Positions 1-64,000 of a stretch of 64,000 nucleotides of DNA are shown here, in pieces. The stretch spans positions 2,245,864 to 2,309,863 of the forward strand of contig OY282386.1 of assembly GCA_958295945.1 (NCBI GenBank), read 5' to 3'. Numbering within the stretch: the stretch's first letter is position 1; each line of letters starts with the position of its first letter. The notes under the pieces were generated by a model that worked only from the letters and a program-made list of their open reading frames with translations, was not told the origin of the DNA and ran no database searches. The translations under genes were made by a program, and so were the position numbers. Origin of the DNA: Candidatus Poribacteria bacterium (GTDB lineage Bacteria; Poribacteria; WGA-4E; WGA-3G).

Positions 1-1620
1 TTCAACCTCCTTACAAGTATCCGGGACCATAAGTTTGAGGCATTGTGCAAGTTGTTCGGATGAATTCTTGAGTCCCATAACTGTTTCTCTCGCTCCCGCC
101 GCTGCTTGTTTAAGTGGTTCTCTATCTATAGGAAGAAAGACCTTACAACAACTCCCCCAAAACGGATGTTCGTTTGGTACGCCCATCCGCTTAAGAAGTG
201 TCTGGAATTCCTCTGTAATATCCAACCCTTTTCTAAATTCAGATGCTGAATGTTGAAATTTATTTGATTCTAAAGTCGGAAGTTCCTTTCCTGAAAGGTT
301 ACGCTGCACAACTAAAAGTTTTCCATATACTTGATAAGGTGTAATACCACTTTCACCAATTGGTTTGTTAACTGCTTCACAGTAACTGTTCAACCGGTTA
401 CGGTCATTGAGAAGAGACTCAAGTTCTTGTTCCCTATCTATCATTTGAGGTTTGCTGATATCAAGAATCCGTTTCAGCTCATCAACGACAGCTTTTTTGT
501 TCATCTTATGACTGTGCAGTTCCAGACACGCATTTCCGAGTCCTATTCCGTCGAGTTTGCGCTTGACCACTTCCAAAGCTGCCATTTTTTCTGCAACAAA
601 CAGCACCCGCTTTCCTTCTGCAATAGCTGCTGCAATCAAATTGGTGATGGTTTGGGATTTTCCAGTACCTGGTGGACCTTGAATAACGAGATTTCGTCCT
701 TGACTCACATCGTGGATGGCCAATGCTTGCGAACTGTCCGCATCAACTACGTGATAGGTATTAGTGGGAGTGAGGTGTTCGTCTATATTAGATATGCTAT
801 CGTCAATCGATGGTTTTGGTTCATCAAATCCGCTTGTTAGTAGCACTGACTGCAATATCGGATGCTCAGGGAGGGAATTATCAGGCCAGTTGTTAACGTC
901 TAAATCACAGTACATCAGAAACTTAGCAAAAGAGAAGAAACCGAGCTTAATCGCAGAATCGTCAACCGACCATCGATTACAGTTCCTAATGGTCTCACTA
1001 ACGTCTTCAAAATATTTTAGAATGTTGGACTGATCAAGGGCATCCGCTTCGGGAAGATCTGGTAATTGAATACCAAACTCGACTTTTAGTTTTTCTTGAA
1101 GAGAAAGATTCGTTCCAATCTCCTCCTCTGTGTATTGAACACGGAAATTAGCACGTACACTGGTACGGCTAAGCTCTACTGGAATCAGTATTAATGGAGC
1201 ATAGCGTAATGCCTCACTTGATTCAGCCTCATACCATTTGAGCATACCGAGTGCAAGATAAAGTGTAGTCACTCCTTGTTCTTCAAGTGCGGTGCGTGCT
1301 GTATAATAAGTATTCAACAAACGTTTTTGAAGTTCGTTAGATGTATGTCTTGTCTGAAGTTTGGTATCAGTATACCGAGCAGAGTCATATTCCTCTTCAT
1401 CTTCAAAAAGAAAAAGGTCGTCTTCTTCAGATTCATCCTTTGGCAGGAAAGACATAACTTTCTTATCTTGCACAAGGATTTGAAAAACATTTGGTGGAGA
1501 TTCATCAACAATCTCAACACCTCGTGCTTTAAGAAGTTTATAGTTAATCAATGGGTTACGTAAACCTAAGTCAAGCAGTTCAGCTCGTGCAGTATCTAAT
1601 TTATTTTGTACAGAATTCAT
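1..1620 (-). CDS. DUF4011-family superfamily 1 helicase, N-terminal part (cut by window edge)
   Basis: An open frame of 540 codons starts with ATG at 1620 and runs off the left edge. The N-terminus carries the DUF4011 hallmark (LLDLGLRNPLINYK near residue 15, then RGVEIVDE). About 310-330 residues in comes a helicase Walker A, GPPGTGKSQT (around 651-678), preceded by a Q-motif-like SSQALAI and followed by RVLFVAEKMAALEVV, which is typical of AAA_11/UvrD-like SF1 helicases. Family members are very large, often end in DUF3320 or a Vsr-like nuclease, and include the Hhe phage-defence protein. Defence is therefore plausible, but the C-terminus that would decide this lies outside the window. All plus-strand ORFs over this stretch are shadows. 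Confidence 0.85.
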   Translation of the reverse strand, partial: MNSVQNKLDTARAELLDLGLRNPLINYKLLKARGVEIVDESPPNVFQILVQDKKVMSFLPKDESEEDDLFLFEDEEEYDSARYTDTKLQTRHTSNELQKRLLNTYYTARTALEEQGVTTLYLALGMLKWYEAESSEALRYAPLILIPVELSRTSVRANFRVQYTEEEIGTNLSLQEKLKVEFGIQLPDLPEADALDQSNILKYFEDVSETIRNCNRWSVDDSAIKLGFFSFAKFLMYCDLDVNNWPDNSLPEHPILQSVLLTSGFDEPKPSIDDSISNIDEHLTPTNTYHVVDADSSQALAIHDVSQGRNLVIQGPPGTGKSQTITNLIAAAIAEGKRVLFVAEKMAALEVVKRKLDGIGLGNACLELHSHKMNKKAVVDELKRILDISKPQMIDREQELESLLNDRNRLNSYCEAVNKPIGESGITPYQVYGKLLVVQRNLSGKELPTLESNKFQHSASEFRKGLDITEEFQTLLKRMGVPNEHPFWGSCCKVFLPIDREPLKQAAAGARETVMGLKNSSEQLAQCLKLMVPDTCKEVE

Positions 1621-1715
1621 CTCATATACACCATAATTTAACGGAATTAGTCGTTTTGGACTTACAGAGATTTAGAATTTGACGAAAAACACAAAAAGTG
1701 TCCAATATTCAAAAC

Positions 1716-1790
1716 ATCACTTGGTAGGGAATTCGACCCGCGTCGCTTGGTGCGGTCTCTACCAACCCTCCGAGTCAAATCGGAAGTGAT
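1716..1790. repeat. imperfect inverted repeat in the 1621-1990 intergenic gap
   Basis: ATCACTT at 1716-1722 is matched by AAGTGAT at 1784-1790, with an inner TTGGT...ACCAA hairpin. It could be a small MITE-like or regulatory structure. It does not fold as a tRNA. The rest of the 370-base gap between the helicase and the oxidoreductase shows no gene. Confidence 0.35.
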
Positions 1791-1990
1791 ATTATGTGTG
1801 AAAGTGATGTCCACCCAGCAACTTTCGGACAACTGAATATATCTCTGAAAAAGGCGTTATCTATGTCCTGCAGCGTGTTTTGTTGCATCATTGTATTCGT
1901 GCCTTAGATATACTGGTAACCTGTTTATCTTTATTTTCTTTCATGCAGTTCTCATTTGCAAGAGTATAAAGTAAGTTAGAAATTGAAACA

Positions 1991-2986
1991 TTACAACGGA
2001 AATTCTATCGCTTTCCCCTGTTCTGAGGACATATAGAACGCCTGCATCAACTCTGTCAAATTACGTCCATCTTCAATAGTAATTGTCATCGGTTCGTCGC
2101 GAAGGATTGCATTGATCCACTGCTGTAATGGAGATGGTGGAGCTGCGGGGGCATCCGCGATGTATTTCTCCTTCTCTTCATCAGACAGTTTGCGCGTCTG
2201 AAAATGCATCTCACCGTGTCCAGCGGCAAACGAACCTTCCGTACCATATATCTCAAGCAAATTCGGACCGGAACGGTGCGTCCATGCAACATCTATTACT
2301 CCGAGTGCTTTATTCGCAAATTCCACAACAGAGACACTATTATCGTCAATAGGGAAATTACCAGTGAAGTTGTTTATCTTAGCAATAGCACTTTTGGGTT
2401 CACCCATTAACCAACGGATCACATCAACACGGTGGCATCCTAAATCAAAGAGTGCGCCACCACCAGCACGGACAGGGTCTGCAAACCAGGCACTTGTGCC
2501 ACCGAACCATTTATCAAGTGCAGCGGAATGTGCTATCCGTCCTCTACCAAAAGTAATGTCACCGAGGAGTCCATCATCAATTGCTTTCTTTGCGAATAGT
2601 ATTTCGCCATTTGCACGAGATGGCAGAGAAATCATGAACTGGACACCCGCTTTTTCAACTGCTTCGATAATCGGATCGCATTCTTCAACTGTGATGGCAA
2701 GTGCTTTTTCTGTGAAGATATGTTTACCTGCTTCGGCAGCAGCAATCATGACCCGTGGGTGGTCTGAGGTGATAGCATCAACAGCAACGGCATCAATATC
2801 GTCGCGGCTTAACATCTCATCAAGGTCTGTATAGAACGGTACTTCATACTGTTCTGCTGCAGCTTTGCCTCCGTATTCTTCCTCATCCCATACTGCTATG
2901 AGTTCTGTTTCTGGGTTTTCGTGAATTTGTCTTGCATATCCACCTGCGTGAACATGTGCCATACTAATTTTTCCAACTCTTATCAT
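1991..2986 (-). CDS. Gfo/Idh/MocA-family NAD(P)-dependent oxidoreductase
   Basis: A 331-residue protein with an N-terminal Rossmann-like region (MIRVGKISMAHVHAGGY; the GxGxxG loop is atypical) and the conserved EKAL segment (equivalent to EKP, with the catalytic-region lysine). The C-terminal half contains GGGALFDLGCHRVDVIRWL, usual for this family of sugar, inositol or biliverdin-type dehydrogenases. The start at 2986 is set by AAAAGGAGAATTCAATG. The reading frame is open for 48 more codons upstream, but those codons belong to a broken HEPN gene. The substrate cannot be told from sequence. It is one of four Gfo/Idh genes in the window. Confidence 0.85.
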   Translation of the reverse strand: MIRVGKISMAHVHAGGYARQIHENPETELIAVWDEEEYGGKAAAEQYEVPFYTDLDEMLSRDDIDAVAVDAITSDHPRVMIAAAEAGKHIFTEKALAITVEECDPIIEAVEKAGVQFMISLPSRANGEILFAKKAIDDGLLGDITFGRGRIAHSAALDKWFGGTSAWFADPVRAGGGALFDLGCHRVDVIRWLMGEPKSAIAKINNFTGNFPIDDNSVSVVEFANKALGVIDVAWTHRSGPNLLEIYGTEGSFAAGHGEMHFQTRKLSDEEKEKYIADAPAAPPSPLQQWINAILRDEPMTITIEDGRNLTELMQAFYMSSEQGKAIEFPL

Positions 2987-3043
2987 TGAATTCTCCTTTT
3001 TTGAAGTAATACCATTTAAAGAAAAATGATGTTTCATTACAGG

Positions 3044-3130
3044 TTCTTGTGATACGTTTTCAACGTATGATGCAATACGTTCAGTAGCCTCAACTACATC
3101 TTGGAGATATAAACTATAGATTCGTGACAT
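3044..3130 (-). pseudogene. 5-prime remnant of a HEPN-domain (DUF86/HepT-like) gene
   Basis: About 29 codons beginning MSRIYSLYLQDVVEATERIA, which resembles the N-terminal helix of DUF86/HepT HEPN ribonucleases. It overlaps the end of the upstream nucleotidyltransferase gene by 17 bases, the usual arrangement of MNT/HEPN toxin-antitoxin pairs. After VENVSQE the similarity stops and the frame runs into the oxidoreductase. The catalytic RxxxxxH segment of HEPN is absent, so the toxin should be inactive. The rest of the gene was not found elsewhere in the window. Confidence 0.6.
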
Positions 3131-3425
3131 ACTCTATCTCTTTTTCTATATAAGGTTTTAGACGCGGTTTAATGGAGGTAGTAGTCATTAGATCAACGTC
3201 CTTCTTAAACAGGTCTTCAAGAAAAAGAGCTAATCCCATGTAGTCGCGAAGGGTCAGTCTTTCAAGTTCAACAATGATATCAATGTCGCTCTCGGTGGAT
3301 GCTGTACCTCGCACGTAAGATCCGAACAAGCCGATGCGTTTGACACCGTATTTTTGCAAGGTTTTTCGATTATCCACAAGACTCTGCTTAATTGCTTCCT
3401 TACTGAGAATCGTTTGATTTTTCAT
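3114..3425 (-). CDS. MNT-type minimal nucleotidyltransferase (antitoxin of an MNT/HEPN pair)
   Basis: A 103-residue protein with the nucleotidyltransferase signature GLFGSYVRGTASTESDIDIIVE: GS followed by DxD, the metal-binding aspartates. In the known family this small enzyme AMPylates and neutralises the HEPN toxin encoded next to it. The start at 3425 is preferred over 3458 because GTGGAGT lies 5 bases upstream. The partner toxin is reduced to a short remnant, so this is probably an orphan antitoxin. Confidence 0.8.
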   Translation of the reverse strand: MKNQTILSKEAIKQSLVDNRKTLQKYGVKRIGLFGSYVRGTASTESDIDIIVELERLTLRDYMGLALFLEDLFKKDVDLMTTTSIKPRLKPYIEKEIEYVTNL

Positions 3426-3804
3426 TTTAAACTCCACTGTTAAGGCATCAGTAAACATGTAAAAAACTGTTCCTGCAGTATCAATAACTTCGCAAGAAAT
3501 AGTTGAATAAATTGATCCGATGGCCGATATCTATAAAAACCAAATTATGATTATGAAGGAAATTCACCCGTGCAAGAAATTATAGTACTTTGGACATTTC
3601 TTATACCACATTTATCCGCAAAGACAGCAAACCTATTGTCGCGATTTGTATTCACGCGATATTCATACATCCAACCAGAATTAAATCCGAAATTATTGTC
3701 TTAAGTATTGAATTTGTGTCTTTAAAAAGTCGTTTTTTCAGTGAAGTAACTCCCTAAATCCTCTTATCAACGGGATTGTAAGTAGAAATGCGTAAGTCCT
3801 GATA
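3426..3804. other. gene-free stretch
   Basis: About 380 AT-rich bases between the PhyH gene and the nucleotidyltransferase gene. I see no credible ORF, RNA or repeat here. Confidence 0.5.
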
Positions 3805-4578
3805 TTAAATTATTCGACCAACAGAAGATCTTGTTGCAAAATGATTCAACCCACGAAGAACTAATTTCACATTTGTGTGCCTATTGTCAGGTATGATTTG
3901 ATCGTTACCTGCATGCATCTGTACGAGAACGCTCTTTCGAGTCTTATTTGAACGGTTTGGCATCGAACCGTGCAGTGTGAAATAACTAAAGAAAAGCACA
4001 TCCCCCGGTTCAGCTTCTAATACAGTTGCATTCTCGATTGGGTATCTATCTGTGATTTCTTCGTTTTGTCCGCCTCCCATCATTCCGTCTGTCCGTCCCA
4101 ATTCTTTGTGTGAACCCGGATACACTCGCACACAACCCATCTCATCTGTTGCATCGGATACATAGACTATCGCAGCAATCATCGAATCTTTTTCAGATGG
4201 AAAATACTGCCAATCTTGATGCATTGGAAATGGTGAACCTTTCTCTGGAGGTTTGCAGAAAAGTTTGGAATGATGAAGCATAATATCAGGACCAAGTATT
4301 TCCTCAGTTATATCAAGAAACTTGTCATGCATGAATGCTTGTAACCACACACCAGAGAAGCTTTGGATGTTATGCGTGTGGATAATAATAGATTCGCCAC
4401 CATCAAGTGCATCCATCAATCTACCACCCCAGCGTGCATTGATATTCTCATCACTTTTTACTAACTGGTCTACTACACGGTCAAAGTCATTTTCCATCAC
4501 CTTTATCTCTTGTGATGAATAGACTCCTTTAGCAAAATAGTAACCATTTTCGTGAAAAAATTGTCCAATGTCTGACAT
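3805..4578 (-). CDS. phytanoyl-CoA dioxygenase (PhyH) family protein
   Basis: A 257-residue Fe(II)/2-oxoglutarate dioxygenase-type protein. The metal triad is visible as H120-x-D122 in MHQDW and H203 in LHGSMPNRS; R214 is a candidate for 2-oxoglutarate binding. PGSH at about 154-157 is the usual family turn. The gene is fused by a TAATG stop-start overlap to the upstream ABC ATPase gene, so the two are very likely translated together. The substrate is unknown; the family hydroxylates diverse small molecules. Confidence 0.88.
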   Translation of the reverse strand: MSDIGQFFHENGYYFAKGVYSSQEIKVMENDFDRVVDQLVKSDENINARWGGRLMDALDGGESIIIHTHNIQSFSGVWLQAFMHDKFLDITEEILGPDIMLHHSKLFCKPPEKGSPFPMHQDWQYFPSEKDSMIAAIVYVSDATDEMGCVRVYPGSHKELGRTDGMMGGGQNEEITDRYPIENATVLEAEPGDVLFFSYFTLHGSMPNRSNKTRKSVLVQMHAGNDQIIPDNRHTNVKLVLRGLNHFATRSSVGRII

Positions 4579-5351
4579 TACGATTTTGTTACCTCCAAAT
4601 AGAGTTCAGCAAGCCAATTTGGCTTCAGTTCTTCAGAATTGTTCTTATCTTTGAATTCCTTTTGTATAAGATTGAATGTGTTGAACACAGCAAACTGTCC
4701 ATTTACAAGTATACCAAGTTTGTCTGACTCTGTCCTATCATCAGTGTCTAACTTTCTAAGCTTAATCACATCTTCCAAACGATCGGTAGCAATCACGAGT
4801 GTTTTTCCCATTGTTTGAAGTTCACGAAGTAATTCTACCATCTCAATTTGTGCTTGGGGTTCAAGTTGAGCTAAGGGTTCATCAAGCAACCATATCTGCG
4901 GATCGTGAAGAAAGGTTTTGGCATACAATAGTCGCAGTCGTTCATCAGTAGAGAGAACACCAATTTGTTGTTCACATAAATTCTGAATGTCCATCAATTC
5001 AAGAACTGCATCAATTGCTGCAGTCTGTCCCATTTTTTTAATCTTATATGCTGATGCGAAGAACGTAAGATAGTCTACAACAGATAATTTAGGATAACCT
5101 TCATAAGTACTCGTGATATAACCGATTTGTGAACGCACGTGCTTTAAGTTTGAAAATGCATCTAAACCTGAGATGGAGACAGTGCCTGATGTTGGTTTAA
5201 CTAATGTTGCTAATATATTGAGAAGCAGCGTTTTACCCGCACCGTTTCTTCCAAGAAGAAAAAGGGATTCTCCCGATGCAACTTTGAATGTAAGATCTGT
5301 GAGAAACGGTTTGTTATTAAAGGATTTACAAAGTTCCTGGACATCAAGCAA
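4578..5351 (-). CDS. ABC-transporter-type ATPase with degenerate signature
   Basis: A 257-residue nucleotide-binding domain with Walker A GRNGAGKT (about residues 34-41) and Walker B IWLLDEPLAQL. It resembles ABC-2/CcmA-like ATPases. The usual LSGGQ signature reads LSTDERLR, and the H-loop histidine is replaced in LVIATDR, so catalysis may be weak or different. No permease gene is adjacent. The stop codon overlaps the start of the dioxygenase gene, an unusual pairing. Confidence 0.8.
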   Translation of the reverse strand: MLDVQELCKSFNNKPFLTDLTFKVASGESLFLLGRNGAGKTLLLNILATLVKPTSGTVSISGLDAFSNLKHVRSQIGYITSTYEGYPKLSVVDYLTFFASAYKIKKMGQTAAIDAVLELMDIQNLCEQQIGVLSTDERLRLLYAKTFLHDPQIWLLDEPLAQLEPQAQIEMVELLRELQTMGKTLVIATDRLEDVIKLRKLDTDDRTESDKLGILVNGQFAVFNTFNLIQKEFKDKNNSEELKPNWLAELYLEVTKS

Positions 5352-5409
5352 TTATATCCTCCAATGATATAACTTTTCATTCCGGGTTATTTCTGTATTG
5401 TTGACAGTA

Positions 5410-6411
5410 TTAACTCAGGTCTACTTGGACAGGTCTACCAAGTTCAGCAGATTGCCATGCAGCCTCTGTTAGTTGTATTACACGCAAGCCGTTTTCAACT
5501 CCGATTGGATTCACTGTGCGTTCTCCACGGATGAGTTCAATGAAAGCGACATCTTTGTTTCCACCTTTTGGTAAATCAGATTCATCAACGGGTTCAGGTT
5601 TTCCACCCGTTCCTTGACGGGATAACTTGCCTCCGCGTAGAAAAAGTGCACCCTCTTCCATCCAAATAGAAAAGTCTTCTTGTACGCCACCATAAGCATG
5701 CCCAACGATACTGATATTACACAATGCACCTGTATCGAATTTTATTGACATGGCAGTGAGAACATCTACCTCAATGTCTAAGTTGTCAATAATTGCAAAG
5801 ACATTTTCAGGACTTGCTTCTAATACCCAAAGGAGGATATCAATCAAATGACTACCAGAATCGTTGAGTTGGCCACCACCACCGAGAAAAGGGTCTTGTC
5901 GCCATTTACCTTGCTGATTACGATACCAATTTTGCGATTGATGGGCAGCAACAAAGTTCACTTTACCCAATTCTCCACTCTGAACAACCTGTCTGCAGTA
6001 TTGATATGTAGGACTCAAATGTCTTTGATAGCCAATCATCAGGTGTAGACCGGTTTCTTCAACCTTTGCCATCACCAGTTTTGCGTGGTCAACGGTGCAT
6101 ACCATCGGCTTTTCTGTGTGCACATGGCAACCCACATCAAGTGCAGCCATGATATGATCAAAATGTAGACCATGAGGAGAACTAATGACGACTGCATCGG
6201 GTTTTAAATCTGTCAACATTTCAACATGGTCAGCGTATGTAGGGACTGAGTCATCTAATCCAACGGTTTCTTTGAAGGCTTTAAGTGCATTTTCACTTGG
6301 ATCGGCAAGTCCGACAATTTCAACATTCTCGACACCAGAAACACTTCGTCCGTGTCCGCGTGAGTTACCACCACATCCAATAAAACCAAATCTTAATTTC
6401 TGTTTAGCCAT
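5410..6411 (-). CDS. Gfo/Idh/MocA-family oxidoreductase
   Basis: A 333-residue protein with the dinucleotide-binding loop GFIGCGGNSRGHG at residues 8-20, the EKP motif (HTEKPMVC) and a C-terminal domain containing GGGGQLNDSGSHLIDILLW. GAGGAT lies 6 bases upstream of the ATG. It is probably an NAD(P)-dependent dehydrogenase for a sugar or cyclitol. It is co-directional with the ABC ATPase and PhyH genes and separated from them by 58 bases, so it may be in the same transcript. Confidence 0.88.
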   Translation of the reverse strand: MAKQKLRFGFIGCGGNSRGHGRSVSGVENVEIVGLADPSENALKAFKETVGLDDSVPTYADHVEMLTDLKPDAVVISSPHGLHFDHIMAALDVGCHVHTEKPMVCTVDHAKLVMAKVEETGLHLMIGYQRHLSPTYQYCRQVVQSGELGKVNFVAAHQSQNWYRNQQGKWRQDPFLGGGGQLNDSGSHLIDILLWVLEASPENVFAIIDNLDIEVDVLTAMSIKFDTGALCNISIVGHAYGGVQEDFSIWMEEGALFLRGGKLSRQGTGGKPEPVDESDLPKGGNKDVAFIELIRGERTVNPIGVENGLRVIQLTEAAWQSAELGRPVQVDLS

Positions 6412-6590
6412 CTATGATCCTCAATTACTTTTTGATATAAATTACCACGACTATCTACAAATTGCAAGAATTAAATTAGGGAGGTGCCTATTTCTTATAG
6501 TTGCCAATCTTTGTCATATATTGTAAAATAAGGATCGTGATGAAACATTAAGTCAGTATAATCTCAAGGAGATGAAATAACTAATTCTGA

Positions 6591-7325
<735 letters not shown>

Positions 7326-7431
7326 ATATAGCGGATGGGAAATCATAATTTATCCATTTCATTCGGTGTCAAAACCCCGTTGCTTTAGCTCGGGGATGTC
7401 CACACCGCCTTTGTTGTGTCAAGAAAAACAC

Positions 7432-7460
7432 TTGACTTTGTTCAAGAAATATGGTATTCT
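7432..7460 (+). promoter_or_regulatory. sigma70-like promoter inside the IS605-like relic
   Basis: TTGACT at 7432-7437, a 17-base spacer and TATTCT at 7455-7460. It points toward the candidate guide-RNA region and the downstream nucleotidyltransferase gene, so it could drive either. Confidence 0.45.
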
Positions 7461-7777
7461 GTTCCTATCAACTGGATAGGAGAGCAATCGCCTACTTCCT
7501 GTAGGTGTCCTATCCAATCTGATTGCTCAGACAGAGTTGACGTTGATAAACTCAACAATACCACATTCGGTTGTGGACGCTGCAAGTTACGATCCTTGCC
7601 AGTCGTCTGTGATGAGTTCTGCATTCGCTATATAGGATTGTGTAGGTGTTCCCTCCACAACTGCGAAATAAACAGAACGTTGAACATAAAGTATCTGGGT
7701 CGCTCAGTGGGGGATACCTTGTAAGGACCCTGTTAGTCGTGCCGTGGCGGGCACCCCGACAATTGCTGTCTCGGTTA

Positions 7778-7900
7778 ACTTGGCTTAAAACCAAGTGAGT
7801 CTCCTATAAGGAGATAAAAGATGCCCACATCTTCAAAAAACGGAGGTGTCCGTGAGAAGATGACCTAAAGGAAACCCCATCCTTTAGGTTGGGGAGCCGT
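7778..7900 (+). ncRNA. omega-RNA-like scaffold at the right end of the IS605-like relic
   Basis: Consecutive hairpins can be read by eye: ACTTGG/CCAAGT (7778-7796), CTCCT/AGGAG (7801-7813), a stem CATCTTC/GAAGATG (7828-7862) enclosing ACGGA/TCCGT, and the terminal CCCCA/TGGGG stem (7875-7894). TnpB guide RNAs have this position and shape, with the guide taken from the DNA just past the right end. Here that would be the first bases of the adjacent coding region. No partner TnpB is present in the window, so activity is not implied. Confidence 0.45.
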
Positions 7901-7901
7901 C

Positions 7902-9272
7902 ATGAACAATGCTATAGTTTTAGCAGCAGGATTAGGACGAAAAGTGTGGCCCTATGGAGAATTCAGGCAGAAATGCACGATTCCTGTTGCCAATAAACCA
8001 ATTATACGAAGAATTGTTGAAAACCTAATTGAAGTTGGTATCGACAGAATTATCGTAGTTGTCGGACATTATGCTCAGCAAGTCCGTGGTGCTGTTGCTG
8101 ACATTTCAAACATTGAATTTGTCACACAAAATCCTCAAAATGGCACTGCAGATGCTGTTTTAACAGCACTAAATAACCTTAACGGTGACAATTTTTTAGT
8201 GGTATATGGAGATATTGTAACCACATCTGATAATTTACGTAATATCATAGAGGACTTTTATCGTCAGAATGCAGAAGTTGCTGCATTGGTTCAGTTGCTA
8301 AACGATGAGGACGCAAGTAATTGGCTTTGTGCTAAGTTTTCTGATGGATGCCTAAGAGGTATTGAGGGACATCCACGAGGGGGTTCGCATCGTCTATGTG
8401 GGATCTATGCATTTAAATCTACTGCAAAACCTTATTTGTTAAGAAATCCTGGAATCGTCACACAAGTTCCTGTCGGTGGCATGCCACCACCCGAATCCGA
8501 AATTGCTCAATCTATACAACTCATGATTGATGAAGGTATAGATGTATTAGCAGTTGAAACAACAGACTTTTTTGTTGACGTTGACAAACCTTGGCATGTC
8601 TTGGAAGCAAATCGTAGGTTAGTTGATTACCTTTCCAAACAAATTGATGCAGATCAAATTGCCGAAGGTGCGAAAATATCTGATGCAGCTGATATAAACG
8701 GGAATGTTGTTTTAGGTAAAAATACAGTGATTGGTCCACGAGTCGTTGTCAATGGAACACTCGTTGCAGGATCTAATAACAATATCACCAACGGCGCAAT
8801 TGTACACGGTAATATACTGATAGGTAATCAGTGTCGTATCAGTGATTATTGTCATATTGATAGCAGCACTATCGGGAATCGGTGTATCGTTGGACACGGT
8901 GCTGAAATGTCGGGTGTGATGTTTGATAAGGTTTTTCTATATCACTATTGTGAAATGTCTGGCGTTTTTGGGAATGCAACTGATATTGGTGCTGCTACAG
9001 TATGTGGAACACTAAGATTTGATGACCGAGATACAGTAATTCAGATAGAAGATCGTAATGAAGTTCCATCTTATGGGGCAAACGCCACTTACATGGGTGA
9101 TTACTGCAGAACAGGTGTAAATGCAATGATTATGCCTGGCAGATGGATTGGTTCATATAGTGTCATTGGACCAGGAGTGATTCTATATGATGATGTCCCA
9201 AGTAAAACTATGGTGTTAGCAAAACAGGAACTGATTACAAAACCTTGGGGACCAGACAGGTATGGATGGTGA
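7902..9272 (+). CDS. NDP-sugar pyrophosphorylase with left-handed beta-helix domain (GlmU-like)
   Basis: A 456-residue two-domain protein. Residues 1-230 form a nucleotidyltransferase with AAGLGRKVWPYGEFRQKCTI (the G-x-G-x-R/K...K signature) and VVYGDIV (metal-binding aspartate). Residues 255-440 carry hexapeptide repeats of the left-handed beta-helix type. The layout matches GlmU or GDP-mannose/glucose-1-phosphate transferases that supply activated sugars for the cell envelope. No histidine/asparagine acetyltransferase site could be assigned with confidence, so I do not name it glmU. Its upstream region is the right end of the IS605-like relic. Confidence 0.85.
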   Translation: MNNAIVLAAGLGRKVWPYGEFRQKCTIPVANKPIIRRIVENLIEVGIDRIIVVVGHYAQQVRGAVADISNIEFVTQNPQNGTADAVLTALNNLNGDNFLVVYGDIVTTSDNLRNIIEDFYRQNAEVAALVQLLNDEDASNWLCAKFSDGCLRGIEGHPRGGSHRLCGIYAFKSTAKPYLLRNPGIVTQVPVGGMPPPESEIAQSIQLMIDEGIDVLAVETTDFFVDVDKPWHVLEANRRLVDYLSKQIDADQIAEGAKISDAADINGNVVLGKNTVIGPRVVVNGTLVAGSNNNITNGAIVHGNILIGNQCRISDYCHIDSSTIGNRCIVGHGAEMSGVMFDKVFLYHYCEMSGVFGNATDIGAATVCGTLRFDDRDTVIQIEDRNEVPSYGANATYMGDYCRTGVNAMIMPGRWIGSYSVIGPGVILYDDVPSKTMVLAKQELITKPWGPDRYGW

Positions 9273-9301
9273 GAAATAGATGACTAAACTGCAAACGACT
9301 G

Positions 9302-9688
9302 TTAATCATGCAGCAGCTCTTTAAGTAGTGATAAGAGTTCTTCATTGTCAGCAGCCAGTTCAAATGCACGTTTCTTTTTGTGCTCAAGGCTTTCGTTGGA
9401 ATCCGATGTATTCCCCGGTTCCCATAGAATTTCAAGATCTTTTGGATTTAATCTGTCATAAGTGATCTTCACAAGTGTATTTGGATAGGATTCAGGTATC
9501 AGCACGATCCAATCAATCGTTTCACCACGTTCAGAATACTGACGATCAACGGTTAGTTTGGGGTCTTGATACGGCACATTGTTCTTGACCCACTGTTTAC
9601 GTCCGAGTGAGTCTATTTCATAAGATCCTACCTCCAACCAATTACGGCCTGCTCCATTTGGTTTTGTTGTAACTTCAATGCGATGCAT
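9302..9688 (-). CDS. hypothetical protein
   Basis: A 128-residue soluble protein with no motif I recognise. It is charged, has many aromatic residues in the middle, and ends in a predicted helix (EHKKKRAFELAADNEELLSLL). A good ribosome site (CGGAGA, 8 bases before the ATG) supports it as a real gene. It converges with the nucleotidyltransferase gene, leaving 29 bases between them. Confidence 0.6.
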   Translation of the reverse strand: MHRIEVTTKPNGAGRNWLEVGSYEIDSLGRKQWVKNNVPYQDPKLTVDRQYSERGETIDWIVLIPESYPNTLVKITYDRLNPKDLEILWEPGNTSDSNESLEHKKKRAFELAADNEELLSLLKELLHD

Positions 9689-9871
9689 TTTGTTTATTCT
9701 CCGTTTGAAAGTGAAAAAAATCAGTTCTTAACTCTTTAGTGAATTCATTGGATAGTCAGTAAATATTAACATACAGATGGTTATAACACAAGTCAATTTG
9801 TGCTTGGTTTAATATGATGTCATAGTGTCTTAGCTGAGAATTATGAAGAAAGTTTGATACGGGAAAAAGTT

Positions 9872-9900
9872 TGACATTGACTAGGTAGTGTGTTACACTC
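9872..9900 (+). promoter_or_regulatory. sigma70-type promoter for larA-minCDE
   Basis: TTGACA at 9872-9877, a 17-base spacer and TACACT at 9895-9900. It is the only strong promoter in the 316-base gap before larA and predicts a leader of roughly 100 bases. Confidence 0.65.
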
Positions 9901-10004
9901 TATCTTAGTTCACGCGAATCCATTTTTCTTCTTCTTCAATTCTCTATTTATGAGCGAATACTTTGTCTATACATATTGATATATTTGTTATAGGAATAAT
10001 ATAA

Positions 10005-11288
10005 ATGCAAGTAGAAATGAGATATGGTCAGGGTACAGTAACGGTGGATATTCCTGATGATAATTTAGCAGGAGTTTTGGAAACTGCACCATCCGTACCG
10101 TTAGATGATGTTGATATTGCGGTACAAGAGGCAATTTCACAACCTATATCTTCACCTTCTTTAGCAAAGCTTGCTGAAGGTCGCGATTCTGCGTGCATTG
10201 TTATCTCAGATATCACACGTCCTGTTCCAAACAAGATCATACTGCCACCTATACTCAATACTCTTGAGCAAGCAGGTATTTCTCGTGATAAAATCACAAT
10301 CCTTATAGCGACTGGTATTCATCGTCCGAATGAAGGCAAGGAACTTGAAGAAATGGTTGGAAGATCCATTATGGAATCTTTCCGAATCGTCAATCATTTT
10401 TCTCAAAAACAAGAGACGCATACATATCTTGGCAAGACACACAGCGAAACACCTGTCTATATTGATAGTACATATCTTGCAGCAGATTTGAAAATAGTTA
10501 CAGGATTGATTGAACCGCACTTGATGGCGGGTTATTCTGGTGGAAGAAAAGCTATCTGTCCAGGACTTGCCTCAGTTGAAACAATGAAAATCATGCACGG
10601 TCCGGAGTTGATGGAACACCCAAAATCTGCAGTAGGAATATTGGATGGAAATCCATTTCACATGGAGGCAACTGAAATTGCCTTGATGGCAGGCGTTGAT
10701 TTTAACCTAAATGTTGCAATTGATAAAGAACGGCAGATAACGGGTGTTTTTGCAGGTGAATTGGTAGAATCACATCTAAAAGGTACGCAGTTCGTTGAAA
10801 GTCAGGCGAAAGTTACTGTGGCTTCACCTGTAGATGCTGTTGTCGTCTCAAGTGCTGGATATCCCTTGGATACCACCTTCTATCAGGCAATTAAGGGATT
10901 ACTTACGGCAGTTGAAATTGTCAAACAAGGAGGTAGTATATTGCTTGTTGCTGAATGTAGTGAAGGTATTGGCAGCAAACCATTTACGGACTTACTGTTT
11001 AAAACAGACGATTTAACCGCATTCGTTGAAGGTCTATACAATCCAGCAAATTTCGTCATAGACCAGTGGCAATTGGAAGAATTGGCTAAAGTTGCACGCA
11101 AAACTGACATTTACTTTTATACAGACGGTATCCCGTATCAACAAAGATCAAAACTTTTTGTTCATCCACTAAAAAATCCACAAGATGGGATTGAAGACAT
11201 TTTAAAACGGTACGGTAACGATGCTCAATTTGCTGCGATTCCTGAAGGACCGTATGTATTAGCAAAGATTGAGGGTGTAACCGTATAA
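10005..11288 (+). CDS. larA: LarA-type nickel-pincer racemase (DUF2088)
   Basis: A 427-residue protein with the LarA motifs: SDITRP near residue 67, ATGIHRP near 105 (catalytic histidine), EPHLMAGYSGGRK near 171-183 (second catalytic histidine and the lysine that anchors the nickel-pincer cofactor) and ETMKIMH shortly after. LarA racemises lactate or other 2-hydroxy acids. The family is broad and the substrate here is open. The cofactor genes larB, larC and larE are not in the window. It is followed at 75 bases by minC, an unusual neighbour. Confidence 0.85.
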   Translation: MQVEMRYGQGTVTVDIPDDNLAGVLETAPSVPLDDVDIAVQEAISQPISSPSLAKLAEGRDSACIVISDITRPVPNKIILPPILNTLEQAGISRDKITILIATGIHRPNEGKELEEMVGRSIMESFRIVNHFSQKQETHTYLGKTHSETPVYIDSTYLAADLKIVTGLIEPHLMAGYSGGRKAICPGLASVETMKIMHGPELMEHPKSAVGILDGNPFHMEATEIALMAGVDFNLNVAIDKERQITGVFAGELVESHLKGTQFVESQAKVTVASPVDAVVVSSAGYPLDTTFYQAIKGLLTAVEIVKQGGSILLVAECSEGIGSKPFTDLLFKTDDLTAFVEGLYNPANFVIDQWQLEELAKVARKTDIYFYTDGIPYQQRSKLFVHPLKNPQDGIEDILKRYGNDAQFAAIPEGPYVLAKIEGVTV

Positions 11289-11362
11289 CCGATTAAACTA
11301 TCAGAAGACATCATTCTACAATAAGTCATTGACTAATGAAATATTTTTCATGAGAAAGACAA

Positions 11363-12034
11363 ATGGAAAATGCAATCGTGAAACTCAGAGGCTATAAAGA
11401 TGGTTTGCATCTTATTATCAAACCGAAGGTATCTCTGAAAGAGGTAGAAGAGGCAATCCATGAATTAATCAATGGGATGAATCAACCCTTAGAGGGAACG
11501 TCTGTCCACATTGATATGTCAACTACACCCTTAACTTCTGCTGACCTGATGGAATTAGAAACGCATCTTACTGAAAAATACAATCTGAATGTCAGCGGAG
11601 TAAATCTAATTGATGATAATGAAGAATCTCCAATTATAGCAGCACCTGCAGTACATATTATTCCACATTGTTTACCAACAGACAATCAACAAGATTATGG
11701 ACATGCAGAAATTGTCCGACAAACGATTCGTTCTGGTCAAACGACCTCTTCTCTAACAGGAAGTATAATAATATATGGTGATGTTAATCCGGGTGGAGAA
11801 GTTGTAGCATCTGGGGATATCATTGTTCTTGGTACATTGCGTGGCAATGCGCATGCAGGGGCAAATGGAAGGTTATCATCCGTTATTATGGCGATGGAGT
11901 TGGTTCCCTTACAACTACAAATTGGTTCGTATGTGAACCGGCCGCCAATAGGTCAAAAACCGAGAGGTTATCCAGAAATAGCACGTATAGGTGCTGAAAA
12001 TATTATCATCGTAGAAGAATTCATAAAATTCTAA
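11363..12034 (+). CDS. minC: septum site-determining protein MinC
   Basis: A 223-residue inhibitor of FtsZ ring assembly. The N-terminal domain (about 1-105) is weakly conserved, as usual. The C-terminal beta-helix has the diagnostic GGEVVASGDIIVLGTLRGNA (about residues 152-171) and AHAGANG. MinC is recruited to the membrane by MinD. It stands first in the order minC-minD-minE with only 17 bases to minD, so it is clearly an operon. Confidence 0.93.
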   Translation: MENAIVKLRGYKDGLHLIIKPKVSLKEVEEAIHELINGMNQPLEGTSVHIDMSTTPLTSADLMELETHLTEKYNLNVSGVNLIDDNEESPIIAAPAVHIIPHCLPTDNQQDYGHAEIVRQTIRSGQTTSSLTGSIIIYGDVNPGGEVVASGDIIVLGTLRGNAHAGANGRLSSVIMAMELVPLQLQIGSYVNRPPIGQKPRGYPEIARIGAENIIIVEEFIKF

Positions 12035-12051
12035 TTGAAGGAAGGTTGATT

Positions 12052-12843
12052 ATGGGTAAAGTAATCGTGATTACTTCTGGTAAGGGAGGAGTCGGTAAAA
12101 CGACATCAACAGCAAACCTTGGTACTGCATTAGCGATGATCGGTAAAACGGTGGTAATAATTGATGCTGATGTCGGGTTGAGGAATCTTGATGTTGTAAT
12201 GGGGTTAGAGAGTCGCGTCGTTTTTACATCCATGGATGTAATAGAAAAGAGATGTGATCTGGATAAAGCTCTTGTAAAAGACAGACGTGTTGAAGATTTA
12301 ATGCTGCTCGCAGCGTCACAACGCAATAGGAAAGATGATATCAAACCTGAACAGATGTTTGATATCTGTGAGAGGCTTAGAGAAGAGTATGATTTTATAC
12401 TTGTTGACTCACCAGCAGGAATTGAACAGGGTTTTCACAATGCTGCTGCTGGGGCAGAAGAAGCAATCATTATCACTACGCCTGATGTATCTGCAATCCG
12501 GGATGCTGATCGCATAATTGGGTTGCTACAAAACCAAAATATAGATCCTATCAGTCTGATACTGAATAGGCTATCGCCAACACTTGTTAAAAAAGGTAAT
12601 ATGATTAGTAAGAATGATGTCTTAGATATTCTGAACATCGATCTTCTCGGCGTTGTACCTGAGGATGAAGGCGTTATTGCATCAACTAATCGTGGTGTTC
12701 CACTCGTTCATAACGAACAATCTCCTGGGGCTGAAGCCTACATGAGAATCGCACGTCGGATGACTGGACAACGTGTGCCAATTCCTGAGATGAGAGAAGA
12801 TAACTTTTTTTCTAATATACTGAACTGGTTCTCAAGAAAATAA
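12052..12843 (+). CDS. minD: septum site-determining ATPase MinD
   Basis: A 263-residue ParA-type ATPase. It has the deviant Walker A KGGVGKTT near residue 9, VIIDADVGLRNLD (switch region) and FILVDSPAGIE (Walker B). The C-terminus FFSNILNWFSRK is the amphipathic membrane-targeting helix. MinD binds the membrane in its ATP form, recruits MinC and is released by MinE. ATG 12052 is chosen over TTG 12046 because GAAGGAAGG sits 6-7 bases upstream. Confidence 0.95.
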   Translation: MGKVIVITSGKGGVGKTTSTANLGTALAMIGKTVVIIDADVGLRNLDVVMGLESRVVFTSMDVIEKRCDLDKALVKDRRVEDLMLLAASQRNRKDDIKPEQMFDICERLREEYDFILVDSPAGIEQGFHNAAAGAEEAIIITTPDVSAIRDADRIIGLLQNQNIDPISLILNRLSPTLVKKGNMISKNDVLDILNIDLLGVVPEDEGVIASTNRGVPLVHNEQSPGAEAYMRIARRMTGQRVPIPEMREDNFFSNILNWFSRK

Positions 12844-12855
12844 ATCGAGGATAAC

Positions 12856-13107
12856 ATGGACTTTAAAAGTTTATTTACACGTAAATCAAAATCGAGCAAT
12901 ATTGCTACGCAGCGACTCAAGTTAATTCTTACGCAAGATAGGTTTGATGTTAGTGAGGATTCAATGAAACAGTTGCAGTTTGAATTAACTGAAGTGTTGG
13001 CGAAATACTTTGAATTCACAATGACCTCTGTAAGTATGTCACTCAAACGTGAAGGAAATTCCTACGTACTCATGGCAGATTTTCCATACCATGATTCAGC
13101 CAAATGA
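12856..13107 (+). CDS. minE: cell division topological specificity factor MinE
   Basis: An 83-residue protein in the normal size range. The N-terminus has the membrane-binding MDFKSLF, followed by the conserved helix ATQRLKLILTQDR that contacts MinD and stimulates its ATPase. The C-terminal dimer domain follows. GAGGAT lies 6 bases before the ATG. It completes the min operon. A structured repeat element starts 30 bases downstream. Confidence 0.93.
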   Translation: MDFKSLFTRKSKSSNIATQRLKLILTQDRFDVSEDSMKQLQFELTEVLAKYFEFTMTSVSMSLKREGNSYVLMADFPYHDSAK

Positions 13108-13137
13108 CATTAATTCTTTGAATGTAACTTTAGTTAA

Positions 13138-13454
13138 GGGTGTGTAAAGTTTTTGGCAAAATATCACATTAACCATTGTAGTGCGGGGTCTCCGTGCCCG
13201 TCATTATTGACAGACTGTATGATGGCGAGGCACGGAGACCCTGTGAATCATGGCGAATACCAAACGTGTATTCGTCTATGTGCATTCATACCCGACAAAT
13301 GCCACACGGGGAATGCCTCAATGGCATTCATACCGTTGATTTGGCGCATTTGGCGTTGATTTGGGGGAACGCCTACAGGCGTTCATACCGTTGATTACTT
13401 GATTTCGCACTACAATGGATGGTAAGCAGTTAGTGCCTATAACTTTACATACCC
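13138..13454. repeat. IR-bounded palindromic element (MITE-like), about 317 bp
   Basis: The ends GGGTGTGTAAAGT (13138-13150) and ACTTTACATACCC (13442-13454) are inverted with one mismatch. An inner perfect inverted pair is CCATTGTAGTGCG (13173-13185) and CGCACTACAATGG (13406-13418). Between them lie three further hairpins: GGGTCTCCGTGCC with its complement (13186-13241), GAATGCC/GGCATTC (13311-13329) and GAACGCC/GGCGTTC (13367-13384). The last two are each followed by ATACCGTTGATT. The left end recurs at 60819. Confidence 0.7.
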
Positions 13455-13490
13455 CTTTGTGAAAACTGATTTGCTTAATACCTCTTAGAA

Positions 13491-14291
13491 TTAGAGTATT
13501 AATTTATTTATAGCATCTGCTACACCGTTTTCATCGTTTGATGTAGTGATATAGTCTGCACAAGCTAAAATTGGATCAACTGCATTCTCCATCGCAATGC
13601 CGAATCCCGCAGTCTTTAGCAAACTCTCGTCGTTGTAACTATCACCGAAAGCAACCACAGTTTCAATCGGTATATCACACTGTTTTGCCAATGCTGTAAG
13701 TGCTCTCCCTTTGGTCACTTCTGGATTCATGAATTCTATGTATTCTGGTTGTGTTTGTGTTACATAGAGTTTCTCTCCATATTTGGATTTATATCTTTCA
13801 AGGAGTGTTAACAGTTGTTCCGCAGGATGGATTATCAGAAGTTTAGTAGGAGATTTGTCAGACATCAAATTGAGGTCTTTTATAGGCGTTGCAGGGACAC
13901 CAGTCCGAAATTCATACAAATCACTCCATTCGTTTTTTTCTGCTACATAAAGTTCGTCATGCCAACAAAAATTTAGATGTAAACTCTCTTCTATACAGTC
14001 ATTTACAATCTCATTTGCATCTGCTGCTGATACAGGTGTATGGTGATATATTTCGTTTGTAATTGCATGTTTCACCATCCCACCGTTATAGGAAATAATA
14101 GGATTTTCTAACTCAATTTGTTCACTGATTGGTAAAATGGACCTATGCATCCTACCAGAGACTAACACAACAAGGATACCTTCTGAATTTAGTGATTGTA
14201 ATGCTTCACGGTTCTCATCAGAGAGTTGGTGGTGGCTATTCAACAATGTTCCATCTAAATCAAAAGCTGCCATACAGCAAGGTATTTTCAT
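13491..14291 (-). CDS. HAD-superfamily Cof-type phosphatase
   Basis: A 266-residue protein with HAD motif I FDLDGTLL (nucleophile aspartate near residue 10), motif II VSGR, and motif IV AFGDSYNDESLL near the C-terminus. The large cap places it in the Cof/IIB group, which removes phosphate from sugar phosphates and flavin precursors. ATG 14291 places the first motif 9 residues from the N-terminus. An upstream ATG at 14369 would overlap the ABC gene and is unlikely. It is co-directional with the sugar-type ABC ATPase. Confidence 0.85.
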   Translation of the reverse strand: MKIPCCMAAFDLDGTLLNSHHQLSDENREALQSLNSEGILVVLVSGRMHRSILPISEQIELENPIISYNGGMVKHAITNEIYHHTPVSAADANEIVNDCIEESLHLNFCWHDELYVAEKNEWSDLYEFRTGVPATPIKDLNLMSDKSPTKLLIIHPAEQLLTLLERYKSKYGEKLYVTQTQPEYIEFMNPEVTKGRALTALAKQCDIPIETVVAFGDSYNDESLLKTAGFGIAMENAVDPILACADYITTSNDENGVADAINKLIL

Positions 14292-14313
14292 AGTTTCTTT
14301 CTCAAGGGTGTCT

Positions 14314-15432
14314 TTACCAAATTGCTTGTTCTGTTTCTTGGTCAAATAGGTGTATGTGTGCAACATCAAAATCTAACCATATTCTATCATCAACAGCAAC
14401 TTGGAATGAGGGGTGTGTTCTTACTCGGAGAAGGATAGGATCTTGTGTCTCCTGATTTGTTCCGAGTAGCATGTCAAGGATATTCACTGAACCGAGGTGT
14501 TCAATCAGATGTACATCAGCAGAAATACTGTTATCAGTTGATTCTTTGCTGGCGGTTATGTGTTCTGGGCGCACACCAAAAACATAACGATTGTCCTCAT
14601 TTGATTTATTTAATCTCAACTGTTTATCTAACGAAAGAGTTATGCTCACATCAGTATGGCTCAATTGCAATGCAGTGGTGCCTTCCTGAGAGGTGACTTC
14701 GGCATCAAGTAAATTCATTGTCGGCATACCCATGAATCCCGCAACGAATAGACTTTTTGGTTCATTGTAGACTTCATGAGGTGTTCCGATCTGTTGAAGG
14801 ACCCCTTCATGTATTACTGCAATTCGGTCTGCAAGAGACATTGCTTCAACTTGATCATGAGTGACAAATATCGTGGTAGCACCAATTTCATGCTGCAATC
14901 GTTTGATTTCAGCACGTGTGTCAATACGGAGTTTCGCATCTAAGTTTGCCATCGGTTCATCAAGAAGATAGACTTTAGGTTGACGCACCATTGCACGACC
15001 AAGCGCAACCCGTTGCATCTCGCCTCCGCTCAACACACTCGGTTTACGATTCAATATGTCAGTAATCTGAAGAATTCCAGCGACCTTTTCTACCTGCGTA
15101 TCTATCTCAGATTTTGAAACCTTCACTGCTTTAAGCGGAAATGCAATATTATCATATACGCTTAAATGTGGGTATAGTGCATAGAACTGAAAAACAAAAG
15201 CAATATCTCTGTCCGAAGGTGATAGATCATTAACGCGATTGCCATCAATAAGAATATCACCTTCATTGGGATGCTCTAAACCCGCAATTAATCTCAGTGT
15301 TGTTGTTTTTCCGCACCCCGATGGACCTAAAAAGACAACAAATTCTTGGTCTTCAACCTGCAGGTTAAAATCTTTGACTGCGATGACTTCCCCGAAACGC
15401 TTTTCAATGTTCTCTAATCTGATTTGTGCCAT
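14314..15432 (-). CDS. carbohydrate ABC transporter ATP-binding protein (MalK/UgpC type)
   Basis: A 372-residue ATPase with Walker A GPSGCGKTT (about 36-44), signature LSGGEMQRVALGRA, Walker B VYLLDEPMANLDAK and H-loop FVTHDQ. The last 130 residues are the TOBE-type regulatory domain found in MalK/UgpC ATPases that energise sugar importers. No permease or binding-protein gene is nearby; such ATPases often serve several transporters. It overlaps none of its neighbours and lies 22 bases before the phosphatase gene. Confidence 0.9.
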   Translation of the reverse strand: MAQIRLENIEKRFGEVIAVKDFNLQVEDQEFVVFLGPSGCGKTTTLRLIAGLEHPNEGDILIDGNRVNDLSPSDRDIAFVFQFYALYPHLSVYDNIAFPLKAVKVSKSEIDTQVEKVAGILQITDILNRKPSVLSGGEMQRVALGRAMVRQPKVYLLDEPMANLDAKLRIDTRAEIKRLQHEIGATTIFVTHDQVEAMSLADRIAVIHEGVLQQIGTPHEVYNEPKSLFVAGFMGMPTMNLLDAEVTSQEGTTALQLSHTDVSITLSLDKQLRLNKSNEDNRYVFGVRPEHITASKESTDNSISADVHLIEHLGSVNILDMLLGTNQETQDPILLRVRTHPSFQVAVDDRIWLDFDVAHIHLFDQETEQAIW

Positions 15433-15452
15433 TTGCTTAATTCCGTGAGGTG

Positions 15453-16253
15453 TTACGGACTATGGTCTGTGTTGATAGGTGACTCATCTTTTTCCATGAA
15501 CCGTTCAATTGTGTTGCGTGTGGCAGGACTGGTGCGAAAATCAGCGATCCAAGGTTCACGGAAATACGCCTGCTTTTCCTTTGATAGACCATTAAGCACT
15601 TCAGGTGGAATACGCAGCCGATGCCAATGCGTAGCAAGATGGGCATAAGCATTGAGTATTGCTATACGAGGGGTTTCACGTTGCCAAATTGGACCTGCAT
15701 GACAAAGGTTTTCAGTAAAGAATATAGCACTACCAGCAGGACACTCATAAGTCATTAAATATGGACTACGTTTGTCCTCCTCTAATGACATATGATCTGG
15801 GTGCATTGGAAAGTTTGATTTATGACTACCCACAATGAAATGCGTCGCTCCATCGTTCTTGGATATATCAGTCAATTCAAAAACCACCCGTACCATACCA
15901 GCATGGATCCTACCATTATTGACACGATACCCGAATATTGGATCACCTTGGCGTGGCCCTCCACCGTGAAGACCACCATGTTCCTGTCCTTTCCGACGTA
16001 TTACAAAAAACGTACTTTCCATACGGATATCCGGTCCGATGATTTCGTGTAAAACATCAACGACTTTAGGATGATCTATAAGAACACTTGATGGACCACC
16101 AGGTACTGCCCGGTGTTCAGGAGGGAGGGATTCTGGATTGTTTCGTATTCGTTTTAATTGATCAACAATGTCGTTCACTTCATCCTTACTAATAATCGCA
16201 GGACGCACGAGAAAACCAGTTAGGTCAAACCTAAATTTTTCTTCATCAGTCAT
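15453..16253 (-). CDS. PhyH-like protein with HxG in place of the HxD iron motif
   Basis: A 266-residue member of the PhyH fold family, recognised by the order ELTDISKNDGATHFIVGSH, distal H185 (LCHAGP) and R196. Where canonical members have HxD, this protein reads LHGGG (H96, G98), so the metal-binding carboxylate seems missing. The same loss occurs in Fe(II)/2-oxoglutarate halogenases, but also in inactive relatives. It is followed closely by the ABC ATPase gene (20 bases). Confidence 0.8.
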   Translation of the reverse strand: MTDEEKFRFDLTGFLVRPAIISKDEVNDIVDQLKRIRNNPESLPPEHRAVPGGPSSVLIDHPKVVDVLHEIIGPDIRMESTFFVIRRKGQEHGGLHGGGPRQGDPIFGYRVNNGRIHAGMVRVVFELTDISKNDGATHFIVGSHKSNFPMHPDHMSLEEDKRSPYLMTYECPAGSAIFFTENLCHAGPIWQRETPRIAILNAYAHLATHWHRLRIPPEVLNGLSKEKQAYFREPWIADFRTSPATRNTIERFMEKDESPINTDHSP

Positions 16254-16286
16254 AGTTTAACTCCAGTTCAAAGAAAAATGAATAAT

Positions 16287-17114
16287 CTATAATCGTATCT
16301 TCTTGAATGCTTCAATCTGTGCTGTGATTGCACGTTCAGTTGGTAGCCGTTCCGCACTTGACGCACCATAGAATCCAACAACACCCTTGGTGTTTTCCAA
16401 GATATATGTGGCGTCTTCAGGTTCAGCAATCGGACCCCCATGGCATATCACCAATATATCGGGATTCACTCCTTTTGCAGCGTCATGAATAGCTTGAACA
16501 CGTTTTGCTGCATCTTCAAGTGTAAATGCAGTTTTCGCACCAATTGAACCTTTAGTCGTGAGACCCATGTGTGCAACAAGAATATCTGCACCTGCATCAG
16601 CCATCTGTTCTGCTTCAGACTCGTTGAATGCATACGGTGTCGTCAGTAGATTCATTTGGTGTGCAGTGCGTATCATCTCAACTTCCGGACCGTAACCCAT
16701 ATCAGTTTCCTCAAGTAGTTGACGGAACGTTCCATCAATTAATCCTACCGTTGGGAAGTTCTGCACACCACTAAAACCAACAGCATCAATTTGCGTTAAG
16801 AATATATCCATCAATCGGAATGGATCCGTACCACAGACACCAGCAAGAACGGGAGTATTTTTGACTACAGGAAGAACTTCACTTGCCATCTCAATGACAA
16901 TTTGGTTCGCATCTCCATAAGGCATCATCCCTGCAAGTGATCCTCTACCAGCCATACGGAATCTACCTGAGTTGTAGATGATTATTAAGTCTATGCCTCC
17001 CGCTTCTTCACATTTTGCTGAGATTCCTGTGCCTGCCCCAGCCCCAATGATTGGTTTTCCAGCATCAATGTTGGTGCGTAATTGGTTTAAAATATTTTCA
17101 CGTTTGAACTTCAT
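16287..17114 (-). CDS. phosphoenolpyruvate hydrolase-family TIM-barrel protein
   Basis: A 275-residue protein with the N-terminal [20 protein letters not shown] and repeated barrel strands ([59 protein letters not shown]). This is the profile of the PEP-hydrolase/TIM-barrel signal transduction family, related to the PEP mutase and isocitrate lyase fold. The reaction in this lineage is not established. It sits 33 bases from the HxG PhyH gene in a minus-strand catabolic block. Confidence 0.8.
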
Positions 17115-17157
17115 TAAATGTATCCTTACATTCTGTATTATTACAGTGACTTAACTA

Positions 17158-17284
17158 TGCCCGATCATTGTTTATGGTGAAGCATAGAATTATATCTACA
17201 CTTTCTAACAACGGTAGGCGAGGTTTCCTAACCTCGCCTCAGCAATGTGTAGAATTAAGTCAATAATTTACCATAAATCGGGCA
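17158..17284. repeat. dispersed palindromic repeat, copy 1
   Basis: The outer arms GCCCGAT...TTTATGGT and ACCATAAATCGGGC are inverted. The core is a perfect hairpin GGCGAGGTT-TCCT-AACCTCGCC (17217-17238). Its left half matches the minus-strand sequence at 22866-22934, and the core recurs at 30021 and 59514. It fills most of the 205-base gap between two genes. Confidence 0.7.
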
Positions 17285-17319
17285 GAGAAGGTTGTTTATG
17301 CGGAAAATGAATTATTCGG

Positions 17320-18108
17320 TTATTTCTTCAAATTTCCCCATGTTGTTGTAACTTTGCCCTTTGCAGAAACATCAAGCGTATCTTTCACGACTCTTTGTAT
17401 TTCAGCCGCAGAAAGGGCATAGTTTGCTAACATTAGTTCATCCATTATTCCAACAAAAAATCGCGGACAACATGCATTGTTTTCCCCACCAAAGCGCAAT
17501 ACCTTATCAGGTGAACTTCTTCCCGCGCCTTTTTGAGGAATGACCTTACCATCGTGTTCTCCGTTTATATAGAAGCGCGCTTCATTTCCATCCCATGCAA
17601 TTGCAACATGAGTCCACGCTTTTACCGTTAATTTGCCGTCAGAAATATGATAACCTGGATTATCGGTATCATAGAAATAATATGCAAGCTGACCTGCACC
17701 AGGTTCAATTTGTAAATAATAAGTGTTTTTATAAAAGATGGTATTCTTGTTCTCTTGCGGACCGACTGGAAATTCTTCAATATATACCCATGCCATCATT
17801 GTAATCGCCTTGTCTATATCTATTTCATTAGAATGTTCAACCTCAATATATTCGGCATCCCCAGCTGTGCCATCCATTTGTACAGCTTTACCGAGAATTC
17901 CATCAGTCCAATCAATATCACCATTTAATTCTCCAACTAAACCCGCAGTTGCATCTTTAGTTTGATTTCCAGCACCTTCGTCAAAATGCCAAACATATAT
18001 CTTTTTACCAAGTTGATCAACGTTACCTTTCCCACCAGCTGCATAGACAACTGGACAGAAAAACAGGATGAGAATAGTGCCGAGGGTTAAAATTCTTTGA
18101 ATTTTCAT
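17320..18108 (-). CDS. secreted LamG/concanavalin A-like domain protein
   Basis: A 262-residue protein with a clear signal peptide (MKIQRILTLGTILILFFCPVVYAAGG) and a LamG fold: WHFDEGAGNQTKDATA near the start, MAWVYIEEF, WTHVAIAWDGNEARFYINGE and MDELMLANYALSAAEIQ. Such domains bind glycans or proteins outside the cell. The ATG at 18108 has AGGAGG 7 bases upstream, which rules out the longer frame. Its C-terminal TTWGNLKK is shared with the next gene (TTWANLKR), so the two are paralogues. Confidence 0.85.
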   Translation of the reverse strand: MKIQRILTLGTILILFFCPVVYAAGGKGNVDQLGKKIYVWHFDEGAGNQTKDATAGLVGELNGDIDWTDGILGKAVQMDGTAGDAEYIEVEHSNEIDIDKAITMMAWVYIEEFPVGPQENKNTIFYKNTYYLQIEPGAGQLAYYFYDTDNPGYHISDGKLTVKAWTHVAIAWDGNEARFYINGEHDGKVIPQKGAGRSSPDKVLRFGGENNACCPRFFVGIMDELMLANYALSAAEIQRVVKDTLDVSAKGKVTTTWGNLKK

Positions 18109-18194
18109 TGCAATTCCTCCTGCAGATATTTTTTGATTCTTTAAAGACATTTAGAGACGATAGTAGACACATTAGTTGTAGAACTAAGCGTTAA

Positions 18195-18965
18195 TTATCT
18201 TTTCAAATTTGCCCATGTTGTTGCTAATTTTTCTCTCGGTGACACATCAAAAAATACACCGTTGTTCATATCACTTCTTATTTCAGCTTCTGTAAGGGCA
18301 CGACTGTAAATCGCTACCTCATCAACAAGACATACCGTACCAGCAAGATTAGTTTGCGATTTTCCAATGCGGAAAACGATATCAACACTGAAAATCTCAT
18401 TACCGGGTGGTTTCCATTCAACATCTAACTCACCATCAATATATTGGCGGATCATATTTCCATCAAAGGTAGAAGAAACGTGATGCCATTCCTTTAGCTC
18501 AGGTTTGATAGTCTGTTTATCACGAGAACCTTGCCAACCACCACCGACATTCATCCACGTTTCAATTTGCGGTGAACCTGTAGGATTAGAACTCCATTGG
18601 AGACAATATCCTCCTGTATTGTTAGCTGTTCTGCGACCCATTAGGTTAGAATCTCCTTGATCCTGTTCAGGGAGAAACCACGCTTGTATCGTGATTTCAT
18701 CTGTGATATCAAGTTCAGGAACGGATTCTATTTCTACGTACTTCTCAGTATCAGTGAGATGTACACAACCACCAATCTTTCCATCTTCAGACCAAGTTGC
18801 CCCATGTAACACTGCTTCTAGATCATTTCCACTTGCATCCATCGCTGTGTCACCATTTCCCTCATCAAAAGGAAGATACAACATCAAGTCTTTATCATCG
18901 TTTATTGCCCAAACATACGGACTCATGATTAGGACAATCAGTATTAAAACAATAGAACTCTTCAT
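18195..18965 (-). CDS. secreted LamG/concanavalin A-like domain protein
   Basis: A 256-residue paralogue of its downstream neighbour, with the signal peptide MKSSIVLILIVLIMSPYVWA and LamG strands LMLYLPFDEGNGDTAMDASG, TIQAWFLPEQDQ, WHHVSSTFDGNMIRQYIDGE and VDEVAIYSRALTEAEI. AAGGAGTTAGAAATG fixes the start at 18965; the reading frame upstream overlaps the ThDP enzyme gene and is not expected to be used. It is probably exported; the ligand is unknown. Confidence 0.85.
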   Translation of the reverse strand: MKSSIVLILIVLIMSPYVWAINDDKDLMLYLPFDEGNGDTAMDASGNDLEAVLHGATWSEDGKIGGCVHLTDTEKYVEIESVPELDITDEITIQAWFLPEQDQGDSNLMGRRTANNTGGYCLQWSSNPTGSPQIETWMNVGGGWQGSRDKQTIKPELKEWHHVSSTFDGNMIRQYIDGELDVEWKPPGNEIFSVDIVFRIGKSQTNLAGTVCLVDEVAIYSRALTEAEIRSDMNNGVFFDVSPREKLATTWANLKR

Positions 18966-19005
18966 TTCTAACTCCTTTAAAGCCCTTAATAACTTTATAG
19001 TTGTC

Positions 19006-20640
19006 TTAAAACTTTGAAATCTCAATCTCTTTTGCCGTGATAAACTCAAGCAATGCAGGAACTCCTTCCTGCGTTTTTTGAATTCCACGTTGAATTGCTG
19101 GAATAATTTGGTCAGGTGTTTCAACCCGTTCACCGTATCCACCGAATGCTTTTGCCATATCTGCATAATGTCCAGATATATCAGTGCTACGGTATTTCTC
19201 AGTGGATACTTGCATAATTGGTATCTCAATAGCCATAGAAAAATTGTTGAAAAGGACAGAGAGTATCGGAATTCTTTCACGGACTGCAGTCTCAAAGTCC
19301 ATTCCTGTGAATCCGATTGCTGCATCTCCCCACACATTCACACAGAGAGCATCCGGTTTTGCAAGTTTTGCACCCATTGCCAGTCCAAGACCATATCCAA
19401 GTTGAGTTGTTTTACCCCATCCGATATATGATAACGGTGCTTCACATTGCCAGAAAGGGGAGAGTTGATCACGAGGACTCCCCGCATCATGTGTAATTAT
19501 CGTATTCTTAACATCAACAGTATGTAACAGATCCCAAATTACACGATAAGGTGTCATTGGTACTTCGTCTGATGTGAGTTTTGGCATCCATTGTTGAAGC
19601 CATTCTGCTTTAATAGTACTAATTTCGTTTGTTACTTCTTCGGTTTTACTTTCGGATGCACCATTGGATCCGTCCCTAACTGCCTCAACCAATCCCTCTA
19701 AGATCAATCCTGCATCACCAACAAGAGCAGATTCTACTGGTACATCTTTATTGATGTCTGCTGGATCTAATGTCGCATGGATAACACGCTTTCCATCTGG
19801 AATTGTAACACCGAAATGTGTTCTACTAAAACTACAACCAATACCGAACAGCAGATCACTCTTTTGAAGAAAATCGTGAACAGGTTTTGGAATAGAACGA
19901 CCACCAGAACCGAGTGCTAACGGATGATTTTCAGGAAATGCACTCTTACCACCCAAACTGGTTGTCACAGGTGCAGCGAGAAGTTCAGCGAGTTCTCTTA
20001 ATTTGTCCCATGCTTGTGCATAGTGGACACCTTGTCCGGCATAGATTACTGGACACTCAGCATTCAACAACGCTTCTGCAACAGAATCAATTTCTGCACT
20101 GCTTGGACCGTATCGTACTATTGGAACAGGTGTCGGATCAAAAGGTTCGGGTATCTCCTGCATCATGAGATCAGCCGGTATTTCTACAAGTGCTGGTCTC
20201 GGTCTACCGTTTCGCACTTGCGTGAATGCGCGCCGCATCACTTCTGGCAATGCTTCTGGAATCGTAAGTTGTTCACATGACTTTGTCACATGTTTATAGT
20301 TCAAGGCAGAACTGAAGTTAGGTTGAATCTGTGATAATGTCCTTGCATATCCCATCGGTAGAACAACTATCGGCGCGGAATCTCCATAGGCTTGTGCTAC
20401 ACCACCGAACGCATTTTCTGAACCAGGACCACTCTGCATACAGAATACACCTATCTTTTGTCCTGATGTCATGCGACTCAAAGCATCTGCCATATGTAAT
20501 CCTATGCGTTCCTGACGAACTATTATAGGACGAATATCAAGCTTGGCAGCTGCTTCAATAATATGGTTAACCGGATATGCGAATAGATATTCTACACCCT
20601 CAGTCTTTAGGACTTTGGCAATCGCATCAACAACTTTCAT
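19006..20640 (-). CDS. thiamine-diphosphate-dependent enzyme (acetolactate synthase/benzoylformate decarboxylase superfamily)
   Basis: A 544-residue three-domain ThDP enzyme. The N-terminal pyrimidine domain has the activating glutamate E44 in RQERIGLHMADA and QSGPGSENAFGG. A central Rossmann-like domain (CPVIYAGQGVHYA) follows. The C-terminal domain carries the ThDP motif from WGDAAIGFTG to NN. Candidate reactions are acetolactate, sulfopyruvate, oxalyl-CoA or benzoylformate-type decarboxylation; the sequence alone does not decide. It lies between LamG genes and two PhyH genes, in one direction, which suggests a degradative operon. Confidence 0.88.
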   Translation of the reverse strand: MKVVDAIAKVLKTEGVEYLFAYPVNHIIEAAAKLDIRPIIVRQERIGLHMADALSRMTSGQKIGVFCMQSGPGSENAFGGVAQAYGDSAPIVVLPMGYARTLSQIQPNFSSALNYKHVTKSCEQLTIPEALPEVMRRAFTQVRNGRPRPALVEIPADLMMQEIPEPFDPTPVPIVRYGPSSAEIDSVAEALLNAECPVIYAGQGVHYAQAWDKLRELAELLAAPVTTSLGGKSAFPENHPLALGSGGRSIPKPVHDFLQKSDLLFGIGCSFSRTHFGVTIPDGKRVIHATLDPADINKDVPVESALVGDAGLILEGLVEAVRDGSNGASESKTEEVTNEISTIKAEWLQQWMPKLTSDEVPMTPYRVIWDLLHTVDVKNTIITHDAGSPRDQLSPFWQCEAPLSYIGWGKTTQLGYGLGLAMGAKLAKPDALCVNVWGDAAIGFTGMDFETAVRERIPILSVLFNNFSMAIEIPIMQVSTEKYRSTDISGHYADMAKAFGGYGERVETPDQIIPAIQRGIQKTQEGVPALLEFITAKEIEISKF

Positions 20641-20667
20641 ATATTTCTCCTAAAGTGTTTGCTTACC

Positions 20668-21474
20668 TTATGGGTTGGTTGGATTTCCTGCGTCCATAAC
20701 AAGGGGAAAATGGTCTCCTGATAGTTTTTCTCCATCATTGACAGGCACAAACCTTTTCATAACATGATTGCCGCTTTCATCGTATAATGTGTCACCTGTC
20801 ATATAGTGAACGGCAATAGCACGTCTCGGTTCACCACTGCTGTTGTCGTGGGAACCGTGCCATGTCAACGAATGATGGTAATGCACATATCCCTTGGGGA
20901 CCGGACAAAGCTCAACTTCCAATTCGTATTCTTCAAATTTGTCAGGCATAGAATGAATATCTTTGACAGCATGTAAAAACGGAATCTGGTTACCCCAATG
21001 ACATGAACCTGGAACCATACGCATACACCCATTGCTTTCATCAACATCATCCAACGCGACCCACGCAGTTACTTGGCTGGTCTTCGGTGTAAGAATTGGC
21101 CAGTAAGGAGAGTCCTGATGCCACATATTTACACCACCAATTTCTGCTGGTTTATATTGTATTTGGTCATGCCAGACGCGCACTTCTGTAGCATCGGTAA
21201 GCTGCCCAATTTCTTCAACGATAATGGGATTATGGATGAGTTTTTGATATGCTGGACTTGCTTCCCAAATATTGACTATTTGCCAGACAGGAGTTTCCTC
21301 CCTACCACCGAGGTTTGCAATATGAACAGGTTGAGGGATATCCTCTTTTTGGTAGTCATCAATCACACGCGCCAATTCTAAGCGCAATTCCTCAACCTCT
21401 TCATCATTTATGACATGACTGCCAAGGAGAAACCCCTTCTCAAGAAAAGAGTCAACTTGGGTTTGATTTAACAT
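20668..21474 (-). CDS. phytanoyl-CoA dioxygenase (PhyH) family protein
   Basis: A 268-residue canonical PhyH protein with iron ligands H119-x-D121 (WHQDSPYW) and H206 (LTWHGSHDN), and an arginine pair near 217-218 for 2-oxoglutarate. GGGAGACC lies 4-6 bases before ATG 21474. It is a close tandem paralogue of the next upstream gene, with the same length and nearly the same motif spacing. It sits 27 bases from the ThDP enzyme gene. Confidence 0.9.
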   Translation of the reverse strand: MLNQTQVDSFLEKGFLLGSHVINDEEVEELRLELARVIDDYQKEDIPQPVHIANLGGREETPVWQIVNIWEASPAYQKLIHNPIIVEEIGQLTDATEVRVWHDQIQYKPAEIGGVNMWHQDSPYWPILTPKTSQVTAWVALDDVDESNGCMRMVPGSCHWGNQIPFLHAVKDIHSMPDKFEEYELEVELCPVPKGYVHYHHSLTWHGSHDNSSGEPRRAIAVHYMTGDTLYDESGNHVMKRFVPVNDGEKLSGDHFPLVMDAGNPTNP

Positions 21475-21525
21475 GTTGGTCTCCCAAAACTGATAGTTTA
21501 TATACAAAATTATTGTTAACTGATA

Positions 21526-22338
21526 TTAATTTTTTTGTTCTGTCGGTACACCAGATTCCATCACAAGCGGAAAATGATCTCCTGCCAATACATCTCCATC
21601 ATTGACCGTAACAAAAGGTTTCATGAGATGATTTCCTTCTTCATGATATATGGTTTCATTTGTCATATAATGAACTGCTATAGCGCGTCTCGGTCCACCA
21701 CTCGTGTTATCATGCGACCCGTGCCAGGTCAGTGAATGATGGAAATGAACATGACCTTTTGGTACGGGGCAAAGTTCAACTGACAAATCGTTATCTTCAA
21801 ACTTGTCATGCATGTTATGAATGTCTCCGACAGAACCCAAAAACTTCATTTGCGGTCCCCATTTGTATGACCCTGGTACCATACGCATACATCCATTGCT
21901 TTCATCAATATCGTCTAATGCGACCCATGCTGTTACCTGGCTTGTTTTCGGCATGAGTATTCCCCACAGTGGTGAATCCTGATGCCACCCATTTTTACCT
22001 CCGATCTCTGGAGGTTTGTATTGTATCTGGTCGTGCCAAACACGTAGTTCTGTTGCAGAAGTAAGCTGCCCGATTTCCTCAACAATGGTGGGATTATAAA
22101 TCAGTCTGTGGTAGGCAGAACTTGCCTCCCACATATTAACGATTTGCATGACGGGATTTTTTACCTGTCTACCAAGGTTCGTAATACGTACGGGTTGTTT
22201 GACATCAGGTTCTTCATAGTCATCAATAACGCGCGCTAACTCTTCACGCAATTCTTCAACTTGTTCATCAGAGAGGACACGGTTCCCGAGAAGAAAGCCT
22301 TTTTCAAGAAAAGTATCCACCTGTGTTTGGGTAAGCAT
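21526..22338 (-). CDS. phytanoyl-CoA dioxygenase (PhyH) family protein
   Basis: A 270-residue tandem paralogue of the PhyH gene below it; the two share long blocks such as VWHDQIQYKP and NGCMRMVPGS. The iron ligands are H119, D121 (WHQDSPLW) and the distal histidine in LTWHGSHDN. It is the first gene of the minus-strand block and is preceded by a consensus promoter. The duplication suggests two related substrates or dosage. Confidence 0.9.
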   Translation of the reverse strand: MLTQTQVDTFLEKGFLLGNRVLSDEQVEELREELARVIDDYEEPDVKQPVRITNLGRQVKNPVMQIVNMWEASSAYHRLIYNPTIVEEIGQLTSATELRVWHDQIQYKPPEIGGKNGWHQDSPLWGILMPKTSQVTAWVALDDIDESNGCMRMVPGSYKWGPQMKFLGSVGDIHNMHDKFEDNDLSVELCPVPKGHVHFHHSLTWHGSHDNTSGGPRRAIAVHYMTNETIYHEEGNHLMKPFVTVNDGDVLAGDHFPLVMESGVPTEQKN

Positions 22339-22368
22339 ATATCTCTCCTAAAGGTATTATCTATTGGC

Positions 22369-22397
22369 ATTATAGCAATTAAGATTTTTTCTGTCAA
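22369..22397 (-). promoter_or_regulatory. consensus sigma70 promoter for the PhyH/ThDP operon
   Basis: Read on the minus strand: TTGACA (22392-22397), a 17-base spacer and TATAAT (22369-22374). Both boxes match the consensus exactly. It lies 31 bases upstream of the ATG at 22338. Confidence 0.75.
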
Positions 22398-22586
22398 ATT
22401 TGTAAATTCATTGCAGGATCATTTAGTCTTAATAAATTATCAACATTAGGAGTAACTGAAAGTTATACCCAAACCGGTAGGTGTGGTTTCCTAACCGCTC
22501 TGAAACCTGTGAGAAGAGCTATTATGAAAGGTGTCTGATACAAATCCAGCAGAATACGCGTTTGGTATTCTGCATTGGTAAGGAAA

Positions 22587-22866
22587 CCGCACCATAGGCG
22601 TCAATTTAAGGATATATTTACCTGTGAAGGATTTTGGATGTCCATTTTTATCATACACACCTTTCGCACGGCTGGTGCTCGGTTTCTTATGGTCGACATT
22701 TTCTATACACCTTTCGCACCGCTGGTGCTGATATATGATTTATAAAAGCCTCGGAGAGGCGACAGGTGTCCAGCACTTAATATCAAACACAGACATAAGC
22801 CCCAGCGGGGCGACAGGTGTATCATAAGCACAAACTTTACTCACTAAATTGACGCCCATAGTGCGG
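22587..22866. repeat. IR-bounded cluster of four short palindromic repeats
   Basis: The outer arms CCGCACCATAGGCGTCAATT (22587-22606) and its near complement (22847-22866) frame the cluster. Inside are two direct copies of a 24-base unit starting ACACCTTTCGCAC (22657 and 22707), then two inverted copies ending CGACAGGTGT (22748-22769 and 22799-22820). Copies within each pair are about 50 bases apart. The rest of the 607-base gap holds a related GGTAGGTGTGGTTTCCTAACC motif near 22475. No gene is seen. Confidence 0.7.
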
Positions 22867-22934
22867 TTCGGAAACCTTACCTACCGTAGAGAGAAAGTGT
22901 AGATATAATTTCATAGTTCACCATAAATAACCCT
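22866..22934 (-). repeat. dispersed palindromic repeat, copy 2 (partial)
   Basis: The minus-strand sequence from TTTATGGTGAA through TATATCTACACTTTCT to the GGTAGG..GGTTTCC core matches the left half of the copy at 17158-17284. It is followed directly by the ISAs1 element. Confidence 0.6.
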
Positions 22935-22954
22935 GGTACTTTAGTCAGAGGCAT

Positions 22955-24148
22955 TCAATTGTCGATGTTTGCTCCTAAAAGCATGAGTGCTTCTTTAGGT
23001 TTTGCTGCAAAATATCGGAATGCATAAGCGATTTCAGTGTTCCCAGAAGTGCGTAATAGACTAATAGTTGCATTTCGTAATGCGCACATCACCTGAGGTC
23101 CGTTGCCACACCGGACTTGAGACGCATCCTCATCAAAGAGCACATCCCGTGTGCTGTGCGACAGGTTCTCTATCGCCCAATATCCACGGCGGAGCATCAA
23201 AATCCGTTCTGCTGACCCACACTCAGGCGTTAGACTTGTGATGCCATATTGCGTCATGGTGCTCTTTTCACCGGTGCGGGTGTGTTCTCGTTCTGTCTTG
23301 TATTGGTAAACTTGTGCAAGCCCCGGCCAGTCCACATATCCTGTCCCTATTAGGAGTGTGCTTGTCGTCATCGTGCGCGTTTGGAGCCACCCATTGTCTT
23401 TTTCAACAGTGGTGCAAGTCCCTGTCCGTGCACCAAGTTCCTTATGTCCCTGCTCACCTGTTTTTGTGGGATGTGATGTCCGAGTGTCCGAGTGTTCACT
23501 TTCAAATACGGCGCGAATATCTTCTAATAGAGTGGGGTGGTTTTCTTTTACAGGCATGACATAATCCGCACCCGCATCACATAAGTCTTGACAGAACGAA
23601 CGTTGTGTCAGCAGCGCATCTGTTGTCACCACTTTTCCTGCGACATCAAACGCTTCAAGGATGCGTGAAGCAATAGGGATTTCATTCGTCTTATCAGACA
23701 CAGGTCGCTGTGTGAGTGTGATACCGAGTTGATGTGTCACAACAGATAACAGATGTGTGATTTGCGCATCTTGCGTGAGACTGCCACATAAGGTTTTGCC
23801 ATCTATCGCTACCGCATTCTTATCGTCTTCCTGCGTCGCTGCGAACACATCGGTTGCCCACTCACTGAGTGTCTTTTCTAAAGCAACAACGTCTAAATCG
23901 TTGAAACAATAATGGAGTGTTGAGGCACAAGGTGTCTTCGGATGCGTGAACCCGAGTGTTTTCGCAAATTCGGGAGGGTATGTCCGACCCCATTGTGCGA
24001 TAGCACTATAACTGCGGTATCCACACATCATGGCAATCACTGAAAGACTTAAAATAGCGGATAACGGATGTCGTTTTCCACGTGGGTTGCGTTTATCAGG
24101 CACTTCTGCTAATCTATTAAGTCCGTGGCGAGGATCTTCTTTCGTCAT
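22955..24148 (-). CDS. ISAs1-family DDE transposase
   Basis: A 397-residue transposase. The N-terminal zinc-binding/helical part reads RHPLSAILSLSVIAMMCGYRSY, and the DDE core includes AVAIDGKTLCGS, VTTDALLTQRSFCQ and a late segment GYWAIENLSHSTRDVLFDEDAS, all typical of ISAs1. The frame is intact, so the element may be active. ATG 24148 is preceded by GGAGGT with 4-5 bases spacing; an earlier ATG at 24226 lies within an AT-rich leader. Confidence 0.92.
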   Translation of the reverse strand: MTKEDPRHGLNRLAEVPDKRNPRGKRHPLSAILSLSVIAMMCGYRSYSAIAQWGRTYPPEFAKTLGFTHPKTPCASTLHYCFNDLDVVALEKTLSEWATDVFAATQEDDKNAVAIDGKTLCGSLTQDAQITHLLSVVTHQLGITLTQRPVSDKTNEIPIASRILEAFDVAGKVVTTDALLTQRSFCQDLCDAGADYVMPVKENHPTLLEDIRAVFESEHSDTRTSHPTKTGEQGHKELGARTGTCTTVEKDNGWLQTRTMTTSTLLIGTGYVDWPGLAQVYQYKTEREHTRTGEKSTMTQYGITSLTPECGSAERILMLRRGYWAIENLSHSTRDVLFDEDASQVRCGNGPQVMCALRNATISLLRTSGNTEIAYAFRYFAAKPKEALMLLGANIDN

Positions 24149-24210
24149 TTTTACCTCCAAAGAATAAAATCTATATAAACTTTGAGGTAAAGTATATTTT
24201 GAGGTAAAGT

Positions 24211-24250
24211 ATATAAGATATAGCATGAGAAGTCATGCTATATCTTATAT
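24211..24250. repeat. perfect 18-bp palindrome upstream of the ISAs1 transposase
   Basis: The arms ATATAAGATATAGCATGA and TCATGCTATATCTTATAT flank the loop GAAG. Directly beside it a 17-base unit TTTGAGGTAAAGTATAT is present twice in tandem (about 24180-24213). It could be a terminator that shields the transposase from outside transcription, or a transposase-binding site. Confidence 0.7.
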
Positions 24251-24427
24251 TATGAATATACACAACCAATATCAACAATTGAATGCCTCTGGCACAAACG
24301 GGACTTCATTATACTCTGAATATCGTAAATCTTTTGGTTTTTTGGTAAACGTAGTTACCTCCGTAAATCTTACGATCTGCCAATTCAGAGGAAAATCCAT
24401 TGGAGTCATTTTGCTCATGTATTCCTT

Positions 24428-25831
24428 TTACTGAATTTTAGCGAGTCGTTCTCCGATGGAACGCAGTACTTTTTTCATGTTGCGCGGTTCATTCAACGTG
24501 TCCGGCTTAGGTGTAGTGGTAGCGTACGAAGCGTGCGGCTCCAGTCTCTCCTCAAAACGGTTATAGAGTGTAACGGTGGTCCATTGAGCCGTTTCATAAT
24601 TTGGTGCTGGTAGTCCGAGGTTTTCCATTTCTTGGCGCATTTTCCTTGTGCCTTCACTTAAAGCCCGGACCAGAGGTTCACCGCGTTCATCTTTCATAAA
24701 GCGCATCCAATCAACAATCTTCTGATTTCGCAGCACAGAACTCAGCACTGTATCTGCAAGACTAAAGTGCCGTGGTACTTCCTGGGGGATGCCACCCGGA
24801 TTTTCCACCACTAAACCATTCCGATATGCAATGCAATGAATCGGTGCGTTGACTCCATAATCTCTATGAATAACAGCGTTCACGACTGCTTCATCAACAG
24901 CAAAGAGTGGATATTCGGGATCTTCAATGAATCCACCGTTAGAACTCCGTCTTATCATTGTGCGGAAGAGGGCAGAATCTCTGAAAAAGGTTCGCAATTT
25001 ACGAATAATGTTTGGAAGTGCGCCGTCGAAATCTCTATCAAAGGTTGTCGTGCCACGGTGCCCTGCCTCTTCAACGTCAACTTCAAAACGTAAAACTCTA
25101 ACATGCGCTGTTGGAAACTTCTTACGAGGATTTGAAGCAAAAAAGAGGTAACCTGCATTAGTGAAAGCACATTTTTCACCCTCTATTTGCATAATGGCAT
25201 CTATGTTTAAGAGAAATGCCTCTGTACTATATTCATATTGGGCCCCTCTTGTTTCAAGAAACGCATTTTTGAATTCCTCAACTACTCCGTTATCAAGTTC
25301 ATCGGGGTTGTAGGGACAGCAGTAGGACGTTTCAAAATCAACTACCTTTTTATCACGTTTAAGTTGTTCACGATCTTGTTCAGTTAATGCAAGGTTTTGT
25401 GCGCCAACCCTTTTCCATGCTTTTGGAAAATCTGCGAATGTTTCACAAATAGCATTCGGTGTCCACGGGGTATAAAGTAGATGCAATCGTTTTCCATCCG
25501 AATTAGGTAATTCCACGTCTTGCACCTGTGTTGCGTGGTTACGTAAATCCAATGTGCCTTGTAGGATGCTATTCATCGTTTGTTCATTAACATGCTGTGT
25601 GCCTTTGATGGTACCATCGTCATCGATACCAAGAACCAAGAGTCCCCCTTCTCTGTTGCGGTTCGCAAAGGCAGAGATGCACTGCTTAATCTTGTCCTTC
25701 AATGTGTTGATTTGATTGTTGGTATCTATCCGAATCTCTTTTCGTTCGAAATACTGCCCCTCAAAATCAGCAGACTGAAGGAAATCAAGATACTCTAAAG
25801 GATTATCAAAAACATCTTTTGGGTTTGGCAT
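24428..25831 (-). CDS. AlbA_2-domain ATP-binding protein (RecG-like/transcriptional regulator type)
   Basis: A 467-residue protein. The N-terminal AlbA_2 domain (about residues 12-130) has FEGQYFERKEI and ISAFANRNREGGLLVLGIDDDG. A later GHKL-like part (about 325-380) contains DEAVVNAVIHRDYG and YRNGLVVENPGGIP, typical of HATPase_c_4 proteins. The family includes Schlafen-like regulators and putative helicases; some occur in defence islands. GAGGT lies 8 bases before ATG 25831. The gene is wedged between the ISAs1 element and the IS630/MITE array. Confidence 0.8.
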   Translation of the reverse strand: MPNPKDVFDNPLEYLDFLQSADFEGQYFERKEIRIDTNNQINTLKDKIKQCISAFANRNREGGLLVLGIDDDGTIKGTQHVNEQTMNSILQGTLDLRNHATQVQDVELPNSDGKRLHLLYTPWTPNAICETFADFPKAWKRVGAQNLALTEQDREQLKRDKKVVDFETSYCCPYNPDELDNGVVEEFKNAFLETRGAQYEYSTEAFLLNIDAIMQIEGEKCAFTNAGYLFFASNPRKKFPTAHVRVLRFEVDVEEAGHRGTTTFDRDFDGALPNIIRKLRTFFRDSALFRTMIRRSSNGGFIEDPEYPLFAVDEAVVNAVIHRDYGVNAPIHCIAYRNGLVVENPGGIPQEVPRHFSLADTVLSSVLRNQKIVDWMRFMKDERGEPLVRALSEGTRKMRQEMENLGLPAPNYETAQWTTVTLYNRFEERLEPHASYATTTPKPDTLNEPRNMKKVLRSIGERLAKIQ

Positions 25832-25947
25832 TTTCAGATACCTCTGTGACGTGTTATCGGAATTGTGGTAAAATAAGCACCGTACGATCTTAATTTTAGC
25901 ACAAACTGGACTGGGATTCAAGCGTTTTGGACAGGTGATCGGGACTA

Positions 25948-26083
25948 GTGGAGTGTCCACTCTTATTTTATAGGTAAATATCGCGATTCGGAGATCGCTC
26001 CTACCGACTGACCACTCATTGTAGGAGGGAACTCCGATTCCCGATTTATTTTGCGATCCACAATTTTAGTGTGGACAGTCTAC
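25948..26083. mobile_element. MITE 1 of an IS630-type element
   Basis: A 136-bp element flanked by TA on both sides. The right end is the same as the IS630 left end (GTAGACTGTCCACACTAAAA on the minus strand); the left end GTGGAGTGTCCAC is partly degraded. The interior holds the inverted motifs CGCGATTCGGAGATCGCTCC (25982) and GTAGGAGGGAACTCCGATTC (26021), which also occur near 60858. Confidence 0.75.
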
Positions 26084-26085
26084 TA

Positions 26086-26215
26086 GTGGAGCGTCTACAC
26101 TAAAATTGTCCGTCGCGATTTGGGGATCTCTCGGACAGAAACCTTGTGTCCGGTAGGAGGGAACTCCGATTCCCGATTTCTTTGGAGATTCATAATTTTA
26201 GTGTAGACGCTCCAC
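26086..26215. mobile_element. MITE 2 of an IS630-type element
   Basis: A 130-bp element with perfect inverted ends starting GTGGAGCGTCTACACTAAAA, flanked by TA at 26084-26085 and 26216-26217. The interior resembles MITE 1 (GTAGGAGGGAACTCCGATTC near 26154). It has no coding capacity and is likely mobilised by the adjacent transposase. Confidence 0.8.
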
Positions 26216-26231
26216 TAGTAGACTGTCCACA

Positions 26232-26903
26232 CTAAAATTGTGGGTATAAGCGTTTCAATCGGATGCGAGCATCATCCGTTGTCCATTGCCAGTCTACTTG
26301 CTTCGCTTCACCATTTCGTCTTTTTTCCCAAGCTTGTGTCTCTCGTCGTAGTGTTTCTATATCAGGGATGCGACGACCTAAACATTGTCGTGTTAGCACG
26401 CTAAGTTCTATCTCAGCAATATTCAACCAACTTCCATGTTTGGGCGTATACACGATTTCTAAACGAGCACATAAACGGCGTGCTTCCGCTGCTGGAAACG
26501 CTTTATACAAGGATGAAACTTTATGTGTATTCAGATTATCACAAACTAAAATCACTCGTTTTGCTTTCGGATACACCTCGTCTAATAGCACCTTTACCTC
26601 TTGTGCCCAATCCACCGCAGTCCGACGCTCACGCACAGACACGCCTCTCCACCCCGTTAGTGCTTCTGTGAATATGAAAAGTTGTGCTGTGCCATTGCGT
26701 CTATATTCATTATCTACACGCTTGACTTGACCCGGTTTGAGGGGGCACGGCTCGCGAATATCATCCCTCAACGTTACAGGTTGTTCATCCATATTCACAA
26801 CCGGCACATCTGTGTCTAAAGGTTTCTGATAGAGATCAAGCACTTCTTCCATTGCTGCGACAAACTCAGCATTTTCGGTGGGTGGGATTACCCATTGTTC
26901 CAC
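26232..26903 (-). CDS. IS630 transposase, catalytic part (orfB)
   Basis: 223 codons with the DDE core: VVNMDEQP (first aspartate), RVILVCDNLNTH (second aspartate) and GSWLNIAEIELSVLTRQ (glutamate), typical of IS630/Tc1-mariner enzymes. It lacks its own good ribosome site. The frame links to the upstream DNA-binding part by a -1 shift in the eight-base A run (26923-26930, minus strand), reading KKNELKPHLVEQW across the junction. The full protein would be about 385 residues. Confidence 0.88.
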   Translation of the reverse strand: MEQWVIPPTENAEFVAAMEEVLDLYQKPLDTDVPVVNMDEQPVTLRDDIREPCPLKPGQVKRVDNEYRRNGTAQLFIFTEALTGWRGVSVRERRTAVDWAQEVKVLLDEVYPKAKRVILVCDNLNTHKVSSLYKAFPAAEARRLCARLEIVYTPKHGSWLNIAEIELSVLTRQCLGRRIPDIETLRRETQAWEKRRNGEAKQVDWQWTTDDARIRLKRLYPQF

Positions 26904-26914
26904 CAGGTGTGGCT

Positions 26915-27391
26915 TTAGTTCGTTTTTTTTAGCGTCTGGCGCACTGTTTCAGAACAAATACTCTCAACGATTTCAAGCTTCACGAATTCCGAAGCAAGAA
27001 GACGAAGGGACCACCTGCTATAGCCTTCAGGCGGTTCGCTACAACTCAACGCAATCAGACGCGCTTCTGCTTCACCATCCAACTTTCGAGGACACGGAGG
27101 TGTTTTGCGGTGCACTCGATCCAACGCTCCCGATAAACCCTTTTCTACAAAACGATGCCGCACATTGTAAACCGTCTGCTCATGACACGAGTAAGCTTCA
27201 GCTATCTGCTTATCAGTCCAGCGAGGACCATTTACATCGGATTTCAATAAGATGTGTGCATGCCTGATCTTATACGCTTTATTTTCTCCTTTACTTATAT
27301 ACTTGTTTAGTTCTTCACGCTCAATATCAGTTAATTCAACTATATATTTCTTTTTCAAGAGACTATTCCTTAAAGAAGTATTTAGGGACAT
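26915..27391 (-). CDS. IS630 transposase, DNA-binding part (orfA)
   Basis: A helix-turn-helix region in two parts: RWTDKQIAEAYSCHEQTVYN and, after a linker, SRWSLRLLASEFVKLEIVESI, which binds the element ends. The frame stops six codons after the slippery A8 run. ATG 27391 is the first ATG; an upstream TTG at 27418 is also possible. Together with orfB it forms one transposase by frameshifting. Confidence 0.85.
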   Translation of the reverse strand: MSLNTSLRNSLLKKKYIVELTDIEREELNKYISKGENKAYKIRHAHILLKSDVNGPRWTDKQIAEAYSCHEQTVYNVRHRFVEKGLSGALDRVHRKTPPCPRKLDGEAEARLIALSCSEPPEGYSRWSLRLLASEFVKLEIVESICSETVRQTLKKTN

Positions 27392-27465
27392 TCTAAAAGA
27401 AATACGTCTGTTTGGCAAGTTTTATTGAAGAATATACCTATAATTTTAGTGTAGACACTCCACTA

Positions 27466-28267
27466 GTTATTTCTCTAATGGCCTGTTCTTGATTAGAAAT
27501 GGTATAATTCATTGGAATTTCCTCATCAAGAAAGTGTACAGTTATTGTATATTATTTCGTACATCTGTACATTTTTTTTAATGGCTGTTAGCCTTGTCTA
27601 CATAAGGGGTAATAAGGGTTTACTGAAAAACAGAAAATTTTTATTTTTGTACACTTTTCATTTTCGGTTTTTTCTTGTTTTTCGTGAATGTTTTCCTGCT
27701 GAATATATTCAGATACTCGTGGTGTCCGGTTGTTGAGTACCCTTGCGATTGAGTAAGATAGAACGATGTAATTGGATGAAAATGGCATAATAACTTGCAT
27801 GAATATCACCTAAGAGATCGTAACAGGATGTCCTGTAATTTTGAAAGAATATTTCACATACGGTTATTTAGCAGAACTCGTGTAATTTGCAATTCTTATC
27901 TAAAATTGTTGTGTGACACCAATTATAACACATAATAATTGCTTGTGTCAAGTAATTATTTACAATTTTGCGAATATTTCTATATTTTGCGGGACTACGA
28001 ACGGTTTATCAGGTTAGTTGCGAATGTGTCATGGTAGTAGGCACGTTCATGAAGATTAAGAAACAAATAGGGTAATTTGAGATCAAAGTCTAGCGAGCGG
28101 ACAAAGCGCGCCTGCAGTGGGTTGTGAGATATTATACCATTTCTATAAATGTATATCCCATTAGCATTTGTTAAGAATGTCTTGAAGGACTGCACAAACT
28201 GGCAGTTTGTGGTACAAAAATGCGGCGTTTTCTATTAGAAATGGTATTATTACCCAATTGGTTGTGA
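27466..28267. repeat. gene-free region with TAGAAATGGTAT repeats and a palindrome
   Basis: TAGAAATGGTAT occurs at 27494-27505 and 28236-28247, and inverted at 28134-28145, so 28131-28250 has inverted ends and may be a small MITE. A palindrome CACAAACT-GGC-AGTTTGTG lies at 28193-28211, followed by GTACAA. The rest is very AT-rich. Short ORFs here show no family resemblance. Confidence 0.5.
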
Positions 28268-29506
28268 TTACAGTTCAGCACGGGTCATGAAGGTGGCATA
28301 GATAGCTGATGTCCGCACCAGATCAGGAATAAAGACACGTTCATTTATTGCATGTCCACCCTCACCCTTCGGTCCATAGCCAATGCCCGGTAGACCTGTA
28401 TTTACAAAATAGTGTAAATCTGTAAATCCAGCAGTGCTCTTAAACCGCGGTTGATGGAAACGAACCGTTCGCACCGCATCAGCAAAACCTTTTGCTAAAG
28501 GTGATTCGGGATCCGTTAGACAGGGTTCAATTCGTAAAATGGCGCGTACATCTGCTTTTAAGTCAGGATAGTAATCACACGCGCCTACAATCGCTTCGCG
28601 TAACTCAAGTTCTGCAAACTCCAATTTTTCATTCGGTGTAACACGTCTATCTATTGAGAAAGTGAGATGTGCTGGCACAGTGTTGACCTTATCGCCTTCG
28701 GTCCCGCGAAATGTGCCACCGATGTTCATAGTTGGAAAACGTTCATTACCATCAGGCAACTTAAATGCGCGATCAGGAGACTTCAAATCTCTTTTTATCC
28801 TCTGCAATGCTGATACAAGTTCCGCCGATTTCTCAAAAGCATTTATCCCTTTGTCCGGTTGAGACCCGTGTGCTGCTTTTCCTTGCACATCAATTTCACA
28901 CCACAAAACACCGTTATGTCCATTACCAATGTTCATTTCCGAACCGCCTTCGCAATTGACAACATAATCGGCATTGACCAATCCCTTCTCAACGATATAA
29001 CCTGCTCCCAACTGTCCCCCAGTTTCTTCATCACACGTGAAGGAGCATTCTATGTTAAACTTCGGTTCACTTCCACTTTCCTGTACTGCTTTAATTGCGA
29101 ATAACAAGGCAGCGATGGAATCTTTCATATCATCGGAACCGCGTCCGTAAAGCCATTCCCCGTCAATTTTCCCACTAAACGGATTATCAAATCTCCATTC
29201 TCCTGCAACAGGCACCACATCAAAGTGTGCGTTGAAATGCACCGTCTTTTCTGCGCCAACATCCCAACGTGCAATTAGGTTTAATCTCGTATGGGTTGAG
29301 ACGTTTGAAATAACCTGTTCTGCCCGTCGCTTGGTAACCTTCACGATTCTTGTCTTCATTCCTAACTCACTGCACTTCTCTTCAAGTAATTCAACAATCT
29401 CGGTATAGTTTTCCCCTGGCGGATTGACGGTGGGAATCTTGACAAGTTCTTGCAGCAACTTACACAACGCTGCTTGATTGTCCTTAATATAGGTCTGTAC
29501 GGACAT
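28268..29506 (-). CDS. M20-family metallopeptidase (ArgE/DapE/CPG2-like)
   Basis: A 412-residue zinc hydrolase with the M20 motifs in order: FNAHFDVVP (metal histidine plus aspartate), YGRGSDDMK (bridging aspartate), TCDEETGG (catalytic and metal glutamates), NCEGG and, near the end, GGHAINERV (metal histidine). Family members remove N-acyl groups or C-terminal residues. ATG 29506 is favoured because AGGAG is 8 bases upstream. It follows the cupin gene at 16 bases. Confidence 0.9.
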   Translation of the reverse strand: MSVQTYIKDNQAALCKLLQELVKIPTVNPPGENYTEIVELLEEKCSELGMKTRIVKVTKRRAEQVISNVSTHTRLNLIARWDVGAEKTVHFNAHFDVVPVAGEWRFDNPFSGKIDGEWLYGRGSDDMKDSIAALLFAIKAVQESGSEPKFNIECSFTCDEETGGQLGAGYIVEKGLVNADYVVNCEGGSEMNIGNGHNGVLWCEIDVQGKAAHGSQPDKGINAFEKSAELVSALQRIKRDLKSPDRAFKLPDGNERFPTMNIGGTFRGTEGDKVNTVPAHLTFSIDRRVTPNEKLEFAELELREAIVGACDYYPDLKADVRAILRIEPCLTDPESPLAKGFADAVRTVRFHQPRFKSTAGFTDLHYFVNTGLPGIGYGPKGEGGHAINERVFIPDLVRTSAIYATFMTRAEL

Positions 29507-29522
29507 TTTCATATCTCCTGTT

Positions 29523-29936
29523 TTATGATACAACCGCTTGGTCACCTGCAGACAAATGCCCAACCGTTTCACCTGTCTCAGTGAAAGTCCGTGTGACTTT
29601 GACTGATGCATACGTCCACAAAATCTTCATAGGTGCATCGCTCTCATTCCAAAACCGATGCGGGATACCAGCAGGAACAAAGGTTGTGTCATAAGTATTC
29701 ATGGTAAAGACTTCTCCATCAACTTCACAAGTTGCTTCACCTTCAAGTATCGTGACAGACTCATCGCAGTTGTGGTAGTGTCGTGCAATTGCTGCGCCGG
29801 GTTCAAACATCGTTATGCCGTTGGTCAGTGATGTAGAATCAAGCCATTTACCTGTTAAAGGCACAGTCTTAACACCAGTCCCACGGTCAATGGGTTTCTG
29901 TTCGTCAAAATCAATCACATGTGCTTTCGTGCTCAT
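29523..29936 (-). CDS. cupin-domain protein
   Basis: A 137-residue single-domain cupin. Motif 1 reads ARHYHNCDESVTILEG (two histidines and a glutamate as metal ligands), and motif 2 reads FVPAGIPHRFWN (third histidine). It is small enough to be a metal-dependent enzyme or sensor for an acid or sugar ligand. It is translated in line with the M20 peptidase gene, which suggests related substrates. Confidence 0.87.
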   Translation of the reverse strand: MSTKAHVIDFDEQKPIDRGTGVKTVPLTGKWLDSTSLTNGITMFEPGAAIARHYHNCDESVTILEGEATCEVDGEVFTMNTYDTTFVPAGIPHRFWNESDAPMKILWTYASVKVTRTFTETGETVGHLSAGDQAVVS

Positions 29937-30020
29937 TTTGGTAGGTCTCTCTGTTTAGATTTATCATATTTTCACACATATTAATGAAAATTTCAAGTAG
30001 TAATGAGGTAAGGGAGGTTT

Positions 30021-30146
30021 ATTTATAGTGGAATGGACAATTAATAGGACACGTCTCAGAGGGCGAGGAAACCTCGCCCCTACGGGACTTGTGGTACTTA
30101 CAAGTGCATTGAAATGTCTTCTTAATTCTAAACTTTACTACAAATA
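30021..30146 (-). repeat. dispersed palindromic repeat, copy 3
   Basis: About 126 bp in the gap between bioF and the cupin gene. Read on the minus strand it matches 59514-59640 for nearly its whole length: TAAAGTTTAGAATTAA, then TACCACAAG, GTAGGGGCGAGGTTTCCT and ATTCCACTATA. The core GGCGAGG..CCTCGCC is palindromic. Confidence 0.75.
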
Positions 30147-30168
30147 ACCCTGAAGGTAAGGTGTGATG

Positions 30169-31347
30169 TTACCTCTGAGAGGCAAGGTGAGTAACACAAG
30201 CAAATCCATCTATTGCTTTTTGGATTTCAGTATCTGTGTGCGTTGCCATTGCGGTTACACGTAGACGACTTGTTCCTGGAGGCACTGCCGGCGGACGAAT
30301 TGCAGGTGCAAACACACCTTCTGCAAATAGTGCCTTAGCAACATCTGTTGTCCGTTGTGGTTCACCTAATACTACCGGTAAAATCTGTGTTTGACTCGGC
30401 AATAAGGTATATCCAATTTTCGTTAGAGTTGTTTTCAATGTTTCCGCATGTTTTAGTAGGCGTTGCTGTAGATCTGGTGAAGAGTTCATGATCTTGAGTG
30501 CTGCGTCGGCTGCAGCTAAGGTTGCGGGTGGCAGTCCTGTGGTGAAAATGAAACCGCGCGCACGGTTGACAAGCAATTCAATCAAAGCACTACTCCCCGC
30601 GACATAACCACCGAGACCGCCTACTGCTTTACTTAGCGTGCCCATCTGGATAATAATATCTGTATCTTGAAGTCCGAAGTGTGCGACAGTACCACCTCCA
30701 TCTTTTCCTAAAACCCCAAAGCCGTGTGCGTCATCTATTAACAGCATTGCATTATAATTTAATGCAACATCATAAATATCTCGTAGCGGAGCAATATCTC
30801 CATCCATACTGAAAACGCCATCTGTTACAATGAGTTTGCGTTTAAATTCAGAGGACTCGGCTAATAATGTCTTTAGGTGTTCAACATCACAATGTTGGTA
30901 GACCTTTTTTGTTGCGCGACTGAGACGGCATCCATCAATGATGCTTGCGTGATTCAGTGCATCGCTTAAGATGAGGGCACTTTCCCGCGCGAGCACAGGA
31001 ATGATGCTTAAATTGGCAGTATAACCGGAACTGAAAACGAGCGCAGCTTCAGCCCCCTTTATTGTCGCAAGGTTAGTCTCCAAAGTTGTATAGAGTTTAC
31101 TGTTGCCAGAAATAAGCCGAGAACCGCTTGCACCTGTGCCGTATACCTGTATTGCTTCAACTGCTGCAGTGATGACATCGGGGTGTGTGCTTAAACCTAA
31201 ATAGTTGTTTGAACCGAGGTTCACAACATCGTGTCCATCAAGGTTGATAGTGGCTGTTGGTGCACTCATCACGGTGCGTAGGTGACGTGCTAATCCTGCT
31301 TTTTCAAGTTCGGAATACTCTGTTTGCAGCCATTCAAATTGCTTCAT
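30169..31347 (-). CDS. bioF: 8-amino-7-oxononanoate synthase (BioF-like)
   Basis: A 392-residue PLP enzyme of the alpha-oxoamine synthase family. It has NLGSNNYLGLSTHP, GTGASGSRLISGNS, DDAHGFGVLG and the PLP-lysine segment GTLSKAVGGLGGY. The end reads AIRPPAVPPGTSRLRVT, which favours BioF over glycine C-acetyltransferase. BioF joins pimeloyl thioester and alanine in biotin synthesis. bioD lies elsewhere in the window. It is 4 bases from the upstream TIM-barrel gene, so they are co-transcribed. Confidence 0.85.
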   Translation of the reverse strand: MKQFEWLQTEYSELEKAGLARHLRTVMSAPTATINLDGHDVVNLGSNNYLGLSTHPDVITAAVEAIQVYGTGASGSRLISGNSKLYTTLETNLATIKGAEAALVFSSGYTANLSIIPVLARESALILSDALNHASIIDGCRLSRATKKVYQHCDVEHLKTLLAESSEFKRKLIVTDGVFSMDGDIAPLRDIYDVALNYNAMLLIDDAHGFGVLGKDGGGTVAHFGLQDTDIIIQMGTLSKAVGGLGGYVAGSSALIELLVNRARGFIFTTGLPPATLAAADAALKIMNSSPDLQQRLLKHAETLKTTLTKIGYTLLPSQTQILPVVLGEPQRTTDVAKALFAEGVFAPAIRPPAVPPGTSRLRVTAMATHTDTEIQKAIDGFACVTHLASQR

Positions 31348-31351
31348 ACTG

Positions 31352-32266
31352 CTACCCGATGAACTGTCTCAAGTAGATATGACTCTGCCTTAATGCGCGT
31401 TGTCGTGATTCTAATGTTTCTTCATAGGCGCGATCCTCTACTTCAACACAGACCGAACCATTATACCTAGTATCGCTCAGGACAGAGAAGAATCTTCCCC
31501 AATCCACATCGCCAAGTCCCGGCAGTTTCGGTGTGTGAAATGCAAGTGGTGTTGCGAGGATACCTACTTCATCAAGTTTATCTCTATCTAACCGCACATC
31601 TTTTGCGTGCACATGAAAGATACGATCAGCAAAGGTGACAAGCGGTTTCAGGTAATCCATCTGAAGCCAGATAAAATGGGACGGGTCAAAATTGAGTCCA
31701 AAGTTTTCAGATGGAATCTCATCAAACATGCGTTCCCAAATCGCTGGACTGTAGGCAAGATTTTGCCCAGCAGGCCATTCATCTTCTGTGAAGAACATCG
31801 GACAATTCTCAATGCCGATACGAATTCCATTGTGCTCAGCAAATTGTATTAACGGTTTCCATACCTGTTTAAATCTTTCCCAATTGCCGTCTATTGTGCG
31901 AGTTTGATCTCTACCGATGAATGTATTTACAATGTCTACTGAGAGTCGTTTTGCTGCCAATATCAGTTTTTTTAGATGTTCGCTATAGATTTCTGCTTCT
32001 GTTTCATCTGGTGTTAGTGGATTCGGATAATAGCCTAATCCGCTAATTGTTATTTCCGCATCCGATAGACATTGTAGAATTAGGTCAACTTCCGAATTGG
32101 AAAGTGCTGCGACATCAATATGAGTAACGCCAGCATAACGTCGTTCCGCTTTTCCTTTCGGCCAACACATCAATTCAACACAATCATAACCTGTATTTGC
32201 GGCGAATTGTACGACTTGTGCTAATGTTTGGTCAGGTAAAATTGCGCTTGCAAATCCGAGTTTCAT
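31352..32266 (-). CDS. sugar phosphate isomerase/epimerase-like TIM-barrel protein
   Basis: A 304-residue xylose-isomerase-like/AP-endonuclease-2 fold protein. The strands and metal ligands show in [25 protein letters not shown] (glutamate), [10 protein letters not shown] (aspartate and histidine), HVHAKDVR and [14 protein letters not shown]. It is likely a metal-dependent isomerase or dehydratase acting on a sugar or inositol derivative. It precedes bioF by 4 bases. Confidence 0.85.
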
Positions 32267-32292
32267 ATACTACCTCCATGTCGTTTTTAGAT

Positions 32293-32321
32293 ATTATACT
32301 ATGCAATATGGTATTTTTGAA
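32293..32321 (-). promoter_or_regulatory. possible sigma70 promoter upstream of the TIM-barrel gene
   Basis: Minus strand: TTCAAA (32316-32321), a 17-base spacer and TATAAT (32293-32298). The -10 is perfect and the -35 matches at four of six positions. Confidence 0.5.
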
Positions 32322-32541
32322 GGTCTTTGTGTAAACAGGACTTATATGAACCAATATTCTCTAATATACAAGATTCAAAGGTGTTTGGTGCCTGCACAAA
32401 TAGGGTCCAATCTAATTCAGACATTTTTACAGAGAAAAAGGATAACTGATTGCTGAAAACTGAAAACTGAATCCCTCTTTTCCTTGACAAGCTACACAGT
32501 AGCATATAAAATTGAAACAAAAGAAATCATAGGAATTGAAA

Positions 32542-33384
32542 ATGACATATACGACAACAACTGATACGGCAAATAACGATGATGCCTCTTTAGATGGGAT
32601 GGTCCTAATTCCAGCAGGTGAATTCCAAATGGGGAGTCCCGGTGCAGATCCAAATGACAATAGACACCCGTTACACACTGTTTATACGGATGCGTTTTAT
32701 ATGGATGTGCACGTAGTGACAAATGCAGCATATAAAACGTTCGTAGATGCAAATCCACACTGGCGAAAGGATCGCATCTACCAAGGATACGCAGAAGGAT
32801 ACTTGGTACTCTGGCGTGATAACAACTACCCAGAAGGACATGCAGATCATCCGGTTACTTTTGTGAGTTGGCATGCAGCGATGGCATACTCAAAATGGAT
32901 GGGAAAACGTCTGCCTACTGAGTCTGAATGGGAGAAGGCTGCTCGGGGTGGCTTGGAAGGCAAACAGTTTCCGTGGGGCAACACATTGCCTGATGGCACA
33001 CAGTGTAATTTCGCTGATAAGAATACAGATTATGAGTGGTCAAATATGGATGCAGATGATGGATACAAGTTGTCTGCCCCGGTAGGAAGTTATCCTGCTA
33101 ACGGATACGGTTTATACGATATGGCTGGAAATGTGTGGGAGTGGTGTTTGGATGCATATCATTATCCGCTCACGAATTCACCGAGAAGTAATCCGATTGG
33201 CGGTGCAGAGAGAATAGCCGATGTCGTAGAAAATCATAGAGAAACAAGAACGGAACGTGTTCTACGTGGGGGTGCATGGAACGATGATGAAAGATTTTTG
33301 CGAATTATATTTCGCGATAACTATCCTCCCTGGAACACAGAGTTTTGCCTCGGTTTTCGTTGTGTGAAAGATGTTCCTGCTTGA
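32542..33384 (+). CDS. formylglycine-generating-enzyme-like (SUMF1/FGE) domain protein
   Basis: A 280-residue FGE-sulfatase fold protein: DGMVLIPAGEFQMGS, HPVTFVSWHAAMAYSKWMGK, RLPTESEWEKAARGG, GLYDMAGNVWEWC and RVLRGGAWNDDE. True FGE enzymes carry two copper-binding cysteines just before the last motif; here that part reads RFLRIIFRDNYPP and lacks them, so it is probably another FGE-fold enzyme or a binding protein. ATG 32542 follows AGGA by 7 bases. No sulfatase gene is nearby. Confidence 0.85.
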   Translation: MTYTTTTDTANNDDASLDGMVLIPAGEFQMGSPGADPNDNRHPLHTVYTDAFYMDVHVVTNAAYKTFVDANPHWRKDRIYQGYAEGYLVLWRDNNYPEGHADHPVTFVSWHAAMAYSKWMGKRLPTESEWEKAARGGLEGKQFPWGNTLPDGTQCNFADKNTDYEWSNMDADDGYKLSAPVGSYPANGYGLYDMAGNVWEWCLDAYHYPLTNSPRSNPIGGAERIADVVENHRETRTERVLRGGAWNDDERFLRIIFRDNYPPWNTEFCLGFRCVKDVPA

Positions 33385-33479
33385 TCCTGTATATCTTTAT
33401 TCCTTCAAAAACAATGAATTTTGTTTCAAAATATTAAAAATATGCTACAATTCACGTAAAATGTGTTACTGGAGGAAAT

Positions 33480-34295
33480 ATGACTCCTAAACAACGATAC
33501 CTCTTTGATTTAACAGGATATATCCATCTAAAAAATGTTCTCAGTGAAGAGGAGTTGGAAAACGCACAGGATGCTGTTGAACGTTGCGTCCAAACACCTC
33601 CAGACCAACTCCCACCCGGTATAAGTTATGGTGGTGGTGGGTTTTCCAACGGTTTTTCGTTTGACAAATCGCTTGAGGCACTCACACTTCACCCAAAAAC
33701 GTGGGGAATTGTCCAAGAATTGACCAGCAATAGACCGCGTTTTAATCGGGGTTCTCTGGTTGCGAAAGGTCCTGAACACGATCAGGTTCTTGGGAAGTTG
33801 CACTGTGCTCGCGAAGATTGCGGATGGCAGACACGTAGATATGTCGCTAAAAATGGACATATTCACAATAACGATTTTGCCATCTTTTTCTATTTCACTG
33901 ATGTTTATCCGGGTGATGGCGGGTTAGTCGTCTTGCCGGGTTCTCATAAAGCGAATTTTGAAAGACCAGAAGGTATCTTCTTCCCCGTCCCAGAGAATCC
34001 ATCAGATGAACTCCATCCAGCACTCGTTAATGTTACCGCACGCGCAGGCGATGCAATCGTCATGTCCGAATTGCTAACCCATGGGGTTCTGATATGGAAA
34101 CCGAAGGAACGGTATCGTAGATTTCTCATTTTGCGTTACAAGACACAGTTTTTCCAAGATAATAGGGGACACAGAGACCCATTTCCACCTGAGGTGATGG
34201 AGCGGCTTTCACCTGAAACACGCGAACTTGCACAACACGGACACTGGACACATACTAAGGATATAGTTAAACAGGAACATGTCCAGTTAACCTAA
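33480..34295 (+). CDS. PhyH-like protein with HxA in place of the HxD iron motif
   Basis: A 271-residue PhyH fold protein. The proximal motif reads LHCARED (H108, A110), so the usual aspartate is alanine. The distal histidine H201 (LLTHGVL), PGSHKANF and the ERYRRF arginines are present. ACTGGAGGAAAT stands before the ATG. It is a tandem paralogue of the next gene. Fe/2-oxoglutarate halogenases have this same substitution, though the function here is unknown. Confidence 0.82.
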   Translation: MTPKQRYLFDLTGYIHLKNVLSEEELENAQDAVERCVQTPPDQLPPGISYGGGGFSNGFSFDKSLEALTLHPKTWGIVQELTSNRPRFNRGSLVAKGPEHDQVLGKLHCAREDCGWQTRRYVAKNGHIHNNDFAIFFYFTDVYPGDGGLVVLPGSHKANFERPEGIFFPVPENPSDELHPALVNVTARAGDAIVMSELLTHGVLIWKPKERYRRFLILRYKTQFFQDNRGHRDPFPPEVMERLSPETRELAQHGHWTHTKDIVKQEHVQLT

Positions 34296-34305
34296 TATAA
34301 TATAA

Positions 34306-34325
34306 CACAAACTGGAAAGTTTGTG
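34306..34325. repeat. short palindromic repeat between the two PhyH genes
   Basis: CACAAACT-GGAA-AGTTTGTG, followed by CTACAA. The same unit with a three-base loop is at 28193-28211, and a half unit is at 25900. It could act as a terminator or RNA-processing stem, though no T-run follows. Confidence 0.55.
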
Positions 34326-34342
34326 CTACAAGGGAACGAAGA

Positions 34343-35188
34343 ATGACACCAGAACAACGTTATCTATTTGATGTTACAGGCTACTTACACATTAAATCTG
34401 CTGTTACAGGAGATGCTCTGAAAACAGCACAAGAGGCAGTTGATAGATATATCCACATGCCACTTGATGAACGTCCTGAAGGTTTTACAACGCGTCCTCG
34501 CGATTTAGAACCCGGCAAGGGTGGTAGATATGAACACGGATTCGCTTTTGACCGTTCACTTGAAGCGATGACGGTCCATCCTGCTATTTGGCCTCTCGTC
34601 AAAGAGTTCACCTTTGATATGCCGAGATTTGTATCAGGTACACTCACGCTTGAACAGCACAATCCCGATAGGCAGCCGATGGGAACAAATCCTGCGGGTC
34701 TACATTGTGCTCGTGAGGGACGGCACTGGCTCACACGATATGAAGTCAAGAATAGCCAAATCTACTGTAACGACTTTGTTGCTTTTTTCTACTTGACTGA
34801 TGTACAACCCGGTGATGGCGGACTCATTGTCATTCCCGGTTCACATAAAAGCCAATTTGAACGTCCTGAAGACCTATTGACACCCGGTCCAGACGGTATT
34901 GATCCAGAACCAGACGATGTATTCACCAATATCACACCTAAAGCAGGAGATTTTGTCGTGATTTCTGAACTTCTGACCCATGGTGTGCTACAGTGGAGAC
35001 CAAAGGATCGAGATAGGCGTTTCCTTATCCTTCGGTACCGTCCACAATTTGAAGGTAGATCAGGAATGCCAGAACCCATCTTTGAACGTTTGTCACCTGA
35101 GGTGCAGGAATTAACAAAAACCGCATCTTATGGACAGATAAAGGATGTTGTTAAACAGGATGTAGTTCAATTAAGTGATTGTAGTTAA
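34343..35188 (+). CDS. PhyH-like protein with HxA in place of the HxD iron motif
   Basis: A 281-residue paralogue of the preceding gene. The proximal motif is LHCAREG (H121, A123), the distal histidine is H213 (LLTHGVLQW), and the segment after the proximal motif (YCNDFVAFFYLTDVQPGDGG) is nearly the same in both. Both lack the canonical carboxylate ligand, so the change is conserved and not a random mutation. It is followed by a Gfo/Idh gene at 51 bases. Confidence 0.82.
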   Translation: MTPEQRYLFDVTGYLHIKSAVTGDALKTAQEAVDRYIHMPLDERPEGFTTRPRDLEPGKGGRYEHGFAFDRSLEAMTVHPAIWPLVKEFTFDMPRFVSGTLTLEQHNPDRQPMGTNPAGLHCAREGRHWLTRYEVKNSQIYCNDFVAFFYLTDVQPGDGGLIVIPGSHKSQFERPEDLLTPGPDGIDPEPDDVFTNITPKAGDFVVISELLTHGVLQWRPKDRDRRFLILRYRPQFEGRSGMPEPIFERLSPEVQELTKTASYGQIKDVVKQDVVQLSDCS

Positions 35189-35239
35189 TTTCAGATAAAT
35201 TTACAAAATCTTACAAACGACTGGAATACGAGGAATCTT

Positions 35240-36283
35240 ATGGCAACCACACAATACCGCGTCTGTATTGTCGGCTGTGGAAGGATGGGTGGCACGATAG
35301 ATGAAGAAGTTCAAGGATCACCTCACGGTGCGCTACCTTACTCACATGCAGCCGGTTATACTGCGTATGAACGAACAACAATTGTCGCAGGGGCAGATGT
35401 AGTTGAAGAGAAAGCAAAATATGTTTGCGACAAGTGGGACATCCCAAAATACTACCTTGACTATCAAGAGATGATAACACAGGAAAAACCGGATATCATC
35501 AGTATTGCCACGCGTCCGGGGAACCATGCAGAAATCACAGAATTTGCTGCAGAAAATGGTGTGAAAGGCATCTATTGCGACAAACCACTTTGTGCCTCTA
35601 TGGAAGAGGCGGACGCTATGCTTGATGTGTGCGAAAAATACAACATCAAATTCAATCTCGGGACACAACGTCGCTTTACACCCGGATACATAAAAATGCG
35701 TGAAATCCTTGAAAGTGGTGAAATAGGAGACCGACGTTCTATCATCTCCTATACGGGAGGATCTGCTTTATGGGGATACACACATGCTGCTGATTTAATC
35801 CTCTTTTTGGCAAGTGATTCAGAGATAGAATACGTCCAAGGAAATGTCGCTGTTGATGATGCCGACTTTGATGATAATCAAACCGAATCGGATCCAGGTA
35901 TCGTGATGGGTTACATCCGTTTTAAGAACGGAATTCACGGCATCAGTATTCTCGGAACCGCTTATGAATTTGAGGTGAATTGTAGTGAAGGCACAGTCCG
36001 TTCTCTCAACAATGGACTCGGTTTTCAACTCCGCAAACGTCAGGGGCAATTTAATGAAATCTTAGATACACAATTCCCTGTCTTTGAACGGAAAAGCGGT
36101 ACCGTGGGCTGTATTGAGGACATAGTTGAAGCAATTGACACCGATACGGAAACACAAGGCAACATTCAACTTGCACATCGGAGCACCGAAATGGTTTTTG
36201 CAATTGTGGACTCGCAACGCCAGAAAGGCATGCGTGTGCCGATACCGATGGAGAATCGAGGTCTCTACCTCGGAAGGTGGTAA
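35240..36283 (+). CDS. Gfo/Idh/MocA-family oxidoreductase
   Basis: A 347-residue protein with the dinucleotide loop VGCGRMGG at residues 10-17 and the catalytic-region YCDKPLCAS (DKP instead of EKP). The C-terminal half is typical of the family (GDRRSIISYTGGSALWGYTHAADLILFL). ACGAGGAATCTT precedes the ATG. With the two PhyH genes it forms a plus-strand set. The substrate is unknown. Confidence 0.88.
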   Translation: MATTQYRVCIVGCGRMGGTIDEEVQGSPHGALPYSHAAGYTAYERTTIVAGADVVEEKAKYVCDKWDIPKYYLDYQEMITQEKPDIISIATRPGNHAEITEFAAENGVKGIYCDKPLCASMEEADAMLDVCEKYNIKFNLGTQRRFTPGYIKMREILESGEIGDRRSIISYTGGSALWGYTHAADLILFLASDSEIEYVQGNVAVDDADFDDNQTESDPGIVMGYIRFKNGIHGISILGTAYEFEVNCSEGTVRSLNNGLGFQLRKRQGQFNEILDTQFPVFERKSGTVGCIEDIVEAIDTDTETQGNIQLAHRSTEMVFAIVDSQRQKGMRVPIPMENRGLYLGRW

Positions 36284-36375
36284 ACTATTGGATCTCTCTT
36301 GTCCAGACGATTGACATTTCTTCTTGTAGAGATGCTCTGAGAAAGTGTAAGGAACCATACTTAGAAGGTGCAGCA

Positions 36376-36618
36376 ATGAACAACTACAGAGATATTATTA
36401 CTATTGAACATGGCAAACGCAGCGGACAACCGTGTATTCGTGGAATGCGGATCACTGTTTACGATGTCTTTGAGTATCTGGCATCAGGGATGACAGTATC
36501 TGAAGTTCTTAATGATTTCCCCGAATTAACCGAGACCGACATTCGCGCCTGTTTTGCGTATGCCGCGGACAAGGAAAAATCCCAAATGGTCGTTTACAAG
36601 AATGAAACTTCTATTTGA
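36376..36618 (+). CDS. DUF433-family antitoxin
   Basis: An 80-residue protein with the DUF433 profile: MNNYRDIITIEHGKRSGQPC, IRGMRITVYDVFEYLASGMT and EVLNDFPELTETDIRACFAY. DUF433 proteins are small DNA-binding-like antitoxins usually encoded directly before a DUF5615 PIN-like toxin. Here the toxin start codon at 36602 lies within the antitoxin 3-prime end (17-base overlap), as expected, but the toxin gene is interrupted 63 bases later. Confidence 0.85.
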   Translation: MNNYRDIITIEHGKRSGQPCIRGMRITVYDVFEYLASGMTVSEVLNDFPELTETDIRACFAYAADKEKSQMVVYKNETSI

Positions 36619-36664
36619 TCAGAACATATCTGATCAGCTCGTGACGCGGTTGTCAGAGTTATTT
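36602..36664 (+). pseudogene. 5-prime fragment of a DUF5615 PIN-like toxin gene
   Basis: MKLLFDQNISDQLVTRLSEL plus one more residue matches the first 21 residues of DUF5615 proteins, including the first acidic residue of the PIN-like site (D6). After codon 21 the similarity stops. The missing rest of the gene is found 3.3 kb downstream at 39931-40221. The frame stays open to 36811 with unrelated residues. Confidence 0.8.
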
Positions 36665-36837
36665 CTTGCCTATTGTTTTCAAGTCCGGGTCTGTTTGAAA
36701 CGTGTTGCGCGCAAACATGGTCCAACAATTTATGAACTAAAACAAAGTTTATTGGATGATTATATGCGATTTCAACTCTCTAATCCTTCAATAATTTTTA
36801 AAAATGCGTAAGTTCTGAGAATAAAGATGTTTGGAGC

Positions 36838-37357
36838 ATGATCTTTGAAGTCTGTGTGAAGTACCCTGAATATCTCGGAAGCCTTATTCCCTCAACCGCA
36901 AAAGAAGCTCTTGAGTTGTATGATAAGTCTACATCCCCTTTCATGTTTAATGATATATCACAGACCTATCATAAGTTGTATGCCCAAGCGATGTTTGAGA
37001 GATTTCCTAATGACCATGAGCTATTATGCTGGGTTGCTGGTGCGTGGACACCGGGTCCACATACACCCCGTGAAGAAGTGCTTATCTTTATCGGTATGCA
37101 TGAGCATATTTAAGGAGCTCTGTGATCACCATAACGTGCCATCGACTTCCCAGTGGCGTGCGGTTCGTAATTTGACCAATGCGTATGCTTACGTTGGTGA
37201 ATACCGCAAGGCAGCTCAGAATGAAAGAGAGTTGTGGGTGATTGTTGACCACGCCAAAGAAACGGGTGAATATCATGAGGGGTTATTTCGGTGTTTATCT
37301 ACAAAACCGATATTCTGGTTAGAAGAAAAAGTAGAAGAACAAGAACAATCTGAATAA
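36838..37357 (+). pseudogene. frameshifted hypothetical gene, weakly TPR-like
   Basis: Two adjoining frames seem to be one gene. Frame 1 codes 36838-37113 (MIFEVCVKYPEYLGSLIPST ... HTPREEVLIFIG). The next frame codes 37100-37357 (MSIFKELCDHHNVPSTSQWR ... ending EEQEQSE), with a helical TPR-like part AVRNLTNAYAYVGEYRKAA. The switch near 37100 suggests a single indel. The second part alone could start at ATG 37100. The function is not recognised. Confidence 0.45.
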
Positions 37358-37369
37358 GGAGAAACTCTG

Positions 37370-38512
37370 ATGAAACATCGTATACAGTTCCTATCACCTT
37401 TGCTGATGTTTGTGGCTATCTTGCTTACTGGTTGCAGTGGGTGTAGTGGTATGGGTGATACGTCACGTTTACTTCATCCTTATCTTTCTGAGGAGGCACT
37501 CAACTCATCCGAGCCGATAGCGGTTGCCGCGTTCCCAGAACCTTCACTGGAAAAACTGGTCTCAGGTCTCAAATCAGAACTCAATCTGACGGAAGCGGAG
37601 ATTGCTGCGACCAAAAAGATGATAGCAGAAGAAAGATTATTTGATAACTTGAACTATATGGATAGTCGTAGAGATGCGACCAGCAGGCAAGCCGAATTTG
37701 ACAGACGCAAACGAATGGTTGTCGCTAAACCTGAACTGCTATGGACTTTTGGTTTTATTTTACCGCCGACACTCGATCCATTGGAACTCAAAGCTACCTC
37801 TATCTATGAGTATGGTAAAAATTATTTATATGACTACACGTTGACGCGTGATCTAAGCGGCACAAAATCTGGCGAGGACAGATATAACGCTCTGGTTGCT
37901 CAGTGGCAGCAGGGTAAGATTACGGATTTAGAATATAAGCGTGAATGGGCATCCCTTTTGTCGGAAGAAAACGACTCGCTCACGATTGCCAAGTCCTTTT
38001 ATTTTTCTGGTGGTATAGGAAATGTTGCGTCTCAAGTTGCTCTGGAATATGCGGAACTGGCTATTCGTGAGTATCCTGATTCCTTTGAGGCACGGCATGT
38101 GTGGTCTCTGTGTAACCGCAAGTATTATTTGGGTACAGACGATGAGAAAGTGATTTCGGGGTTTCGTCAGTTGGTTGCGAGATTTCCGAACTCATCCATT
38201 GCGAATTTTGAGTTAGCTGGTGTTCTCCCTGTGTATTCACTATTTCCTGTTGAAGGGGGTTCGGTGTCTCAGAATCCGTATGTTGAGGAGGCACTTGGTG
38301 CGATTCAACGTGCGATTCAACTTGATGATCGTATTGACCCGAATAATGAAACACTTGGTGCTTGTTATTTGACCCTTGGCGATTATGAGAAGGCTCTGGC
38401 TGTGTATCAAGGTATGTCTGAAGTTTACTATGGTCATGCTGGCGGTCTTGTATCTCTTGTTTATGAAGTTCAAGCTGCGGTATCTAAGCTGCGACAGCAA
38501 GCAGGTGAATAA
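37370..38512 (+). CDS. TPR-like lipoprotein
   Basis: A 380-residue protein with a lipoprotein signal: MKHRIQFLSPLLMFVAILLTGC, with the lipobox LLTGC and cysteine 22. The mature part has helical repeats resembling TPRs (VALEYAELAIREYPDSFEARH, YLTLGDYEKALAVYQGM). A strong AAGGAG precedes the ATG. It is likely anchored in the outer or cytoplasmic membrane. It lies in the 3.3-kb segment that interrupts the toxin gene. Confidence 0.75.
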   Translation: MKHRIQFLSPLLMFVAILLTGCSGCSGMGDTSRLLHPYLSEEALNSSEPIAVAAFPEPSLEKLVSGLKSELNLTEAEIAATKKMIAEERLFDNLNYMDSRRDATSRQAEFDRRKRMVVAKPELLWTFGFILPPTLDPLELKATSIYEYGKNYLYDYTLTRDLSGTKSGEDRYNALVAQWQQGKITDLEYKREWASLLSEENDSLTIAKSFYFSGGIGNVASQVALEYAELAIREYPDSFEARHVWSLCNRKYYLGTDDEKVISGFRQLVARFPNSSIANFELAGVLPVYSLFPVEGGSVSQNPYVEEALGAIQRAIQLDDRIDPNNETLGACYLTLGDYEKALAVYQGMSEVYYGHAGGLVSLVYEVQAAVSKLRQQAGE

Positions 38513-38553
38513 TGTTTGCGTGTATATAGTCTATTTTTCAAAGGAGTAGAACG

Positions 38554-38771
38554 TTGAGAAAACAGCACTTATTATTAGGATTTTTCGTATTGATTGTATT
38601 TTTCAGTATGGGTATTATGAACAATACACGTTTACAAAGACCCCCTACAAAGACACACCTTTTGAAAAGTCTATGCCTGTTTGGCATGAAAATGCGTATC
38701 AAGACTGGAGGACGTGGTGGGATCGCGAAGGATACAAGGATTTTGAACGGATGGCAAAAGCCATACAGTAA
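38554..38771 (+). pseudogene. small exported protein gene with a frameshift
   Basis: A TTG start behind AAAGGAGTAG opens a signal-like MRKQHLLLGFFVLIVFF. The following codons make better sense in another frame, which reads YYEQYTFTKTPYKDTP then VWHENAYQDWRTWWDRE and stops at 38769. The frames meet at a T5 run (38599-38603), so one base was gained or lost. The original product would be about 72 residues. Confidence 0.5.
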
Positions 38772-38804
38772 ATCACACAGAAAAGACCGATAAGGAGACA
38801 TTCC

Positions 38805-39830
38805 ATGAAACTTCAGATACAAACACTCACCCTGCTATTGACAATTTTCATACTCATAGCAGGCTGCAACCGAGAGAAAGTAGAACGACCCGAACAGGTT
38901 GACACACCGACAAGCACACAGCTTGTGCAGTTGTCCGAAAAAGCACAAGCGGAAACGGTGCCGACAACCTTATATCCACCCAAAAACCCATACGAACACC
39001 TAACCGTCACAGGCACAAAACCATCACCGGAGTATGTAGGTGGCATTAAAGGTGATTTTCTATGGATACCCGAATTTGAATATGAATGGGAAAATGCGGA
39101 ATTGCAGGAAGCGACCTTACCTGTAGCCCCTAATCACGCAGAAAAATGGGCGCGATTTGAAAAACGCGAAAGAGAAATGTGGTATGAACTTCGCCAAAAG
39201 GCTGAAGGCGTAACATCAGAAAAACTCAGGGATGACATGATTCGAGAAACTGAAATGCAATTAAATAACCTCCGTGCAGAGATCATGACCGAAGGCATGA
39301 CCCCACTCAATGCTGCAAAGTATCTGATGTCACATAATATCAACACAGAACATCGACGTAAGTATGCGCAGCAAGCCGTTGATGAGAACCCGAACGATTA
39401 CCACACGCAACTCATTTGGACATGGGCTCAATATGGTCAGTCTGTTTATAGTATGGATAAAGTGTTAGAAGGCTATCGGCGTTTATTAGAAATTCGTCCC
39501 GATAGTGCTGAAGCACTTTATACTTTGGGAAGGTTTACGTATTCTGCGGATGCGATACCTTTACTGAAAAAAGCATATATATACGCCCCCGATGTACGTC
39601 CCGACCTTCCTCTATCCATGAAATTGAAAGTCCCTATATTGCTGCAATTAGCAAAATCATATTACAGCTGGCACAGTGACGATGCAGAAGCGGAGGCAAA
39701 AACCCTTGAAACGTTGAGGCATTTGTCCAAGTATAATGCAACACTTGCACAAGAGTGTATTACACAACTGCAAACAGAGAAAAGGATTGGTAGGCATAGC
39801 CGCCCCTATAAGGAGAAAACCGATGAATAG
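38805..39830 (+). CDS. TPR-like lipoprotein
   Basis: A 341-residue protein with a lipoprotein signal (MKLQIQTLTLLLTIFILIAGC, lipobox IAGC, cysteine 21). The C-terminal half is helical and TPR-like (HRRKYAQQAVDENPNDYHTQ, GYRRLLEIRPDSAEALYTLG). GGAGACATTCC precedes the ATG. The start of a further copy (ATGAAACTTCAGATA) is repeated at 39900, followed by a truncated frame, so this gene may have been partly duplicated. Confidence 0.75.
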   Translation: MKLQIQTLTLLLTIFILIAGCNREKVERPEQVDTPTSTQLVQLSEKAQAETVPTTLYPPKNPYEHLTVTGTKPSPEYVGGIKGDFLWIPEFEYEWENAELQEATLPVAPNHAEKWARFEKREREMWYELRQKAEGVTSEKLRDDMIRETEMQLNNLRAEIMTEGMTPLNAAKYLMSHNINTEHRRKYAQQAVDENPNDYHTQLIWTWAQYGQSVYSMDKVLEGYRRLLEIRPDSAEALYTLGRFTYSADAIPLLKKAYIYAPDVRPDLPLSMKLKVPILLQLAKSYYSWHSDDAEAEAKTLETLRHLSKYNATLAQECITQLQTEKRIGRHSRPYKEKTDE

Positions 39831-39930
39831 GGCAATTATATTTTTATTCGTTTTATATTGATAAACAAAAACAAGAAAAACAATAAGGAGACCAAACTGA
39901 TGAAACTTCAGATAGAATACTTTACGACAT

Positions 39931-40221
39931 TCCAATTCCATCCATGCCAAAACGATTGGACTGAATACGGCAACGGATACTGAGTTATGGGATTACGCCC
40001 GTAAAAATAACTATCTAATTGTATCAAAGGACGCAGACTTCAGTAACAGAAGCAGAAGTATTGTTCACGGACATCCTCCAAAAGTCATTTGGCTTCGATT
40101 GGGGAATTGTCCAACAAGTGCTGTTGAAGACAGTTTGAGAAATCATTATTCGGATATCAGAAGATTTACGAAAGATCCTAATCGGGGATTACTTATGCTG
40201 CTGCCGCCTGTTAGAACTTAA
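39931..40221 (+). pseudogene. 3-prime fragment of the DUF5615 PIN-like toxin gene
   Basis: An open frame of 96 codons without its own start: SNSIHAKTIGLNTATDTELW, then DYARKNNYLIVSKDADFSNR and HPPKVIWLRLGNC, ending at TAA 40219-40221. This is the body of a DUF5615 toxin with its acidic residues (TDTE, KDADF). Joined to codon 21 at 36664 it would give a normal protein of about 117 residues. The 3266 bases between are not part of the gene. Confidence 0.82.
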
Positions 40222-40259
40222 AAGAATCAAACTAATATTAGATATTGGAGATCAAATCA

Positions 40260-41003
40260 ATGTGTAAAAACCTTTATGTTATGGTAAGCATTATTGGCAT
40301 GCTTCTTCTGTTGGGTTATGCCACAACTGCTGATAATCCGCAACGTCCAACGAGTACGCGCTATGAACAACGTCCGCCACACCGAGATGGTATTGGCAAA
40401 ATCTATATGGGGCGCGAAATATCGCAAGTTATGGGTCATCTCGCTGCAGGTTGGTTAGAACGTCCTGAGCGCGAACGCGAAGAGATGCCGAATAAACTCA
40501 TAGAACTGCTCAATCTAAATGAGGGTGATATTGTTGCGGATATTGGTGTTGGCACAGGTTACATCGCACGTCGTATTTCCTCAAAAATCGGCAATACTGG
40601 GGTCGTTTACGGTGTTGAAATTCAGCAGGAGATGCTTGACATTCTTGCCGAGAAAATGGCGGAAGTAGGTATTACTAACATCAAAGGGGTGTTAGGGACG
40701 ATTACCGACCCGAAGCTACCACCGAATTCGGTTGACCTTGCTATTATGGTAGACGTTTACCATGAATTCTCACATCCTTACGAGATGATGCAGAATATCT
40801 GTAGTGCACTCAAAGTAGGTGGTAGGGTAGTATTTGTTGAATACCGTTTGGAAGATGACAATGTACCTATCAAACGTTTACACAAGATGAGCGAATTGCA
40901 GGTGATGAAAGAGGCGACACCGCATCCGTTGTCTTGGGTCGCAACACATGATGATCTGCCCTGGCAGCATGTTATCATTTTTGAGAAGGTCGCGGGGGAG
41001 TAG
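40260..41003 (+). CDS. class I SAM-dependent methyltransferase with N-terminal membrane or signal segment
   Basis: A 247-residue protein. Residues 7-24 are hydrophobic (VMVSIIGMLLLLGYATTA), a signal or anchor. The SAM-binding motif I is VADIGVGTGYIARRI near residue 96, with VYGVEIQQEML (acidic loop) next and a later LKVGGRVVFVEYRLE. This profile matches extracytoplasmic methyltransferases related to UbiE/Methyltransf_11. ATG 40260 is chosen for GGAG 9 bases upstream over TTG 40245. The substrate is unknown. Confidence 0.82.
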   Translation: MCKNLYVMVSIIGMLLLLGYATTADNPQRPTSTRYEQRPPHRDGIGKIYMGREISQVMGHLAAGWLERPEREREEMPNKLIELLNLNEGDIVADIGVGTGYIARRISSKIGNTGVVYGVEIQQEMLDILAEKMAEVGITNIKGVLGTITDPKLPPNSVDLAIMVDVYHEFSHPYEMMQNICSALKVGGRVVFVEYRLEDDNVPIKRLHKMSELQVMKEATPHPLSWVATHDDLPWQHVIIFEKVAGE

Positions 41004-41039
41004 GAAGTTAGGACTTGTTCAATAGAGGGAAAGCAACTC

Positions 41040-44000
41040 ATGACTGAAAATCAAGTCAAAGCATCAGCTATCAAACACTATAAGCAAGGCAGAGCAAAGC
41101 ATGATCTCGGTCAATATGCTGCTGCTATTGTGGACTATAATACTGCAATTTCACTTAAACCTGATTATGCCCTTATTTACTATGATCGAGGGAGGACAAA
41201 GCATGATCTCGGTCAATACGATGCTGCTATTGCTGACTACGATACCGCCATTAGACTAAAACCTGATTATGCACTCGCCTACTACAATCTGGGAAATGCC
41301 AGGGCAAAACTCGGTCACACTTGGCAGGCAGAACGGTCTTGGCAAACTGCACTGAAACTTGCAACGCAGGCAGGGAACGTAACACTGAAAAATGAAATTA
41401 AAAGCATCCTACCCCAGTCTGCTAATCAAGTTAAAACGTCTAATTCTGCTGAGGACACCTTATCTGATATTTCCGCAGAACAACGTGAAGATTTTGAGAT
41501 ATGGCGTGAGACTATTATTGAGGAACAAATCGCTTATTACAAAGGATTAGACACGCTAACAGAAGCCGATCAAGCGTTCCTTGATGCATTAGAAACCCCT
41601 TATGATAATCTGACATTGGATCAACAAGAAGATTATGCGATATGGGAAGAGACTATTATTGAGGAGGGGATCGCTTACTATCAGAAACAGGGGGCCTTAT
41701 CAGAAGCCGATCAAGCGTTCCTTGACGCACTACAAGCATATCAAACCGCAGGAGGTGATATAGATGCAGGAAGAACTCCAACAGAATCAGCAGGAACACA
41801 ATCAGCTGGCGAAAGAACTCCTGGAGCAGGTGCAGGCGGATCCGAGTCCCAAGATTCAGTATCTACTACAGGCACTGATGTTCGCGGCGGACAGCGATCT
41901 TCCACGACTGAACAAGACATTAGCGGACGATCATCTGTATCAGGAGATGTATCATCAGGTGCAGGACAAACTGATGGAAATATACGAGATGACACCGAAA
42001 CAACAGATGCAGATATGGAACGATCCGGAGGGCAGGTTTCTGCTGGACAAGGACGAGATACAGACGGATCCGAGCGGGGCACTGTACGAACTGATGGCGG
42101 ACTTGATGTCGTGGATGATGGATCAGAATCAGGATTAGATGCGTATACACCATTGAAAGAAACACACGTGGGGGATGTGCAGTTAGTCACCTCTAAAAAC
42201 CTTGCTGCAATATCAGCAAAGCAGCGTGAAGATTATGAGATATGGCGAGAGGTTGCTGTTGAGAAACAAGTTGCTTATTATCAAGAACTGGACACGCTGA
42301 CAGAAGATCAACAAGCGTTCCTTGACGCATTAGAAACCCCGTCCGATAAGCGGACACCGGAGCAGCAAGAAGATTATGAGATATGGGAAGAGGTTGCTGT
42401 TGAGAAACAAGTTGCTTATTATCAAAAACTGGACACGCTGACAGAAGATCAACAAGCGTTCCTTGACGCGTTGCTGGCGTTGAGAAGCAATCGGAGATTG
42501 ATACAGGAACCACTACCGCAGAACAACGAGGAAGTCAACCAACAGGCAAAGAAACTATTACAGCAGATACCGGAGGACGAACTGGAATATCCAATAGACC
42601 CAGAACAACTGTACGTCTTACAGCTCGTAATACAGGGATTCGAGAACACAAGCGACCAGCTGGGCCGGATCAGGTCAGGGGACGACGAACTACGGAAATA
42701 TTGGGACAAGGTAGAACTTCTGGTGTACATACTGATGGATGTGTCATCGAAACGGGCGATGAACTGGCTAGAAGAGAACGAGTTAGTAGGGTCCTTTGAC
42801 TACAAAGCACAAAACGACCCGGACCTGGCGATCTACAGAGTAATGGAAAGTCTGATGGGATATCTAATGGAGAACGGTGTGAGCAGTCGTATTATAGGCG
42901 ATTTCGGAGGTTTGATAGAATCGCTTTCTGTAGATGAGGTATATACCCCAATCAAAGAAGAATACATAACGGGGACACCGAATGATACAAAAATGACTAC
43001 ATCTGGACCTCAAGTTGAAGTGCCAGATTCTGCTACTGACTACTACAATCAAGCAGAAGCAAGACACCATTCAGGGTTATACAAACTTGCTATTTGGAAC
43101 TATGACAGTGCTATTCGTCTAAAACCTAACTATGAGCTTGCCTACTACAATCGAGGGAATGCAAAGGCAAAACTCGGTCAAACAAGTGAAGCAGAACAAG
43201 ATTGGCAAACAGCATTGAAACTTGCAACGAAAACAAATAATGTAAAACTCAAAAACGAAATTGAAAGTGTTCTACAACGGTCTGCTGATTCTCAAATTAA
43301 ACTGGACTTTGAACCGGATAAAGAAAAGGTCGCTGATCATTCTGAAGATCGAACCAAAGCATCTGGACCTCAAGTCCATGAGAAGTCTGTCCACTATTCA
43401 GAAGATCAAATCAAAGATATAGTTGCTGATTATTTTGAGTCCCTTCCCACCGCTTCACCGGGTTATAATGTCATGCGTGAGTATGTAATTCAAATGGGTA
43501 GTGACCAACGCAGAGCAGACATCGTGTTTTTGAGAAATGGGAAACTTGGCGCAATTGCGGAGTGTAAGGAAACGGGGCGCGTCGGAAAAGGTATTCAACA
43601 GTTATATTCCTACCTCTGTGCAACCGATACTTATTTGGGTATATTTGCTAATGATGGTGATCCCAATAAGTGGACTTTTTGGGAAAATCATAGAGATAAC
43701 AATTTTTTAGAAATTGATCGCGAAACTTTTGAAAACTATGTTCATAATCACGATAAGACAATAAAGGATAGAGAAAACAAGATAAAAGAGGCAGTCCAAA
43801 GAGAGATAGACGCAGAAATTAGAGAACGCATACGAAAAAACACGGATACGGATGCCGTCAGACAAAACGAAACGGATCGTATAAAACGGGAGGTAATAGA
43901 AGATATTGACAAAAAGGCGATAGTAAATAGTGTGAAATCGAATATTGCACAACAAGCAGAAAACGGATTGTTAAAGGAAAGAGATAAAGCAAATCGTAAA

Positions 44001-44087
44001 CTTGGACGCGAACAAGGTTTTTTGTTGACTATATTTAGTCTTATCGGGATCGGAATTTTGATAGCACTACTAATAACGTCAGGGTAA
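41040..44087 (+). CDS. large repeat protein: TPRs, duplicated 45-residue units, PD-(D/E)XK nuclease-like domain, C-terminal membrane anchor
   Basis: A 1015-codon frame. Residues 8-110 hold three TPRs (KPDYALAYYNLGNARAKLG). Two pairs of a ~45-residue unit (EDYEIWREVAVEKQVAYYQE ... DQQAFLDAL) lie at about 140-230 and 375-470. Residues 242-366 are Gly/Ser/Thr/Asp-rich and overlap a second ORF. A helical domain lies at about 485-625 and TPRs repeat at about 670-755. A PD-(D/E)XK-like site has D827, E841 and K843 (AIAECK), resembling HsdR N-terminal domains. A coiled coil precedes one C-terminal transmembrane helix (LLTIFSLIGIGILIALLI). Role unknown; a membrane-tethered nuclease or defence effector is possible. 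Confidence 0.7.
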   Translation: MTENQVKASAIKHYKQGRAKHDLGQYAAAIVDYNTAISLKPDYALIYYDRGRTKHDLGQYDAAIADYDTAIRLKPDYALAYYNLGNARAKLGHTWQAERSWQTALKLATQAGNVTLKNEIKSILPQSANQVKTSNSAEDTLSDISAEQREDFEIWRETIIEEQIAYYKGLDTLTEADQAFLDALETPYDNLTLDQQEDYAIWEETIIEEGIAYYQKQGALSEADQAFLDALQAYQTAGGDIDAGRTPTESAGTQSAGERTPGAGAGGSESQDSVSTTGTDVRGGQRSSTTEQDISGRSSVSGDVSSGAGQTDGNIRDDTETTDADMERSGGQVSAGQGRDTDGSERGTVRTDGGLDVVDDGSESGLDAYTPLKETHVGDVQLVTSKNLAAISAKQREDYEIWREVAVEKQVAYYQELDTLTEDQQAFLDALETPSDKRTPEQQEDYEIWEEVAVEKQVAYYQKLDTLTEDQQAFLDALLALRSNRRLIQEPLPQNNEEVNQQAKKLLQQIPEDELEYPIDPEQLYVLQLVIQGFENTSDQLGRIRSGDDELRKYWDKVELLVYILMDVSSKRAMNWLEENELVGSFDYKAQNDPDLAIYRVMESLMGYLMENGVSSRIIGDFGGLIESLSVDEVYTPIKEEYITGTPNDTKMTTSGPQVEVPDSATDYYNQAEARHHSGLYKLAIWNYDSAIRLKPNYELAYYNRGNAKAKLGQTSEAEQDWQTALKLATKTNNVKLKNEIESVLQRSADSQIKLDFEPDKEKVADHSEDRTKASGPQVHEKSVHYSEDQIKDIVADYFESLPTASPGYNVMREYVIQMGSDQRRADIVFLRNGKLGAIAECKETGRVGKGIQQLYSYLCATDTYLGIFANDGDPNKWTFWENHRDNNFLEIDRETFENYVHNHDKTIKDRENKIKEAVQREIDAEIRERIRKNTDTDAVRQNETDRIKREVIEDIDKKAIVNSVKSNIAQQAENGLLKERDKANRKLGREQGFLLTIFSLIGIGILIALLITSG
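41751..41759 (+). promoter_or_regulatory. full-length Shine-Dalgarno inside the large ORF
   Basis: GGAGGTGAT, fully complementary to the 16S rRNA 3-prime end, is followed by ATAG and ATG 41764. From GGAGG to the ATG there are 8 bases, an ideal distance. It marks the start of the overlapping ORF. Confidence 0.7.
41764..42138 (+). CDS. overlapping ORF in another frame within the large repeat gene
   Basis: 124 codons, Gln/Glu/Leu-rich and strongly helical: MQEELQQNQQEHNQLAKELL ... TPKQQMQIWNDPEGRF ... SWMMDQNQD. It is homologous, at both DNA and protein level, to the helical domain read in the main frame at about 42500-42870 (RLIQEPLPQNNEEVNQQAKK). The overlapping frame thus reads the ancestral protein while the main frame reads low-complexity sequence. 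The ideal Shine-Dalgarno supports real translation. It may be a separate small protein or the remainder of an older two-gene arrangement. Confidence 0.65.
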   Translation: MQEELQQNQQEHNQLAKELLEQVQADPSPKIQYLLQALMFAADSDLPRLNKTLADDHLYQEMYHQVQDKLMEIYEMTPKQQMQIWNDPEGRFLLDKDEIQTDPSGALYELMADLMSWMMDQNQD

Positions 44088-44146
44088 TTCTATGGGTATT
44101 ACTTTTTTGAGTTTCACAATTGCTTTCAAATTTGTACCGAAAGTGC

Positions 44147-44755
44147 TTACGGGCAGGAGTTTTTTGCCGCTTTGAAGACAGAATCAATAGCACCAAATAG
44201 GACAGGTAAATTATCCACGTTAAAACTTGTACGATTTTGGGTAAAGGTTTCACCGACAAGATGTCCCATCTGCCAGAGTGTTCCGTCACTAACAATACCG
44301 AACACAGGATATTCCGTGTTCTCGTTTATCTTTTGAGCGGCGACTAATTCTGCCAAACATTGTCCCCAACCTACCTCAAAATCGTTCTTCTTTGCTTCAA
44401 CCAATATTATCAACGGTGTACCGACAACGAGTTTGCCCAATTCAGATCGCGAAGAAATAAAATAATCTGGCGTGCCACTTAGAAGATCATCATAAGCGAT
44501 CGGCTTTTTAATCCAGAGTGCGTAGTCCTCAGCATATCCTTTGTAGATTTCACGCAAAACAGGGAAGATAATGGCTTCGCATCGCGCACCCTCGGAGGCG
44601 AGAACATCAATATAATCGCGGTTAAAATCAAATTCTTGTAGAAATTGTTCCGAAGGACCCGCTGTATTCTTAGCCTCTATAAAGTCATTTTCCACATGTC
44701 GTATCCCAAATTTTTCCTGAACTTCAGGGATCGCTTTGAAATCACTAAATGCCAT
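44147..44755 (-). CDS. PD-(D/E)XK nuclease-like protein
   Basis: A 202-residue protein with a restriction-endonuclease-type core: GTPDYFI (D97) followed after a strand by LIILVEAKK (E120, K122), the D-(E)xK pattern. The following DFEVGWGQCLAELVAAQKIN helix often carries substrate contacts in this fold. The N-terminal helix may be a lid. AGGAG 7 bases before ATG 44755 sets the start. It converges with the large PD-(D/E)XK gene (59 bases apart). It could be a nuclease or a catalytically retained DNA-binding relative. Confidence 0.72.
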   Translation of the reverse strand: MAFSDFKAIPEVQEKFGIRHVENDFIEAKNTAGPSEQFLQEFDFNRDYIDVLASEGARCEAIIFPVLREIYKGYAEDYALWIKKPIAYDDLLSGTPDYFISSRSELGKLVVGTPLIILVEAKKNDFEVGWGQCLAELVAAQKINENTEYPVFGIVSDGTLWQMGHLVGETFTQNRTSFNVDNLPVLFGAIDSVFKAAKNSCP

Positions 44756-44872
44756 TCTGTTACTCCTCAAAAATTGCTTCTGCTCATCAGTATTCTGGAC
44801 AAACTTTGATTATGATTTTATCATGATTTTGATACTTTCTCAACAGAAACTATATCCCAATTCAAAAAAGTA

Positions 44873-44902
44873 TTGACAATAAAACCTATTACACCTTAAA
44901 AT
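44873..44902 (+). promoter_or_regulatory. sigma70-type promoter of the restriction-modification genes
   Basis: TTGACA at 44873-44878, an 18-base spacer and TAAAAT at 44897-44902. A 10-base palindrome GTAACGTTAC (44934-44943) follows and could be an operator for a control protein, though no controller gene is seen. Confidence 0.55.
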
Positions 44903-45012
44903 TGCATAACCATTTTTAAACTTTATGATTGCCGTAACGTTACATAACATAATATTACATAAAATTTGCTTATAACAAACTTCAGTCGTATAAATAATTA
45001 CTCAAAAGGCAA

Positions 45013-46029
45013 ATGATCATGGATTACTACAAGAAAGATGAGGTTTTCTTATATAGAGCGGATGCACTTAGCTGTTATGATAATTGGGACTCTCCAGTTG
45101 TTATTGTTTCGGATGGTCCTTATGGTCTTGGGAGTTATCCCGGTGACCCACATACTCCAGAACAGTTAGCAGAAATGTATGAACCTCACATTTCCAAATG
45201 GTCTGAGCACGCAACGCCCATAACAACTCTCTGGTTTTGGAACACAGAACTTGGATGGGCAAATGTGCACGCTGTGTTAGTCAAGCATGGTTGGGAGTAC
45301 CGAAATTGCCATGTCTGGAATAAGGGAATTGCACACATTGCGGGAAACACAAATGGTAAAACCCTTAGAAAATTCCCTGTGACAACTGAGGTCTGCGTTC
45401 AATACACAAAAAGAGTCTTATTCTGTGTCAACGGTACGAAGATGGATATGCAGAGATGGCTCCGGTATGAATGGGCGCGGACAGGACTTCCATTTTGCAA
45501 AACCAATGAAGCTTGTGGTGTCAAAAATGCTGCTACGAGGAAATATTTTACGAAAGACCATCTTTGGTACTACCCTCCGCCTAAAGCATTTGAAAAGATA
45601 GTAGAGTACGCAAATAGAAATGGTGCCGTAGATGGAAAACCATATTTTTCATTAAATGGTGAAACTCCTCTTACAAGTGAGGAATGGACGAACTTAAGAG
45701 CCAAGTTTAACTTTGAAAATGGAATTACAAATGTCTGGCGTGAACCTGCTGTTCGCGGAATTGAGCGAATAAAAAAGCAAGATAAGTGTCTGCATAGTAA
45801 CCAAAAACCTTTGAAACTCATGGACTTATGTATCAGAGTAAGTAGTGACGTAGGGGATGTTGTATGGGAACCCTTCGGTGGTCTATGTTCGGCAGCGATT
45901 GCTTCGCACCAACTGCAACGAAAATGTTATGCAGCTGAAATCATATCCGATTATTATGAAATTGCTGTTGATAGACTTTCAAATCACGATATGCAAATGG
46001 AGTTTGCATTCTATGACAATTCAGGTTGA
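45013..46029 (+). CDS. DNA methyltransferase (N4-cytosine/N6-adenine type) of a type II-like R-M system
   Basis: A 338-residue enzyme with catalytic motif IV SDGPYG (a DPPY variant) at residues 33-38 and the SAM motif I VVWEPFGGLCSAAIA near the C-terminus, so the motif order is IV before I, as in the beta class. HSNQKPLKLMDLC precedes motif I, as usual. ATG 45019 is an alternative start with better spacing from AAGG. The stop codon overlaps the next gene. Its specificity cannot be read from the sequence. Confidence 0.88.
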   Translation: MIMDYYKKDEVFLYRADALSCYDNWDSPVVIVSDGPYGLGSYPGDPHTPEQLAEMYEPHISKWSEHATPITTLWFWNTELGWANVHAVLVKHGWEYRNCHVWNKGIAHIAGNTNGKTLRKFPVTTEVCVQYTKRVLFCVNGTKMDMQRWLRYEWARTGLPFCKTNEACGVKNAATRKYFTKDHLWYYPPPKAFEKIVEYANRNGAVDGKPYFSLNGETPLTSEEWTNLRAKFNFENGITNVWREPAVRGIERIKKQDKCLHSNQKPLKLMDLCIRVSSDVGDVVWEPFGGLCSAAIASHQLQRKCYAAEIISDYYEIAVDRLSNHDMQMEFAFYDNSG

Positions 46030-46951
46030 GCCTGAAAGAAGTCCACCACAGAAGGACTCGGCTATATACAAAGTGTTTGAACGTGTCCGTGAGGCACTCT
46101 ATGCACTTCCTACATATTTTCGATCAGATACATCCATAGAGGGAATATTGGCAACAGATATTTTCACTTTAAATGCTGCATTTGGAGCAACTATTGAAGA
46201 CCAAGTAGTTTCAACACTAAATCGGATGCGAAAGGTCTGGGATCCCGACGAAGAGTTTATTTATCACAGGTTTGTCAGGCAACCGCAAACATTTCCTGAT
46301 GTTCTATTGAAAAGTGATGCAAGCAGAACAGATGAATATGAACCTAGAATTTTATTAGGTATTGAGTTAAAAAGTTGGTATTTATTAGCAAAGGAAGGAG
46401 AACCAAGTTTTCGCTTCCAAGTAACTCCCGAGGCTTGTGCCGAACAGGATATGATTGTTGTAATTCCTTGGGCTCTCAATAATGTAATTTCAGGCTATCC
46501 CAAGGTATTTTCACCGTATGTGGAATTAGCGAAGTACGCTGCAGAATATAGAAATTATTGGTGGAAATGTATCCGAAAAACAAAGTTAAGTACAGAAATC
46601 GTGAGTCCACATAACGTTTCTCCATATCCCCAAAAGAGCGATATAATATCTGATAAACCCCTATTTGATGGTGGTAATAACTTCGGAAGATTTGCCCGAA
46701 CAGGAATAATGGATAGCTATTTGGAGAGAACAAAAAGAGAATCATTGTGTGGAATTTGCGCAGAACATTGGTTGAACTTCTTTAAGATTTTCCAAGAAGA
46801 AAAAGATGAAGAATCTATCAACACAGAACTTGGAAGACTGAGATCGTTGGTAACAGGAACAGATCAGGAAGGTGTCCCTGATCTTATTGATGCGTTAGAA
46901 AAGATATTGTCAGGCGTGGAGGTGCTTTTGAATCAGAGTAGATTGACGTGA
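46013..46951 (+). CDS. probable type II restriction endonuclease partner
   Basis: A 312-residue protein that overlaps the methyltransferase gene by 17 bases. A PD-(D/E)XK site is visible: FPDVLL (D96) and LGIELKSW (E118, K120). Family assignment beyond this fold is not possible by eye, but the position directly behind and overlapping a DNA methyltransferase makes a restriction enzyme the best reading. The ATG at 46013 has GGAG about 10 bases upstream; the longer frame reads through the methyltransferase gene. Confidence 0.75.
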   Translation: MTIQVEPERSPPQKDSAIYKVFERVREALYALPTYFRSDTSIEGILATDIFTLNAAFGATIEDQVVSTLNRMRKVWDPDEEFIYHRFVRQPQTFPDVLLKSDASRTDEYEPRILLGIELKSWYLLAKEGEPSFRFQVTPEACAEQDMIVVIPWALNNVISGYPKVFSPYVELAKYAAEYRNYWWKCIRKTKLSTEIVSPHNVSPYPQKSDIISDKPLFDGGNNFGRFARTGIMDSYLERTKRESLCGICAEHWLNFFKIFQEEKDEESINTELGRLRSLVTGTDQEGVPDLIDALEKILSGVEVLLNQSRLT

Positions 46952-47183
46952 TACCTTCATTGCCAAAAAAATTAGGATAAATAATTACTAAAGTTATAAA
47001 ATAGGTTTGTCGTAACTTCTGCAACTTCATTGAAGTTGTATATTTCCGATTTAGACTTTGAAACGTGTGCTGTAAAATTATGTCAACATTAGCTTCAATC
47101 GTAATGCAACTAAGTGTGATAATTAACATTTCGTCATAGAAAACTTGTGCATCTAAACCAAATTGAAAAGGGAGAAGATACCA

Positions 47184-50100
47184 GTGAAAAGTGCTAAAAG
47201 TTCTGTTCCACTAACTGCTATGTTTGTCTGTTTGTGCATCTTGATGTTAGGGTTGCCCCTTGCATCCGCAGATAACCACGAAACCGCACAAACAACCGTT
47301 GATTATACCCAAGATATTCGTCCGATCTTATCAAATAACTGTTTCGCATGCCACGGTCCCGACGAGAAGACCAGACAGGCAAATCTGCGACTTGATACAA
47401 AAGAAGGCGCGTTTTCCGAACCGAGTGGATATCCGATTATCGTACCTAAAAAACCAGATGAGAGCGAACTCTATCTCCGTATAATATCTGAAGACGATAA
47501 CTATCAGATGCCACCAGCGAATTTCAATAAAACGCTAACACCAGAGCAAATTGAAGCAATCAAGCAATGGATTACAGATGGCGCAAAATGGGAAGAACAT
47601 TGGGCATTTACAACACCTGTTCAACCAACACCACCCAAAGTCAAGAAAGCAGATTGGGTCCGAAACCCAGTTGATGCATTCATTCTCTCACGTCTTGAAA
47701 AAGAAGGACTTCGACCTGCGAAAGAAGCAGACAAACGCACACTCATCAGACGTTTAAGTTTTGACCTCACAGGTCTACCACCGACACTTGAAGAGGTCCA
47801 TCTATTCCTAAATGACGATTCTCCCAATGCTTATGATAAACTGATTGATACCTACATGGCGAAGCCTGAATACGGCGAGCACATGGCACGTTTCTGGTTG
47901 GATGTCGCGCGTTATGGCGATACACACGGACTACATTTGGACAACTACCGTGAGATGTGGCCCTACAGAGATTGGGTTATAAACGCCTTCACCAATCACA
48001 TGCCCTTCGACCAGTTTACCGTGGAACAGTTGGCAGGGGATCTCTTGCACGAACCGACGGTTGAGCAACGTGTAGCAACAGGTTTCAACAGATGCCACGT
48101 CACAACAAGTGAAGGTGGCTCAATCGCTGAAGAATACTACGTTCGATATGCAGTTGACAGAGCAAATACAACCGCAACTGTTTGGATGGGATTGACTGCG
48201 GGTTGTGCACAATGCCACGACCATAAATATGATCCGATTTCGCAGAAGGAATACTATCAACTCTACGCATATTTCAACAACATCACTGAAAATGCGATGG
48301 ATGGCAATCGAAAAGATTCTCCCCCAGTTGTGAAGTTGCCAACGCCAGAGCAGCAAGCACAACTCGCAAAATATGACGACAAAATCAAAGAATTAGACGG
48401 ACAGAGTAAAGGATCAATACCGCATATAGACGCTGCACAAACCGCTTGGGAAAACAGAATGCCGCGATGGACGACTATCAAACCAGAGGTAGTGCTTTCA
48501 GAAGGTGGCGCGACACTCGCAATACAGGACGATAATTCAGTTTTAGCAAGTGGCACAAATCCAGACAAAGAGGTTTATGAAGTTATCGCAAAACTACCTC
48601 AAGGAAAATGGAGTGCTATACGGTTAGAAGGGATTCCAGACAAAGCCTTACCCGGAAGTGGTATCGGAAGATCAGACAATAGCAATGTGGTTTTATCAGG
48701 ATTTTCTGTTGACATCTTACCTGCTGATTTGTCAGAACAGATGCTTACTGAGGCACAGGAAGCAGCAAAGATGGCAGCTGAGGCAATAAAGAAAGCAGCC
48801 GAAGAAGCCAAGAAGGCAGCTGAAGAAGCAAAAGCAGCCGAGGAAGCTAAGGCTGCAGAAGAAGCTAAGGCTGCAGAAGAAGCAGGGAAAGAATCGGATA
48901 CTGCTGAAGAGACAGTAGAAAATGCTGCAGGAACCGATGAAGAGAAAACTGATGGCGAACCTGCTGAAGAAGCAACACAAGAAAAGGCTGACAAACCTGC
49001 TGAAGAGACACCACCAGAAAATGCAGACACTCCACCTGAAACTGAAGGAAAAGAGGCTCCACCTGAAACCGAAGGAGAAGAGGCTCCTCCTGAAACTGAA
49101 GGAGAAGAGACTGATGTTGAAGTTGCAACACCAGAAACAGATGAAGCCAAAGACTCTGAGGAAACATCTGAAGATGCAGCTGAACCAGTGGAGGAAAAAG
49201 ACCCTTGGACAGCAGTTCCTATCGTCAAAGCTTGGGCAGACAAAGAGCAGGCAGGTAGCGACTTCGTCATTGCAAATGTAATTGACGATAAACCTGAAAC
49301 TGGTTGGGGATTGGAAAGCAACAATAACCGCGGAAGCAGTCGACAAGCGATCTTCCTCGTGGCAAATCCATTTGACACGGAAGGCGGGTTAGTAAGAATC
49401 CGACTCAAGCATGAATCTGAGCACGCGAAACACCACTTTGGTCGGTTCAGGCTCGCTGTCACAAATGCACCAACAATCTATCCTATCGGTTCTAAAGTTG
49501 GTATTTCAACATGGCATTCGGTCGGTCCATTCACTGCTGAACACGGTAACGTCGCCTTCTATAATGTTTATGAACCAGAAACCAAACCAGTCAACACAGG
49601 TGATAAATTCAGTGTCAATTCACAGGAGTTGACATGGAAACAGCAGACTCATTGGACAGATGGAGAGGTGCATAACGACATCGTTGGGGAAAATAGTGCG
49701 ACCTATCTCTATCGTAACATCTCCTCAGAAACCAAACAGAAAGCAACGTTATACCTAAGTAGTAATGATGCGTTGAAGGTGTGGGTAAATCAGATGGAAG
49801 TGCTTGCAAGCAATATCCAACGCGATGCTGCCCCAGATACTGAGAAGGTGCAAATCCAACTCAATCCAGGCAACAATGCTCTGCTCTTGAAGGTTGTCAA
49901 CTATTCCGGTCCTTCTGGGTTCTACTTCCGTATGGAATCCGATACTCCGATGGTTACAGCAAATATCGTAGACACCATCGCTATTGATAGAGGACAACGC
50001 AACGGAGATCAACAGACGCAAATTCGCGAATACTACCGTCGGAATGTTACAACAGATAAGAATTTGAAGAAACTCTACGCCGACATTTCTGATACGCAAA

Positions 50101-51224
50101 ACAAGCGGAATTCCTTGAACAATTCGTTCACTACAACATTGGTTATGCAAGAACGTTCAGAACCACGTGGGGCTTATGTGCTGGAACGTGGTGCCTACGA
50201 ACACAGAGGCGAACAGGTCTATCCACAGACCCCTGCTGTGCTCCCACCGATGGTAAGAGGTGCACCCCCCAATAGACTATCACTTGCAAAATGGTTAGTC
50301 TCACCAAATCACCCTCTCACGGCTCGTGTCACGATCAACCGTTTCTGGCAACATGTTTTCGGCACAGGTATTGTCAGAACATCAGAGGACTTTGGGACAC
50401 AAGGCACGCCACCAGTGCATCCGGAACTACTTGATTGGCTCGCAACCGAATTTATTGCTTCTGGTTGGAATGTGCAATCTATGCAGAAACTGATGCTCAC
50501 CTCTGCAACATACCGACAGAGTTCAAAGGTTACACCTGAAAAGCTGGAACTTGATGCGGATAATGTGTTGCTCTCACGCGGTCCAAGGTATCGGTTTGAT
50601 GCTGAGATCGTTCGTGACAACGCACTTGCCCTTAGTGGGTTGATGTTCAAAAAGATCGGTGGACCAAGCGTGAAACCCCCGCAACCGGGTGGATTATGGA
50701 AAGCAGTTGGGTTTACTGGATCTAATACGGATACCTTCAGGAAAGATGCTGGTGCTGATAAGATATATCGTAGGAGTCTTTACACGTTTTGGAAGCGAAC
50801 AGCACCACCACCGCAAATGAACATTTTGGACGCACCATCACGTGAAGCTTGCACAATCCGTCGTGAACGTACAAATACACCGATGCAAGCATTGATGTTG
50901 ATGAACGATCCGCAGTTCTTTGAAGCGGCACGTGTTTTCGCAGAACGCGCGATTAAGTTGGGTGGTAATACACCTGAGGAACGGATTGCATATATGTTTG
51001 AGATGGCAACCGCACGCGAACCGAAGGCTACGGAATCAACACTTATCCTTGATACGATGAAGGTTCACGCTGAAGAACTGAAAGCAAATCCAGAAGCTGC
51101 CAAAGAACTCATCGCTGTTGGGGAATCCAAACCTGATGAAAAATTAGACCCGATTGAAGTCGCTACATGGACAATGATCGCGAACCTTATCCTCAATCTG
51201 GACGAAGTCTTGAATAAAGGGTAA
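47184..51224 (+). CDS. exported Planctomycete-type cytochrome protein (PSCyt1-PSCyt2/DUF1549-PSD1/DUF1553)
   Basis: A 1346-residue protein with a signal peptide ending near residue 30. The haem motif CFACH (C53, C56, H57) sits in the PSCyt1 domain. PSCyt2/DUF1549 follows, from about 150 to 390, with [14 protein letters not shown] and [13 protein letters not shown]. Residues ~516-674 are an Ala/Glu/Pro-rich linker. Then come a beta-rich domain and the C-terminal DUF1553 ([30 protein letters not shown]). The family is linked to extracellular or periplasmic oxidation of polymers. GTG 47184 has GGGAG 9 bases upstream. DUF1501 genes follow, the usual partner. Confidence 0.9.
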
Positions 51225-51232
51225 TAAAACTT

Positions 51233-51262
51233 GATGGGTACTACTTTTTAGTAGTACCCATC
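51233..51262 (+). terminator. perfect 13-bp hairpin after the cytochrome gene
   Basis: GATGGGTACTACT, loop TTTT and AGTAGTACCCATC, nine bases after the stop codon. No T-run follows, so it may work as an RNA-stabilising stem or a weak terminator. Confidence 0.5.
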
Positions 51263-51272
51263 GCATAACATT

Positions 51273-52001
51273 ATGCCTGATACTATTGTAACAATACCCG
51301 ATAAGAACCTATTCACAGCAGTACGAGAAGCACTCGGTTTGAGTTCGGATGAAACCATTTCGTTAAACAAGTTAGAAAAATTAGAGAAACTTCATGCCGA
51401 AGAAAAAGACATAAAAGACCTGACAGGATTGGAGAAAGCAACAGGTTTAAAGGTTTTAGATCTTCAGAAGAATCAAATCACCGACATCACGCCTATTGCA
51501 GGATTAACGAATCTGCATTATGTAGAGTTTTGGGACAATCAAATTAGTGACATCGCACCTCTAACAAACTTGACGCAACTCACAAAGTTAGGACTTGGCG
51601 ATAATCGTATCACTGACATCAATCCGCTTTCAGATTTAACGCAACTCACTGAATTAGGACTTTGGGACAATCGAATCAGAGACATCAAACCACTGACTAA
51701 CTTAAAACAGATGCGGTTATTAAATATCAGGCGAAACCAACTTAGTGATATAAGTCCAATTGCTAACTTAAAGCAAATTACGCACCTATGGCTTAGTGGA
51801 AATCAGATTAAAGACATAGATACTATGGGTGGACTGACGGAGTTGACACATTTAGCATTGGATAAGAATCAAATCAACTCTATTCAACCTATAGTTAACC
51901 TAACGAGTTTAACGCATTTACGTATCAATGAGAATCCGATTCAGGACATGGGATTACTCAAAAAACGGAAGGATTTAGAATTGGATATTGATATAAAGTG
52001 A
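51273..52001 (+). CDS. leucine-rich-repeat protein (internalin-like repeats)
   Basis: A 242-residue protein made of about eight 22-residue LRRs of the SDS22/internalin type (LTNLTQLTKLGLGDNRITDI). The N-terminus IPDKNLFTAVREALGL is the cap seen in related proteins. There is no signal peptide, so it is probably cytoplasmic. It lies between the cytochrome gene and DUF1501 and could mediate protein contacts there. No strong ribosome site is seen before the ATG. Confidence 0.85.
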   Translation: MPDTIVTIPDKNLFTAVREALGLSSDETISLNKLEKLEKLHAEEKDIKDLTGLEKATGLKVLDLQKNQITDITPIAGLTNLHYVEFWDNQISDIAPLTNLTQLTKLGLGDNRITDINPLSDLTQLTELGLWDNRIRDIKPLTNLKQMRLLNIRRNQLSDISPIANLKQITHLWLSGNQIKDIDTMGGLTELTHLALDKNQINSIQPIVNLTSLTHLRINENPIQDMGLLKKRKDLELDIDIK

Positions 52002-52059
52002 ATCTTTATACATTGCGACATCTCAACGTAAGCAGTAGACATTGCAAAAGGAGATTATA

Positions 52060-53538
52060 ATGGACCCGATTAAGGAATTTTTAAAACTTGAAACACGTCG
52101 CCAATTCTTCGGTAAATGTGCAATGGGACTCGGTGGTGCAGCCCTTGCCTCATTGCTGCCCAATAGTATTGCCACTGCCCTTGAACAGCAAGCAGGAGTA
52201 CGAGTTGGCGGTTTACCTGAACTCCCGCACTTCGCACCAAAAGCAAAACGCGCCATTTATCTATTTATGTCCGGTGCACCATCACAGATGGACTTATTTG
52301 ACTACAAACCAAAAATGGGTGAATTCTTTGATAAAGACTTACCTGAGACCGTTCGGATGGGACAACGTCTCACCACAATGACCTCCGGACAAGCACGATT
52401 TCCAATCGCTCCTTCAATCTTTGAGTTCAAAAAGCATGACAACGGTGGCGATGGTGCATGGCTTAGCGAATTGCTACCCCATACTGCATCTATGGTCCAG
52501 GACATTGCAATCGTCAAATCGGTACATACCGATGCCATTAATCACGATCCTGCTATCACCTTTGTCTGTACTGGAGACGAAACCCCTGGTAAACCCAGTC
52601 TCGGGGCATGGTTGAGTTATGGTCTCGGTAGTGAGAATCAAAACCTACCCGCATTCATTGTGATGAACGCAACATGGAGCGGTCCGAAGGGAGCGCAAGC
52701 ACTCTACAACAGACTTTGGGGGTCAGGTTTCCTTCCATCAGAACATCAAGGTGTACTACTCCGTAGTCAAGGCGATCCCGTACTTTTCCTATCAAATCCG
52801 AAAGGAATGAATGAAAAGACACGCAAACAGATGCTTGATACGTTAGTCAAACTCAACGAGGAAATCTATGAGGAAGTCGGTGATCCAGAAACGCATGCCC
52901 GTATCTCACAATATGAGATGGCATACCGCATGCAGACCTCAGTCCCTGAACTCACAGACTTAAAACAGGAATCTGACAAAGTTAAGGAGATGTATGGTCC
53001 CGAAGTTGACACGCCCGGCACTTTTGCAAATTGCTGCATCCTTGCACGACGAATGATGGAACGCGATGTCCGTCTCGTGCAAATCTTCCATCGTGGTTGG
53101 GACCAGCACGGTGATTTACCCAAGAACATTAGAAATCAAGCACGCGACATTGATCAACCCGCAACCGCACTCGTCCAAGACTTGAAACAACGCGGTATGC
53201 TTGACGATACACTCGTTGTGTGGGGTGGTGAATTCGGAAGAACTGTTTACTGCCAAGGTGCTCTCAAGAAGGATAATTATGGACGTGACCATCACCCGAA
53301 ATGCTTTACGATGTGGATGGCAGGTGCTGGTATCAAAGGTGGAATAGTTTACGGTGAAACAGACGACTTCAGTTACAATATCGTAAAAGACCCCGTCCCT
53401 GTCAGAGATTTAAACGCAACTATCCTCAACCAACTTGGTATTGACCACGAACGGTTAACCTATAAGTTCCAAGGACTTGACCATCGATTAACTGGCGTTG
53501 AAGAAAAAGCACGTGTTGTTAATGAGATATTAGCATAA
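52060..53538 (+). CDS. Tat-exported DUF1501 protein, copy 1
   Basis: A 492-residue protein with an N-terminal twin-arginine signal ([20 protein letters not shown]) followed by a DUF1501 domain: [59 protein letters not shown] and [13 protein letters not shown]1501 is related to sulfatases and alkaline phosphatases; in Planctomycetes and Poribacteria it accompanies PSD1 cytochrome proteins. ATG 52060 follows AAAAGGAGATTATA. The second copy at 54935 is close to identical over most of its length. Confidence 0.92.
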
Positions 53539-53667
53539 ATTAGTTTTGTGAAATTCTCTATTGACGTAATACAAATATCCATAGATTTATAGATTGTCAG
53601 TTACAGCCTTCATCTCTGTCTGAGTGCACACTTTCGCACGACAGTTTTCAAGACGTATGGAGGTAAT

Positions 53668-54828
53668 ATGCAAATTTATCAGAATACAGAACAGACGCTT
53701 GATGCTGATACGTTCCTTTCAATTTTGCAATCGGATTATGAAAGCGTGTTTTTGACAAATTGTACAATTGAAGGCGAGGTCGTTCTCTCATCTGAAAATA
53801 AATCGGGCAATGAAGCACAATTGGTAGTTGATAAGGAAATTGTGTGCGTTCAGTGCACCTTTAAGAACCTTGTCAAATTTGAACATACCTTTTTCCAAAA
53901 GGATCTGTTTTTCGGGAATACGGTTTTTCAAGATACTGTCTATTTCCGCCAGTGTGTTTTCCAAAATGCATCTGACTTCGGTGAATCTGTGTTTGAAGGT
54001 GCTGCGCAATTCCGTGGAACAGTCTTTCAAGGTATCGCACGATTTTCACAAACGCGCTTCCAGCAGGTCGCAGATTTCAATGAAGTGCGATTCGCAGAAA
54101 ACACAACTTTTAGAAATGCTATCTTTCAAGATGCTGCACATTACAGAAAGGCGTTTTTCGCAGACGAGATAGACTTCGTCCAAGCACAATTTTCAGAAAC
54201 TACAGTTTTCAATGAGGCTACATTTCTTGGAAAAACTGATTTTACTTCCGCAAGGTTTGCTGTTTCTGCATCTTTTCGGGCAATAAGTTTTATCCCAAAC
54301 ACAATATGGCAATGGTTGTTCAACAAGTTCCATCATCGGTCTGAGAAACCTGCGGAATTCTATTTAGATAGTGAAGATATAAATGAGGTCTTAAATCCAT
54401 TTTTCAAACGATACGTTGCCGATCAGCAGTTCATCCGTGCCTTCAAAGAGAAAAATCCATTTTGGGCACTCGTATGGAGATGGAGTTCAGATTACGGACG
54501 CAGCCTCGCTCTTTGGGCACTCTGGTCAATGTTAATCGCACTTTCGTTCTCATTCGTATATTTGCCAGCACCAGCGTGGTACCCTGAATGGCTACAAAAT
54601 ATGATGCCGCATTTTCACCAAGTCATCGGGTCAGAGGCAAACGAAGCATTTAACTTTTGGAAATCATTTTACTTTAGTATCGTAACCTTTACGACACTGG
54701 GATTCGGGGATGTCGTCGCGGACAATACAGCGGCTCGTATCCTCGTTACACTTGAAGTCATATTCGGATATGTCATGCTCGGTGGTCTAATCAGTATTTT
54801 CGCCAACAAACTTGCGAGTCGAAGTTAG
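53668..54828 (+). CDS. pentapeptide-repeat protein fused to a two-helix potassium-channel-like domain, copy 1
   Basis: A 386-residue protein. Residues ~50-215 are pentapeptide-like repeats rich in F at every fifth position (FQGIARFSQTRFQQVADFNE), expected to form a cytoplasmic beta-helix. Residues ~285-386 form the channel: TM1 (ALWALWSMLIALSFSFVYL), the pore and selectivity filter TFTTLGFGDVVADN, and TM2 (VIFGYVMLGGLISIFANKLA). TLGFGD matches the K+ channel filter T-x-G-F-G-D. The beta-helix may gate the pore. Paralogue at 59641. Confidence 0.87.
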   Translation: MQIYQNTEQTLDADTFLSILQSDYESVFLTNCTIEGEVVLSSENKSGNEAQLVVDKEIVCVQCTFKNLVKFEHTFFQKDLFFGNTVFQDTVYFRQCVFQNASDFGESVFEGAAQFRGTVFQGIARFSQTRFQQVADFNEVRFAENTTFRNAIFQDAAHYRKAFFADEIDFVQAQFSETTVFNEATFLGKTDFTSARFAVSASFRAISFIPNTIWQWLFNKFHHRSEKPAEFYLDSEDINEVLNPFFKRYVADQQFIRAFKEKNPFWALVWRWSSDYGRSLALWALWSMLIALSFSFVYLPAPAWYPEWLQNMMPHFHQVIGSEANEAFNFWKSFYFSIVTFTTLGFGDVVADNTAARILVTLEVIFGYVMLGGLISIFANKLASRS

Positions 54829-54934
54829 GATTAACGTGACGTAAAACAACCTTCGGATGTGGAACATATTATAACTGCATTGGATAACAAAGCATCACTG
54901 AATTATGAGGAAATTATTCTAAAGGAGACTAACA

Positions 54935-56413
54935 ATGGACCCGATCAAAGAGTATTTGCAGCTTGAAACACGCCGACAATTTTTCGGCAAATGTGCGATG
55001 GGACTTGGCGGTGCAGCCCTTGCTTCATTGCTACCGAATAGCATCGTCCGTGCTCTTGAACAGCAAGGGTTAACAAAAGCAGGCGGATTACCTGAACTTC
55101 CACACTTTGCACCGAAAGCAAAACGCGCTATCTACTTATTTATGTCCGGTGCCCCCTCACAGATGGACATGTATGACTACAAACCCAAGATGGGTGAGTT
55201 TTTTGATAAAGACTTACCTGAGACTGTTCGGATGGGACAACGTCTCACCACGATGACCTCCGGACAATCACGTTTCCCCATCGCTCCTTCCATCTTTGAA
55301 TTTAAAAAACATGACAACGGCAGTGACGGCGCGTGGCTCAGCGAATTGCTCCCGCACACCGCAACAATGGTCCAGGACATCGCTATCGTCAGATCGGTAC
55401 ATACTGATGCGATAAACCACGATCCCGCGATCACCTTTGTTTGCACAGGTGATGAAACTCCCGGCAAACCGAGTCTCGGGGCATGGCTTAGCTACGGGTT
55501 AGGCACTGAAAACAGGAACCTTCCTGCTTTCATTGTGATGAATGCAACATGGACTGGGAGAAAATCTGCACAAGCACTCTATAACCGCCTCTGGGGTTCA
55601 GGATTCCTACCCTCTGAACATCAAGGTGTTTTGCTCCGTAGTCAAGGTGATCCCGTGTTATTCCTCTCAAATCCGAAAGGTATGAATGAAAAGACACGCA
55701 AACAGATGCTTGACACGTTAGTCAAACTCAACGAAGAAATCTATGAAGAAGTCGGCGATCCAGAAACGCATGCGCGTATCTCACAGTATGAGATGGCGTT
55801 CCGCATGCAGTCCTCCGTCCCTGAACTCACAGACCTAAGTCAGGAACCGGACAACATCAAGGAGAAGTACGGACCCGATGTCAACACACCCGGCACATTC
55901 GCAAATTGTTGTATCCTCGCACGGCGTATGATGGAACGCGATGTACGACTCGTTCAAATCTTCCATCGTGGTTGGGACCAACACGGAAACCTACCTAACG
56001 ATATAAGAAATCAGTGTCGTGACATTGACCAACCCTCTACAGCACTTGTTCAAGACCTCAAACAGCGCGGTATGCTTGACGATACACTCGTTGTGTGGGG
56101 TGGTGAATTCGGACGCACCGTCTACTGCCAAGGGGCACTCAAAAAGGATAACTACGGACGGGACCATCACCCGAAATGCTTTACGATGTGGATGGCAGGA
56201 GCTGGTATCAAACCCGGTATTGTTTACGGTGAAACTGATGATTTCAGTTACAACGTCATCAAAGACCCTGTCTCTGTCCGAGACCTAAACGCAACTATCC
56301 TCAACCAACTCGGTATTGACCACGAACGGTTGACCTACAAGTTCCAAGGACTTGACCATCGGTTAACTGGTGTTGAAGAAAAAGCGCGTGTCGTCAACGA
56401 GATATTGGCATAA
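54935..56413 (+). CDS. Tat-exported DUF1501 protein, copy 2
   Basis: A 492-residue paralogue of the gene at 52060, with the same Tat signal ([10 protein letters not shown]) and the same domain. Differences are scattered (for example [20 protein letters not shown] here against [20 protein letters not shown]). AAAGGAGACTAAC precedes the ATG. The unit DUF1501-channel seems to have been duplicated, with a decayed channel remnant just behind this copy. Confidence 0.92.
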
Positions 56414-56463
56414 CCTATACATTTTAGATTGACGCTTTCTGTTTATGTGCCATCTTAACCGGA

Positions 56464-56530
56464 GTTTTGAATCTATTTTCAAGTGGTACGTGACAGATCA
56501 ACAGTTCATTCGCGCATTCAAAGGTAAGCA
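56464..56530 (+). pseudogene. remnant of a third pentapeptide-channel gene
   Basis: Bases 56464-56530 align with the region of the complete channel genes that codes for NPFFKRYVADQQFIRAFK, with one base missing in a T-run (reading ...YVTDQQFIRAFKGK in one frame). The rest of the gene is gone. It sits exactly where the duplicated channel gene should follow DUF1501 copy 2. Confidence 0.75.
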
Positions 56531-56607
56531 TCACTTTAGGGCATTGGGTGGAACGCGATGTATCATCTGTGTCAAATGATTGATGTCTATCGGTGGAAAC
56601 ATAGTCG

Positions 56608-57051
56608 TTATGCCTCCGCGGGAACAACAGCGACAATTCCTTCAGAAGCATAGCGAGTAAAGTCTGCCACATTAAAGGTCAAGATATGTTTTACTTCATG
56701 CACAATCATTGATGCAACCAACTTTGCATCATGAACTTGAACTCCTGACACTTCATAGTCAACTACGAGTTTTTTCCATGCTGGGTACACAGCATGTGAA
56801 TCCAGCAATAAAGGAAAAAAGTATTCAAGGCGGCGTAGAATCTGATCTGTTTCAGAAGGAGTGCGTCCAAAGCCATTTTGATCTATAGGTCGAGTCGACA
56901 CATTCCAAAATTCCGAGAGATTTTGGAATGTAGTCCGTAACTCTTGACCTTCTCTCTTTAATTTATATACCGCATCCTGTACAATTTGATAACGCGGATC
57001 ACCATAGCTTGAGAATCGCAGCAAAACATTGGTATCAATGAGATAAATCAT
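56608..57051 (-). CDS. PIN-domain ribonuclease toxin (VapC-like)
   Basis: A 147-residue PIN protein with the acidic residues D6 (LIDTNVLL), E47 (NLSEFWN), D108 (VHDAK) and D130 (FNVADF), the expected metal site of VapC-type RNases. The length is normal. The gene overlaps the end of the upstream small gene by 4 bases (ATGA type), the typical toxin-antitoxin layout. Confidence 0.87.
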   Translation of the reverse strand: MIYLIDTNVLLRFSSYGDPRYQIVQDAVYKLKREGQELRTTFQNLSEFWNVSTRPIDQNGFGRTPSETDQILRRLEYFFPLLLDSHAVYPAWKKLVVDYEVSGVQVHDAKLVASMIVHEVKHILTFNVADFTRYASEGIVAVVPAEA

Positions 57052-57278
57052 AATTTTGGATGATCTTCGTATATGCTTTCGCGACTCACAGCGTAATCGG
57101 ACAATGGTTGTGCATCAGGTCTAGTCAACTTCTTAACTAAGACATTAAATTCTTCTAATGCAGTTTTGAATTCCTCATTCAATAACTGTTGATTGTTACC
57201 CGCTAATAGATCCGCCGTACCGTCAGGAATTTCCTTCACTTGACCAATATTAGAGTGGATATGAACTGTAATTGCCAC
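57048..57278 (-). CDS. probable antitoxin of the PIN toxin
   Basis: A 76-residue acidic protein starting at GTG 57278 behind GAGGAG (9 bases). It ends SDYAVSRESIYEDHPKL, a flexible tail that could fill the toxin active site. No clear DNA-binding fold is visible. Its identity rests on size and the 4-base overlap with the PIN gene. Confidence 0.7.
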   Translation of the reverse strand: MAITVHIHSNIGQVKEIPDGTADLLAGNNQQLLNEEFKTALEEFNVLVKKLTRPDAQPLSDYAVSRESIYEDHPKL

Positions 57279-57294
57279 TTATTTTGTCTCCTCT

Positions 57295-58047
57295 TTATGA
57301 CGAATTTTCACCTGTTATTTTTTTATCCTCTTCTTTCTGTTCCTGTTTCATGACTACAACAGCCAATTCTTGCAAAATCTCTTCTTGAACATCTTTAGAG
57401 AGTTGCTCTATACGACTTTCCAGATCATTCGCACGCTGTCTCATGCGATGATCAGGCGTTGATTCCGTAAGAATTATAGGTTTACGAAAGCCAGTCATGA
57501 AGTGGCTTAATTCCTCTTTCATGGTTTTCGTAGCCTCGGCTATCTCATATAGCGGGGACTTACCAATTGTCGCTAAACCTTCATTCTCACCAAAGTCAAG
57601 CGAAAAAGTGTGTTTGTATTTACCTTTTTGTATTGCAGAATCCGTATACGTAACTCCGAATTCAAGCGGTCTCTTTTTCAACTCATCCAATTTTCCAATT
57701 ACACTCACCAGAAAATGTTCAATTTTTTGCCCAGGTCCAAGATAATCAATACCCTTTTTTAGAAAACCAACGTCCTCAAGTGCTCTCTCACCATCAGGTT
57801 TGAATGACAGGTCTGTTTGGAATTGGATATTTCTAGCTGCACCTGTTCCTATGTTCTCAACGCAAAGCATTACACAATGAATATATGCTTCATGAGGGTG
57901 CAGAGAAACAGTGATTTCCGGTGTGTTGCTAGCTTTTAGTATCCGCCACGTTAGATAGACATAATAACCTGTGATACAAACGAGCACAACAGTAGCAATG
58001 CCTATAACTACACCATCATTTGTGTTTAACCAATCTATGATTCCCAT
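57295..58047 (-). CDS. single-pass membrane protein of unknown function
   Basis: A 250-residue protein. Residues 12-35 form one transmembrane helix (GVVIGIATVVLVCITGYYVYL). The following 150 residues look like a soluble beta-rich domain, and residues ~200-245 are a charged coiled-coil-like helix. No family is recognised. It lies 16 bases before the antitoxin gene, in the same direction, so it may share their transcript. Confidence 0.6.
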   Translation of the reverse strand: MGIIDWLNTNDGVVIGIATVVLVCITGYYVYLTWRILKASNTPEITVSLHPHEAYIHCVMLCVENIGTGAARNIQFQTDLSFKPDGERALEDVGFLKKGIDYLGPGQKIEHFLVSVIGKLDELKKRPLEFGVTYTDSAIQKGKYKHTFSLDFGENEGLATIGKSPLYEIAEATKTMKEELSHFMTGFRKPIILTESTPDHRMRQRANDLESRIEQLSKDVQEEILQELAVVVMKQEQKEEDKKITGENSS

Positions 58048-58278
58048 AAATCATTTCTGCCAAGTCTATAGATCACTAAATCAAAACCGAACGCACATAC
58101 GGCATTCGGTAGGATTCTAATATTCAATTTGGATTTGTTAATGCCACCATCACTCATACGACAAAACGCATTAAGTAAATTCTCCTAACCTATGTCGTCA
58201 AAATCAACCGTACACAAATGATAACGTGTTTTAAGAAAAAAATCAAGGAAAGATAGGTTTCTTTCGTTGTATAATTCA

Positions 58279-58306
58279 TTGACATTCAGGTGTATAGTGT
58301 TATAAT
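58279..58306 (+). promoter_or_regulatory. consensus sigma70 promoter of the Gfo/Idh gene
   Basis: TTGACA at 58279-58284, a 16-base spacer and TATAAT at 58301-58306, about 34 bases before the ATG at 58340. The rest of the 292-base gap shows no gene. Confidence 0.7.
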
Positions 58307-58339
58307 AGTGTCTGATAGTTAAAATGGAGTTTAATAAGT

Positions 58340-59494
58340 ATGAAAAAACTTACAGTCATCATTATCGGCGCAGGATGGTCAGCAGAAGGACACGTAAAAG
58401 CATTCCAACATTACGGTGTTGAAGTGCTTGCCATCTGTGCCCGCAAACCAGATATCGTTAAAAAAGTCGCCGATAGATTAGGGGTGCCTGACGCTTCTAT
58501 AGATTGGCGAAAAAGTTTGTTAGAACATAAGCCAGATATCGTCGCAATCACTACACCCGCTATATTACGCACTGAGGCGGTTGAATTAGCCGTTGAACTC
58601 GGTTGTCACATTGTATGTGAAAAACCACTTGCACTCAACGCAGAAGACGCGACTCATATCTACAATCTTATCAAAGAAACAGAACTAAAACACGCATTCG
58701 CTGCCACCCACCGATATGATCCGAGTGTAGCTTATATACGCCAACTGCTGACAGAAGAGAAAGTCATAGGCGACTTGACAGCCGTTGATGTTGGATGGAC
58801 ACGCAGAATCCACGGTTCCCCTTCAGATAAGATTAAGCCGTGGAATTGGATGAGTTCACTCACACACGGTGGCGGCGCATTGAACAACGGACTTACACAT
58901 CGACTCGGTATGCTTGAACGGATGACTGGTATGAAAACTACGGCAGCAGTCGGTGAGGCAAAAATCCATCCGAGAAAAGCTCCTGTTGTCCCTGAAATAC
59001 GTGACTGGCGGGTCTGGCGAAGCACTATGATCACCCAAGAAGAAGCATCTAAACTTGAGTGGCGAGCGTGTGACGCAGAATGGGATTATACTGCCTTCTT
59101 CAAGTTAGGAAAACCAAACAAAGACACTGGTAACTCAATCCTTGTGACAATGGCAACGCATCCCGGTGTGCCATCACATAAACCCGATGGCGGTTGGTTC
59201 TTCTACGGCACACAAGGCACACTCGTCGGTAGAGGCGGACACATACTGCATCACATCACAAAACATGTAGGTGAAGAAGTAGAGGAGTTATCTGTTCCGC
59301 AAGAATTACAAGACGACCTACCACAAATCGGTGATGAGATACAGAATAAATGGACTGCCCTCGTCCGTGATTTCCTTGCAGATATTGAAGACCGACCCCA
59401 TGAACCCTATCTCACATTCCAAGACGGATGGCGTTATCAGGTTGCTATTGATGCCATACGCGCAAGCACCGGTTGGGCACAGATGTCTGAATAA
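58340..59494 (+). CDS. Gfo/Idh/MocA-family oxidoreductase
   Basis: A 384-residue protein, longer than usual. The dinucleotide loop IIGAGWSAEGH is at residues 8-18 and the catalytic-region motif is CEKPLAL. The C-terminal part (HGGGALNNGLTHRLGMLERM, PDGGWFFYGTQGTLVG) is typical of the family. It has its own consensus promoter. The substrate is unknown; it may act with the PhyH enzymes on sugar- or polyol-like compounds. Confidence 0.87.
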   Translation: MKKLTVIIIGAGWSAEGHVKAFQHYGVEVLAICARKPDIVKKVADRLGVPDASIDWRKSLLEHKPDIVAITTPAILRTEAVELAVELGCHIVCEKPLALNAEDATHIYNLIKETELKHAFAATHRYDPSVAYIRQLLTEEKVIGDLTAVDVGWTRRIHGSPSDKIKPWNWMSSLTHGGGALNNGLTHRLGMLERMTGMKTTAAVGEAKIHPRKAPVVPEIRDWRVWRSTMITQEEASKLEWRACDAEWDYTAFFKLGKPNKDTGNSILVTMATHPGVPSHKPDGGWFFYGTQGTLVGRGGHILHHITKHVGEEVEELSVPQELQDDLPQIGDEIQNKWTALVRDFLADIEDRPHEPYLTFQDGWRYQVAIDAIRASTGWAQMSE

Positions 59495-59513
59495 GTAATA
59501 TAAGATTTTCGCG

Positions 59514-59640
59514 TTTCATTATGGTAAAGTTTAGAATTAAAAATACATTTCAATGAACTGACAACTACCACAAGCCCTGTAGGGGCGAGGTTTCCTTGCC
59601 CTCTAATGAGTGTTTCGCTAATTGTAAATTCCACTATATT
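59514..59640 (+). repeat. dispersed palindromic repeat, copy 4
   Basis: About 127 bp, matching the minus strand of 30021-30146 along nearly its full length (TAAAGTTTAGAATTAA, TACCACAAG, GTAGGGGCGAGGTTTCCT, ATTCCACTATA). It ends directly at the ATG of the channel gene, so it forms that gene's entire leader. Confidence 0.75.
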
Positions 59641-60810
59641 ATGGCAAAATCAATGTACGAAAAGCAAGGTGAGACAATTGATGCACGCGAGTTTCTTGAT
59701 GTGTTGGAAAGCGATGAAACTGACATCACACTAACCAATTGTAAGATTGAAGGTGTTGTTGACCTTTTCTCTTCAGAAATTGAACGTGACGAAAATGACC
59801 GAATCTTCCTAAACAAATCGCTCACTTGTAACGGGTGCATATTCAAAAACGTGGTCAATTTTCGGTCAGTCGTTTTTCAAAAAGAGATGTCTTTCAGACG
59901 GTCAATCTTTGAAGCAGACCTTGATTTTGATGAAGCCACACTTGAACACCCATGCGAATTTCGAGAAGTTACATTTCAGGGACGTGCTAACTTCCATAGT
60001 GCTATCTTCCACAAAAGCGTCAGTTTCTGGCGTGCGAATTTTCACAATGTAGCGGATTTCCATCAAGCACATTTCCACCAGAATGCTGTCTTTCATGAGG
60101 CGCAATTTCAAAAGGAAGCAAACTTCAGTCAAGTCCAATTCCAACAGACACTTGACAGTACAGGAACAAACTTCGCAGGTGTAGTTGTTTTTAATCGTGC
60201 AACTTTTATCGGTACCTCGCGTTTTACTGCTGCAAAATTTGCTGCTGTCGCATCTTTCCGGGATGTCCATTACATCCCGAACACTATCCGTCAATCAATT
60301 ATCAATCGGTTCTCTAAGAATCTAAATAGACCGACTCAATTCTATTTAGACAGTCAACATGTAGACGAAGTCGCAAATCCGTTTTTCAAACGTTATGTTG
60401 CAGACCAGCAGTTTATCCGAGCGTTCAAAAAAGCAAATCCGTTGTTAGCACGCCTATGGAGATGGAGTTCAGATTACGGACGCAACCTTGGTCTGTGGGG
60501 GTTCTGGTCACTTTTCTTTGCTTTGCTGTTTGCTATCGCATACATGCCGTTTCCATCGTGGTTACCAGAGTGGATACAGGTGTGGTCACCGAAATTTCAT
60601 CAGTCAACGGGGACATATAGTGGTGAGTCGCTAACATTTTGGAATTCCTTCTATTTCAGCATCGTCACCTTTACGACACTCGGTTTCGGTGATGTCGTCG
60701 CGGACAATGCCACTGCACGTTTCCTTGTCACAATGGAGGTGATTTTTGGGTATCTGATGTTGGGTGGGTTGATTAGTATTTTTGCAAATAAATTGGCAAG
60801 TCGGAGTTAA
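59641..60810 (+). CDS. pentapeptide-repeat protein fused to a two-helix potassium-channel-like domain, copy 2
   Basis: A 389-residue paralogue of the gene at 53668, with the same pentapeptide-like beta-helix (FHNVADFHQAHFHQNAVFHE) and channel part with filter TFTTLGFGDVVADN. ATG 59653 (MYEKQGETIDA) aligns better with the paralogue start; ATG 59641 is the first ATG after the repeat. No good ribosome site is visible, since the leader is a repeat copy. The two proteins may form mixed channels. Confidence 0.85.
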   Translation: MAKSMYEKQGETIDAREFLDVLESDETDITLTNCKIEGVVDLFSSEIERDENDRIFLNKSLTCNGCIFKNVVNFRSVVFQKEMSFRRSIFEADLDFDEATLEHPCEFREVTFQGRANFHSAIFHKSVSFWRANFHNVADFHQAHFHQNAVFHEAQFQKEANFSQVQFQQTLDSTGTNFAGVVVFNRATFIGTSRFTAAKFAAVASFRDVHYIPNTIRQSIINRFSKNLNRPTQFYLDSQHVDEVANPFFKRYVADQQFIRAFKKANPLLARLWRWSSDYGRNLGLWGFWSLFFALLFAIAYMPFPSWLPEWIQVWSPKFHQSTGTYSGESLTFWNSFYFSIVTFTTLGFGDVVADNATARFLVTMEVIFGYLMLGGLISIFANKLASRS

Positions 60811-60818
60811 ATTTCGGT

Positions 60819-60921
60819 GGGTGTGTAAAGTCTTTGGCAAATATATACAAACATCCTGTAGGAGCGATCTCCGAATCGCGATTTAACTCAGTGATAATCG
60901 GGAATCGGAGTTCCCTTCTAC
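60819..60921. repeat. repeat fragments in the 60811-61162 gap
   Basis: GGGTGTGTAAAGTCTTTGGC at 60819-60838 matches the left end of the element at 13138. GTAGGAGCGATCTCCGAATC (60858) and the inverted GGGAATCGGAGTTCCC motif (60900) match the interiors of the MITEs at 25948 and 26086. No gene is seen in the gap. Confidence 0.6.
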
Positions 60922-61076
60922 ATCTCAAAATGTCCATTAATTCAAGAATTTGCTATAAATTGCATTTCTATCAGATTACTTACTGTTACAGTTTAAAATC
61001 AGCGGCTATCTGTGTAAACAGCGTAACTCGGTATTCAGACAATACAGAATTTACCCACTTATACCTGAATCAAAAC

Positions 61077-61104
61077 TTGACAGAATATACGAGAGAAATA
61101 TAAT
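61077..61104 (+). promoter_or_regulatory. consensus sigma70 promoter of the metalloprotease-TPR gene
   Basis: TTGACA at 61077-61082, a 16-base spacer and TATAAT at 61099-61104, about 58 bases before the start codon at 61163. Confidence 0.65.
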
Positions 61105-61162
61105 GTGACTTAGTTTTCTTCTTTACCGAATTCATAAATCTTTTCACATAAGGAATTCCGTT

Positions 61163-62908
61163 GTGTTTTTCAGGATACTACCCCTCATCACCCTCATCCT
61201 CCTAACCTCCACAGCACCCCTAACTGCACACGACCACACCAACCCCGCATCCGACTACTTCAACCACATCACCCTCTTCTCAGATGGCAGAATCACACGA
61301 TTCACAGAAATGCCAATTCAGGTCTACATCTCGCAAACCATAAAAGACAGTCCATACCTATCAGAACTACGGTATGCAATGCAAGAATGGCAAACTGCCA
61401 CTGAACAACTCATCACATTTCAAGAAACCGATACATTCGAAGAAGCAGACATCCGTATCAGTGCCGGAGAAAGCACCTTGATCACACACCTTGACACACG
61501 TCTCGGCAGTGCAGAACTCACGCGCATCAATAACAGCACACAAATCATCTTTGCATCCGATACCTCAGAACAACAAAAAGAAACTACACGCAACACAGAA
61601 AAACCAGAACAACAGACCGATCCAAAAAATGATATAGATTTCAAAGTAGACATTATCCTCTTACTTGAAAGCGATGGATCAATTGACGACATAACACAGC
61701 ATGAGATGCGAGTGGTTTGTCTCCATGAGTTAGGACACGCTCTCGGTTTATGGGGACACAGTCCTTATGAAGGAGATGTCAATTATGCAGTAGTATCAGC
61801 ACAACATCCAACCGAACGTGATATAAACACACTCCGCAAACTCTATAACACACCACTCAACACACCACAGCATGATGTCATTATCAGTCTCTTAATGAAA
61901 ACAATAGAAAGCACACCAGATCATCCTCGTATGCACTACCTACTTGGAACTATACACTTTGACAAAGGTGACATCGAATCCGCAATCCAGAGTTTTCAGG
62001 AGTGTCTCCGACTTGAACCCAATAATATCAACGCATCACATAAACTCGCCCAAGCTTATGAAAAAACAGGAAATCAGATTCTTGCAATTGATCTGTTACA
62101 GAACAAACTCGTTAGACCGGACAAACGGAAAACACAACAAGACAACGCCATAGCATACAACCATCTCGGTGTGCTCCACTATCGGCAAGGGGAAGTAGAC
62201 AAAGCAATTCAGGCGTTTGAAAAAGCTTTAGAAATCTCACCTCACCACCAAGACACAAAACGAAACATGCATCAAATCTATCTTGAAAAAACACACCACG
62301 CACTGAAAACCAAAGACTTTCCATCTGCTGAACAATATAGCAAAAAAGCAATTCAACTTGAACCTCAGAACCCCACAATCTATCAGTATTTAGCAAACGG
62401 ATATTCCATAGATAGAAAGTTCACAAAAGCAATTGAGAACTACAAGAAAGCACTCAAAATCCAACCCACAGATATGTCAACACAACAAGAGTTTGCAAAA
62501 TGTTATGTCGGTTATGGTGTATCATTGAAAGAGCAGAAAAAATGGGATGCAGCCATCGCTGCCTACAAGCAGGCACGCATATTAGACCCAAAACTTGAAA
62601 TCGCAACCACGAACATGGTAGATGCTATCTGGCAGAAAGCAAATGCACGACGTGCTGAAGGCAACATAGATGCAGCGATTGAAGCATATCTTGAACTCAA
62701 AAAATTCCATCCAGATGAACCGGATATTCACGCATTGCTCGGTGACTTATATCTCAAGAAAGGGCAATATCAATCAGCATTATCAGCGTTTCAAAAGGTA
62801 TACAACCAAAAACAAGATGACGAACAGGCACAACATAACCTTATCGCAGTCTATCAACAATATGCACAACATCTGATAAACCAAAAAAAATTACACCACA
62901 GCAGTTGA
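61163..62908 (+). CDS. secreted metzincin-like metalloprotease with TPR repeats (5-prime part before a frameshift)
   Basis: 581 codons from GTG 61163 (AAGGA 8 bases upstream). A signal peptide (ILPLITLILLTSTAPLTA) is followed by a matrixin/astacin-like protease domain with the zinc motif HELGHALGLWGH (H188, E189, H192, H198). From about residue 245 onward there are TPR units (HKLAQAYEKTGNQILAIDLL). The frame ends 18 bases after an A8 run at 62883-62890, while the neighbouring frame continues the TPRs. The full product would be about 837 residues and exported. Confidence 0.82.
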   Translation: MFFRILPLITLILLTSTAPLTAHDHTNPASDYFNHITLFSDGRITRFTEMPIQVYISQTIKDSPYLSELRYAMQEWQTATEQLITFQETDTFEEADIRISAGESTLITHLDTRLGSAELTRINNSTQIIFASDTSEQQKETTRNTEKPEQQTDPKNDIDFKVDIILLLESDGSIDDITQHEMRVVCLHELGHALGLWGHSPYEGDVNYAVVSAQHPTERDINTLRKLYNTPLNTPQHDVIISLLMKTIESTPDHPRMHYLLGTIHFDKGDIESAIQSFQECLRLEPNNINASHKLAQAYEKTGNQILAIDLLQNKLVRPDKRKTQQDNAIAYNHLGVLHYRQGEVDKAIQAFEKALEISPHHQDTKRNMHQIYLEKTHHALKTKDFPSAEQYSKKAIQLEPQNPTIYQYLANGYSIDRKFTKAIENYKKALKIQPTDMSTQQEFAKCYVGYGVSLKEQKKWDAAIAAYKQARILDPKLEIATTNMVDAIWQKANARRAEGNIDAAIEAYLELKKFHPDEPDIHALLGDLYLKKGQYQSALSAFQKVYNQKQDDEQAQHNLIAVYQQYAQHLINQKKLHHSS

Positions 62909-63674
62909 TCAACTTGAAAAAGCGGTAACACTGTTCCCAGAAGACATCAATCTCCGTCTGAATCTATCGCAAGCATATCAGCACACAAGCCAGTTTGACA
63001 AGGCAAAAACCCAATTGGAACAGATACTCACAAACCATCCTGATCACCCACAAGCAACAGCAGCCCTCTTTAACATGCAACTCAAACGTGGAAATGAACT
63101 CGTGCAGCAGAAGAAATACACTGTCGCTATTGAAGTCTTTGATAGCATCCCAGAATCCAAGAAGAGCACGAATATCCACAACATGATCGGTTATCTCTAT
63201 ACTATTAAGTCCGATTACTTGAAAGCAATAACTGCCTACGAAGCCACACTTGCCAAAGAACCTCGCAACGCTATAGCATATCAAAACATACGCGCAATTG
63301 AATCGCGTCTCATAGCAAGACTCACAAAATTAGCACCACCAAAGGAGGAAACAACAGAAGGTGAAGCAACAGAAGCACAGGAGGAGAAACCAGACACTCC
63401 CGAAATTATAGCAGTAAGGACGAAGTTGCTTCATACCCAATGTTCATTAGCAATCTGCTTAGTCAATCGCGGACAACCCAAAAATGCTCTATCAAAATAT
63501 GAACAGGCATTGAAGAACAAACTTGACAACCCCGAACTCCTGAAACGCCTAATTGACACAGGAAGAAAACTCGCCAACACATATCAATCCCGCAACGACA
63601 CCCAAAAACGCGATAAAATCATCCAGTTAGTAGAACCCTTGGACAGCAATTTCAAGCAATCCCTTGAAGAATAA
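62892..63674 (+). CDS. TPR continuation of the metalloprotease gene after the frameshift
   Basis: An open frame with no start of its own: YTTAVDQLEKAVTLFPEDIN, then LSQAYQHTSQFDKAKTQLEQ and further TPRs, an acidic linker (EETTEGEATEAQEEKPDTPE) and a final TPR-like stretch. It fits directly onto the upstream frame if one A of the A8 run is removed. Either the gene is broken, or slippage at the run restores it, or the base is an assembly error. Confidence 0.75.
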   Translation, partial: YTTAVDQLEKAVTLFPEDINLRLNLSQAYQHTSQFDKAKTQLEQILTNHPDHPQATAALFNMQLKRGNELVQQKKYTVAIEVFDSIPESKKSTNIHNMIGYLYTIKSDYLKAITAYEATLAKEPRNAIAYQNIRAIESRLIARLTKLAPPKEETTEGEATEAQEEKPDTPEIIAVRTKLLHTQCSLAICLVNRGQPKNALSKYEQALKNKLDNPELLKRLIDTGRKLANTYQSRNDTQKRDKIIQLVEPLDSNFKQSLEE

Positions 63675-63697
63675 CCCACCCGATAGTTATCCGGTTG

Positions 63698-63726
63698 TTG
63701 ACATTATTTTGATATTTCCATATAAT
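63698..63726 (+). promoter_or_regulatory. perfect-consensus sigma70 promoter
   Basis: TTGACA at 63698-63703, a 17-base spacer and TATAAT at 63721-63726, 45 bases before the next ATG. Confidence 0.75.
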
Positions 63727-63770
63727 ATCTTTACATCTAATAAACAAACATACCCCAAGAATTATACGCT

Positions 63771-64000
63771 ATGTCAAACAACTCACACATCCGAGATAAC
63801 AAGATGTACGGCACCGTCGCCGATTTTCTACGAGATAAAATCCAAGAAGATTCTTCCCTTTCCTTTGTCTCAGCCTATTTCACTATCTACGCCTTTCACC
63901 AACTCAAAGATGAACTCACAAACATAAAAGAACTCCGTTTTCTGTTTGGCGAACCGAGTTTTATTCAAGGTATGGATCCCAGCAAAACAGAAAGCAAAGT
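63771..64000 (+). CDS. PLD-like-domain SNF2-type helicase, N-terminal fragment (cut by window edge)
   Basis: 77 codons from ATG 63771 to the right edge. The sequence MYGTVADFLRDKIQEDSSLS, FVSAYFTIYAF and LKELRFLFGEPSF is the start of the PLD-like domain that heads a class of SNF2/helicase-C proteins (helicase-related, often near restriction or defence genes). The helicase part is outside the window, so the assignment rests on this domain only. Confidence 0.65.
   Translation, partial: MSNNSHIRDNKMYGTVADFLRDKIQEDSSLSFVSAYFTIYAFHQLKDELTNIKELRFLFGEPSFIQGMDPSKTESK

Follow-up and report, generated by a model that had tools for sequence, protein, structure and literature searches.

A PATE-like IS605-type element family in a Candidatus Poribacteria genome that retains an omega-RNA-like scaffold, with one copy in the start codon of a nucleotidyltransferase gene

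Palindrome-associated transposable elements (PATEs) of Haloquadratum walsbyi are, like the element described here, multi-copy sequences with near-terminal IS605-type palindromes, no target duplication and no coding gene (PMC3119063). A PATE-like element of Halanaerobium hydrogeniformans likewise combines near-terminal IS605-type palindromes with the lack of both a target duplication and a coding gene (PMC7290912). Loss of the core is a known route to PATEs and in some of them has left a remnant of the tnpB 3' part (PMC3119063, PMC7290912), and tnpB 3' sequence is retained in HqIRS71 (Haloquadratum) and the Halanaerobium element, as it is here. The omega-RNA of ISDra2 contains a pseudoknot that involves the final bases of the scaffold and stacks on stem 1, and its right-end stem is closed by a UUUA tetraloop (PMC10097598). 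Cleavage by TnpB is directed at the empty site, and the motif required is the target motif of TnpA (PMC11870625). This study examined an IS605-type element within a window of 64,000 nucleotides (the whole stretch of DNA analysed) from a Candidatus Poribacteria genome, together with its copies and TnpB-encoding relatives.

The element occupies positions 7354-7903 (forward strand), spans 550 bp and encodes no protein; based on its copies, their alignment and an empty site in a relative (L150), it is almost certainly a complete non-autonomous IS605-type, PATE-like element. A search of its own genome (5.34 Mb, one contig) with the originally reported stretch recovered 12 more long copies at 82-99% identity to the window copy, and the 13 copies range in length from 542 to 553 bp. 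When these were oriented and aligned, the common sequence was found to start directly 3' of TTAT, which precedes 13 of 13 copies (7350-7353, forward strand, in the window; the presumed TAM for TnpB), and to finish with GGGGAGCCGTCAT, or GGGAGCCGTCAC in one copy; the terminus is TCAT in 12 of the 13 (7900-7903 in the window) and TCAC in the other. The sequence-only reading had placed the borders of the element at 7371-7901 and had described it as a relic. The 13-copy alignment corrects the borders, and the search for other copies with the same ends, which that reading had proposed, delineates a multi-copy family that was apparently active not long ago: three copies are 99-100% identical, which suggests recent movement. 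A placement shifted by one nucleotide (TTA/T) was considered and is less likely, because the base following TCA is constant within each subfamily, being T in this genome (one C excepted) and in G002, and G in G009, G014 and G033. These four other genomes, which represent two genera, also carry the mini-element family; the loci concerned (L074, L101, L104, L105, L107 and L110) are often situated at contig ends.

Both ends conform to the IS200/IS605 pattern, with subterminal hairpins, no terminal inverted repeats, and insertion 3' of a fixed tetranucleotide (TTAT) with no target duplication. The left-end hairpin (7364-7407, forward strand) consists of CCCCG..TGCTTTAGC..CGGGG within an outer GGTGT/ACACC stem that shows compensatory changes between copies (CCGCCAC/GTGGCGG in L011), and the right-end hairpin (7875-7894, forward strand), evident from the alignments, consists of CCCC..CCTTTAGG..GGGG with a UUUA tetraloop. 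The preservation of both ends and a run of hairpins before the right end had been noted from the sequence, and both were found. With IS605-like ends, multiple copies and a length insufficient to encode a transposase, the element matches the description of PATEs; no tnpA is present within its 550 bp, so it is not an autonomous member of the IS200/IS605 family. The open reading frames over the element encode 102 aa (forward) and 80 and 60 aa (reverse); that of 102 aa has no Pfam match, and the aligned copies hold indels within its region that would disrupt the frame. The reported absence of tnpB was confirmed. The possible C-terminal trace of the gene corresponds to the overlap of the last tnpB codons with the scaffold described below, with no reading frame kept, and tblastx detected no credible TnpB homology in the middle of the element. 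The middle third was accordingly rejected as a decayed tnpB, tblastx similarity being confined to the left end and the scaffold. The right end GAGCCGTCA was also considered as part of some TnpB element; among the fetched loci, it was seen only in mini-elements or their contig-end pieces.

The element separates bioD (dethiobiotin synthase; 6615-7325, forward strand; TIGR00347 above cut-off), whose homologue in relatives borders the empty site immediately on the left, from a sugar nucleotidyltransferase/acyltransferase-like gene (GlmU-like, 456 aa; 7902-9272, forward strand; Pfam NTP_transferase and Hexapep, NCBIfam matches under cut-offs). In a relative with an uninterrupted site, bioD is followed by TTATGAACAAC. 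Both flanks align in L150 (JAJECK010000119.1), with the bioD gene end on the left and then ..TTATTATGAACAACGCTATAG, and the occupied site in the window reads ..TTTAT, the 550-bp element, and GAACAATGCTATAG; orthologues of the nucleotidyltransferase gene start with TTATG in L150-L154 and L172. From the empty-site comparison, the insertion therefore split the start codon between T and G (TTAT/G) with no target duplication, and the ATG was restored by the element's own last bases, the AT of TCAT. This confirms the earlier placement of the junction at the start codon and supports the proposal that the element supplies the leader of the gene: a Shine-Dalgarno-like GGGGAG (7891-7896, forward strand), which doubles as the 3' arm of the right-end hairpin, is positioned 5 nt 5' of the ATG at 7902.

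A second copy (junction in L013, G000:C1 about 4332497) likewise splits TTATG and restores ATG, and adjoins an open frame of 651 codons with many hydrophobic stretches, several orthologues of which start with TTATG. The remaining four copies with a junction ATG have no long frames (1-2 codons; 95 codons in L012). The mini-elements of G009, G014 and G033 end in TCAG, so rebuilding of an ATG is impossible there. The placement of 2 of 13 copies on start codons may be no more than what would survive selection against harmful insertions.

The last part of the element (7688-7903, forward strand) is an omega-RNA-like scaffold, homologous to the guide scaffold found at the tnpB 3' end of TnpB elements. 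A covariance model built from 11 tnpB 3' ends alone (those of the L038 TnpB element and its relatives) matched the window at 7688-7852 with 48.7 bits and an E-value of about 1e-12, E-values of this model being rough, and across the genome 13 of 13 copies outranked everything but L038 itself. The right end of the model aligned to a hairpin specific to the mini-elements and not to the true right end; the match therefore represents the scaffold core. In the 11 TnpB-element 3' ends, the parts are ordered as AAAGTATC, a GGG/CCC hairpin, GTTAGTCG or GTAGTCGG, and stem 1 with TGGCA in its loop, followed by more hairpins, a right-end hairpin with a TTTA loop and usually TGTCA adjoining the guide, and the mini-elements have the same order. 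Stem 1 of the window copy (GTGCC/GGCAC; 7739-7754, forward strand) is homologous to GGGAC-CCTGGCA-GTCCC of the TnpB elements and contains in its loop the 5' pseudoknot strand (TGGCG, 7745-7749), with which the 3' strand CGTCA (7898-7902, forward strand), holding the A of the start codon, pairs. The right ends differ, being GAGCCGTCAT in mini-elements and GAGTATGTCAA in TnpB elements, and a hairpin at 7828-7862 (CATCTTC/GAAGATG, forward strand), with compensatory changes in two pairs across copies and species, is absent from the TnpB elements. The features expected of an omega-RNA scaffold, namely homology to TnpB-element 3' ends, conservation of the stems and pseudoknot pairing that involves the 3' end, are thus all present. 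A scan of the window with Rfam returned no family at gathering score; Rfam may have no model for this subtype, and the negative therefore carries little weight. The identification as omega-RNA rests on homology and covariation, and a function as RNA is predicted from these.

Covariation was evaluated over 23 sequences (12 mini-elements and 11 TnpB elements) with a named structure of 38 pairs, which is 95.6% paired across the set. Double-changed pair cells numbered 134; shuffles averaged 49, and slid controls did not exceed 24. The covariation score was 0.365 versus at most 0.097 for slid structures. Within the mini-elements alone, 64 double-changed cells were counted, against 21 for shuffles and no more than 8 for slid controls, and this covariation takes in the hairpin that TnpB elements lack. 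In all sequences with letters at these positions, TGGC(A/G) pairs with (T/C)GTCA to form the pseudoknot; one of its pairs is A-U in 11 of 11 TnpB elements and G-C in 12 of 12 mini-elements, a change that may be a single event, as it forms one split between the two groups. One pair of stem 1 is U-A in the 12 mini-elements and G-C or G-U in the 11 TnpB elements. Fold z-scores were -3.1 for the scaffold and -4.9 for the whole element. Combined, the 13 copies, the fold z-scores and the double-changed pairs place the observation far beyond chance. The sequence-only reading had proposed an omega-RNA-like scaffold and had named the lack of a conserved fold as grounds to abandon it; the fold is conserved, and the proposal is supported.

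A promoter-like TTGACT-17-TATTCT is located at 7432-7460 (forward strand). The motif, TTGAC(T/A) or TTAACT with a 17-nt spacer and TATNNT, occupies the same place in 13 of 13 copies and in the left end of the L038 TnpB element. A blind promoter scan of the region gave hits no more numerous than in shuffles, and the lone motif is not above chance; the case for the promoter that had been suggested at this position therefore rests on the conservation of its hexamers and spacer, with no contribution from the scan.

The lack of any related full-length element with these ends had been named as counting against the original proposal; such a relative, with an almost identical left end, is present in the same genome. 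This L038 TnpB element (G000:C1 about 3426199-3427620) follows a TTAT target, is 98.9% identical to the window element over its first 88 nt and encodes a 432-aa TnpB in an open frame (guided_TnpB NF040570, 196.9 bits, cut-off 100), such that a TnpB is available from elsewhere in the genome, as the proposal required. TnpB matches in the genome number 14. L038-type TnpBs retain D-M-G and the final D and have an E located six residues ahead of the first zinc-finger cysteine, which matches the described alternative-glutamate arrangement (PMC10711439); with D, E(alt) and D kept, they do not look nuclease-dead as judged from their sequences. For the transposase, no cognate TnpA was found in the genome (assembly 95% complete by estimate). 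The single good Y1 gene of the genome passes the IS200/IS605 family model and was rejected as the cognate transposase. The mobility of the mini-element today is therefore doubtful, unless a TnpA sits in sequence missing from the assembly, since this one good Y1 protein is only 25% identical to TnpAs with like ends and the palindromes flanking its gene are unrelated. Elements that combine tnpA and tnpB with a like left end occur in relatives; the one in G023, which is autonomous, follows TTAT.

Several related arrangements were observed in the same genome. The only clear Y1 gene, in L045 (G000:C1 1609796-1610140), is flanked by repeated CGCTCCGCTGGAGCG palindromes in a REP-associated-like arrangement. 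Gene-less elements of roughly 180-600 bp share the common left end and have other bodies (L037 2911-3237, L039 3549-3971, L040 3490-3662 and L042 2984-3556); two of them, L037 and L039, have retained the tail of the L054 TnpB element (75% over about 145 nt) and represent a second mini-family with its own scaffold. A lone left end is found in L043 3170-3250 (G000:C1 about 656680-656740), where TTATCCATTTCATTCGGTGTC..GACACCGAATGAAATGGATAA form a perfect long inverted repeat and no right end is present.

The explanation favoured here, and judged probable as a whole with the use of TnpB in trans included, is that of a PATE-type IS605 element that keeps its omega-RNA and is moved, and probably maintained, by proteins acting in trans. 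A TnpA would move the element as single-stranded DNA via both end hairpins and insert it 3' of TTAT, leaving the target unduplicated. The element promoter would then transcribe the body, the last 216 nt of which would fold as a TnpB omega-RNA scaffold with the DNA directly downstream of the insertion as guide. An L038-type TnpB could bind this RNA and cut the empty site (TTAT plus guide) while sparing the occupied site (TCAT plus guide), such that the element would be retained or copied back. Here the element landed in a TTATG start codon, its TCAT end remade the ATG and GGGGAG was supplied, so that the frame survived; the host gene would use a new element-borne leader. This explanation builds on the observed borders, copy number, empty site, scaffold homology, covariation and TnpB gene with nearly the same left end. 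Counted against it are the extra mini-element hairpin, the right ends unlike those of TnpB elements and the missing TnpA partner; the hairpin, which is about 35 nt long and lies between the scaffold and the right end, could make the RNA less usable for TnpB.

A passive deletion derivative would also account for the ends and the 3' scaffold, which would be what was left once the core of a TnpB element had been deleted, with the DNA hairpins alone mattering, for TnpA, and the RNA inert. Such an origin is in line with the core-deletion PATEs with tnpB 3' remnants on record (PMC3119063, PMC7290912) and with the second mini-family, which holds the tail of the L054 TnpB element. However, about 210 nt covary in the mini-elements after tnpB loss, far beyond the terminal hairpin and including the hairpin unique to them, the pseudoknot pairing was maintained through a two-sided change, and the promoter is retained in all copies, making inert RNA unlikely. 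A further possibility, which is not exclusive with the favoured explanation, is leader control in cis, where the fold would hide GGGGAG and the A of the ATG, and folding or TnpB binding would lower translation of the nucleotidyltransferase. The start site directly overlaps conserved pairs of the right-end stem and pseudoknot, and the L013 copy has the same placement on a start codon whose orthologues in several cases start with TTATG; yet this overlap is perhaps a by-product of the landing site, seen in 2 of 13 copies with no sign of selection for placement, and such control is considered very unlikely.

The guide itself bears on whether the RNA of this copy directs TnpB onto a gene in trans, as in TldR-like systems. 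The presumptive guide is flanking sequence whose first base is the G of the ATG (7904-7923, forward strand), placed by analogy with ISDra2 (PMC10097598) and of assumed length; the earlier claim that a guide would begin at the start codon of the gene is supported, with its first base moved from 7901-7902 to 7904. In favour of regulation in trans, the scaffold and promoter are intact and TnpB genes are present in the genome. Against this, the guide is ordinary downstream DNA, as in every TnpB element, and differs in each copy; the site it matches best genome-wide is the junction of this copy itself, with TCAT in place of TTAT, and the next-best matches carry two mismatches within the 18 bases searched. 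TTAT followed by the first 14 guide bases had no full match in the genome, and the combination that defines TldR-type systems, a guide match beside a TAM and a nuclease-dead partner, was not found there, the L038-type TnpBs keeping D, E(alt) and D. This pattern fits TnpB cutting the empty site and sparing the occupied one; the suggested co-option of the guide for regulation in trans gains no support from it and is regarded as extremely improbable. Lastly, a guide-RNA-only transposon family might exploit both TnpB and TnpA in trans, with copies at TTAT/G turning the mRNA leader into an omega-RNA on which TnpB binding excludes translation; this broader proposal is quite unlikely.

Under the favoured explanation, the guide RNA of a TnpB system has been split from the nuclease half and has spread as a separate family, in which compensatory changes kept the pairing after the loss of tnpB. 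A question that thereby becomes testable is whether IS605 elements devoid of genes are maintained with the help of TnpB in trans. The locus also illustrates how a start codon can be interrupted without harm, as the inserted end restores the ATG and comes with a ribosome-binding-like sequence.

Compared with the ISDra2 TnpB omega-RNA (PMC10097598), the common features are a 3'-end scaffold, a pseudoknot of the guide-adjacent 3' end with the stem 1 loop, a right-end stem with a UUUA tetraloop and a guide from flanking DNA. The mini-element differs from ISDra2 in having a scaffold with no intact overlapping tnpB, an extra hairpin before the right end and TTAT in place of TTGAT, and the related TnpB has the alternative glutamate. 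The L038 TnpB element shares the left end (98.9% over 88 nt), the TTAT target and a homologous scaffold, whereas it encodes the 432-aa TnpB, has the right end GAGTATGTCAA and lacks the extra hairpin. Relative to the known PATEs, the Poribacteria element keeps a whole omega-RNA-like scaffold, as shown by covariation and the TnpB-derived covariance model, together with an additional hairpin of its own and a pseudoknot pair preserved by compensatory change. Overall, the element is ordinary in kind, being a PATE, and unusual in what it retains.
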